Assembly (NCBI RefSeq): GCF_001676055.1
Contig: NZ_LZEX01000006.1
Span: 64,001-108,739, forward strand
Reading direction: 5' to 3'
Length of the DNA: 44,739 bases
From: Morganella psychrotolerans
GTDB lineage: Bacteria > Pseudomonadota > Gammaproteobacteria > Enterobacterales > Enterobacteriaceae
The notes under the pieces are model-generated. The model was not told the DNA's origin, ran no database searches, and was given only the letters and a program-made list of their open reading frames with translations. Position 1 is the stretch's first letter. Every line of letters starts with the position of its first letter. Of the stretch, positions 1 through 44,739 are shown piece by piece. Position numbers and translations under genes: made by a program.

Positions 1-1348
1 GTAAGAAGAATGTCACACCCAGCGCACGTCCGCGCGGAATAATCGTCACTTTATGGACAGGATCATGCTCCGGAACCAGGCGACCAATGATGGCGTGTCC
101 GGCTTCATGGTAAGCAGTAGAGGCTTTTTGCTCTTCAGTCATCACCATGGAGCGACGTTCAGCACCCATCATAATTTTATCTTTGGCTTTTTCGAATTCG
201 TTCATCGTCACCACACGCTTGTTACCGCGTGCCGCAAACAATGCCGCCTCGTTCACCAGGTTGGCAAGATCCGCACCTGAGAAGCCCGGTGTACCACGTG
301 CCAGTACTGACGGCTCAACATCCGGCGATAACGGAACACGACGCATGTGAACTTTCAGGATCTGCTCACGCCCGCGTACATCCGGCAGACCGACCACGAC
401 CTGACGGTCAAAACGGCCCGGACGCAGTAATGCAGGGTCAAGCACATCAGGACGGTTGGTTGCGGCAATAACGATAATACCTTCGTTACCTTCAAAACCA
501 TCCATCTCTACCAGCATCTGGTTCAGAGTCTGTTCACGTTCATCGTGACCTCCGCCCAGACCTGCTCCGCGCTGACGACCGACCGCATCTATTTCATCGA
601 TAAAGATGATACAAGGTGCGGTTTTTTTCGCCTGTTCAAACATGTCACGGACACGGGATGCACCCACGCCCACAAACATTTCAACGAAATCAGAGCCGGA
701 AATAGTAAAGAACGGTACTTTCGCTTCGCCGGCGATAGCTTTTGCCAGCAGCGTTTTACCGGTACCCGGAGGTCCCACCATCAGGATCCCTGTCGGAATT
801 TTACCACCGAGTTTCTGGAAGCGGCTTGGTTCGCGCAGGTATTCCACCAGCTCGCCCACTTCCTCTTTGGCTTCATCACAACCTGCCACATCTGCAAAAG
901 TGGTTTTCACCTGATCTTCTGTCAGCATGCGCGCCTTGCTTTTACCGAAGGACATCGCACCTTTTCCGCCACCGCCCTGCATCTGGCGCATGAAGAAAAT
1001 CCAGACACCAATTAACAGCAGCATCGGGAACCACGAAATGAAGATTGTGGTCAGAATCCCCGGTTCTTCAGGTGGTTCGCCCACTACGCTGACATTTTTG
1101 TTCAGCATGGTGTTCAGCAGTTGGTTATCCTGCATCGGCAAGTATGTGGTGTATTTTGAGCCGTCTTTTTTAGAGACGTTAAGATCACGATTGGAAATAC
1201 GAACTTCGCGCACCTGATCCTGTGCTAACTCAGTGATAAAGGTAGAGTAGTCCACCTTACGACTGTTTGAATCGCCTGGGCCAAAACTCTGAAACAGAGA
1301 CATCAGTACAACTGCGATGACCAGCCAGAGAATTAGGTTTTTCGCCAT
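1..1348 (-). CDS. ftsH: ATP-dependent zinc metalloprotease FtsH, C-terminal part outside window
   Basis: Membrane-anchored AAA+ protease that degrades short-lived and misassembled proteins such as LpxC and SecY. The start codon is at 1348 and the reading frame runs off the window edge, so 449 of roughly 645 residues are visible. I read two N-terminal membrane segments flanking a periplasmic domain, Walker A GPPGTGKT near residue 195, Walker B IIFIDEID, the second region of homology with arginine fingers ([11 protein letters not shown]), and the zinc-binding HEAGH at residues 414-418. It lies 57 bp downstream of rlmE on the same strand, the usual rlmE-ftsH operon. Its modulators hflK and hflC are also in this window. 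Confidence 0.97.
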
Positions 1349-1405
1349 GTCACTCAAGGGATTAACCTCTTTTTACATCTGTGTTAACAAATAAAGCACA
1401 GGGTA

Positions 1406-2035
1406 CTACACTTTCCACCCTGTCGCTACAATGTATACTTCACGGGATCGGGCCCGCGAAGCATCGGGTTTACGGACTTTCACTTTGGTGAACAGGGAAC
1501 GAACATCCCGGAGGTATTGATCAAAGCCATCTCCCTGAAAGACTTTGATAATAAGACACCCCCCCGGTGCCAGAGCAGACCGGCACATATCAAGCGCCAG
1601 CTCAACCAGATACATCGCGCGCGGAATATCAACTGCAGGTGTTCCGCTCATATTTGGTGCCATATCTGACATCACAACCTGGACTTTTTTGTCACCAACG
1701 CGCCCCAGTAAAGCATTGAGCACGTTTTCATCACGAAAATCTCCCTGAAGGAAATCAACACCGACGATTGGATCCATCGGTAACAGGTCACAGGCAATTA
1801 CCCGCCCGGACTGACCTATGTGATTTACAGCATATTGTGACCAACCGCCGGGAGCGGCACCCAGATCCACAATAGTCATACCCGGTTTAAAAATATTGTC
1901 GCCCTGCTGAATCTCTTCGAGCTTAAACCAGGCACGAGAGCGAAGCCCCTTTTTTTGCGCCTGCAGGACATATTTATCACTAAAGTGTTCCTGCAACCAG
2001 CGACTGGAGCTTGCTGAACGTTTTTTATTGGCCAT
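1406..2035 (-). CDS. rlmE: 23S rRNA (uridine-2'-O)-methyltransferase RlmE (FtsJ/RrmJ)
   Basis: Methylates the 2'-O of U2552 in the A-loop of 23S rRNA using S-adenosylmethionine, a late step in 50S assembly. The 209-residue length equals that of E. coli RlmE. The SAM-binding motif [12 protein letters not shown] is present, as are residues of the K-D-K-E catalytic tetrad: the Lys in FKLEE, the Asp in VMSDMAPN, the Lys in IIKVFQG and the Glu in SREVYIV. It is followed by ftsH. In E. coli this pair is heat-shock induced, but I did not see a convincing sigma-32 promoter in the 160 bp upstream. Confidence 0.97.
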
Positions 2036-2194
2036 TGTGATTTCCGACTAACCTGTTATTTCTGACTCAGTTTTTTCGCTTAACGATACGTAAAGTGCGA
2101 TTACCGCGGATAATACCTCTCACCTAATGATGGTGATAAGCATGATATGGCGGTAGAATACACCGTTTTCAATAGTTATTAAGTAAAAAAAACA

Positions 2195-2488
2195 ATGAAC
2201 CTCACTAAAAAGCAAGTCCAGCACCTGAAAGCGCTCGCGCATCATTTAAACCCGGTTGTCATGATTGGCAACAACGGACTTACTGAAGGCGTTCTCGCAG
2301 AAACTGAAGTCGCTCTTACGCATCATGAGCTTATCAAAGTTAAAATCGCGGGCGAAGACCGCGAAATGAAAGCATTGATCGCTGATGCGATTGTGCGCGA
2401 GACCCGTGCGTACAATGTGCAAATTATCGGTAAGATCCTGGTACTGTATCGTCCGTCAGAAGCACGGAAGATCATTCTACCTAAATGA
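2195..2488 (+). CDS. yhbY: Ribosome-assembly RNA-binding protein YhbY (CRM domain)
   Basis: Small single-domain CRM protein that associates with pre-50S particles. The 97 residues match the family length. The N-terminal helix LTKKQVQHLKALAHHLNPV and the conserved GxxG RNA-binding loop (MIGNNGLTEG) are visible, and the C-terminus is the typical LYRPSEARKIILP. It is transcribed divergently from rlmE, as in other Enterobacterales, and ends at a strong bidirectional terminator shared with greA. Confidence 0.95.
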   Translation: MNLTKKQVQHLKALAHHLNPVVMIGNNGLTEGVLAETEVALTHHELIKVKIAGEDREMKALIADAIVRETRAYNVQIIGKILVLYRPSEARKIILPK

Positions 2489-2510
2489 TAATTGCATATT
2501 TATAAAAAAA

Positions 2511-2555
2511 TGCCACCAACAGAAGATTTCTGATTTTATCATCTTGTTGGTGGCA
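2511..2555. terminator. Bidirectional terminator between yhbY and greA
   Basis: Perfect 11-bp arms, TGCCACCAACA at 2511-2521 and its complement at 2545-2555, are flanked by an A-run on the left and CCTTTTT on the right. It can therefore stop yhbY on the plus strand and greA on the minus strand. Confidence 0.85.
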
Positions 2556-2682
2556 TTCCTTTTTACGTTTTCTGAAATGTAAAGTTCAGTAAAAAAGCAC
2601 CTGAGTGTCTTTTTTGCATGAAATATCCATATTATGAAATATCGCTCCTGCAACCGTCATCCGGCATGCTGAACAACAAGAC

Positions 2683-3159
2683 TTACAGATATTCCACATT
2701 AAGAACTTCAAACTCAACTTCACCGCCCGGCGTCTGAATAACGACAGCATCATCGACTTCTTTACCAATCAGCCCGCGGGCAATCGGTGAGTTGACTGAG
2801 AGCAGATTCGATTTGATATCCGCTTCATCATCACCCACGATACGGTAAGTCAGTTCTTCATCCGTGGTGACATTCAGTACAGTGACTGTGGCACCAAAAA
2901 TAATCCGGCCGTTATTAGTAATTTTTGTGACATCGATCACCTGCACGTTGGAGAGTTTTCCTTCAATCTCCTGAATGCGGCCTTCACAAAAACCCTGTTG
3001 TTCACGGGCAGCATGGTATTCTGCATTTTCTTTCAGATCACCGTGTGCGCGGGCTTCCGCGATATCGGCGATAATTTTCGGACGGCGCTCATTTTTCAGA
3101 AATTCTAATTCTTCACGCAGTTGGTCTGCGCCGCGGACCGTCATAGGGACTTGTTTCAT
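2683..3159 (-). CDS. greA: Transcription elongation factor GreA
   Basis: Binds the RNA polymerase secondary channel and stimulates cleavage of backtracked transcripts. The 158-residue length equals E. coli GreA. The N-terminal coiled coil includes the tip region [19 protein letters not shown], which holds the acidic catalytic residues D and E. The C-terminal FKBP-like domain ends in [11 protein letters not shown]. It is convergent with yhbY and divergent from dacB, the usual Enterobacterales setting. The 297 bp to dacB carry both promoters and I see no gene there. Confidence 0.97.
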
Positions 3160-3456
3160 TCTCTACCTCTGAATCATTCCTAAGTAATATTCATATCATC
3201 CTGATTAAACGATAACAGTACCTTATGCGCCATGTGTGGCACACTACTATTAAGTAAAACCGTGTAAATTTGCGCTGATACTGTCATCATAATACGGACA
3301 TCATCAGCACTGTAACGCGTTATCTGCGCGGGCTGTACTGAAATCCTTACCCGGCATTCTATCCCGGTGTGCTGTGTCGGTCATCGTTTACTTTTACCGG
3401 CCCGGGGCTTTAGTATAACGGCTTCTCAACCCGGATTGTGATGGATAGGTCGCTCA

Positions 3457-4899
3457 ATGAACTTTTTTACCCGGACCGCTTATGCGATGGGATTGTCTGT
3501 ATTACTTGCCGGTAACGCGCCGGCCACCCCGGTTGAACAATATACCCAATATCTGCCGGCGGGTACAAACCTGGCCCTGATCGCGCAGCGGGTAGGTGAT
3601 TCACAACCTATTGTTGAGTATCAGGGCCAGCAAATGGCAATGCCTGCCAGCACCCAAAAAGTGGTAACCGCCCTTGCTGCCCTTCTGCAACTGGGGCCGG
3701 ACTTTCGTTTTATTACGACTCTGGAAACCAAAGGACAGCTGAACGGCAATACATTACAAGGGGATTTAATCGCCCGTTTTACCGGGGACCCGACACTGAC
3801 CCGCCAGCAGATCCGCAATATGGCCAATGAGCTGCGTAAAGCAGGTGTACAGGCTATTCAGGGCGATCTGGTGATTGATATCTCCGCGTACGCCAGCCAC
3901 GATAAAGCGCCGGGCTGGGTGTGGAATGACCTGACACAATGCTTCAGCGCCCCGCCTGGCGCGGCAATTATTGACCGCAACTGCTTTTCAGTCACACTCT
4001 ATCCCGGCGCAAATCCCGGCGATATCGCGACTATCCGCACAGCAAGTTACTATCCTGTCACCATGTTCAGTGAAGTGAAAACGCTGGAGCGCGGCTCTGC
4101 TGAGGCCCGTTTTTGTGAGCTGGATGTCGTGCCGGGCGAACTGAACCGCTATACCGTCACCGGCTGTATGAATCAGCGCAGTGAGCCTCTGCCGCTGGCC
4201 TTTGGTGTACAAAACGGCGCAAGCTATGCCGGGGCAATAGTAAAAAATGAGCTGATACAGGCGGGGATCACACTAAACGGCAACGTCCGCCGTCAGACGC
4301 ACCCGGATCAACCGGGTACTGTGCTGGCACAGGCACAATCTGTGCCGCTGCATGACCTGCTGACAAAAATGCTGAAAAAATCCGATAACATGATTGCCGA
4401 CGAAGTTTTCCGGACAATCGGCCGCAGTTATTATGGTGTGCCGGGTACCTGGCGCTCAGGTCAGGAGGCTGTACGCCATATCCTGAAAGAGAAAGCCGGG
4501 ATCGATATGGGCAATACAGTAATGGTTGATGGCTCCGGATTATCGCGCCATAACCTGATAACACCGGCAACTATGATGGATGCGCTGCAATTTATCGCCA
4601 AACATGATGATCAGCTGCAATTTATCAAAATGCTTCCGCTGTCAGGTTATGACGGAACGCTGCAATACCGGGGCGGTCTGACAGAAGCAGGGGTAAACGG
4701 CAAACTTTCTGCCAAAACAGGCTCCTTACAGGGGGTTTATAATCTGGCCGGGTTCCTGACTACCGCCAGCGGGCAGCGTATCGCATTCGTGCAATTTATC
4801 TCTGCTTATGCCGTTCCGCCTGCTCAGCAGCGCAGTCGTCGTGTACCACTGGTCCGGTTTGAAGGTCATTTATATAAAGATCTCTACCGTAACTATTAA
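3457..4899 (+). CDS. dacB: D-alanyl-D-alanine carboxypeptidase/endopeptidase PBP4 (DacB)
   Basis: Periplasmic class C low-molecular-weight penicillin-binding protein that trims and cleaves peptidoglycan cross-links. It has 480 residues against about 477 in E. coli. An N-terminal signal peptide (residues about 1-24, cleaved near ATP) is followed by the three active-site motifs: S65-T-Q-K68, S309-D-N and K420-T-G. The large insertion domains characteristic of PBP4 lie between the first two motifs. It is divergent from greA. An 8-bp hairpin sits just downstream. Confidence 0.96.
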   Translation: MNFFTRTAYAMGLSVLLAGNAPATPVEQYTQYLPAGTNLALIAQRVGDSQPIVEYQGQQMAMPASTQKVVTALAALLQLGPDFRFITTLETKGQLNGNTLQGDLIARFTGDPTLTRQQIRNMANELRKAGVQAIQGDLVIDISAYASHDKAPGWVWNDLTQCFSAPPGAAIIDRNCFSVTLYPGANPGDIATIRTASYYPVTMFSEVKTLERGSAEARFCELDVVPGELNRYTVTGCMNQRSEPLPLAFGVQNGASYAGAIVKNELIQAGITLNGNVRRQTHPDQPGTVLAQAQSVPLHDLLTKMLKKSDNMIADEVFRTIGRSYYGVPGTWRSGQEAVRHILKEKAGIDMGNTVMVDGSGLSRHNLITPATMMDALQFIAKHDDQLQFIKMLPLSGYDGTLQYRGGLTEAGVNGKLSAKTGSLQGVYNLAGFLTTASGQRIAFVQFISAYAVPPAQQRSRRVPLVRFEGHLYKDLYRNY

Positions 4900-4917
4900 T
4901 CCCGGCCTGCATATAAT

Positions 4918-4945
4918 AAGTCTCCTTCTATTATCAGGGAGACTT
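4918..4945 (+). terminator. Possible terminator hairpin after dacB
   Basis: Arms AAGTCTCC and GGAGACTT are perfectly complementary, with a 12-nt loop, 19 bp after the dacB stop codon. There is no clean U-tract, so termination is uncertain. Confidence 0.4.
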
Positions 4946-5075
4946 AATACTGATACGATTGAATCGTAACTTATCGTGTTGTGCATATCACTCTGCAGAT
5001 AATGTACTGAAAAGCAGAAAAGACGGAACGTTATACGTAGTTGATTTATCAATGCAACTCATTGACAAATCACTA

Positions 5076-5158
5076 TATACCCAACGTCATTCAAGATGCA
5101 GGAAGGCGGCTGGCCGCGTTCCGCCAACACACCTGCAGTTTGAATGAATAAGGGTATA
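5076..5158 (+). repeat. Palindromic interspersed repeat, copy A
   Basis: An 83-bp imperfect palindrome beginning TATACCC and ending GGGTATA. The half-sites are GTCATTCAAGATGCAG and CCTGCAGTTTGAATGAATAAG around a variable GC-rich centre. The same half-sites recur at 25081-25141 in the opposite orientation and, more decayed, at 5480-5530 and 25933-25979. It looks like a small non-coding interspersed repeat of the kind common in Enterobacterales. Confidence 0.8.
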
Positions 5159-5325
5159 ATAATATATTTATTAATATAACCGGATGCCTGATAACAGTAA
5201 TTATATTAATAGTATGTTTAAACGATATAAAAAATAAACTTTAATTATATGATTAAATCAAGTAATGGTTTAATGCGAAATCAATATATAAAAATAAATT
5301 AATCTCTGAATAATTAACTGTCAGA

Positions 5326-5340
5326 GGATAATCATTATCC
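5326..5340. promoter_or_regulatory. Fur-box-like perfect palindrome
   Basis: GGATAATCATTATCC is a perfect 7-1-7 inverted repeat that fits the Fur half-site core GATAAT/ATTATC. It lies about 20 bp upstream of TATAAA at 5360-5365. No protein gene follows in either direction before obgE or dacB. Binding by Fur is inferred from sequence alone. Confidence 0.5.
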
Positions 5341-5359
5341 GTAATTACGTGACTTTATG

Positions 5360-5430
5360 TATAAAATATCGGCAGATGCTATTTTCAATAAACGAATTAT
5401 ACCGGTTTTATCATGTGAAGTAGCATGCTG
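5360..5430 (+). ncRNA. Candidate Fur-controlled small RNA start region (speculative)
   Basis: A -10-like TATAAAAT at 5360-5367 is followed, at the distance expected for a transcription start, by an imperfect stem. CAG-ATGCTA-TT-TTCA (5373-5387) pairs with TGAA-G-TAGCAT-G-CTG (5416-5430) around a loop of about 28 nt. The end of the transcript is unclear because I see no strong U-tract terminator before 5480. It does not resemble RyhB in sequence. Treat it as a hypothesis. Confidence 0.25.
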
Positions 5431-5479
5431 AAAATTCGCCTTTTAGGAAATTAAAACATCCTCACTTTTCTGATTATTA

Positions 5480-5530
5480 TATACCCGCCGTCATTCAGGA
5501 TGCAGCCGGCGAACCTGCAACAAGGATATA
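5480..5530 (+). repeat. Palindromic interspersed repeat, copy B (degenerate)
   Basis: Begins TATACCC, then GTCATTCAGGATGCAG, a short centre with AACCTGCAA, and ends GGATATA. It matches copy A at 5076 with the right half shortened. Copies A and B are in direct orientation and frame the Fur-like site and hairpin. Confidence 0.65.
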
Positions 5531-5566
5531 AGTAAAAATACGTTGCCAATGGTTTTATCCGGACAT

Positions 5567-5594
5567 AAAAAAACCCGGGGCATCAGCACCGGGC
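5567..5594 (-). terminator. Rho-independent terminator of obgE
   Basis: On the minus strand, the GC-rich hairpin GCCCGG...CCGGG is followed by TTTTTTT, starting about 19 bp after the obgE stop codon. Confidence 0.85.
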
Positions 5595-5612
5595 TTCTTA
5601 TCACTCAGGACA

Positions 5613-7189
<1,577 letters not shown>

Positions 7190-7196
7190 CTAATTC

Positions 7197-7505
7197 TTAA
7201 GCGATACCGGTGATTTTAACATCAGTGAACCACTGACGGTGGCCCTGCTGTTTCCGGCTGTGTTTACGACGACGGAATTTAACGATTTTAATTTTATCGC
7301 CACGACCGTGTGTAACCACTTCAGCTTTGATTGTAACACCTTCAACGACTGGAGCGCCGATCTTGATGTCTTCACCATTTGCAATCATCAGAACCTGGTC
7401 AAACTCAACAGTTTCACCTGTTGCGATGTCCAGCTTTTCCAAGCGAACGATTTGACCTTCGCTGACCCGGTGTTGTTTACCACCACTTTGGAAAACCGCG
7501 TACAT
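7197..7505 (-). CDS. rplU: 50S ribosomal protein L21
   Basis: Binds 23S rRNA in the large subunit. I chose the start [14 protein letters not shown] at 7505, which gives 102 residues (E. coli 103) and places a GGAG ribosome binding site correctly. A longer frame up to 7532 would add nine residues that L21 does not have. The C-terminus [20 protein letters not shown] is characteristic. It is the first gene of rplU-rpmA, preceded by a clear sigma-70 promoter at 7581-7609. Confidence 0.97.
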
Positions 7506-7580
7506 ATAAACTCCGCTTTCCGCACACCCCATAAATTTGATTCTGAGAGTGCACTATAAAATTATTCACATAGGGCGCGG

Positions 7581-7609
7581 ATTTTACGCAAAAACGCTGC
7601 TAATGACAA
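7581..7609 (-). promoter_or_regulatory. Sigma-70 promoter of rplU-rpmA
   Basis: On the minus strand, TTGTCA (-35) and TAAAAT (-10) are separated by exactly 17 bp. A GC-rich discriminator, CCGCGCC, follows, typical of stringently controlled ribosomal protein promoters. Confidence 0.75.
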
Positions 7610-7765
7610 GAGCTGAAACCGATCTAATAGTAAAAAAAACGTCACTTTGCAGATAGCCGTTTATTTGAAACTTTTTTACAGTACAATCATGAAGAGCAAA
7701 AAACACTGCTATCATAAACCATTACCTTTGATCGGGATGTCAAAAACAAGGTTAAAGCCAGTAAC

Positions 7766-8737
7766 ATGAACTCAGAACAAATAATCGCGCTGACTGCTGA
7801 TGATATGACTGCAGTCAATCAAAAGATTCAAAAACAGTTAACCTCAGATGTATCACTTATCAACCAGCTGGGTTATTACATTATCAGCGGCGGAGGGAAA
7901 AGGATCCGCCCGATGATCGCGGTACTGACCGGCAGGGCTCTGGGATACACAGGTGACAAACATATTCAGGTCGCTGCATTGATCGAGTTCATCCATACTG
8001 CAACACTGCTTCATGATGATGTGGTGGATGAATCAGATATGCGCCGCGGTAAACAGACTGCCAATGAAGTGTTCGGCAACGCCGCAAGTGTACTTGTCGG
8101 TGATTTTATCTATACACGATCGTTTCAGATGATGACGGATCTCGATTCCATGCGGGTCCTGAAACTGATGGCTGAAGCCACAAACGTGATCGCGGAAGGT
8201 GAAGTGCTGCAACTGATGAACTGCAATAATCCGGAGATAAGCGAAGCGGACTACATGCAGGTTATCTACAGTAAAACGGCCCGTTTGTTTGAAGCCGCGT
8301 CACAATCTGCCGCGATCCTGGCCGGTGCCACACCGGAACAGGAAATTGCCCTTCAGAATTACGGCCGCTATCTCGGCACCGCATTTCAGCTGATTGATGA
8401 TGTGCTGGATTATGATGCAGATAATACGACTCTCGGTAAAAATACCGGTGATGATCTGGATGAGGGCAAGCCCACACTTCCGCTGCTTCATGCCATGCAT
8501 AACGGCACACCGGAAGAGTCTGCACTCATCCGTCAGGCCATTGAGCAGGGTAACGGGCGTCATCTGCTGGAGTCAGTTCTCTCCACAATGAAACGCTGCG
8601 GCTCCCTGACATATACCTATAACCGGGCTGAAGAAGAGGCTGACAAAGCTATTGCTGCGTTATCCTTACTGCCGGATTCACCTTATAAAGCCGCACTGGC
8701 AGGCCTTGCACATATCGCAGTACGTCGCTCCGCCTGA
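7766..8737 (+). CDS. ispB: Octaprenyl diphosphate synthase IspB
   Basis: Trans-prenyltransferase that extends farnesyl diphosphate with isopentenyl diphosphate to make the side chain of ubiquinone and menaquinone. It has 323 residues, as in E. coli. The first aspartate-rich motif LLHDDVVDESDMRRG and the second FQLIDDVLDYDAD are intact, as is the GGGKRIRP substrate-binding segment. It is divergent from rplU, the standard arrangement, and ends at a strong hairpin shared with the convergent regulator gene. Confidence 0.97.
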   Translation: MNSEQIIALTADDMTAVNQKIQKQLTSDVSLINQLGYYIISGGGKRIRPMIAVLTGRALGYTGDKHIQVAALIEFIHTATLLHDDVVDESDMRRGKQTANEVFGNAASVLVGDFIYTRSFQMMTDLDSMRVLKLMAEATNVIAEGEVLQLMNCNNPEISEADYMQVIYSKTARLFEAASQSAAILAGATPEQEIALQNYGRYLGTAFQLIDDVLDYDADNTTLGKNTGDDLDEGKPTLPLLHAMHNGTPEESALIRQAIEQGNGRHLLESVLSTMKRCGSLTYTYNRAEEEADKAIAALSLLPDSPYKAALAGLAHIAVRRSA

Positions 8738-8745
8738 CCATAAGC

Positions 8746-8773
8746 AAACGGGATCCTGATAAGGATCCCGTTT
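8746..8773. terminator. Bidirectional terminator after ispB
   Basis: Perfect 11-bp arms, AAACGGGATCC and GGATCCCGTTT, have a 6-nt loop and a T-run on the right side. The hairpin serves ispB, and it reaches close to the stop codon of the convergent gene at 8776. Confidence 0.8.
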
Positions 8774-8775
8774 TA

Positions 8776-9168
8776 CTATTCCGGCTTTTCGTCCTGCTCC
8801 CGGATCCCCGGAAGATGAAGCTCATGTGCATTGAGATGCTGGATCAACTGAGCCAGTCCTTCCCGCAGGATAAATGTTACAATTTTCTCCCGCTCCTCGC
8901 GGGTTAGTTGATAATACGCTTCCACCCATATCAGAAACGCATCCTGTCGCTTCGCCTGGTAACTTGCGCTGTTATCACATGCATGCAAAATTGCCTGAAC
9001 TTCATCCGGCAGGCTATCCAGGCTGTATTCAACCGCTTTACCCTGCACGCCGCGTTTACGCCGCTGATGCCAGCCTTCCCGTCTCGCCATCAGGTTGACA
9101 CCTTGAGGAGATGATGGCAAGCCCGCCAAACCAACCAATTCCTTCGCGGAATACCATTCTTTTTTCAT
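8776..9168 (-). CDS. Mu-repressor/MuA-type DNA-binding regulator (YfeC-like)
   Basis: A 130-residue protein. Residues about 3-60 form a Mu-type winged-helix DNA-binding domain: WYSAKELVGLAGLPSS, then QGVNLMARREGW, RKRGVQGKAVEY and SLPDEVQ. This pattern is shared by the N-termini of phage Mu repressor and MuA transposase and by E. coli YfeC/YfeD. The C-terminal 65 residues are helical and resemble a repressor tail more than a transposase. No catalytic transposase domain is present. It is convergent with ispB and divergent from the Ner-like sfsB. Its targets are unknown. It probably regulates its own upstream region. Confidence 0.8.
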   Translation of the reverse strand: MKKEWYSAKELVGLAGLPSSPQGVNLMARREGWHQRRKRGVQGKAVEYSLDSLPDEVQAILHACDNSASYQAKRQDAFLIWVEAYYQLTREEREKIVTFILREGLAQLIQHLNAHELHLPGIREQDEKPE

Positions 9169-9394
9169 CTTTTCTCCTGCAACCCATTTTCAGCAAAAAA
9201 ATTTGGCTTTCTAAGTTTTAAAACGTAGTCGGCTCGCCAAGTACTTTCCCAAAAATGACAAATGCGTTAATTACATTGAATTTTTTAACAGTTTCTGGAT
9301 AAACACCAAATTATTCGACATTATTTGACAAACGCAAGGATAAAACATCACCTTTTTATGAATAGTCGGCATTTTTTAACCTAAACATGGTTAA

Positions 9395-9493
9395 TCATTC
9401 ATGTAATGAAAATAGATCAGAAAATGATACCCGACCCGGTGTCCTCTCTGACGCATCATGCCCGATAACAGGTAAAAATCTCTTTCGTTTCAT
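9395..9493 (-). CDS. Possible small protein of 32 residues, function unknown
   Basis: ATG at 9493 is preceded by a strong ribosome binding site, TAAGGAGC, with a 6-nt spacer. The product starts with a basic MKRKRFLPVIG, then a polar middle (HDASERTPGRV) and ends SFSDLFSLHE. There is no membrane segment or recognisable family. The frame stays open upstream to a TTG at 9598, but that start lacks a ribosome binding site. The evidence is the ribosome binding site only, so this is tentative. Confidence 0.3.
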   Translation of the reverse strand: MKRKRFLPVIGHDASERTPGRVSFSDLFSLHE

Positions 9494-9608
9494 CAACAAG
9501 CTCCTTATGTTAAGTAAGTAAATATGCTTACCGCGGCCATTTCCTTTGTGCTGCCTACACATTTTCATTCTGTTTCTTAATTCTGTAACAGAGTTCAAAA
9601 AAGATATT

Positions 9609-9664
9609 TTTAAGAAAAAATTTAAGAAAATATTTAGAAAAATAATGGTATTTTATTTTCTTAA
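9609..9664. repeat. Operator-like array: three tandem 12-bp repeats plus inverted copy
   Basis: TTTAAGAAAAAA (9609-9620), TTTAAGAAAATA (9621-9632) and TTTAGAAAAATA (9633-9644) lie head to tail. TATTTTCTTAA at 9654-9664 is the exact reverse complement of the last 11 bases of the second unit. The array ends 90 bp before the sfsB start codon. It is a plausible binding site for either flanking regulator. Confidence 0.55.
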
Positions 9665-9753
9665 TAACGAATTTGGTTCACCTTTAATGTGATAGCGACC
9701 CGTTATTTATACCACTAACACGACATTAATCTAAAATAAAAAGGACTCAATAT

Positions 9754-10020
9754 ATGGATTCCGGTAAATCTGACTGGCACCCTGCTGATATTATCGCATC
9801 GCTGAAAAAACAGGGGACAACCCTGGCCGCACTGTCACGGGGAGCCGGACTCAGCTCTTCAACGCTTGCAAACGCCCTTTCACGCCCCTGGCCTAAAGGT
9901 GAATGGATCATTGCAAACTTTCTTGCAGTCCATCCGTCGGAGATATGGCCCAGCCGTTATTTTAATTCTATCACAGGTGAATTATTAGATAGGAAAATAA
10001 GAGAGAAGATAACTAATTAA
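9754..10020 (+). CDS. sfsB: Ner-like DNA-binding regulator SfsB (Nlp)
   Basis: An 88-residue helix-turn-helix protein of the Ner family, named for the early-transcription repressor of phage Mu. DWHPADIIASLKKQGTTLAAL and GLSSSTLANALSRPWPKGE match E. coli SfsB (Nlp), as does IWPSRY near the end. In E. coli SfsB was linked to maltose-gene expression, but its direct targets are not well defined. An AAGGA ribosome binding site precedes the start. It follows ispB as in E. coli, but here a Mu-repressor-like gene lies between them, and mdh rather than murA is downstream. Confidence 0.92.
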   Translation: MDSGKSDWHPADIIASLKKQGTTLAALSRGAGLSSSTLANALSRPWPKGEWIIANFLAVHPSEIWPSRYFNSITGELLDRKIREKITN

Positions 10021-10045
10021 TTTTTATATATAGTTATAAAACAAT

Positions 10046-10073
10046 AAAACCGCTAATCGTTATTAGCGGTTTT
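10046..10073. terminator. Bidirectional terminator between sfsB and mdh
   Basis: Perfect 12-bp arms, AAAACCGCTAAT and ATTAGCGGTTTT, with a 4-nt loop and T-rich sequence on both outgoing strands. Confidence 0.85.
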
Positions 10074-10113
10074 ATTTACAATTCAAAAAAACAAATACAA
10101 CTATTCGGCTAAT

Positions 10114-11052
10114 TTAACTGTTAATAAATTTCTCACCTAGTGCAATATCCGCTTTCAGAACATCGAGCATGCCATTCAGGGCTTTTTCTTCGTATGCACT
10201 GAGTGAACCGATATCCAGGCGCTTCTCAACGCCGTTTTTCCCTAATACCACAGGTTGAGCGAAGAAACGGGCATATTTTCCGTCACCTTCGGTATAGGTG
10301 CACTCTACCACATTGCTTTCACCCTGCATTGCACGCACCAGAGATAAACCGAAACGTGTTGCTGCCTGGCCCATAGAAAGTGTTGCAGACCCGCCACCCG
10401 CTTTAGCTTCTACCACTTCTGTACCGGCGTTCTGGATACGTTTGGTCAGGCTGTCAATCTCAGCATCACTGAAGCTGACACCCGGAATTTGTGACAGCAG
10501 CGGCAGAATAGTGACACCTGAGTGTCCGCCAATGACCGGCACTTCCAGTTCCTGTGGTTTTTTCCCTTTCAGTTCAGCCACAAATGTGTTGGAACGGATA
10601 ATATCAAGCGTGGTTACACCAAACAGACGGTTTTTGTCATACACACCGGCTTTTTTCAGTACTTCTGCTGCAATCGCCACGGTGGTGTTAACCGGATTAG
10701 TGATAATTCCAATCAATGCTTTCGGGCAGGTTTTTGCTACTTTTTCGACCAGGTTACGGACGATCCCCGCATTGATATTGAACAGATCAGAACGATCCAT
10801 CCCCGGTTTGCGGGCAACACCGGCAGAAATCAGGACAATATCCGCACCTTCTAATGCCGGCGTCGGATCTTCACCGGCGAACCCGGTGATACGGACATCT
10901 GTCGGGATATGGCTGAGATCTTTCGCCACTCCGGGAGTGACCGGCGCAATATCATATAAGGCAAGATCTGAGCCGGAAGGAAGTTGGGTTTTAAGAAGAA
11001 GGGCGAGTGCCTGACCAATACCACCTGCTGCTCCGAGAACTGCAACTTTCAT
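10114..11052 (-). CDS. mdh: Malate dehydrogenase
   Basis: NAD-dependent oxidation of malate to oxaloacetate in the TCA cycle. The start [17 protein letters not shown] at 11052 gives 312 residues, the same as E. coli. The upstream extension in the same frame is not family-like. The Rossmann glycine motif, substrate arginines in [11 protein letters not shown] and the catalytic histidine in [13 protein letters not shown] are present. It is divergent from argR, as in E. coli, and convergent with sfsB. Confidence 0.98.
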
Positions 11053-11972
<920 letters not shown>

Positions 11973-11986
11973 TACCCGCTTGCATA

Positions 11987-12027
11987 AAAAAACCGCACGG
12001 TGGGCTGATGCTGCCGCGCGGTTTTTT
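11987..12027. terminator. Bidirectional terminator between argR and mpl
   Basis: AAAAAACCGC pairs with GCGGTTTTTT. One internal mismatch follows, then CGG pairs with CCG. It serves both convergent genes and marks the joint between the two E. coli-like gene blocks. Confidence 0.8.
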
Positions 12028-12045
12028 AGTATAATTAATATCTGA

Positions 12046-13398
12046 TTACTTCAGTTTTGCCAGCAACTTATCGTGAATACCGCCAAAGCTGCCGTTACTC
12101 ATCACCAGGATGTGATCGCCCGGCTGAGCATGCTCTGCCACCATCGCAGTCAGCGCATCAAGATCACCACTCCAGTATGCCGGCTGAACACAGTTCGCCG
12201 TAATTTCACTCACCAGCCACGGAATATTTGCCGGCTGGAGAATAAACACTTCATCTGCGCGTCCCAGCGCCGGGGCGATATCGTCTTTGCTGATCCCCAT
12301 TTTCATGGTATTTGAACGCGGCTCAAGCACCACCAGGATGCGGGCTGTGCCACCGACCTTACTGCGCAATGCCTGTAACGTCGCGAGTATGGCTGTCGGG
12401 TGATGAGCGAAGTCATCATAGACACTGATGCCGTTCACTTCACCACGCAGCTCCAGACGGCGGCGGGCATTGATAAATTTACCCAGTGCGCGGCAGGCTT
12501 CCTCCACCGGAACCCCGACGTGATGAGCTCCCGCAACCGCCATCAGGGCATTCTGCATATTGTGCTCACCGACCAGGCCCCAGTTCACACGGCCTTTGAT
12601 GTCACCATCATAGCGCACATCAAACTCACCACAGTCATTCGTCACTTTTTCCGCCTGCCAGCGGGCGCCCTCGCCGGTGTACTCTTCTTCACTCCAGCAC
12701 CCCATAGCAAGCATCTGTTTCAGATTTGAGTCATTTGCCGGCGCAATAATTTTTCCGTCACCGGGAACAACACGCACCAGATGATGAAATTGTTTTTCAA
12801 TCGCCGCGAGATTTTCAAAAATATCCGCATGGTCAAATTCAAGATTATTGAGCAGCAGTGTGCGCGGGCTGTAATGCACAAATTTCGAGCGCTTATCAAA
12901 AAAGGCACAGTCATATTCATCCGCTTCAATCACAAAGAACGGGCTGTTACCCAATGTGGCAGAAACATCAAAATTCCCGGGCACGCCGCCTATCAGGAAG
13001 CCCGGCTGATAGCCGCAGTCTTCCAGAATCCACGCCAGCATACCGGCGGTAGTCGTTTTGCCATGCGTTCCCGCCACGGCGAGCACCCAACGCTCCGGTA
13101 ATACGTGATCATGCAGCCACTGTGGTCCCGATGTGTATGGGATCCCCAGGTTAAGTACGGCTTCCACACACGGGTTTCCGCGCTTCATGGCGTTGCCGAT
13201 CACCACAATGTCCGGGCGGGGCTCAAGCTGCGCCGGGTCATAGCCCTGGATCAGGTCAATCCCCTGCTCTGTCAGCAGACTACTCATCGGCGGATAGACA
13301 TTTTGATCAGCGCCGGTCACTTTATGTCCCTGCGAACGGGCAAGAATTGCGAGGCTGCCCATGAAGGTGCCACAGATACCGAGAATATGAATATGCAT
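12046..13398 (-). CDS. mpl: UDP-N-acetylmuramate:L-alanyl-gamma-D-glutamyl-meso-diaminopimelate ligase Mpl
   Basis: Cytoplasmic Mur-family ligase that reattaches recycled murein tripeptide to UDP-MurNAc. It has 450 residues against 457 in E. coli. It opens with HIHILGICGTFMGSLA. The ATP-binding P-loop is AGTHGKTTTAGML, the Mur glutamate motif is EADEYDCAF, and a histidine-rich FAHHPTAI follows later. The gene is divergent from fbp, as in E. coli. Confidence 0.97.
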   Translation of the reverse strand: MHIHILGICGTFMGSLAILARSQGHKVTGADQNVYPPMSSLLTEQGIDLIQGYDPAQLEPRPDIVVIGNAMKRGNPCVEAVLNLGIPYTSGPQWLHDHVLPERWVLAVAGTHGKTTTAGMLAWILEDCGYQPGFLIGGVPGNFDVSATLGNSPFFVIEADEYDCAFFDKRSKFVHYSPRTLLLNNLEFDHADIFENLAAIEKQFHHLVRVVPGDGKIIAPANDSNLKQMLAMGCWSEEEYTGEGARWQAEKVTNDCGEFDVRYDGDIKGRVNWGLVGEHNMQNALMAVAGAHHVGVPVEEACRALGKFINARRRLELRGEVNGISVYDDFAHHPTAILATLQALRSKVGGTARILVVLEPRSNTMKMGISKDDIAPALGRADEVFILQPANIPWLVSEITANCVQPAYWSGDLDALTAMVAEHAQPGDHILVMSNGSFGGIHDKLLAKLK

Positions 13399-13564
13399 TA
13401 TTTTTATCCAATAGCATGACGTTGGTCACTATTCTAACCATCTATCAAAAGAACTGAAACGGATTAGCCTATCAATTATGATTTTCTTTGGCTAAACTTG
13501 CACGCGCGTTTCCGGGCAACCGCTTTCGTAATACTTTTATTTCACCCACTTCAGGACGCACGTC

Positions 13565-14578
13565 ATGAAAACATTAGGCGAATTTATCGTCGAAAAACAG
13601 CAGGACTTTTCTCACGCAACCGGAGAACTGACTGCTCTCCTCTCTGCGATTAAGTTAGGTGCTAAAATTATTCATCGTGATATCAACAAAGCCGGGCTGG
13701 TTGATATCCTTGGTACCAATGGTATCTCTAATGTGCAGGGTGAAGTCCAGATGAAACTGGATCTCTACGCTAACGAGAAACTGAAGGCGGCACTAAAAGC
13801 CCGTGGTGAAGTTGCCGGTATTGCTTCCGAAGAAGAAGATGACATTGTCATTTTTGAAGGCGGACGTGCCGAGAATGCCAAATATGTTGTTCTGATGGAT
13901 CCGCTTGATGGTTCATCCAACATTGACGTAAATGTGTCTGTCGGTACTATTTTCTCTATCTATCACCGTATCACCCCTCTGGGTCAGCCGGTAACGGAAG
14001 CTGATTTCCTGCAACCGGGCAACCGCCAGGTCGCAGCCGGTTATGTGGTATACGGGTCTTCCACCATGCTGGTTTACACCACCGGCAACGGGGTTCACGC
14101 CTTTACGTATGATCCATCATTAGGCGTGTTCTGTCTGTGCCAGGCAGACGTGCAATTCCCGGAAAAAGGCAATATGTACTCCATCAATGAAGGGAACTAT
14201 ATCCGCTTCCCGCAGGGTGTGAAAAAGTACATTAAATACTGCCAGGATGAAGATGAGGCAACAAACCGCCCTTATACCACCCGTTATATCGGCTCACTGG
14301 TTGCAGACTTCCACCGCAACCTGCTCAAAGGCGGGATCTACATCTACCCGAGCACAGCAAGCCATCCGACCGGTAAACTGCGCCTGCTGTATGAGTGCAA
14401 CCCGATGTCTTTCCTCGCAGAACAAGCGGGCGGTAAAGCGAGTGACGGCAAAAACCGTATCCTCGATATTATTCCTGAAAAACTCCACCAGCGTTCGCCG
14501 TACTTTGTCGGCACAAAATCCATGGTAGAGAAAGCAGAAAGCTTTATGGCTGAATTCCCGGACGAAAACGCGAAGTAA
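13565..14578 (+). CDS. fbp: Class I fructose-1,6-bisphosphatase
   Basis: Hydrolyses fructose-1,6-bisphosphate to fructose-6-phosphate in gluconeogenesis. It has 337 residues against 332 in E. coli. The metal-binding signature [20 protein letters not shown] and the active-site segment [21 protein letters not shown] are intact. The start at 13565 follows GGACGCACGTC, a weak Shine-Dalgarno. A strong terminator follows, separating it from ppa. Confidence 0.97.
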
Positions 14579-14587
14579 GCGAAGGAA

Positions 14588-14608
14588 AAGGCGGTATACC
14601 ACCGCCTT
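14588..14608 (+). terminator. Rho-independent terminator of fbp
   Basis: AAGGCGGT and ACCGCCTT arms with a 5-nt loop are followed by a T-run, about 10 bp after the fbp stop codon. A TATAAT at 14617-14622 right after it is the likely -10 of ppa. Confidence 0.85.
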
Positions 14609-14664
14609 TTTTTCGTTATAATGTCCGCCACGCTATTTGGTTTGAAGACTTAAGGAAACCGCTC

Positions 14665-15195
14665 ATGAGCCTGAATAATGTTCCCGCAGGTAAAGATCTG
14701 CCGGAAGATATCTATGTTGTTATCGAAATTCCTGCAAACGCAGATCCGATTAAATACGAAGTGGATAAAGAATCCGGTGCGCTGTTTGTTGACCGCTTTA
14801 TGTCAACGGCAATGTTCTATCCGTGCAACTATGGTTATATCAACCATACGTTATCACTGGATGGCGACCCGGTAGACGTCCTGGTTCCGACTCCGTATCC
14901 GTTACAGCCGGGTTCTGTGATCCGCTGCCGTCCGGTCGGTGTTCTGAAAATGACTGACGAATCCGGTGAAGATGCCAAACTGGTTGCGGTTCCGCACACC
15001 AAACTGAGCAAAGAATACGATCACATCAAAGATGTGGGCGATCTGTCTGAACTGCTGAAAGCACAAATTACTCACTTTTTCGAGCACTACAAAGATCTGG
15101 AAAAAGGCAAATGGGTTAAAGTTGACGGCTGGGAAGATGCTGCGTCAGCAAAAGCAGAAATTATTGCTTCTTTCGAACGCGCTGCGAAAAAATAA
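14665..15195 (+). CDS. ppa: Inorganic pyrophosphatase
   Basis: Cytoplasmic hexameric Mg-dependent enzyme that hydrolyses pyrophosphate and so drives biosynthetic reactions. It has 176 residues, as in E. coli. The signature DGDPVDVLV carries the metal-binding aspartates, preceded by YPCNYGYI. It has an AGGAAACC ribosome binding site and a TATAAT at 14617. In E. coli the ytfQRT-yjfF sugar transporter separates fbp from ppa. Here they are adjacent. Confidence 0.98.
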
Positions 15196-15215
15196 TCCGC
15201 ACCCCGTTCGGATAA

Positions 15216-15245
15216 AAAAAACCGCTGTTTTCACAGCGGTTTTTT
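15216..15245. terminator. Bidirectional terminator between ppa and ytfP
   Basis: ACCGCTGT (15221-15228) and ACAGCGGT (15233-15240) arms have A-run and T-run flanks suited to both convergent genes. Confidence 0.85.
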
Positions 15246-15262
15246 ATTTTTATACCGGAAAG

Positions 15263-15625
15263 TTATTCACTCTCTGAATCCGGTTCCTCATTACGCTTAA
15301 GCCAGTCACCACAGTTTATCCGCACCAAATCGTCCACAGAATGCTGATACAGGTAAATCCATGCACTGCCGTAAGGCGTTGAAACCAGCTCACGCCGGTA
15401 ATCCTGACCATCTTTTTTCAATTCATCCAGTTCTGTCAGGATCGACGAAGAGATCCGGTACACTTCACATTCGATTTTACCGGTTCCCGGTACAACCGCA
15501 GGATAGTGCCCCAGATCATACAGATCATAACCTTCAAGCGTATACTCACCCAGCAGTGCGGCATAGGTCATCCAGTGATGGTTTCCCTGTTTTTGCCGCA
15601 AACTGCCATAAACGATCACTCGCAT
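15263..15625 (-). CDS. ytfP: Gamma-glutamylcyclotransferase-family protein YtfP
   Basis: A 120-residue member of the GGCT/AIG2 fold (E. coli YtfP about 113). The family nucleotide-like loop appears as VIVYGSLRQKQGNHHW at the N-terminus, with LGHYPAVVPG further on. The in vivo substrate of YtfP is not established. It lies three bases downstream of tamB in the tamA-tamB-ytfP operon order seen in E. coli. Confidence 0.93.
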   Translation of the reverse strand: MRVIVYGSLRQKQGNHHWMTYAALLGEYTLEGYDLYDLGHYPAVVPGTGKIECEVYRISSSILTELDELKKDGQDYRRELVSTPYGSAWIYLYQHSVDDLVRINCGDWLKRNEEPDSESE

Positions 15626-15628
15626 ATA

Positions 15629-18600
15629 TTAGAACTCAAACTGATAAAGCAGATCGATCGCCTGGCTGACGCCAGACACCGCTTCCAGATATAACCTGGG
15701 CATTAACCTATAGCGTAACGTCAAGGTCGCTAAGGAGTCAAATATACCGACACCATATTTTACCTGCAAGTCATTCGTTATCTTGCCGCTGACCACAACC
15801 TGTGACTTATCACCCACGCCCTGAGTGTCCAGCGCCAGGTCTGAAATGCCGAATGTTTCACCAATTTTTCCGACTAACTGCCCGCTTTGTGCTACCCCAA
15901 GACTGATTAACATGGATGTCATCTGGGAACTGTCAGCATCACCGGAATTGAGTCCCTCACCCCGTAACAGATAAGAAAGGGCCTCTTCCTGTGACATTGC
16001 AGGGTCAGAAAATATTTCCACTTTCGGACGATCCGCAAGCCCGGTCACCCGGACTCCTGCAATAACACCATTAGCCGTGTTATCCGGATTACGGATAGCT
16101 TCCATATTCAGGAACGGTTGGTCGGCCGGACCGGAGAACAGAATCTGCCCTTTGCGCACCAGCAGATCCTGCCCGTACGCTTTGAACGCCCGCGCGGGAT
16201 ATCAACCTGTCCGTTCAGCCCGAGACCCTGTTTGTCTTGGGCAACTCTCAGGTTGCCCGTCAGCATCGCACTAAGGCCAAATGCATCAAGCGCCACATCC
16301 GGACCAATATGGATTTTCAGGTTGCTCTGAATCGGAATACTGACCGGTTTTTCGTGAATCGGTTGCAGATTATCGTCCAGCATCACTTCATCAGATGTTG
16401 ATGCGACCGCAGATTCCGGTACGTCATGCACCGTTATCCGCGCCCACGGAATATTAACCGTTCCGTCCAGCTTCAGCACTGACGGTGTTGCTTCAAAAAC
16501 CAGATCCGGGCTGACATCTATCCGTATCATCGGTGGCAATAAAACCCGCAGTTTATCGCCCTGCGCACTGATTTTAGCGTACCACGCGTCCATCTTACGC
16601 CAGTCTGCATTACCACTGAGGTTCAGATACCCTTCCGGGGTTTTAATTTGTCCGTTCAGATCAGAGCGCGCGCCGTCAAAGTTAACAGTCAGGCCGCCCT
16701 GTGTAATATCAAACGGCAGCAACCTTCCGCTGACAGCAAGATCCGACAACCCGAGCTGACCAAACAGCAGAGGTCCGGCTGCATTACCGCCGAGGCGCAG
16801 ATTCGCATTCAGCCGCCCGGTGGCTTTGTCGCCTTTACCCAGCAGCGGCTTGATCAGATCCAGCGAGATATTATCGATCCCGACATTTCCGCTCAGCTGA
16901 CGGCGTTTTTCCAAATCAGAAATCTGTACGTTGCCGTTGATTTTTCCGTTTCCGGCAATAGCAATCAGCCACTGAAGATTCAGTTTGCCGCTCTTCATCG
17001 CCGCAGTCAGTGTAAGAGTATCAAATGCCACCGGCAGATTTGCGCCTTCCAGGCTCTGTACCACCTTTACGCCATTCCCTTTAAGGGAGACATCCATCAC
17101 CGGCTGCGAACCATCAGCAAACCAGCGGATATTCGCATTTCCGCTGAATACACCGCTCAGTTTCGTGCCCTGATCCAGGAACGGTTTTATCATCGACAGA
17201 TCAAACCGCTCCAGCGCAACCGAGGCATTACCGGATGCACCGGCAGTAATCGGTTTAGGCACACAGATACGTGCATCCGGGTTCACCCAGCAGTGGGTAC
17301 CAACTGTAATTTCCTGTTTTTCATTAAGATACGTCAGCGCCATTGCTTTGCTGAGCTGCCATTCACCCACCGGCGTTTCAAAACGGGTATTATTCAGAGA
17401 ACCTTTCCAGATTTGTGTTTTACGATCAAACCCGCCGTTAAGCATCAGCTGTGCTGATACCGGATCCCCTTTCATCGTCAGTTTCAGTGCGTGCTGTGCT
17501 TCTGTCCCTTTTGCATTCAGGGTCAGATTGCTTATCACCAGATCCGCCTGCTTCAGCTGAGTAACAGTCACATCCAACTGACCTTTGATCTGTTCAGCTG
17601 AAGTGACATCCCCTTTGATCGTGGCATTGGCGACAGATAAATCATCCTGCCACTTCAGACTGTGGATAGTGAGATCCGCAAGGATCTGCGGTTTTTCCAT
17701 ATTACCGCGGATATTGAGCTTACCTTTCACTGTCCCGGCAAGACCCGGAACCAAACCGCCCAGCGCCGGAGCATTAATATCCGCATCCAGCTTCCAGTTG
17801 TTTGCCAGCTGACCATTGATATCCAGCTTATTATTGCCCAGCGCCAGTTTCAGCTCAGGGATCGTCCACTGCCCGCCGGCGTTACCTTTTACATTTCCGC
17901 GCGCTTTCAGCGGATAATTTTTAACTTTCCCGTCGAGTGTGATATCCGGGACAGACAATTCCCAGTTACCGCCGTACAGACTGCCGCGTGTGGTAATTTT
18001 GCCATCCACTTTCGCCGGCCATTCCGGGTAGGCTTTTGCTGTATTCAGACCGGACAGTGTCAGTACCGCCTGCCAGCTGATGGCTTTCTGCCAGTCTGCC
18101 ACACCGGTGATCTCAGCAAAGCCCTGTAACGCATTCAGGCGCAGCCGGGTGAGATTAAGCTGTTCTGTATTGCCTTTGGCATCCAGCGTCAGCAGCGCGG
18201 GCGGTATCTCCTTACCTTTGATGTCTGAGCGCAGGGAGAGATCGTATCCGCTGATTTTGCCGTTAAGACGTAATTTTACCCCGTCGAGCTGATAATCCGC
18301 CTCTCCGGTTAACGGCCAGCTGACTTTCTGGCTCTCCAGCGTCAGCAATACCGGTAAATCCGCCTGCGTCAGATTCGTCTGCGCGTCCAGGGTCGCATTA
18401 ACCGGCCCTTTCAGCGCCAGTGCCAGCTTCAGTTCATCCAGCAACCCGCCATTCAGATTCAGATCGATATTCTGCCCGCTGAATTCATCAAAATCACGAA
18501 CCGTACCTTTGACTGAGAGCGCCACCGGCCAGTTATCACTGAGCGTGGCCTCCCCGCTGATACTGATATTTCCCTGCGGTGCGTCCGCTGAGAAATCACT

Positions 18601-19401
18601 CAGTGTCAGTGTCTGCCCTTTGTTAAACAGTGCCAGATGCAGAGAATTGATAGTGACCGGTGTATCGCCGCTCACCTTCCAGTTATCACCGGAAATACCT
18701 TCAACCGAAATATTCAGCGGAAGAATAACCTCCGGCAGCTCAGCCAGCAGCGGTTTGGCAAAAATAGCGTTAATGGTTTCACTCAGGGGTTTTTCCGGCT
18801 CGTCAGTTACCGGTTCCGGTTTTTCGGCGACAACCTCAGGCACGGATTCCGGCAGCACAACAGAGAGTGCTTTAATCACGGTAGGTTTGAGTGTGAGCTG
18901 GTCACCCTCCCAGGTCATGGCGGTACGGAACGTATCTAAATTGATCGCCATATCATCAACGGTCACCTGCGTATTGGTGACAGAGAGTGAATCCAGAAAA
19001 ATAGTCAGTGGTGCATTCAGTTCCGTCAGTGGTTCCGACGGCGGTGTTTCTTCTGACGGCGGCAGTTTTGTGGTATCAACAGTGACGCGGGTGCCGTCTG
19101 TACTGAGGTTTTCAACACACAGCGTCATATCTTTCAGGCAACTGAGGCGCAGTGCGAGATCGACTTTATCCACGCTGACATCAATGCCCGGCATGGTGTA
19201 TTTCACCTGCTTCAGAGTCAGGTTACGCAGATCCCCTTCCACCTGCCCGAGTGTCAGACCGGACACAAAACGCGGTGCCAAGTTCAGGGCAAAATGCAGC
19301 CCGGACTGAGTGCCCAACACCCAGCCCAGCGTGCCGCCAATCATCAGGATAAGCACCAGCAGAACGATTGCCGGCCATTTCAGATACGTCAGCCATTTCA
19401 T
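15629..19401 (-). pseudogene. tamB: Translocation and assembly module inner-membrane protein TamB, frameshifted
   Basis: TamB is a periplasm-spanning AsmA-like protein that partners TamA in outer-membrane homeostasis and phospholipid transport. The N-terminal 1071 codons (from 19401) include the inner-membrane anchor WPAIVLLVLILMIGGTLG and the long beta-rich body. The C-terminal DUF490 domain continues in another frame (185 codons from 16186 to 15629), ending [15 protein letters not shown]. One base is missing at 16186/16187, between the codons for Arg and Phe in PRGRFKAYGQ. Inserting it gives about 1257 residues (E. coli 1259). The start overlaps the tamA stop as TGATG. If real, the truncation removes the part that contacts TamA. 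Confidence 0.9.
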
Positions 19402-21143
19402 CAGAGTTCTGCTCCCAAACCGATGTAAAACTCAATATTTTTTGTCTGATCGTCACCGACAGGTGCTGCCAGATCAAACTTCACCGGCCCGACCGGTGAT
19501 GCCCAGCGCACCCCGACACCCGCACCGGTTTTAAAATTACTCCGTTTGATGTCATTCACCACTTCGCCGCTGTCCACAAATACCGCACCCCACCAGTCAC
19601 CGGTCACGTTGTACTGATATTCCAGGGAGCCGACTGCGGATTTCGAGCCACCGGTCAGTTTGCCATCGGCATCTTCCGGCGAGATTTTGTTGTAGCGATA
19701 GCCACGGATACTGCCGTCACCCCCGGCGAAAAACCGCAGATCAGGCGGAACACGGTCAAAATTATTCGTTTCTATCCAGCCAAGTGTCCCGCGCATCACG
19801 AAACGATGACCTTCCCACGGTGTTCTGACCCAGACATTACGGGCGCGGAACACAGCAAAATCGACATCAGAGCCCCACATTTCATTGGATACATCAACAG
19901 AATAACGCTGGCTGTCCCCCCAGGACGGCATCATCCCACCCCTGGAGCGGACACGACTGACATTGACACCCGGGTAGAGCAGCATAGTGGTATTGGTGAT
20001 ATCAGCCTGTGTAAAGTGGCTGAGACTCCAGCGCATATTGATACCGTACTGCCAGCCGCTCGATAAATCCCAGTTACGGGACACACCGACGGTTGCGGTA
20101 TCGGCTTTGGTATCATTCAGATCAGTACGTTTATATCCGCCGGAAACGGCATAATATTGTTCAATAGGGTTTACTTTCAGCGGGATACGGTAGGATGTGT
20201 CGATAATTTGTTCAGGTGCTGACAAACTGATGCTGGAGGTCAGACTGTGCCCGCGGGAGTTAACCCACGGCTTATTCCATTTTGCCTGCACGCGCGGCCC
20301 CACATCAGTGGCAAAACCGCCGCCCAGCTCCACAAAATTTTGTGCGCGTGGCGTAAAAGAGGCATCCATCGTCAGATAATCACTGTTATCTGCCCGTGCC
20401 TGCGCAATATTTGGTGTCACAATCGCAGACTGGAACCAGCCGGTTTCTGCCAGCAGGCGGTTAAAGTCGGCTAACTGTTCAGAGGTATAATAATCCCCCT
20501 CTTTAAAAGGCACCAAGCCTTCCAGATAAGTGTCGCGGATCTGTGAACCTTCATAGTTCACTTTGCCAAACCGGTATCGTTTGCCGCTGTTGAACACAAA
20601 ATCCCAATAGGCCGCGTGGCGGGACAGTGCAATACCGAGCTGGCTTTTTTCCATCTCCGCATCAAAATACCCCCGCTTTAATGCAAGCCCGGATAATCCG
20701 CCCTTGAAACTTTCATACTCACCGTGATTGACGACTGTACCGATTTCAGGTTTATTTTTAGTGACGAACCGGCTGAAAGCGGTGTCATCCTTTGCCGCAC
20801 CTTCAATATCGACGGTCACGCCGGCAATTTTGACGGGTTCACCCGGCGTAACACGCGCAAGCAATATCGGGCGTGCAGGTGGCTGATTATCCTGATATTC
20901 GAAGGTGACTGTCGGTTCATAATAACCAAGCGGGCGCAGACCTTCTTTAATGGCTTTTTCCACACGGGAGCGGAAACGGCCATCTGCCACCACTTCATCC
21001 GTTGAGATTGTCGAAAGCTGGACTCTTGCATTTTTTTCAAGTTGACCGCTCAGCCCTTCCACTTTTAAGCGAAGATTTGCACTATATGCCAGAGGGGATG
21101 TGAGAGACACAGCGACTACACAAATAAGAGGGTATCGGATCAC
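19401..21143 (-). CDS. tamA: Translocation and assembly module outer-membrane protein TamA
   Basis: Omp85-family beta-barrel that works with TamB. It has 580 residues against 577 in E. coli. A signal peptide (residues about 1-22, ending AYSAN) precedes three POTRA domains and then a 16-strand barrel. The RGY motif of loop 6 appears as [12 protein letters not shown], and the C-terminus FYIGLGAEL has the aromatic pattern of outer-membrane proteins. It is translationally coupled to tamB by a one-base stop/start overlap and divergent from msrA. Confidence 0.97.
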
Positions 21144-21278
21144 ATCAACTCCTGAATTTCCGGGATTTGCCCGAAAACAATATGAAAATTATTTGAATTT
21201 TACTATAGATACATAAGATAAATAACCTGAATTCTGTTGATAATACACCGATTGTTCTTAAAAAAGGAGCCACCGCAT

Positions 21279-21944
21279 ATGATAAAAACGATAATTAATT
21301 ACCCGCAGGATACAATTATTTCACCTGTTTTCGCCGAAAATTCACTCCCCGGCAGTGCTGTTGCGCTGACTATCAGCCCCCGCCATACCGTCACAGGGAA
21401 TGAGGTGAATCATATCCCGGAAGGCTTTGATATTGCGTATTTTGCCATGGGCTGCTTCTGGGGTGTGGAGCGTTTGTTCTGGCAGCAACCGGGGATTTAC
21501 AGTACTACGGCGGGTTATACCGGCGGGATCACTCAGAATCCGGGCTATGAAGCAGTATGTACCGGCAATACCGGACACACTGAAGCAGTGCGTGTTGTCT
21601 ATGACCCGTCAGTGATAAGTTATGCTGATCTGCTGCGTTTGTTCTGGGAAAATCACGATCCGGCGCAGGGCATGAAACAGGGTGGCGATATCGGCTCTCA
21701 GTACCGCTCAGCGATTTTCACACAATCAGACAGTCAGCGCGTACAGGCTATCGCCTCGCGGGAGCAATATCAGCAGGCGATGTCTGACAGCGGCGATCTC
21801 CGCCCTGTCACGACAGCAATCCGTCCGGCCGGTCCGTTTTATGTGGCAGAGGATTATCATCAGCAATATCTGGATAAAAACCCGGAAGGCTATTGCGGAT
21901 TGGGCGGGATCGGCGTTTGCATGCCGCCTTCGCTGAGAAACTAA
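21279..21944 (+). CDS. msrA: Peptide-methionine (S)-S-oxide reductase MsrA
   Basis: Repairs S-sulfoxide methionine in proteins using thioredoxin. AAGGAG eight bases upstream supports the start at 21279 ([10 protein letters not shown]), giving 221 residues (E. coli 212). The extra frame back to 21237 is not needed. The catalytic motif GCFWGVE and the recycling cysteines in [11 protein letters not shown] are present. It is divergent from tamA, as in E. coli. Confidence 0.97.
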
Positions 21945-22248
21945 CCGTTTTTCCTGATCCGGTGTTATACTGCACATCCACGCACAGAAAATATCAATAC
22001 TCTGTGCGTATTTCTCTTTTTATATCCGATATTTATACTTAATACTCTAAATAATTCGGAATGCATGCAGGCGACAAGCTCCGATTGCCGGGGAGCATAC
22101 ATCAGTATGTGACCCGACGAGCTGAGCGCAGTCAACACCCAGGCATTTTGAAGTATGACGAGTATAAATATCTCAAAAATAACCGGTCGCCACGCATAAT
22201 AAATAACAGCACTGCCTCAGGCAAACGTGCCGGCCATTCGGAACCTAT
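21945..22248. other. Gap between msrA and paeA, mostly a palindromic repeat
   Basis: The 304 bp hold no gene. Most of it is the repeat at 22042-22166. The rest is AT-rich and presumably carries the paeA promoter. Confidence 0.6.
22042..22166. repeat. Long palindromic interspersed repeat
   Basis: About 125 bp with ATACTC at the left end and GAGTAT at the right, TAATTCGGAATGCA on the left arm and GCATTTTGAAGTATGACG on the right. In the middle, GCATACATCAGTATGTGACCC could fold on itself. The termini resemble the shorter repeat family at 5076 and 25081, but the internal sequence differs. The same general layout is known from dispersed repeats in several Enterobacterales. Confidence 0.6.
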
Positions 22249-23601
22249 ATGTTAAATAGTGTATTAATTGTACTGTTACTTTGCGCTATCAGCGCATTCT
22301 TTTCATTATCAGAAATTTCGCTTGCTGCCTCACGGCGTATAAAGCTCAAAATCATGATCGACGAAGGCAACACGAATGCAGCGCTTGTTCTCCGCCTTCA
22401 GGAAGCACCGGGAATGTTTTTCACCGTAGTGCAGATCGGGCTGAATGCCGTGGCAATCCTCGCCGGTATTGTCGGAGAATCTGCTTTTTCACCTGCACTG
22501 CGCTCCATGTTTCAGAACATTGTGTCTGATTCCGCCGCACAACAGCTCGGCTCCGTGTGTTCATTTGTTATCGTCACCTCCATGTTTATCCTGCTGGCTG
22601 ACCTGACACCTAAACGGATGGGAATGATCAAACCTGAAGCCGTGGCTATCCGTATTGTTCAGCCGATGCGTTTTTGTCTGGCTGTACTGCGCCCGCTGGC
22701 CTGGCTGTTTAACGGTTTATCCAATCTGTTCTTTAAATTATTCAAAATTCCGCTGGCGCGTAATGAAGATATTACATCTGATGATATTTATGCGGTCGTG
22801 GAAGCCGGCGCCGTTGCCGGTGTGCTGCGCAAGCAGGAGCACGAACTGATTGAAAACGTGTTTGAACTGGAATCCCGGACTGTCCCTTCTGCCATGACCT
22901 CGCGTGAAAGTATCGTTTACTTTGACAGAAAGGAAAGCGAAGAGAGTATTAAAGAAAAGATTTCCACACAGCCACATTCAAAATTCCTGGTGTGTGACGG
23001 CGGTCTTGATCATGTCCTCGGATATGTTGATTCCAAAGATCTGCTCAACCGCGTACTGATTGGTCAGAGTCTGAATCTGCATGATGGCGTGCAAATCCGC
23101 CCGGCACTGATGATCCCGGACACACTCAGTTTGTCTGATACGCTGGAAGGCTTTAAAAATGCCGGTGAAGACTTTGCTATCATCCTCAATGAATACGCGA
23201 TGGTGATGGGTGTTATCACTATCAATGATGTGATGATTACATTGATGGGTGACCTGGTCGGTCAGGGCCAGGAAGAACAAATTGTCGCCCGTGATGAAAA
23301 CTCATGGTTGATTGAAGGCGGTACGCCGATTGAAGATGTGCAGCGGGTGCTGGATATTGATGAGTTTCCGGATGACAGCAACTATGAAACTATTGCCGGC
23401 TTTATGATGTATAAACTGCGCCGGATCCCGAAACGCACAGATTTTGTAAAATATGTCGGTTATAAATTTGAAGTCGTTGATATTGATAACTATAAAATTG
23501 ACCAGTTATTAGTCACGCGTATTCCGGATTCCCCGGTCACTGCGGTTATTTTACCGGTTTCTCCCTTGTCGCCTGCGGCAGGAGAAAACAAAGAGGGTTA
23601 G
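22249..23601 (+). CDS. paeA: Polyamine exporter PaeA (YtfL), CNNM/CorC/HlyC family
   Basis: Inner-membrane protein of 450 residues (E. coli about 447). In E. coli it was reported to export cadaverine and putrescine. The N-terminal DUF21/CNNM membrane domain has about four segments (residues 1-150). Two CBS domains follow (residues about 200-340), and a C-terminal CorC_HlyC domain ends the protein (from about 350, NSWLIEGGTPIEDV). Old annotations of such proteins as haemolysins are misleading. The gene sits between msrA and ytfK, the conserved order. Confidence 0.92.
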   Translation: MLNSVLIVLLLCAISAFFSLSEISLAASRRIKLKIMIDEGNTNAALVLRLQEAPGMFFTVVQIGLNAVAILAGIVGESAFSPALRSMFQNIVSDSAAQQLGSVCSFVIVTSMFILLADLTPKRMGMIKPEAVAIRIVQPMRFCLAVLRPLAWLFNGLSNLFFKLFKIPLARNEDITSDDIYAVVEAGAVAGVLRKQEHELIENVFELESRTVPSAMTSRESIVYFDRKESEESIKEKISTQPHSKFLVCDGGLDHVLGYVDSKDLLNRVLIGQSLNLHDGVQIRPALMIPDTLSLSDTLEGFKNAGEDFAIILNEYAMVMGVITINDVMITLMGDLVGQGQEEQIVARDENSWLIEGGTPIEDVQRVLDIDEFPDDSNYETIAGFMMYKLRRIPKRTDFVKYVGYKFEVVDIDNYKIDQLLVTRIPDSPVTAVILPVSPLSPAAGENKEG

Positions 23602-23676
23602 TCTGACGTAACACCGGATACCCGCGGTCAACAGCCGTAAAACCAACCCTTATTTTTCACCGGGTATTGTTGATTA

Positions 23677-23884
23677 CTAAGCCAGTTGTGCCTGGAGCAA
23701 CAATACCTGCTGATTAATCTCACTCATTGCACTCAGATGACGTTTATCTCTGACTTTCGGCGGTAAAATCTTACCGTAGTCAAACTCAAACGCCCCCATT
23801 CCCTGTATATACAGCCGACCACGGAACAATGTTTTCACATAGCGCGCTATCTGAGACGGGTTGTAACGGGCAAAAAATTTTCAT
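23677..23884 (-). pseudogene. ytfK: SpoT-activating regulator YtfK, frameshifted near the start
   Basis: YtfK binds SpoT and shifts it to (p)ppGpp synthesis during phosphate or fatty-acid starvation in E. coli. ATG at 23884 begins MKIF, then the T-run at 23872-23877 has six Ts and the frame is lost to a stop after about 30 codons. With five Ts the frame reads [20 protein letters not shown] and on through [20 protein letters not shown] to LLQAQLA, 68 residues, the exact E. coli length. The following codons are well conserved, so the break is recent or a sequencing error. A short neighbour-frame protein (23786-23995) is a shadow of this. Confidence 0.85.
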
Positions 23885-24271
23885 CACTCTTATGTCCTCC
23901 CCTTTACCTTTCGGTCTTTCGGTGACAGGTAAAATTACTGACATCACCTTTATACTACAAGGTAGACTAAAATCCCCGCCAAGTTCATTAATCATGTGTT
24001 TTAATCACTATTTTTACATAAAATGACACACCGCTACGATGTACTTCACAAAACCATAAGAAAAATAGATCTTCATCACACCAGAACCAGATGGCATCAC
24101 AATATGATGCATCAATAATAACCTTATAATTATTATAACTTTTATAAATAATAAAAAGTGTAAGGACTTAACTGATAAATAGCGCACTACGTGATTTTAC
24201 TAAACAGAAAAAAGCCAGTGTAATATGCATTGTTATGCATATTACACTGGCTTTTCAGAGAAAAATGGCCG
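23885..24271. other. Gap between ytfK and cysQ
   Basis: 387 bp, AT-rich, with no gene. It contains the ytfK promoter region and, at 24210-24255, a very long perfect hairpin at the end of cysQ. GTCA motifs upstream of ytfK are spaced 16 bp apart rather than the 11 bp expected for a Pho box. Confidence 0.6.
24210..24255. terminator. Long perfect hairpin terminator after cysQ
   Basis: Two 21-bp arms, perfectly complementary, start AAAAGCCAGTGTAAT and end ATTACACTGGCTTTT around a 4-nt TGTT loop. A-run and T-run flanks make it a terminator on either strand. The stem is roughly twice the usual length. Confidence 0.85.
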
Positions 24272-25012
24272 TCAAAAACTGGAGACGCGAAATCCTGGGT
24301 TAATCATCGATTCACGCGGCGTATAATCGAGAGTCTTACCATTCCAGTCAGTGATGTGTGCGCCCGCAGCCAACGCAACAGCATGACCGGCGGCAGTATC
24401 CCAGATATGAGTCGGGTTAAAGCGCGGATACAGCTGTGCTTTCCCTTCCGCCACCAGGCAAAATTTCAGGGATGAACCAATTGCCTGTGTTTCATGCGGT
24501 CCCAGTTGCGCCAGATAATCCGCCAGTTCATCATCCTGATGAGAACGGCTGATAACCACCAGCGGTAACTCCGCGTTTATTACTTTAATCTGCATCCGCT
24601 GCCCGCCACGTTCACGCCAGGCTCGTGGCCCTTCTGCAAAATAGAGCACATCTGCCACCGGCGCATACACCACACCCATGACAGGGACACCATCACTTAT
24701 CAATGCAATATTGACCGTAAATTCGCCGTTACGGCTGATAAATTCTTTTGTGCCATCAAGAGGATCCACCAGCCAGTATTGTGTCCAGTGCTGACGTTCA
24801 GACCAGGCTTGCGGATCTTCTTCAGAGAGCACCGGGATGTCCGGGGTCAGCGCAGTCAGTTCTTGCAGGATAATATGATGAGCCGCGAGATCAGCGGCGG
24901 TCAGCGGCGAGTTATCCGCTTTGGCTGAAATATTCATCGTGTCGGGATGATGATAAATATCCATGATAGCTTCACCCGCCCGCCGAGCCAGGTGACAAAT
25001 TTGATTGAGCAT
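24272..25012 (-). CDS. cysQ: 3'(2'),5'-bisphosphate nucleotidase CysQ
   Basis: Hydrolyses 3'-phosphoadenosine 5'-phosphate to AMP, clearing an inhibitory by-product of sulfate assimilation. It has 246 residues, the E. coli length. The inositol-monophosphatase-fold metal motifs are present: [16 protein letters not shown] and the late WDTAAGHAV. The gene is followed by the long hairpin and then ytfK, the conserved order. Confidence 0.96.
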
Positions 25013-25080
25013 CCTTCACCTCTTTCACTGAACGGTTAGTGAGTCGCGTTATCCTGTTCACGTCTCCGGAGACCTGAGTA

Positions 25081-25141
25081 TATACTCTTATTCATTCAAA
25101 CTGCAGGTTCGTTGGCTGCATCTTGAATGACGTTGAGTATA
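25081..25141 (-). repeat. Palindromic interspersed repeat, copy D
   Basis: On the minus strand it reads TATACTCAACGTCATTCAAG, then ATGCAG, a short centre and CCTGCAGTTTGAATGAATAAG to GAGTATA. Both half-sites match copy A at 5076 almost exactly, with a shorter centre. It lies between cysQ and fklB. Confidence 0.8.
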
Positions 25142-25150
25142 GAAACAAAA

Positions 25151-25172
25151 ATGGCCGGTGGAAACCGGCCAT
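25151..25172 (-). terminator. Rho-independent terminator of fklB
   Basis: ATGGCCGGT and ACCGGCCAT arms with a 4-nt loop are followed by TTTTTG on the minus strand, about 36 bp after the fklB stop codon. Confidence 0.85.
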
Positions 25173-25207
25173 TTCGAATATTCTGCTTTTGGTAACACAA
25201 TCCGTAC

Positions 25208-25828
25208 TTACAGGATCTCTAACAGCTCAACTTCAAAAACTAATGTGCTGTATGGCGGGATAGCGGCACCGGCACCACGCTCACCGTAAGCCAGGTTGCT
25301 CGGGATATACAGCTCCCATTTAGAACCAACCGGCATCAGGGTCAGTGCTTCGATCCAGCCTGCGATCACGCCATTGACCGGGAATTCAGCCGGCTCGCCG
25401 CGCTGTACAGAGCTGTCAAACACAGTACCATCAGTAAGACGGCCGGTATAATGAACGCGGACGCGGTCAGTACGTGCCGGAATCGGACCATTACCCTGAG
25501 TGATAACAGAGAACTGTAAACCGCTCTCAGTGGATGAAACGCCTTCTTTCTTCGCATTTTCTTCCAGAAAACGCATGCCGTCTTTTACCAGTTCTGCCTG
25601 CATTTCATTGCGGACAGCATCAGCACGCTCATGCATTTCACGCAGGGCACGATGAAGAACATCAACCGCGACAGCAGGCTGATTATTGGCTAATGCATCA
25701 GTGATACCGGCAAGGATCGCCTGCGGTACTAATCCGGTCAGTCCGGATTCCTGTAATTGCTGGCCGATTTGTAAGCCAATTCCGTAGCTTGCCTGTGCTT
25801 CCATCGTGTCAAAAGTCGGTTGTGTCAT
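25208..25828 (-). CDS. fklB: FKBP-type peptidyl-prolyl cis-trans isomerase FklB (FKBP22)
   Basis: Homodimeric proline isomerase that assists protein folding. The start [20 protein letters not shown] at 25828 gives 206 residues, identical to E. coli. The longer frame to 25876 adds an unrelated hydrophobic stretch. The N-terminal dimerisation helices are followed by the FKBP domain from about residue 110: [38 protein letters not shown] and YGERGAG. It is flanked on both sides by palindromic repeats and divergent from ytfB. Confidence 0.97.
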
Positions 25829-25932
25829 GAGAGATACCTGATTAATAAGTAAGATGGATAAGCATAACAGCAGCATGTACCCCGGTAAACCCGATTATCA
25901 GTGAAAGCTGATGCAACCGCCATTACAGACAT

Positions 25933-25979
25933 GTCCTTATTCATTAAACCTGTCTGCATCCTGAATAGCACCGGGTATA
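25933..25979 (-). repeat. Palindromic interspersed repeat, copy E (degenerate)
   Basis: On the minus strand it reads TATACCCGGTGCTATTCAGG, then ATGCAGACAGG, then TTTAATGAATAAGGAC. This is the same family as copies A, B and D, with one terminus eroded. It sits upstream of fklB, so that gene lies between two copies. Confidence 0.6.
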
Positions 25980-26094
25980 AACATAAGAAACAAATTACAA
26001 AACAGGACTAATTCTGAATAATTTCAGGAAGACGGCTGCTACACTGAAAGAACGTTTGGTGATTATGACGCATGCACAATAGCGGGGAAATACT

Positions 26095-26694
26095 ATGCGA
26101 TTACTACCTAAATTTCATCTTTATACCATCGCCGCCATCGCGCTGATTGTTATTATTGTGCTGTTTTTATGGCCATCCGCACCCAAACCACCGGTGACAT
26201 CTCCGCCACAGACTATCGGGCTGACACCACCGGTACAGGATGATCCGCTGGGTGACCTGATGGCACAGCGTCAACTTACCGACACACAGAACACAACGGA
26301 AAATCTCCCGCTGCCGGATAATAACCTGCCGCCTGTCGCACAGACTCCGGATCAGGCACCACAACCCACAGCAGAACAGCCGCCTGTCACAACAGAGACA
26401 GCGCCTGTCATTACAGCTGCACAGGATGCTCCGCTTGTGGCGCAGCGGTTTACGGTAAAAAAAGGGCAGACAATCGCGCAGGTTTTCCGTAATAACGGGT
26501 TACCGGTTGATGATTTGTTCCGTATGACCGCCGTTGAAGGAACGCAGAAGCCGCTGAACCTGGTTGAAGCCGGTGATAAAATACGGGTTATCCGGGGAAA
26601 AGATAAAACGATTACAGAGCTTAAAATTGATAAGACCAGCGGGCAGTCCGTAACCTTTAAACGCCAGAAAGACGGCAGTTACAGGCGTTCATGA
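26095..26694 (+). CDS. ytfB: Cell-division protein YtfB, OapA/LysM-like family
   Basis: A 199-residue inner-membrane protein (E. coli 212). One N-terminal transmembrane segment (IAAIALIVIIVLFLWPSA, residues 13-30) is followed by a long Pro/Thr/Gln-rich periplasmic linker (about 31-120). The C-terminal OapA LysM-like domain is recognisable from QRFTVKKGQTIAQVFRNNGL. E. coli YtfB binds glycan and localises at the division site. It is divergent from fklB and convergent with rplI, as in E. coli. Confidence 0.9.
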   Translation: MRLLPKFHLYTIAAIALIVIIVLFLWPSAPKPPVTSPPQTIGLTPPVQDDPLGDLMAQRQLTDTQNTTENLPLPDNNLPPVAQTPDQAPQPTAEQPPVTTETAPVITAAQDAPLVAQRFTVKKGQTIAQVFRNNGLPVDDLFRMTAVEGTQKPLNLVEAGDKIRVIRGKDKTITELKIDKTSGQSVTFKRQKDGSYRRS

Positions 26695-26723
26695 TGTGGA
26701 AAATAAAAAAAGATAAAAAAAAA

Positions 26724-26743
26724 ACGCCGGCCTGAGCCAGCGT
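26724..26743 (-). terminator. Terminator of the rpsF-priB-rpsR-rplI operon
   Basis: ACGCTGGC and GCCGGCGT arms with one mismatch and a 4-nt loop are followed by a run of ten Ts on the minus strand, about 30 bp after rplI. Confidence 0.85.
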
Positions 26744-26774
26744 CTTTCAAAGATGTTTACATCGTAATCAGAGA

Positions 26775-27224
26775 TTACTCAGCAACAATCTTCACATTCA
26801 GTTCTGCAAACACGTCACTGTGAACCTGGAAGTGAACTTCATGATCACCCAGAGTACGCAGAACGCCGTTAGGCAGACGAACTTCGCTTTTCGCAACTTC
26901 AACGCCAGCTGCAGTTACAGCATCAGCGATGTCACGAGTACCGACAGAACCGAACAGTTTGCCTTCGTCACCCGCTTTAGAAGAGAGAGTTACAACGCCC
27001 AAGGCATTGATTTTCTCTGCACGAGCGTGAGCTGCAGCCAGAACGTCAGCTAATTTAGCTTCCAGTTCTGCGCGGCGTGCTTCGAAGAATTCGATATTTT
27101 TCTTGGTTGCAGGAACAGCTTTACCTTGCGGTACTAAGAAGTTACGTGCATAACCAGACTTAACATTTACTTGGTCACCCAGGCTACCCAGGTTCGCTAC
27201 TTTATCAAGCAGAATAACTTGCAT
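26775..27224 (-). CDS. rplI: 50S ribosomal protein L9
   Basis: Large-subunit protein at the base of the L1 stalk, which affects reading-frame maintenance. It has 149 residues, as in E. coli. [20 protein letters not shown] and [13 protein letters not shown] are the family signature, followed by the long connecting helix and the C-terminal domain ending in NVKIVAE. It is the last gene of the rpsF operon. Confidence 0.98.
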
Positions 27225-27254
27225 TACCTTATCCTCTTAAATGGACGATGCCGA

Positions 27255-27804
<550 letters not shown>

Positions 27805-27809
27805 CGTTA

Positions 27810-28199
27810 TTACTCTTCAGTTTCCTCAGCTTCATCATTTTCTTCAATGTCGTCAGACATGTCGCGCGGGCGACGTTCGTCTTTCGCTTTAACCATTGGA
27901 GAAGGTTCAGTCACCGCGTGCTTAACGCGCATAACCATGCTGCGGATAACGGCATCATTGAAGCGGAAAATAGTTTCCAGCTCGTCAATCACTTCCTGCG
28001 GCGCTTCAACGTTCAGCAGAACGTAGTGAGCTTTGTGCAGTTTGTTGATTGGGTAAGCCAGTTGGCGACGACCCCAGTCTTCGAGACGGTGGATCTGACC
28101 TTCTGCATTAGTAATAGCAGTTTTGTAACGCTCGATCATTGCCGGTACTTGTTCGCTCTGGTCCGGATGAACCATGAAGACGATTTCGTAATGACGCAT
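27810..28199 (-). CDS. rpsF: 30S ribosomal protein S6
   Basis: Small-subunit protein that pairs with S18. The 129 residues begin [20 protein letters not shown] and include the central [17 protein letters not shown]. The acidic tail ([11 protein letters not shown]) is where RimK adds glutamates in E. coli. It is the first gene of rpsF-priB-rpsR-rplI, preceded by a sigma-70 promoter at 28299-28327 and a leader hairpin. Confidence 0.98.
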
Positions 28200-28224
28200 T
28201 AGTAGTGCTCCTTACGGATTATTA

Positions 28225-28258
28225 GCCTCCAGTCCGGGCAACCGCAACCCTGAGAGGC
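28225..28258 (-). promoter_or_regulatory. Probable S6:S18-binding leader hairpin of rpsF
   Basis: The mRNA leader contains GCCTC-T-CAG pairing with CTG-GAGGC. The apical part, GGTTGCGGTTGCCCGGA, includes an unpaired CCG. A CCG-containing hairpin just upstream of rpsF is the known target for autoregulation by the S6:S18 complex. The folding was done by eye. Confidence 0.5.
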
Positions 28259-28298
28259 AAGGAACTTGTTTAAGTGCGGCTGAAAAATTTGACGCATA

Positions 28299-28327
28299 AC
28301 TATACCCATGCCCGATGCAAAAAACAA
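28299..28327 (-). promoter_or_regulatory. Sigma-70 promoter of the rpsF operon
   Basis: TTGTTT (-35) and TATAGT (-10) on the minus strand are separated by 17 bp. They would give a leader of about 90 nt that includes the S6:S18 hairpin. It lies just upstream of the end of rlmB. Confidence 0.6.
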
Positions 28328-28350
28328 GGCAATAGTTTACGTATCAGGGA

Positions 28351-29085
28351 TTATTTCCCGCGCTGGCGTACGGCTTCAAACAGACAGACACCCGTTGCCA
28401 CAGAGACGTTCAGAGAAGATACCGCTCCCGCCATCGGGATGCTTATCAACTCATCGCACAGGTCGCGGGTCAGGCGGCGCATACCTTCACCTTCCGCACC
28501 CATAACCAGTGCCACAGGGCCGGTCATTTTGCTCTGATACAGATCGTGTGTCGCTTCACCGGCAGTGCCGACAATCCAGATATTTTCATCTTTCAGCTGA
28601 CGCAGTGTACGGGCAAGATTGGTCACACGGATCAACGGCACACTTTCCGCCGCACCACATGCCACTTTTTTAACCGTCGCATTCAGTTGCGCCGAGCGGT
28701 CTTTCGGGATGATCACGGCATGAACACCGGCAGCATCTGCGGTACGCAGACAAGCGCCCAGGTTGTGCGGATCAGTGACACCATCCAGCACCAGCAGGAA
28801 CGGCGTTTCATGCTCTGCCAGTAAATCCGGCAGATCTTGTTCCTGATATTGACGCCCGCCTTTAACTTTAGCGATAACACCCTGATGAACGCCGCCTTCA
28901 GCCTGGCTGTCCATCCACTGGCGGTTAGCCACCTGAACACGGATACCGGCAGCTTCCAGAGCCTGGGCAACCGGGATAAGACGACGATCTTCACGCCCTT
29001 TTAAAATATAGACTTCAATAAAACGGCTGGGATCACGCGCCAGCAAGGCATCCACGGCATGGATACCATAAATAATTTCACTCAT
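28351..29085 (-). CDS. rlmB: 23S rRNA (guanosine-2'-O)-methyltransferase RlmB
   Basis: SPOUT-class enzyme that methylates G2251 in the P-loop of 23S rRNA. It has 244 residues (E. coli 243). The N-terminal L30e-like substrate domain ([18 protein letters not shown]) is followed by the knotted SpoU domain with [31 protein letters not shown] and [17 protein letters not shown]. It follows rnr on the same strand, the usual rnr-rlmB pair. Confidence 0.98.
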
Positions 29086-29162
29086 AACGTTCCGTTTGTT
29101 GCAGGATAATATACCCGGTAAGGCGCTGCCGTCTCACCGGGGAAAATATGAACTAAAAGCAA

Positions 29163-31604
29163 TTATTTAGCGGCTTTTTTCTTCGCGCGCTTTGCCTTTA
29201 TATTCGCTTCAATTTTTTTAGTCCGGGGAGATTTCGGACTTTTTGGTGCTTTCGGACCGTCACCGTCTTTTTTCTTCTTGCGGAACGCACTGTCCGGTTC
29301 AAAGTTTTTATCACGGGTAACGTCATCTTTTTTCCCGCTACGGCGTTTATCACCGGTCTGGGTGGTACGCGCGCGGGTTCTCGCGGTTTTACCTTCATTA
29401 CGGGCGCGTCGCGTGCTTGAAATCAATGCGAAATCAATCGTGCGTTCATCCATATGTACAGCTTCCACGCGGATTTCAACTTCATCCCCGAGGCGGTACA
29501 CATTGTTTGATGATTCACCAATCAGGCGCTGGCCGACATTATCGTAGCGGTAATAGTCATTATCCAGTGTTGAGACGTGTACCAGACCATCAATAAACAG
29601 CTCATTGAGACGCACAAAGAACCCGAAACCGGTCACACTGGTAATCAGCCCTTTGAATACATTACCGACCTGATCCTGCATAAAGTCACACTTCAGCCAG
29701 TCTGCCACATCACGCGTTGCTTCATCTGCGCGGCGCTCTGTCATGGAGGTGTGTTCCCCCAGTTGCAGCATGCTTTGTGTATCGTAATGCCATGCACCTG
29801 TTTTAGATGGTTTCTCGCCCTGCTCTTTTGCCAGCAGATATTTAATCGCGCGGTGTAACGACAGATCCGGATAACGACGGATAGGTGATGTAAAGTGCGC
29901 ATACGCCGGCAGCGCCAGACCAAAGTGTCCACGATTGTCCGGGTCATAAATGGCCTGCTTCATGGAGCGCAGCAGCATGGTCTGTAACAGTTCACAGTCA
30001 GGACGCTCAGCCACATCACGCATGACCTGCGCATAATCTTTCGGCTCTGGTGTCAGCCCACCCGGAAGGGTAAGTCCTAACTCATTGAATACAGTACGAA
30101 GATTACCAACACTCTCTTCTTTCGGACGGTCATGGACACGGTACAGTGCCGGTTCGTTGTTTTTCTCAACGAATCTTGCCGCTGCCACGTTCGCCATGAT
30201 CATGCACTCTTCAATCAGTTTGTGCGCATCATTACGCTGCACCGGCTCGATACGATCGATCCGTTTTTCTGCATTAAAGATAAATTTGGCTTCTTCCGAT
30301 TCAAATGCAATCGCGCCACGCTCGTCACGGGCTTCCGCCAGTGCTTTATACAGCTTATGCAACTCTTCGAGATGTTTTACCAGCGGCGCATAATGCTCAC
30401 GCAGTTCTTCATCCCCTTCCAGAATTTTCCACACTTTGGTGTAAGTCAGGCGGGCATGGGAGCTCATCACGGCTTCAAAGAAACGGTAACCGGATAACTT
30501 ACCTTTCGATGAGATAGTCATTTCACAGACCATACACAGGCGATCAACCTGCGGATTCAGTGAACAGACGCCGTTAGAAAGCACTTCCGGCAGCATCGGA
30601 ACGACCTGTGACGGGAAGTATACCGAGTTACCCCGGCTGCGGGCTTCGTCATCCAGTGCAGTTTGCGGGCGTACATAGTAACTTACGTCAGCAATCGCTA
30701 CCCACAGACGCCAGCCACCGCCGCGTTTGGCTTCACAGTGAACGGCATCATCAAAGTCACGGGCGTCTTCACCGTCAATCGTGACTAACGGCAATGCACG
30801 TAAATCCTCGCGCCCTTTTTTAGCCTCTTCCGGAACGTTTTCGCTGACATCAGCAACCTGACGTTCAACCTGGGCCGGCCAGGTATACGGAATATCATGT
30901 TTGCGCAGTGCAATATCCACGGCGATACTGGTGCCCATTTTTTCGCCCAGCACCTCGGTGATAACACCCAGCGCCTGTACCCGCTTAGCAGGACGGCGGG
31001 TCAGTTCCACCACCACGATATTACCCATACGGGCACCGTTGATGGACTCTTTCGGGATCAGAATATCAAAGCTCAGGCGGCTGTCATCAGGTACAACAAA
31101 CCCCATGCCTTCTTCCATAAAGTAACGCCCGACTATCTGACCGGTTTTCGGCTCAGTTACGCGTACCACACGGGCTTCACGGCGCCCTTTGCGATCGGCA
31201 CCCATCACCTGTGCCAGAATCACGTCGCCGTGCATACACAGCTTCATCTGATCTTGTGCGATAAACAGGTCGTCTTTCTGTCCTTCAACGCGTAAGAAAC
31301 CAAAACCATCGCGGTGTCCGATAACGGTTCCTTTGATTAAATCAAGGCGTTCCGGCAGCGCGTAGCACTGACGGCGGGTAAAGACCAGCTGTCCGTCACG
31401 CTCCATTGCGCGCAAACGGCGGCGCAATGCTTCCTGTGCTTCTTCTCCGGTTAACCCCAGTTCCTGCGCGAGTTCGTCGCGGCTGACCGGTTTGGTGTGG
31501 TTGCGGATAATTTCAAGAATAAATTCACGGCTCGCGATCGGGGCTTCATATTTTTCCGCTTCGCGTTCCCGGTAAGGGTCGTTTGATTGTTTTTCCACTG
31601 ACAT
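29163..31604 (-). CDS. rnr: Exoribonuclease R
   Basis: 3'-to-5' processive exoribonuclease that degrades structured RNA and participates in stress responses and trans-translation. The start [19 protein letters not shown] at 31604 has GGAGG five bases upstream and gives 813 residues, the E. coli length. An upstream GTG (31634) lacks a suitable site. A helix-turn-helix-like region, cold-shock domains and the RNB catalytic domain ([15 protein letters not shown]) come in order. An S1 domain and a lysine-rich tail ([18 protein letters not shown]) end the protein. It follows nsrR, as in E. coli. Confidence 0.97.
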
Positions 31605-31633
31605 CTTGTCCTCCGTGGTTTTTATGACCGACA

Positions 31634-32061
31634 CTATTTGTCCGTCAGCAACAATTTATAAAGATGCTGATTGTCCTGCACCATATCAGCGAGCGTGTGT
31701 TTATCCAGTTCCTGCAAAAATTCCCGGATAGCTTTACCCAGAATCGATTTCAGCCGGCATGCGGGGTAATGTGACAAAATTCACCGCTACAGTTCACCAG
31801 GGTCAATGGCTCCAGCGCACGGACAACCTCACCGATACGTATAGTATTAGCAGGTTTTCCCAGGCGGATCCCGCCATTTTTGCCACGGATAGCCTCAACA
31901 TAACCTAAATGGCTCAATTGGTTAATTATCTTGACCATATGGTTACGTGACACGCCATAGACTTCTGTCACTTCTGTGATATTCGTCATTTTGCCATCAG
32001 GAAGTGACGCCATATAGATAAGCGCACGTAAGCCATAATCTGTAAAACTGGTTAACTGCAC
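31634..32061 (-). pseudogene. nsrR: Nitric-oxide-sensing repressor NsrR, frameshifted near the third cluster cysteine
   Basis: Rrf2-family [Fe-S] repressor of NO-detoxification genes. Translation starts at a GTG (32061), [20 protein letters not shown], with the winged helix [13 protein letters not shown] and the cysteines in [11 protein letters not shown]. The frame then hits a stop at 31750, giving 103 residues. The G-run at 31763-31766 (CCCC on the coding strand) is one base short. With CCCCC the frame reads [14 protein letters not shown] through LYKLLLTDK to a TAG at 31634, 142 residues (E. coli 141), and restores the third cluster cysteine. Without it the cluster ligand set is incomplete. 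Confidence 0.88.
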
Positions 32062-32206
32062 ATTTTACCCCGTAAGTTCTGTCATCCCATAGGGGGATCA
32101 CACGATATGTAATGAATAATCATTATGTGTTTCTTTTGCTTATTAAGCAAAAAGTGTTACCGAAAACGCCGGATTTCCTGCAACAAACTATGTCAGAAAA
32201 CCCGGC

Positions 32207-32244
32207 GCTCAAAAAACAAAAGGCCGGACAATAATGCCCGGCCC
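32207..32244 (-). terminator. Rho-independent terminator of purA
   Basis: GGCCGG and CCGGCC arms with a 10-nt loop are followed by TTTTGTTTTTT on the minus strand, starting about 24 bp after the purA stop codon. Confidence 0.8.
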
Positions 32245-32267
32245 TGACTGATTTCGTCTGAAAAACC

Positions 32268-33620
<1,353 letters not shown>

Positions 33621-33670
33621 TCAGCACTTTTTCTCACATTCTGAAATGTCTGCTGTGCAATTTACATAAT

Positions 33671-33692
33671 AAAGCCCGCGAAAGCGGGCTTT
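33671..33692 (-). terminator. Rho-independent terminator after the hflX-K-C block
   Basis: AAAGCCCGC and GCGGGCTTT are perfect 9-bp arms with a GAAA tetraloop. It lies between hflC and purA. The U-tract is short, but the hairpin is stable. Confidence 0.8.
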
Positions 33693-33754
33693 ATATATCT
33701 GTTGCGATCATCAGCATGCTGATGATTTATCCGTGCCGCCGGGCGGCGCCGGAT

Positions 33755-34770
33755 TTACTGACCTGACACCGGACGCAATGATGTCGGCGCCTTCATATAA
33801 CGGAAGAAATCCGTATCAGGCTTAACACCATAATGTCATTACCGCCGGGCTTAAAGCTCTGCTCGTAGGCACGCAGACTTCGGATAAAGGCATAGAAATC
33901 CGGATCCTGGCTGAATGCATCCGCAAACAGTTTAGCCGCTTCCGCATCACCGGCACCGCGCAATGTTAATGACTGGCGCTCTGACTCTGCCAGCATTTCA
34001 GTACGGGTTTTGTCTGCAATAGCACGAATTTTCATCGCTTCTTCCAGACCCTGTGAACGGTGACGACGCGCAACCGCTTCACGTTCTGCACGCATACGCT
34101 GGAAGATAGCTTCAGAGACTTCCGCCGGCAGGTTAATCTGCTTGATACGGACATCCACCACTTCAATACCTAACGCAGCCATACTGTTCGGATTCACCAC
34201 CATCAGCTGTGCGCCTTTGGTTTCTTCCTGAACACGGGCGGCTGCATCAGCAATCGCGTTATCAGCATCAGTTGCCTGCGGATCGTTACCTGAACTACCT
34301 TCATTCAGTGCGTTTTTAACTTCTGTTGTCAACGTACCACGGGAGTCCGTCACAATCTCTTTCACACTCAGACGACCAAACTCAGAACGCAGACGGTCAC
34401 TGAATTTACGTTTCAGAAGATTTTCTGCCTGATTAATATTACCGCTGTTTGTCGCAAGGTAATACAGACTGAAATCACTGATCCGCCATTTCAGGTAAGA
34501 ATCGACGATCAGGTCTTTGTTTTCGTTGGTTAAGAAACGGTCAGCCTGAATATCCAGAGTCTGGATACGGGCCGGCAGCATCTTAACAGTTTCGATAAAC
34601 GGCACTTTCAGGTGCAGACCGGGCTCATACACAATCGGTTTGTTATCTGAGTCACGCAGAACCTTACCAAAGCGCAGTACAATACCGCGCTCTGTCTGCT
34701 GAACAGCAAAGACAGAGGCATACAGGACGCCTAAAACCAGAATAACAATAACGGCTAAATACTTACGCAT
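33755..34770 (-). CDS. hflC: FtsH modulator HflC, C-terminus frameshifted
   Basis: SPFH/band-7 inner-membrane protein that forms the HflKC assembly around FtsH. An N-terminal membrane anchor (YLAVIVILVLGVLYASVFAV) precedes the SPFH domain and a coiled coil with SLRAYEQSF. As read, the frame ends at 33793 after 325 residues with an atypical SLIRISSVI. One base is missing in the GG at 33819-33820. With CCC on the coding strand it continues SPDTDFFRYMKAPTSLRPVSGQ to a TAA at 33755, 338 residues (E. coli 334). I give the restored extent. It overlaps no neighbour and is 2 bp from hflK. Confidence 0.9.
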
Positions 34771-34772
34771 GA

Positions 34773-36026
34773 TTATTGTCTCCCTACGCGTTCAGAGTTG
34801 CCACGAACTCCGTACGTATCGCCGTATTCAGCGGGTACATTCGGATTCTGACTGCTGTTTTGTACCGGACGTGATGCCGGTTTGGATGGTGTTCCCGCAG
34901 ATGGTGCAGAGGCTGACGGCGCAGACGGCGCTGCTGCCCGCTGCTCACGCATGAGCTGATCCAGAGGCAGCACCATCATGCTGTTACTCTTATCATTAGC
35001 AATAACTTTACGGGTATTACTCAGCACACGTTCCATGGTCTCGATATAGAGACGTTCACGGGTGATATCCGGTGCCGCGCGGTATTCCGGCAGCATCTTG
35101 GCAAAACTTGCGACTTCACCGCGTGCTTTCAGTACGATACTGGCTTTATAGGCCTGTGCGCTTTCAATCATACTTTGCGCGTTACCTTTTGCCAGTGGTA
35201 AGACTTCGTTCGAATAGGCTTCAGCTTCACGGATAGATTGCTGTTCGTTTTCACGGGCGGCAATCACATCATCAAATGAGGCCTGAACTTCTGCCGGCGG
35301 ACGGGCTTCCTGGAAGTTGACGTCCACAATCGCTATCCCCATTTTATAAGGGCGGATTGTTTCTTCGAGCACTTTCTGGGTTTCGTTACGGACCACGGTA
35401 CGGTTCGCCGTCAGGATTTTTTCCATGGTGAACTTACCGATAACACCACGTACCGCACTGTCCATCGCCTGGCGAAGACTGTTATTCGGGTTTGTGACGC
35501 TGAAAAGATAATCTTCCGGATTCACAACCTGGAACTGTACGTTCATGTTAACGCGGACAACGTTTTCATCTGCGGTTAACATCATTCCGTTCGTTGCCAG
35601 ATCCTGGACAGTCGCCACATCAACCGCAGTAACGCGATCAACAAAGGTCGGTCTCCAGTTCAGACCGGGCTGAACAACATGACTGAACTTACCAAAGCGG
35701 GTAACAACACCACGCTCTGTTTCTTTAATCGTATAAAAGCCGGTTGCGGCCCAGACGACGACAACTGCAGCAGCTGCCAGGCCCAAAAGGCGCCCACCAC
35801 CGAACTGCATTGGCGGACGGCTGTTTCCGCCTGACTGCCCGTTGTTATTTCCGCCTTTACCACCACCAAGACCACCGAGTTTTCTGCTCATTTTCCGGAA
35901 CAGATCGTCGAGATCAGATGCCCCACGGTTGCGGCCGCTTTTGTTACCATCGGAGTTGCCGCCTTTATTGCTGCTCCCCCAAGGGTCGCGGTCCTGTCCG
36001 TTATTGCCGGGCTGATTCCACGCCAT
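34773..36026 (-). CDS. hflK: FtsH modulator HflK
   Basis: Partner of HflC in the large periplasmic cage that limits FtsH access to membrane substrates. The start MAWNQPGNNGQDRDPWGSS at 36026 gives 417 residues (E. coli 419). The upstream extension to 36083 is not family-like. The cytoplasmic N-terminus is rich in Gly, Asn and Asp. One membrane segment follows (GLAAAAVVVVWAATGFYTI), then the SPFH domain with TERGVVTRFGKF, and a low-complexity Ala/Pro/Ser tail. hflC follows after 2 bp. Confidence 0.97.
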   Translation of the reverse strand: MAWNQPGNNGQDRDPWGSSNKGGNSDGNKSGRNRGASDLDDLFRKMSRKLGGLGGGKGGNNNGQSGGNSRPPMQFGGGRLLGLAAAAVVVVWAATGFYTIKETERGVVTRFGKFSHVVQPGLNWRPTFVDRVTAVDVATVQDLATNGMMLTADENVVRVNMNVQFQVVNPEDYLFSVTNPNNSLRQAMDSAVRGVIGKFTMEKILTANRTVVRNETQKVLEETIRPYKMGIAIVDVNFQEARPPAEVQASFDDVIAARENEQQSIREAEAYSNEVLPLAKGNAQSMIESAQAYKASIVLKARGEVASFAKMLPEYRAAPDITRERLYIETMERVLSNTRKVIANDKSNSMMVLPLDQLMREQRAAAPSAPSASAPSAGTPSKPASRPVQNSSQNPNVPAEYGDTYGVRGNSERVGRQ

Positions 36027-36113
36027 GCCTTCGCTCCACTCTTTTATGATCGGTTTTTCAGGGCTAAGAGCGCAAAAACGCACTCTTAATTAATATATTA
36101 CGCCCCCTGATAA

Positions 36114-37400
36114 TCAGATAACGTAATCGGCTAACTGTTGTTCCTGCTTGCAGAGACGGCGCCACTCAACAATGGGCAGTCTGATTTCAAGGCAAATCCG
36201 GCCATCTTCATCAAGCCATTCACGCTCAATCGCCTGAAGCTGATAAAAACGACTGCGCAGACGACCTTCCTGTACAGGCAAACACAATTCCAGGTGTGCG
36301 ATCTCACCTGAAAGGCGTTCGGTCAGCGCGCGGAACAACAACGGGATACCTGCCCCGGTCTGCGCTGAAAGCCAGACTCTGACCGGCAGATTTTCCTCAT
36401 TTCTGTCGATACGCGGTTCAAAATCCTCCAGCATATCGATCTTATTCATCACCATCAGTACCGGAATTTCATTTGCATCTATTTCTTCCAGTACACTATC
36501 AACGGCTTGAATATTTTCATCAGCACGGTTATCTGCAGCATCCACAATATGAAGCAATAAGGTGGCTTCACGCGTTTCCTGCAATGTGGCTTTAAATGCA
36601 GCCACCAAATCGTGCGGCAGTTGACGGATAAACCCGACGGTATCCGCCAGCACGACCGTGCCGACATCATCAACATCAATCCGCCGCAGTGTCGGATCGA
36701 GTGTCGCAAATAACTGATCCGCGGCATAGACTTTCGCGTCAGTTATGTGATTAAACAGGCTGGATTTTCCGGCATTGGTGTAACCGACCAGTGACACAGT
36801 CGGAATATCCGCTTTGCTGCGCGCCTGACGACCTTGTCCGCGCTGACGTTCTACTTTTTCCAGACGACCGGCGATAAGTTTTATTTTATCCCGCAGCATC
36901 CGGCGGTCAGACTCGAGCTGTGTTTCGCCCGGTCCCCGCAGACCAATCCCGCCTTTCTGGCGTTCCAGGTGCGTCCAGCCACGAACCAGACGCGTGGACA
37001 TGTGGCGTAACTGCGCCAGTTCCACCTGCAATTTACCTTCGTGTGTCCGTGCCCGCTGGGCGAAGATATCCAGGATAACCCCGGTTCTGCCGACCACTCT
37101 GCACTCACATAAACGCTCAAGGTTGCGTTCCTGTGCCGGACTGAGGGCATGGTTAAACAGCACCACGTCCGCCTCACTGTCTTTCACTGCACCGGCGATT
37201 TCTTCCGCTTTACCTTCACCCACAAAATATTTCGGGTGCGGAGAGCTGCGGTTGCCGGTAACAATCTGGACGGGAGTTACGCCCGCGGATGTCACAAGGG
37301 ATTCAAACTCACTGAGATCATCAGTGTTTTTATCCTGTGAGAAAAATACGTGGACCAAAACGGCCCGTTCACCGCCTTCATATCTGTCAAACAACAGCAT
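36114..37400 (-). CDS. hflX: Ribosome-associated GTPase HflX
   Basis: GTPase that splits stalled 70S ribosomes, notably after heat stress. It has 428 residues (E. coli 426). The N-terminal domain includes [19 protein letters not shown] and [14 protein letters not shown]. The glycine-rich [18 protein letters not shown] precedes the G domain: [12 protein letters not shown] (G1), [14 protein letters not shown] (G3) and MNKIDML (G4). It lies between hfq and hflK, as in E. coli. Confidence 0.97.
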
Positions 37401-37492
37401 AACCTCTCAGGACAGGTGAAAAACACACAGGAAAAAACACAGGTAAAGTCTCCCTACCCATGTTTTTCCGCGAATGACGTCTGAACACTGAT

Positions 37493-37801
37493 TTATTCAG
37501 CGCCATCAGTATCCTGTTGTGCTCCGCCATTACCGGCTGACTGATGGTAATTGCTGCTGCCACCAGTACCCGGGTTTGCGCCACCACTGTGGTGAGAAAC
37601 CGGACGCGAAGGTACGACGGTAGAGATCGCGTGTTTGTAAACCATTTGGCTGACCGTGTTTTTCAAAAGAATAACAAATTGGTCGAATGATTCGATCTGA
37701 CCCTGCAATTTAATGCCGTTGACCAAATAAATAGAAACCGGAACCCTTTCGCGACGTAATGCGTTCAGGAACGGATCTTGCAAAGATTGCCCCTTAGCCA
37801 T
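37493..37801 (-). CDS. hfq: RNA chaperone Hfq
   Basis: Hexameric Sm-like protein that anneals small RNAs to mRNAs. It has 102 residues, like E. coli. The Sm1 region ([20 protein letters not shown]) and the Sm2 motif ([15 protein letters not shown]) are intact, followed by a Gly/Asn/Gln-rich disordered tail ([20 protein letters not shown]). It sits between miaA and hflX, the conserved order. Confidence 0.98.
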
Positions 37802-37908
37802 TCTGTATTATCCTTATTTTGTTGTTTTTTAGATTAAACCCAAACAGGGTTCGAAAAATAACTACTCAAAAACTTTCATAACCCGTTAATTGTACACAAT
37901 CAACGGCG

Positions 37909-38847
37909 CTATGCACGAAGAACATGCATAACGGTTTTAAGAGATTGTTCAGGCTGTTCGCTGTCGAGCCACTGAACACCCTCCCAACCCCGCAACCACG
38001 TCATCTGCCGCTTGGCAAGCTGACGGGTGGCGCAAATGCCGCGGTACGCCATGTCGTCATAATTGCATTCGCCCGCCAGATAAGACCACATCTGGCGATA
38101 GCCGACACAACGGATCGACGGCAAATCAGGATGAAGATCTCCACGCTGATACAACACGCGGACTTCGTCCTCAAAACCGGCTTCCAGCATCATCTGAAAA
38201 CGCATTTCAATACGCTGATGCAATATTTTACGATCTGCCGGCGCAATGGCAAACTGATAAGCATTAAAGGGCAAATTTTCCCCTGCTGTTTGCGTCAGTT
38301 CTGTCATTGTTTTGCCGGAAATATAATACACTTCCAGCGCCCGGCTCAGGCGCTGCGGGTCATTCGGGTGGATACGTGCGCCGGCAACCGGATCAACAGC
38401 ACACAGTTCATCATGCAGTACCTGCCAGCCATCCTGTGCTGCCCGCGTCTCAATCTGCGCCCGGATAACCGGGTCTGCTGACGGTAATGGTGATAATCCG
38501 TCCAGCAGGGCTTTGAAGTACAGCATGGTTCCGCCCACCAGCAACGGAATTTTTCCCTGTGCGGTTATCTCATTCATGGCGGCCAGCGCATCACGGCGAA
38601 AATCGGCCGCAGAATAGGCAACGGACGGGTCCAGAATATCAATCAGCCGGTGCGGGGCAAGCGCCAGTTCGGCGGCGGTCGGCTTTGCCGTTCCGATATC
38701 CATGCCCCGGTAGATCAATGCAGAGTCCACACTGATGATTTCCACCGGCAGGTGCTGACGTAATTCAATCGCCAGCGCCGTTTTTCCTGAGGCCGTCGGT
38801 CCCATCAAAAACAGGGCGGCAGGTTTATGATTATTCAGTTCACTCAT
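37909..38847 (-). CDS. miaA: tRNA dimethylallyltransferase MiaA
   Basis: Transfers a dimethylallyl group to A37 of tRNAs that read codons beginning with U. It has 312 residues (E. coli 316). The P-loop [14 protein letters not shown], the catalytic region [19 protein letters not shown] and the C-terminal [13 protein letters not shown] are family marks. The start overlaps the mutL stop by 8 bp, so translation is probably coupled. The 107 bp to hfq probably include an hfq promoter. Confidence 0.97.
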
Positions 38848-40738
38848 GACAAAATGCCGAAACGACCTCAGTTAAATCAATTAATTGTAATAAATTCTTT
38901 GGCGGATTCTGTACCAGGGTCGGACAGAGCCGCTCAACCTCAGCGACTATCTGAACCGCCTGCGCTTTACTCTGTGCCACCGGTTCACTCTCAAGCTGAT
39001 CTGCCAGCCAGCCGGCAACAACATCAGACGCCGTATCAGGAGCCGCAGCCAGAAAATTCAGTAACGCGGGGATAAGATGAGGTAAATTTTGCTGACGAAG
39101 CGGTAACGATACCGTACGAATCGTCGCTTTTCCACGGGAAATTGAGCCTTCTATACCGAAAGCATTCAATACCCCGGAAAATTGCGTAAATGTCTCACAC
39201 TCCTGCGCGTTCAGCGTAATCTGAAGTGGTATCATCAGCGGCTGAGCCTTTAGTCCCTGCTTACCGGGAAGAAGTTGTTGGCAGCGCAGATAATATGTCG
39301 CTTTACTGAGGGAAAACAGTGCTATCCCAGCATCTGTTTCAATTAACGCATAACACGGCGGATAAAGTGTAAGCATTTTACCAAAACTTACACGCTCACT
39401 TTTTTCCGTTACCGGCTGACTTCCCGCGCTAACCCGGTTTTCTGACAAAAAATGGCTTCGCTCAGGGAACAGCTGCGGCTTTGTTTCTGCCGGAACCTGC
39501 ATTAATGACTGATATACTCCGGCTTCTTTTGCGCTGTAAACAGGTTTATCGGCAGAATATGCCGGGATTGTGCCGCCGCGCTCACTGCGGGGAGCCGGGT
39601 TTTCTGCACCCGCAGGACGGGAAACTGGTGTGAGCGCTTGCTCACGTTCAAAAATATTTTTACCGGCGGCGGCCCGGTTTTCAATCACATGATGTGATTG
39701 AGCAACTGACTCTTCCTGTGCAAGTAACTGTGCAGGCTGCTCATGCTGTTTCAGCACACTGAGTACGGCCTGATAAATAAAATCATGCACCAGACGCGCC
39801 TGATGAAAACGAACCTCGTGTTTTGCCGGGTGAACATTAACATCCACCTGACGCGGGTCAATCTCCAGATACAACACATACGCCGGCTGCCGGTCGCTGC
39901 CCAGCTTATCTTCATACGCCTGGCGGATCGCATGGTTAATTAAGCGATCCCGCATCATCCGTCCGTTTACATAGCAGTACTGTAAATCCGCCGGACCGCT
40001 GTAATCCGCCGGTGATGCCACCCAGCCTCTGATATCCAGCCCGTCATGAGACCAGGCAACAGTCAGTGCCTGCTGCATAAATACCGTGCCGCAAATAGTT
40101 CCCAGGCGCCGTTCATGCTGATCGTCGGCTTTAACCGCGCGGTACTGGCGCATCAGCTTGCCGTTGTGGGTCAGATTTATCGCCACATCAAAACGCGACA
40201 ACGCAATGCGGCGGACAATTTCATCAATATGACCGAACTCGGTTTTTTCTGTGCGCATAAACTTGCGCCGGGCGGGGGTGTTAAAGAAGAGATCAAGAAC
40301 CTCCACTGTACTGCCGACGGGATGTGCCGCCGGTTTCAGAGTTACCGCCATATCGCGGCCTTCGGCATATGCCTGCCAGGCCTCGTTTTGATCCTGAGTC
40401 CGGGAGGTCAGCATCAGGCGGGATACCGAGCTGATACTGGCGAGCGCCTCACCGCGAAATCCCATACTCATAATGGCTTCAAGGTCATCCAGTGTGGCGA
40501 TTTTACTGGTGGCATGGCGTGCCAGCGCCAGTGCCAGCTCATCTTTGGCGATTCCGCAGCCATTATCACGGATGCGGATAAGTTTCTCTCCGCCCCGTTC
40601 GATATCGATATCAATACGGGTTGCACCGGCATCCAGGCTGTTTTCCACCAGCTCTTTTACCACCGATGCCGGGCGCTCAACCACTTCGCCGGCGGCTATC
40701 TGGTTTGCCAGCTGTGGCGGTAAAATCCGGATTGCCAT
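38840..40738 (-). CDS. mutL: DNA mismatch repair protein MutL
   Basis: GHKL ATPase that links MutS mismatch recognition to MutH incision. The start [20 protein letters not shown] at 40738 gives 632 residues (E. coli 615). The frame back to 40849 is not family-like. ATPase motifs [22 protein letters not shown] and [11 protein letters not shown] are present. A variable linker (residues about 335-430) leads to the C-terminal dimerisation domain. As in other MutH-dependent enterics, I see no DQHAxxE endonuclease motif. It follows amiB closely. Confidence 0.97.
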
Positions 40739-40757
40739 AATCGCTCCCGTATCTCTG

Positions 40758-42062
40758 TTATTTAGATGGCGCGGCCTGGAGCGGGTTCGCCGTAAAGTAG
40801 GCGCGTAATCCACCGTGGATCGCGGCAGCAACCTGCTCCTGATACGCATCCGATCCTAAAAGTTGTTCTTCGGATTCATTACTGATAAACCCGGTTTCCA
40901 CCAGAATGGACGGAATATCCGGTGAGCGAAGCACGCCGAGGCTAGCATGTTCCGGCGTACCTTTATGCACTTTACCCACCTGACGGAGCTGGCGGATAAC
41001 ATCCTGCGCCACGGCGTAACCGACGCGCTGAGAGTTACCGAACTGCAAATCCAGTACCGCCTGGCTCAGATACGGATCCGCACCATTTGCCAGTGCATCA
41101 CCTGCGCCGCCCAGCAACTCAGATTGCTTCTCGCTCTTCTCAAGCCAGCTGCCTAATTCGTTGTTTGCCCGGCGGTTAGACAGTACCCATACAGAAGAGC
41201 CCCGCGCAGTGCGGTTCGGGGCGGAGTCTGCATGGACAGAAACCAGCATATTGGCACCAAATTTACGGGCAACTTCTGAACGCCCGGCAACCGAGATAAA
41301 ATAGTCGCCGTCGCGGGTCAGAACCGGTTTAAACATCGGGTCATCTTTCAGCCGTTTTTCAAGCTTGCGGGCGATACTGATAGTGACATTTTTTTCTTTC
41401 AGTCCGTTCTGACCAATCGCGCCGGGGTCTTTCCCGCCGTGCCCTGCATCAATCGCAACCACGACCTGACGGCTGTTTTTCGGCATTTTACCTGTCGGTA
41501 CTACCGGAATTTTTGCCTGAACCGGTTCTGCGACTGGTGCGGAGGTAACCGGTGCGCTGTTATTCATCCGCAGCGGTTTACCGGGATTGGTCACCGGCTG
41601 CGCTGCTGCCACCGGAGCAGATGCCGGTGATGAATAACCATTTTTACCGGTCAGGGTAATTATCAGTTGAGACTGCCCGCCCTTATTCACAACGGCGTCG
41701 CGGACACTGTTTTTCTCAGCCAGTTCCAGCACAATGCGCTGATGTTGAGCATCCGGCGCCTTGCTTTCCCGGACAACCTTAATCAGCCCGTTATTAAGCT
41801 TCATCGGCAGCCCGGTAATTTTCTGTGACTGGCGGATATCAATCACCAGCCGCTCAGGGTCATGCAGCGGAAACAGTTTGTAATCCGGCTTTGCATCGAA
41901 ATCGAGTGACAATGTGCCCTGTGACCCGTCATTGGTCACATTCACCGCCGTCAGTACCGCTGCCTGTCCGGCAACCGTAAACAGAAGGCTCATACAAAAC
42001 AGGAGTCCCGTCAGCCATGACGCTGAGGTTAAACCCGGCTTGCGTGTCAGATATGCATTCAT
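40758..42062 (-). CDS. amiB: N-acetylmuramoyl-L-alanine amidase AmiB
   Basis: Periplasmic zinc amidase that splits septal peptidoglycan. I chose the ATG at 42062 ([10 protein letters not shown]), 434 residues. A TTG at 42071 would add three residues but is too close to the AAGGA site. A signal peptide ends near GQAA (residue about 34). An AMIN domain covers residues about 36-135, followed by a Pro/Ala-rich linker. The Amidase_3 domain has [23 protein letters not shown] and [14 protein letters not shown], which supply the zinc ligands and catalytic Glu. It lies between tsaE and mutL, as in E. coli. Confidence 0.95.
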
Positions 42063-42075
42063 TCTCGGCAATTCC

Positions 42076-42540
42076 TTATTTCTCCGCTAACTTGTCCAGG
42101 AGTTCCTCACCATAGGGTGAGCGGGCAGCAAAACGGGCTTCCCGACCTTCTCCATCATACCGTAAGTGCAATTCCAAATCTGCATCCGGCAGAAAACCCG
42201 CCCCTTTTTGTGGCCACTCCACCAGACACACTGTATTTTTGCCGAAATAGTCGCGGATCCCCATAAATTCCAGTTCTTCCGGATCAGACAGACGATACAG
42301 ATCAAAATGATAAACCGGACGCGGAGAGAGTTCATAGGGCTCGACAAGCGTGTATGTCGGGCTTTTTACATGCCCGGAATGCCCCAGTGCCTGAACAAAA
42401 CCGCGGCTGAACGTGGTTTTACCGGCACCCAAATCACCGAAAAGATGCAGGACAAACCCGCGCTGACTCTGTTGCGCCAATGCGCGGCCCAGTGCAACTG
42501 TGGCAGCTTCATCTGCCAGCGTAAAAAGGCGTTCTTTCAT
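42076..42540 (-). CDS. tsaE: tRNA threonylcarbamoyladenosine biosynthesis ATPase TsaE
   Basis: ATPase partner of TsaB and TsaD in t6A37 synthesis. The ATG at 42540 ([20 protein letters not shown]) has GAAGAAG just upstream and gives 154 residues (E. coli 153). A GTG at 42555 would add five residues and is less likely. The Walker [15 protein letters not shown], the conserved [12 protein letters not shown] and the HFDLYRL segment are present. In E. coli nnr precedes and overlaps tsaE. Here nothing lies between tsaE and the divergent queG. Confidence 0.96.
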
Positions 42541-42736
42541 GTTCTTCTTCGTCACAGGTTATTTTTATTGAAATAATTGAGCGTGTTTCGTAATAAACAT
42601 ACCACATTACGGCATTATACCTGCATAGCCGTGTGCGATAAAACGACAATAATGTACGGTTTTTGTACCCGGTAGTCTGTGATAAACTCCGTCCCATTCC
42701 CGGTAGCCCTCTGTATAGTCAGCAAGTACTCACATC

Positions 42737-43894
42737 ATGAGCAATAGCCCCGATTTACACGCCCTCGCCGCACAGATAAAACTGTGGGGAAATGAACTTG
42801 GTTTTCAGCAGGTGGGTATCTGCGATACCGACCTGAGTGCCGAAGAGCCGAAATTGCAGGCGTGGCTGGATGCAGGGTATCAGGGAGAGATGGACTGGAT
42901 GGCGCGTCACGGCATGATGCGCGCGCGCCCGCATGAATTACTGCCCGGCACACTGCGTGTCATCAGTGTGCGGATGAACTATCTGCCTGCCAAAGCGGCA
43001 TTTGCCGCCACACTGCAAAATCCTGCACTGGGTTACATCAGCCGCTATGCGCTGGGGCGGGACTATCACAAGCTCCTGCGCCAGAGACTGAAACAGCTTG
43101 GTGAGCGAATTCAGGCGCATTGTGATGCGCTGGCACTCAATCATTCCCTGAGTTACCGCCCGTTTGTTGATTCCGCGCCGGTACTCGAACGACCGCTGGC
43201 AGCGAAGGCTGGTCTCGGTTGGGTTGGTAAGCACTCACTTGTTTTAAATCGTGATGCCGGCTCCTGGTTTTTTCTCGGAGAGCTTCTGATTAACCTGCCT
43301 CTGCCTGTTGAGAGGCCGGTTGAAGAGCAGTGCGGGCGCTGCGTGGCCTGTATGACCACCTGCCCGACACAGGCAATTGTGGCGCCTTATACTATTGATG
43401 CCCGCCGCTGTATCTCCTATCTGACTATCGAGTTGGAAGGCGCGATCCCTGAGGAGTTCCGCCCGCTGATGGGTAACCGGATCTACGGCTGCGACGACTG
43501 TCAGCTTATCTGCCCGTGGAACCGTTTCTCACAACTGACTGATGAAGATGATTTTTCACCGCGCAAACAACTGCATACCCCGGAGTTACTGACACTTTTC
43601 GCATGGGATGAAGCCACCTTTCTGCGTATCACGGAAGGCTCTGCGATACGGCGTATCGGGTATCTGCGCTGGCTGAGAAATATCAGTGTTGCACTCGGCA
43701 ATGCGTCTTATGAAGATAATATAGTGATCGCCCTGACCGCGAAAAAAGGGCTGACAGACTGGCTGGATGAGCACATTGACTGGGCAATTGCCTGCCAGTA
43801 TGTGAAAAGAGAGGAATCCGGTATTGAAATACAGACTTCACAGCAAAAACGACTTATCCGCGCCATTTCCAAAGGTTTACCCCGCGACGCCTGA
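42737..43894 (+). CDS. queG: Epoxyqueuosine reductase QueG
   Basis: Cobalamin- and iron-sulfur-dependent enzyme that makes queuosine at the wobble position of four tRNAs. It has 385 residues (E. coli about 379). The N-terminal cobalamin-binding domain contains PFVDSAPVLERPLAAKAGLG. The ferredoxin-like Fe-S domain contains CGRCVACMTTCPTQAI and CDDCQLICPWN, eight cysteines for two [4Fe-4S] clusters. It is divergent from tsaE across 196 bp. The 3' end faces the DnaA-box region and tRNA-Gly genes. Confidence 0.97.
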   Translation: MSNSPDLHALAAQIKLWGNELGFQQVGICDTDLSAEEPKLQAWLDAGYQGEMDWMARHGMMRARPHELLPGTLRVISVRMNYLPAKAAFAATLQNPALGYISRYALGRDYHKLLRQRLKQLGERIQAHCDALALNHSLSYRPFVDSAPVLERPLAAKAGLGWVGKHSLVLNRDAGSWFFLGELLINLPLPVERPVEEQCGRCVACMTTCPTQAIVAPYTIDARRCISYLTIELEGAIPEEFRPLMGNRIYGCDDCQLICPWNRFSQLTDEDDFSPRKQLHTPELLTLFAWDEATFLRITEGSAIRRIGYLRWLRNISVALGNASYEDNIVIALTAKKGLTDWLDEHIDWAIACQYVKREESGIEIQTSQQKRLIRAISKGLPRDA

Positions 43895-43918
43895 GCTCTC
43901 CCCCTATAGCAGAAAAAG

Positions 43919-43927
43919 TTATCCACA
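43919..43927 (+). promoter_or_regulatory. DnaA box TTATCCACA
   Basis: Exact match to the high-affinity DnaA box, 24 bp after the queG stop codon. Confidence 0.75.
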
Positions 43928-43938
43928 ATACTATGAGT

Positions 43939-43947
43939 TGTGAATAA
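43939..43947 (-). promoter_or_regulatory. DnaA box TTATTCACA
   Basis: Exact match to TTATNCACA on the minus strand, facing the box at 43919 with an 11-bp gap. Confidence 0.65.
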
Positions 43948-44033
43948 TATAAAAAAAACCTTGTCTATCAACGTGAAGAAAAAAATGCAAGAGAGCTGTC
44001 ACGCAAATAGTATAAATTAAATTAATATATAAA

Positions 44034-44046
44034 TATCAATGAATTA
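44034..44046 (+). promoter_or_regulatory. IHF binding site consensus
   Basis: TATCAATGAATTA fits WATCAANNNNTTR at every position and lies in an AT-rich stretch between DnaA boxes. Confidence 0.6.
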
Positions 44047-44103
44047 AATAAGTAGCATGCGGAGTTTTACCACATTAAGGAGAATAGCCGTCAAAATCCG
44101 ATC

Positions 44104-44112
44104 TGTGGATAA
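44104..44112 (-). promoter_or_regulatory. DnaA box TTATCCACA
   Basis: Exact high-affinity DnaA box on the minus strand (TGTGGATAA on the plus strand), 58 bp beyond the IHF site. Confidence 0.75.
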
Positions 44113-44618
44113 CTCTGTGCAGGAAAGTGTGACTGAGCGCGCAGGGTGTTAATAACGTGGCGCATCTGATTATGGATAAAAAATAACAGGCGGACAAAAA
44201 TAATCTGTCAGTTTACCTTAATTATCCCCTGAAAGAGGGTATAAACCGGAAACTAACCTGAAAACCGGTCAGAAAGTCCTGTTGGCTATCTGTTTGCGTT
44301 CAAACAATCACCACTGCTGATCACCGGCCTGACCTTCATCAGAGAGGGCGCACATTCTATTTCGCCAGCCGTGGATTAGCAAGCATTTTACCTGATTTTT
44401 CCAAAAAAACCGGTTTAACCGGTTAAATAATCAGCATTATTCCGCTACGGATCATTAACGGTGATTATTCTGTGCAAACGGCGGGCACAGATGCTTATTT
44501 ATACCGGCAACAATTTAACTGAAAGCAGCAGGTATAAGAAATACGAATAAAAGCGACAATGGTATTTTTACAAAAGAAAACGAGCAGAAGAGAAAAACGA
44601 TATAAGAAGAAAAGAGAT

Positions 44619-44694
<76 letters not shown>

Positions 44695-44720
44695 ATCACA
44701 ACGGCGTATACCTGATAATT

Positions 44721-44739
44721 TGGAGCGGGAAACGAGATT
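44721..44739 (-). tRNA. Second tRNA-Gly (GCC), cut by the window edge
   Basis: The last 19 bases are identical to the 3' end of the tRNA at 44619 (CCA end, acceptor strand and start of the T-arm). This is a tandem copy after a 26-bp spacer. Confidence 0.85.

Follow-up and report, generated by a model that had tools for sequence, protein, structure and literature searches.

The intergenic region between queG and a tandem array of tRNA-Gly genes in Morganella psychrotolerans is, judging from its sequence, very probably the orthologue of the E. coli replication control site datA. Position, parts, order, orientation and spacing match those of the E. coli site, and the proposal of an earlier note on this DNA that the region is a functional datA homologue was therefore supported; DnaA and IHF binding, hydrolysis of DnaA-ATP and restraint of initiation would follow in this organism by analogy with the E. 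coli work. The window, i.e., the whole stretch of 44,739 nucleotides that was analyzed, belongs to contig C6 (108,739 bases) of the draft genome G000 and ends with this contig inside the second tRNA-Gly copy, which starts at about 44725. Three tandem tRNA-Gly genes were present in the stretch read of four genomes of the same genus with longer contigs. The features of the locus in window coordinates are the following:

42737..43894, plus strand: queG (epoxyqueuosine reductase), an ORF convergent with tRNA-Gly as in E. coli; stop at 43894
43919..43927, plus strand: inverted box 4 equivalent, TTATCCACA, at a distance of 20 bp from box 3
43939..43947, minus strand: box 3 equivalent, DnaA box TTATTCACA
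43948..44008, minus strand: conserved block between box 3 and the IHF site, containing no GATC in the window genome
43961..43971, minus strand: TTG-N5-YAA motif TTGATAGACAA, 24 bp before box 3
44034..44046, plus strand: IHF site TATCAATGAATTA, facing box 2 in the E. coli orientation
44104..44112, minus strand: box 2 equivalent, TTATCCACA, in the context CAGAGTTATCCACAG identical to E. coli
44116..44124, minus strand: box 7 equivalent, TCCTGCACA, with two mismatches and a GAG spacer to box 2
44171..44179, minus strand: degenerate box 1 equivalent, TTATCCATA, at the E. coli distance of 67 bp before box 2
44354..44382, minus strand: promoter-like TTGCTA-17-TAGAAT followed by GTGCGCCC, 270 bp upstream of box 2 and directed at datA
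44619..44694, minus strand: tRNA-Gly(GCC), the last complete copy of the tandem array cut by the contig end

The individual observations of the earlier note also held. It had listed three exact DnaA boxes, and TTATNCACA was found at 43919-43927 (+), 43939-43947 (-) and 44104-44112 (-); the perfect IHF consensus placed between the second and third box was recovered as an exact WATCAANNNNTTR at 44034-44046 (+). The interval described as gene-free contains no ORF of at least 80 aa lying wholly between the queG stop and tRNA-Gly, and its position between convergent queG and tRNA-Gly(GCC) is that of E. coli datA. Box 7, the degenerate box 1, the match in orientation to E. coli, the block at 43948-44008 and the distance of 506 bp to tRNA-Gly were absent from that note. 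At the spacing of box 1, G001 of the same genus carries an exact TTATCCACA. Among the best 80 of 595 named loci, the window queG was 76-81% identical to queG of Xenorhabdus, Proteus and Photorhabdus. On the other side of queG, nnr, its neighbor in E. coli, was absent from 42556-42736, the interval up to an upstream ORF that we take, from our reading of it, to be tsaE-like.

In E. coli MG1655 (NC_000913.3), glyVXY is separated from the convergent queG by a gap of 269 bp. Read from the tRNA toward queG, this gap holds TTATCCACA(+) as box 2, the IHF site TATCAATAGGTTA(-) at +65, TTATTCACA(+) as box 3 at +162 and TCATCCACA(-) as box 4 at +174, while the same reading of the window gives TTATCCACA(+), TATCAATGAATTA(-) at +66, TTATTCACA(+) at +165 and TTATCCACA(-) at +185. 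The 9-mer TTGTAAACA of E. coli ends 3 bp before box 2, and the DNA from the start of this 9-mer through box 3 measures 183 bp. For E. coli datA, a low-affinity box 7 adjoining box 2 in the same direction is described (PMC5835720), and the length is given as 183 bp for minimal datA (PMC5742627) or as 187 bp (PMC10380432). The 9-mer fits the published box 7 by this description and the 183-bp minimal length, and not by a published sequence. The window locus shares with datA the convergent tRNA-Gly/queG site, equivalents of the high-affinity boxes 2 and 3 that point the same way and enclose a single IHF site at fixed spacing, box 7 adjoining box 2 in the same direction, and an inverted equivalent of the stimulatory box 4 just past box 3.

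The survey of the family was anchored on queG, which matched in 187 of the 295 family genomes. Counting queG-placed loci only, 128 were read of 189 genomes with a queG match, representing 90 of 95 genera; L120 was put back by hand in this count, and some second members of genera were picked knowing that they matched. A pair was scored when TTATCCACA was followed on the same strand, 157-165 bp later, by TTATNCACA with at most one mismatch. The earlier note had named missing conservation of the boxes in close relatives as the result that would speak against it. The pair was present in 126/128 genomes and 88/90 genera of the GTDB family, including all six genomes of the genus (opposite strand, 0/128), and in 38/38 named Enterobacterales loci among the best 80 of 595. 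In G074 and G037, queG was present, and no exact pair at 155-167 bp was found at this locus or elsewhere in the genome; the queG of G037 carries an in-frame TAG. After de-duplication of 168 oriented loci, including loci fetched by the datA pattern, 132 unique loci remained; L069, L070, and L120 were left out, having no queG match in the stretch. An exact pair in the same (++) orientation at 155-167 bp was found in 124/132 of them, and in 0/132 for each of the orientations +-, -+, and -- and for each of four permuted boxes.

Of the 132 loci, 127 had the composite arrangement and form the base of the counts for the motif, box 7, the IHF position and the promoter. The spacer between boxes 7 and 2 was GAG or GAC in 120/126, and box 7 ended in AACA in 104 and in CACA in 22, the window genus being among the latter (n = 126). 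An inverted box 4 within two mismatches was recognized in 76/127 loci and is not universal. The best IHF-type match (at most two mismatches) lay 65-66 bp from box 2 in 99/127 loci and outside 60-70 bp in 19/127; the IHF site is less rigid as a consensus and is not recognizable by it in every locus. We also considered whether box 7 is held at low affinity, with two to three mismatches even where the CACA core is back, and judged this weak: 3/39 distinct 9-mers had at most one mismatch against 6.3 expected (P = 0.02, kinship uncorrected).

These counts bear on the alternative that the boxes titrate DnaA only, with no catalyzed hydrolysis and an incidental IHF site. DnaA binding is to be expected at boxes 2, 3, and 4, which are perfect, and datA was originally described as a titration site (PMC5835720). 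Titration, however, needs no fixed orientation or spacing, yet the spacing was exactly 161 bp in 81 of the 126 genomes and within 157-165 bp in the other 45 (163 bp in 16, 162 bp in 12, other values in 17), the 165 bp of the window lying at the long end of this range; moreover, the best IHF-type match fell 63-67 bp from box 2 in 106/127 loci. We therefore regard pure titration as improbable and retain the reading as datA.

Chance is a poor account of the boxes in the window. Five exact boxes were counted in the 44.7 kb against 1.76 expected, a number reached in 4/100 shuffles, and three of the five lie within 194 bp, for which that density predicts about 0.02 by simple arithmetic. The inverted pair 43919/43947 has no second occurrence in the 4.37-Mb genome, and its reversed pattern has none at all. 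The composite pattern box2-N48..70-IHF-N70..100-box3, allowing spans of 149-201 bp, occurred once in the window genome and in 41/295 family genomes, once each (reversed control, 0/295), and the matches spanned 168-174 bp only, though 149-201 bp were allowed. As an exact IHF match was demanded, the composite count is limited, and queG anchoring was used instead. Three composite matches outside the family (G398, G479, G485) were not accepted as datA; in G398 and G479 there was no queG within the fetched stretch, and in G398 transporter-like ORFs lay alongside. G398 (L069) and G479 (L070) are two species of a single genus that does not belong to the family, and their composite matches, away from queG, span 180 bp. 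The short signature MACAGASTTATCCACA, a box doublet with a 3-bp spacer, was rejected as diagnostic by itself, since it was found in 200/295 order genomes, in several more than once, and the context of R4 in E. coli oriC is similar. Its reversed pattern gave no match in the 295 order genomes, and the doublet may be a widely used DnaA docking site beyond datA.

The pair also persisted where queG did not. It was kept exactly in G102, G212, G285, and G036, which had no queG match, and in G295, which retains a queG trace, and was not found in G013 and G044 (2.0-2.4 Mb, no queG). With the pair retained in 5 of the 7 genomes asked, it is unlikely that the boxes are conserved on account of queG, and selection on the site itself is favored. 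The loci fetched from G212, G285, and G036 contained boxes 7, 2, and 3, with spacings of 165, 165, and 161 bp, and no queG within about 1.2 kb. G212 and G285 had an IHF-type match and G036 had none, and among these three loci an exact TTG-N5-YAA occurred in G036 only. Three tRNA-Gly genes lie on one side of the G036 locus and an nnr-like ORF on the other; an nnr-like ORF also follows the locus in G212. The nnr-like labels are our own reading of the ORFs.

When the 81 loci in which the pair is spaced by 161 bp were aligned on box 2, their conservation profile revealed a second conserved element. Mean pairwise identity was 0.29 in the spacer between box 2 and the IHF site, 0.64 in the IHF core and 0.61 in the 61 bp before box 3; because the columns share one tree, the contrast between block and spacer is not due to relatedness. 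The 0.33 measured near the 3' end of queG is an unfair control, as the distance from box 3 to the stop varies. The consensus of the block is roughly aAAatGTTA....gATC.CTTG....tTTT.T.....TTGAat..CAA.G..TTTTTAtTT, followed by box 3. TTG-N5-YAA was found within 62 bp before box 3 in 117/127 loci and within 62 bp after box 2 in 5/127. It started at -24 from box 3 in 95/127; a further 21 loci had it at -23 to -27, and a single one had it at -19. Its position depends little on the total spacing, so that length changes fall mostly between the IHF site and the motif. GATC was present in the block of 81/127 loci (control, 21) and missing in the window. A hairpin of TTG-N5-CAA with pairing flanks looked plausible by eye and was rejected, as pairing was not above that of shuffles.

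Convergent transcription units flank the site on both sides, and in E. coli the end of the block is overlapped by yjeV, so that the conservation could in principle belong to the queG 3' UTR, to a queG/tRNA terminator or to the small gene yjeV, and not to a DnaA site. Against this stands, besides the persistence of the pair after loss of queG, the character of the block: no RNA structure or covariation was detected (alifold 0.0; flank pairing in 29/81 loci versus a shuffle mean of 29.1), the yjeV start codon was present in 23/125 genomes and is not conserved, and Rfam found only tRNA at the locus and no family for the block. We consider such an origin of the conservation highly improbable. A recurrent Fis consensus was not found in the block either (best position, 5/81 loci). 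As part of a datA site, the block may, from its sequence, be a surface for DnaA spreading, a region of intrinsic curvature or a site for another protein. It is unnamed in the literature searched, as far as the texts seen go and with "datA" inseparable from "data" as a search word. In two papers, "another regulatory factor" is proposed (PMC10950094) and "unidentified factor(s)" are invoked (PMC5742627); a block locked to box 3 offers a concrete target for such a factor.

DnaA of the same-genus G004 is intact, and its segments around R281, R285, L290, and R334 are identical to E. coli; the window genome's own DnaA reading has the same identical segments. In the window genome dnaA (G000:C5:48366-49747, L285) lies in two frames, split after the sensor-2 region. 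The gene is one open frame in G001, G003, G004, and G005 of the same genus, and the split in the draft is probably an assembly error. IhfA was present over the curated family cut-off.

DARS2 and oriC likewise pair DnaA boxes with IHF sites, and E. coli oriC contains the CAGAGTTATCCACAG context too, so that the locus might be a DnaA/IHF element of a different kind, either an origin or a site that reactivates DnaA in the manner of DARS. The synteny, however, is that of datA, and the origin lies elsewhere: the blastn match to E. coli oriC was at about 16.6 kb of contig C5 in the window genome and at about 33 kb in G001 and G005. We give this alternative very little credence. G001 and G005 are the two complete genomes of the genus; the distance between oriC and datA is about 200 kb in G001, or 5% of its chromosome, and about 274 kb in G005, or 7%, compared with about 467 kb (10%) in E. 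coli; in the draft G000 they are on different contigs.

A further feature of this datA locus is the long segment toward the tRNA. Box 2 is 477-506 bp from tRNA-Gly in six genomes of the genus, three of g91 and one of g83; the distance is 501 bp in Proteus columbae, and Xenorhabdus beddingii has 493 bp. Over the 96 loci with the tRNA in range the median was 89 bp, and there was one other long case (L115, 429 bp). Morganella- and Proteus-type genomes have about 400 bp extra between tRNA and datA. The segment of the window contains a terminator-like hairpin at 44408-44424. The pattern TTGC[A/T][A/T]-17-TA[G/A]AAT was found 270-314 bp before box 2 in 11/127 loci (six of the genus, three of g91, one of g83, and one of g128) and also in P. 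columbae; it was missing in the five named Xenorhabdus/Photorhabdus loci tested. Outside the genus its first hexamer is TTGCAT, 3/6 to consensus, and six loci of other genera carry other promoter-like sites upstream of box 2. In the window segment, 3 promoter-like sites were found versus 2.4 expected by shuffling, and the promoter argument rests on conservation among relatives. In E. coli, read-through transcription from the tRNA genes moves IHF at datA; in this lineage we infer that regulation by tRNA read-through may have been replaced by the promoter-like site. In the window, the interval 44113-44618, which carries this stable-RNA-like promoter pattern (TTGCTA, or TTGCAT in the relatives, 17, TAGAAT), matched no RNA family and is possibly an undescribed RNA gene.

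A related cluster was observed at the tRNA/queG site of Vibrionaceae. The best 80 of 595 named loci included 22 from this family (within L212-L250, with further loci at L299-L317) and 20 from other families. Among these, [A/C]ACAGA[G/C]TTATCCACA was present 303-402 bp from the queG stop in 22/22 Vibrionaceae and 0/20 other-family loci; the latter had no exact box within 600 bp, L245 having one farther out. All 22 also carried an inverted TGTGG[A/G]TAA 18-19 bp on and a last box, TTTTCCACA or TTGTCCACA, at 262-281 bp. In 15/22 an IHF-type match, by a pattern looser than the consensus, was found at 120-125, and in 20/22 TGTGNTTAA (inverted TTAANCACA) lay 48 bp before the last box. In 18/22 named loci the stretch read contained tRNA genes, for the most part tRNA-Gly and tRNA-Met on the far side. 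Genome-wide, the first two parts of the pattern matched in 18/295 order genomes (reversed control, 0), all of one family, the family name being deduced from the named loci; these were 18 of 22 sampled genomes of the family, the pattern lacking in four, and queG was in the fetched locus for 18/18. The cluster resembles datA in the tRNA/queG site, in the box 7/box 2 doublet and, in most loci, in an IHF-like site followed by a box; it differs by the extra inverted box and in placing the IHF-like site at 120-125 and the last box at 262-281, compared with about 65 and 161 in datA. Position and shared doublet suggest common ancestry or a like way of working. A Vibrionaceae counterpart would place a datA-type brake in two-chromosome bacteria. 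The literature mentions datA-like RctB sites in V. cholerae and, for B. subtilis and S. coelicolor, clusters of DnaA boxes that are analogous.

Taken with the E. coli biochemistry, the geometry suggests how the site would work. Boxes 7 and 2 stand head to tail with a 3-bp spacer, and box 3 follows 165 bp on in the same orientation, with the IHF site between them, 66 bp from box 2. After initiation, IHF would bend the spacer and thereby bring the ATP-DnaA bound at boxes 7/2 into contact with that bound at box 3; the DnaA oligomer would then hydrolyze ATP via the sensor-2 Arg334, and ADP-DnaA would leave, restraining re-initiation. The block locked to box 3 probably provides a further contact in the same complex, conceivably through DnaA spreading or another protein. 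More tentatively, and with somewhat less than even confidence, we propose that datA predates the split of Enterobacteriaceae and Vibrionaceae; that the block of about 60 bp, with TTG-N5-YAA about 24 bp before box 3, is a dock for the regulator postulated in the E. coli literature for timely datA-IHF binding or DnaA assembly, or else a further DnaA contact surface; and that in Morganellaceae a dedicated stable-RNA-type promoter transcribing datA replaces the distant tRNA.

In the searched literature, seen in part and with "datA" inseparable from "data", datA is described from E. coli only, and we met no description of the locus in other enterobacteria or Vibrio; an alignment may exist in Kasho and Katayama (2013) or Kasho (2017). 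Deletions of datA cost little in E. coli, which one study calls poorly related to its high conservation (PMC4585315). A rigid geometry in 88/90 genera, together with the queG-less genomes, shows steady selection and puts many natural variants at hand. Three elements go beyond the earlier note: the block, the cluster in Vibrionaceae and the promoter-like site of Morganellaceae.

Compared with E. coli datA, the locus agrees in the order and orientation of box 7, box 2, the IHF site, box 3, and box 4, in the distances from box 2 to IHF (65 bp in E. coli, 66 bp in the window) and from IHF to box 3 (97 and 99 bp), in the CAGAGTTATCCACAG around box 2 and in the position of box 1 at -67. There are several differences, most of which count against the reading as datA. 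Box 7 is TTGTAAACA in E. coli and TCCTGCACA in the window; box 4 is TCATCCACA at 12 bp from box 3 in E. coli, whereas it is perfect and at 20 bp in the window; box 1 is degenerate in a different base; the block has no GATC, unlike that of E. coli; and the tRNA is 506 bp away with a promoter-like site within, instead of 85 bp. The 165-bp spacing, the loci without an IHF consensus, and G074 and G037 without a pair weigh in the same direction. DARS1, DARS2, and oriC share with the locus the DnaA boxes, partly with IHF sites, and R4 of E. coli oriC stands in the same context as datA box 2. All three differ in locus and box orientation, and also in role: DARS1 and DARS2 have the opposite effect on the nucleotide state of DnaA, while oriC serves unwinding.
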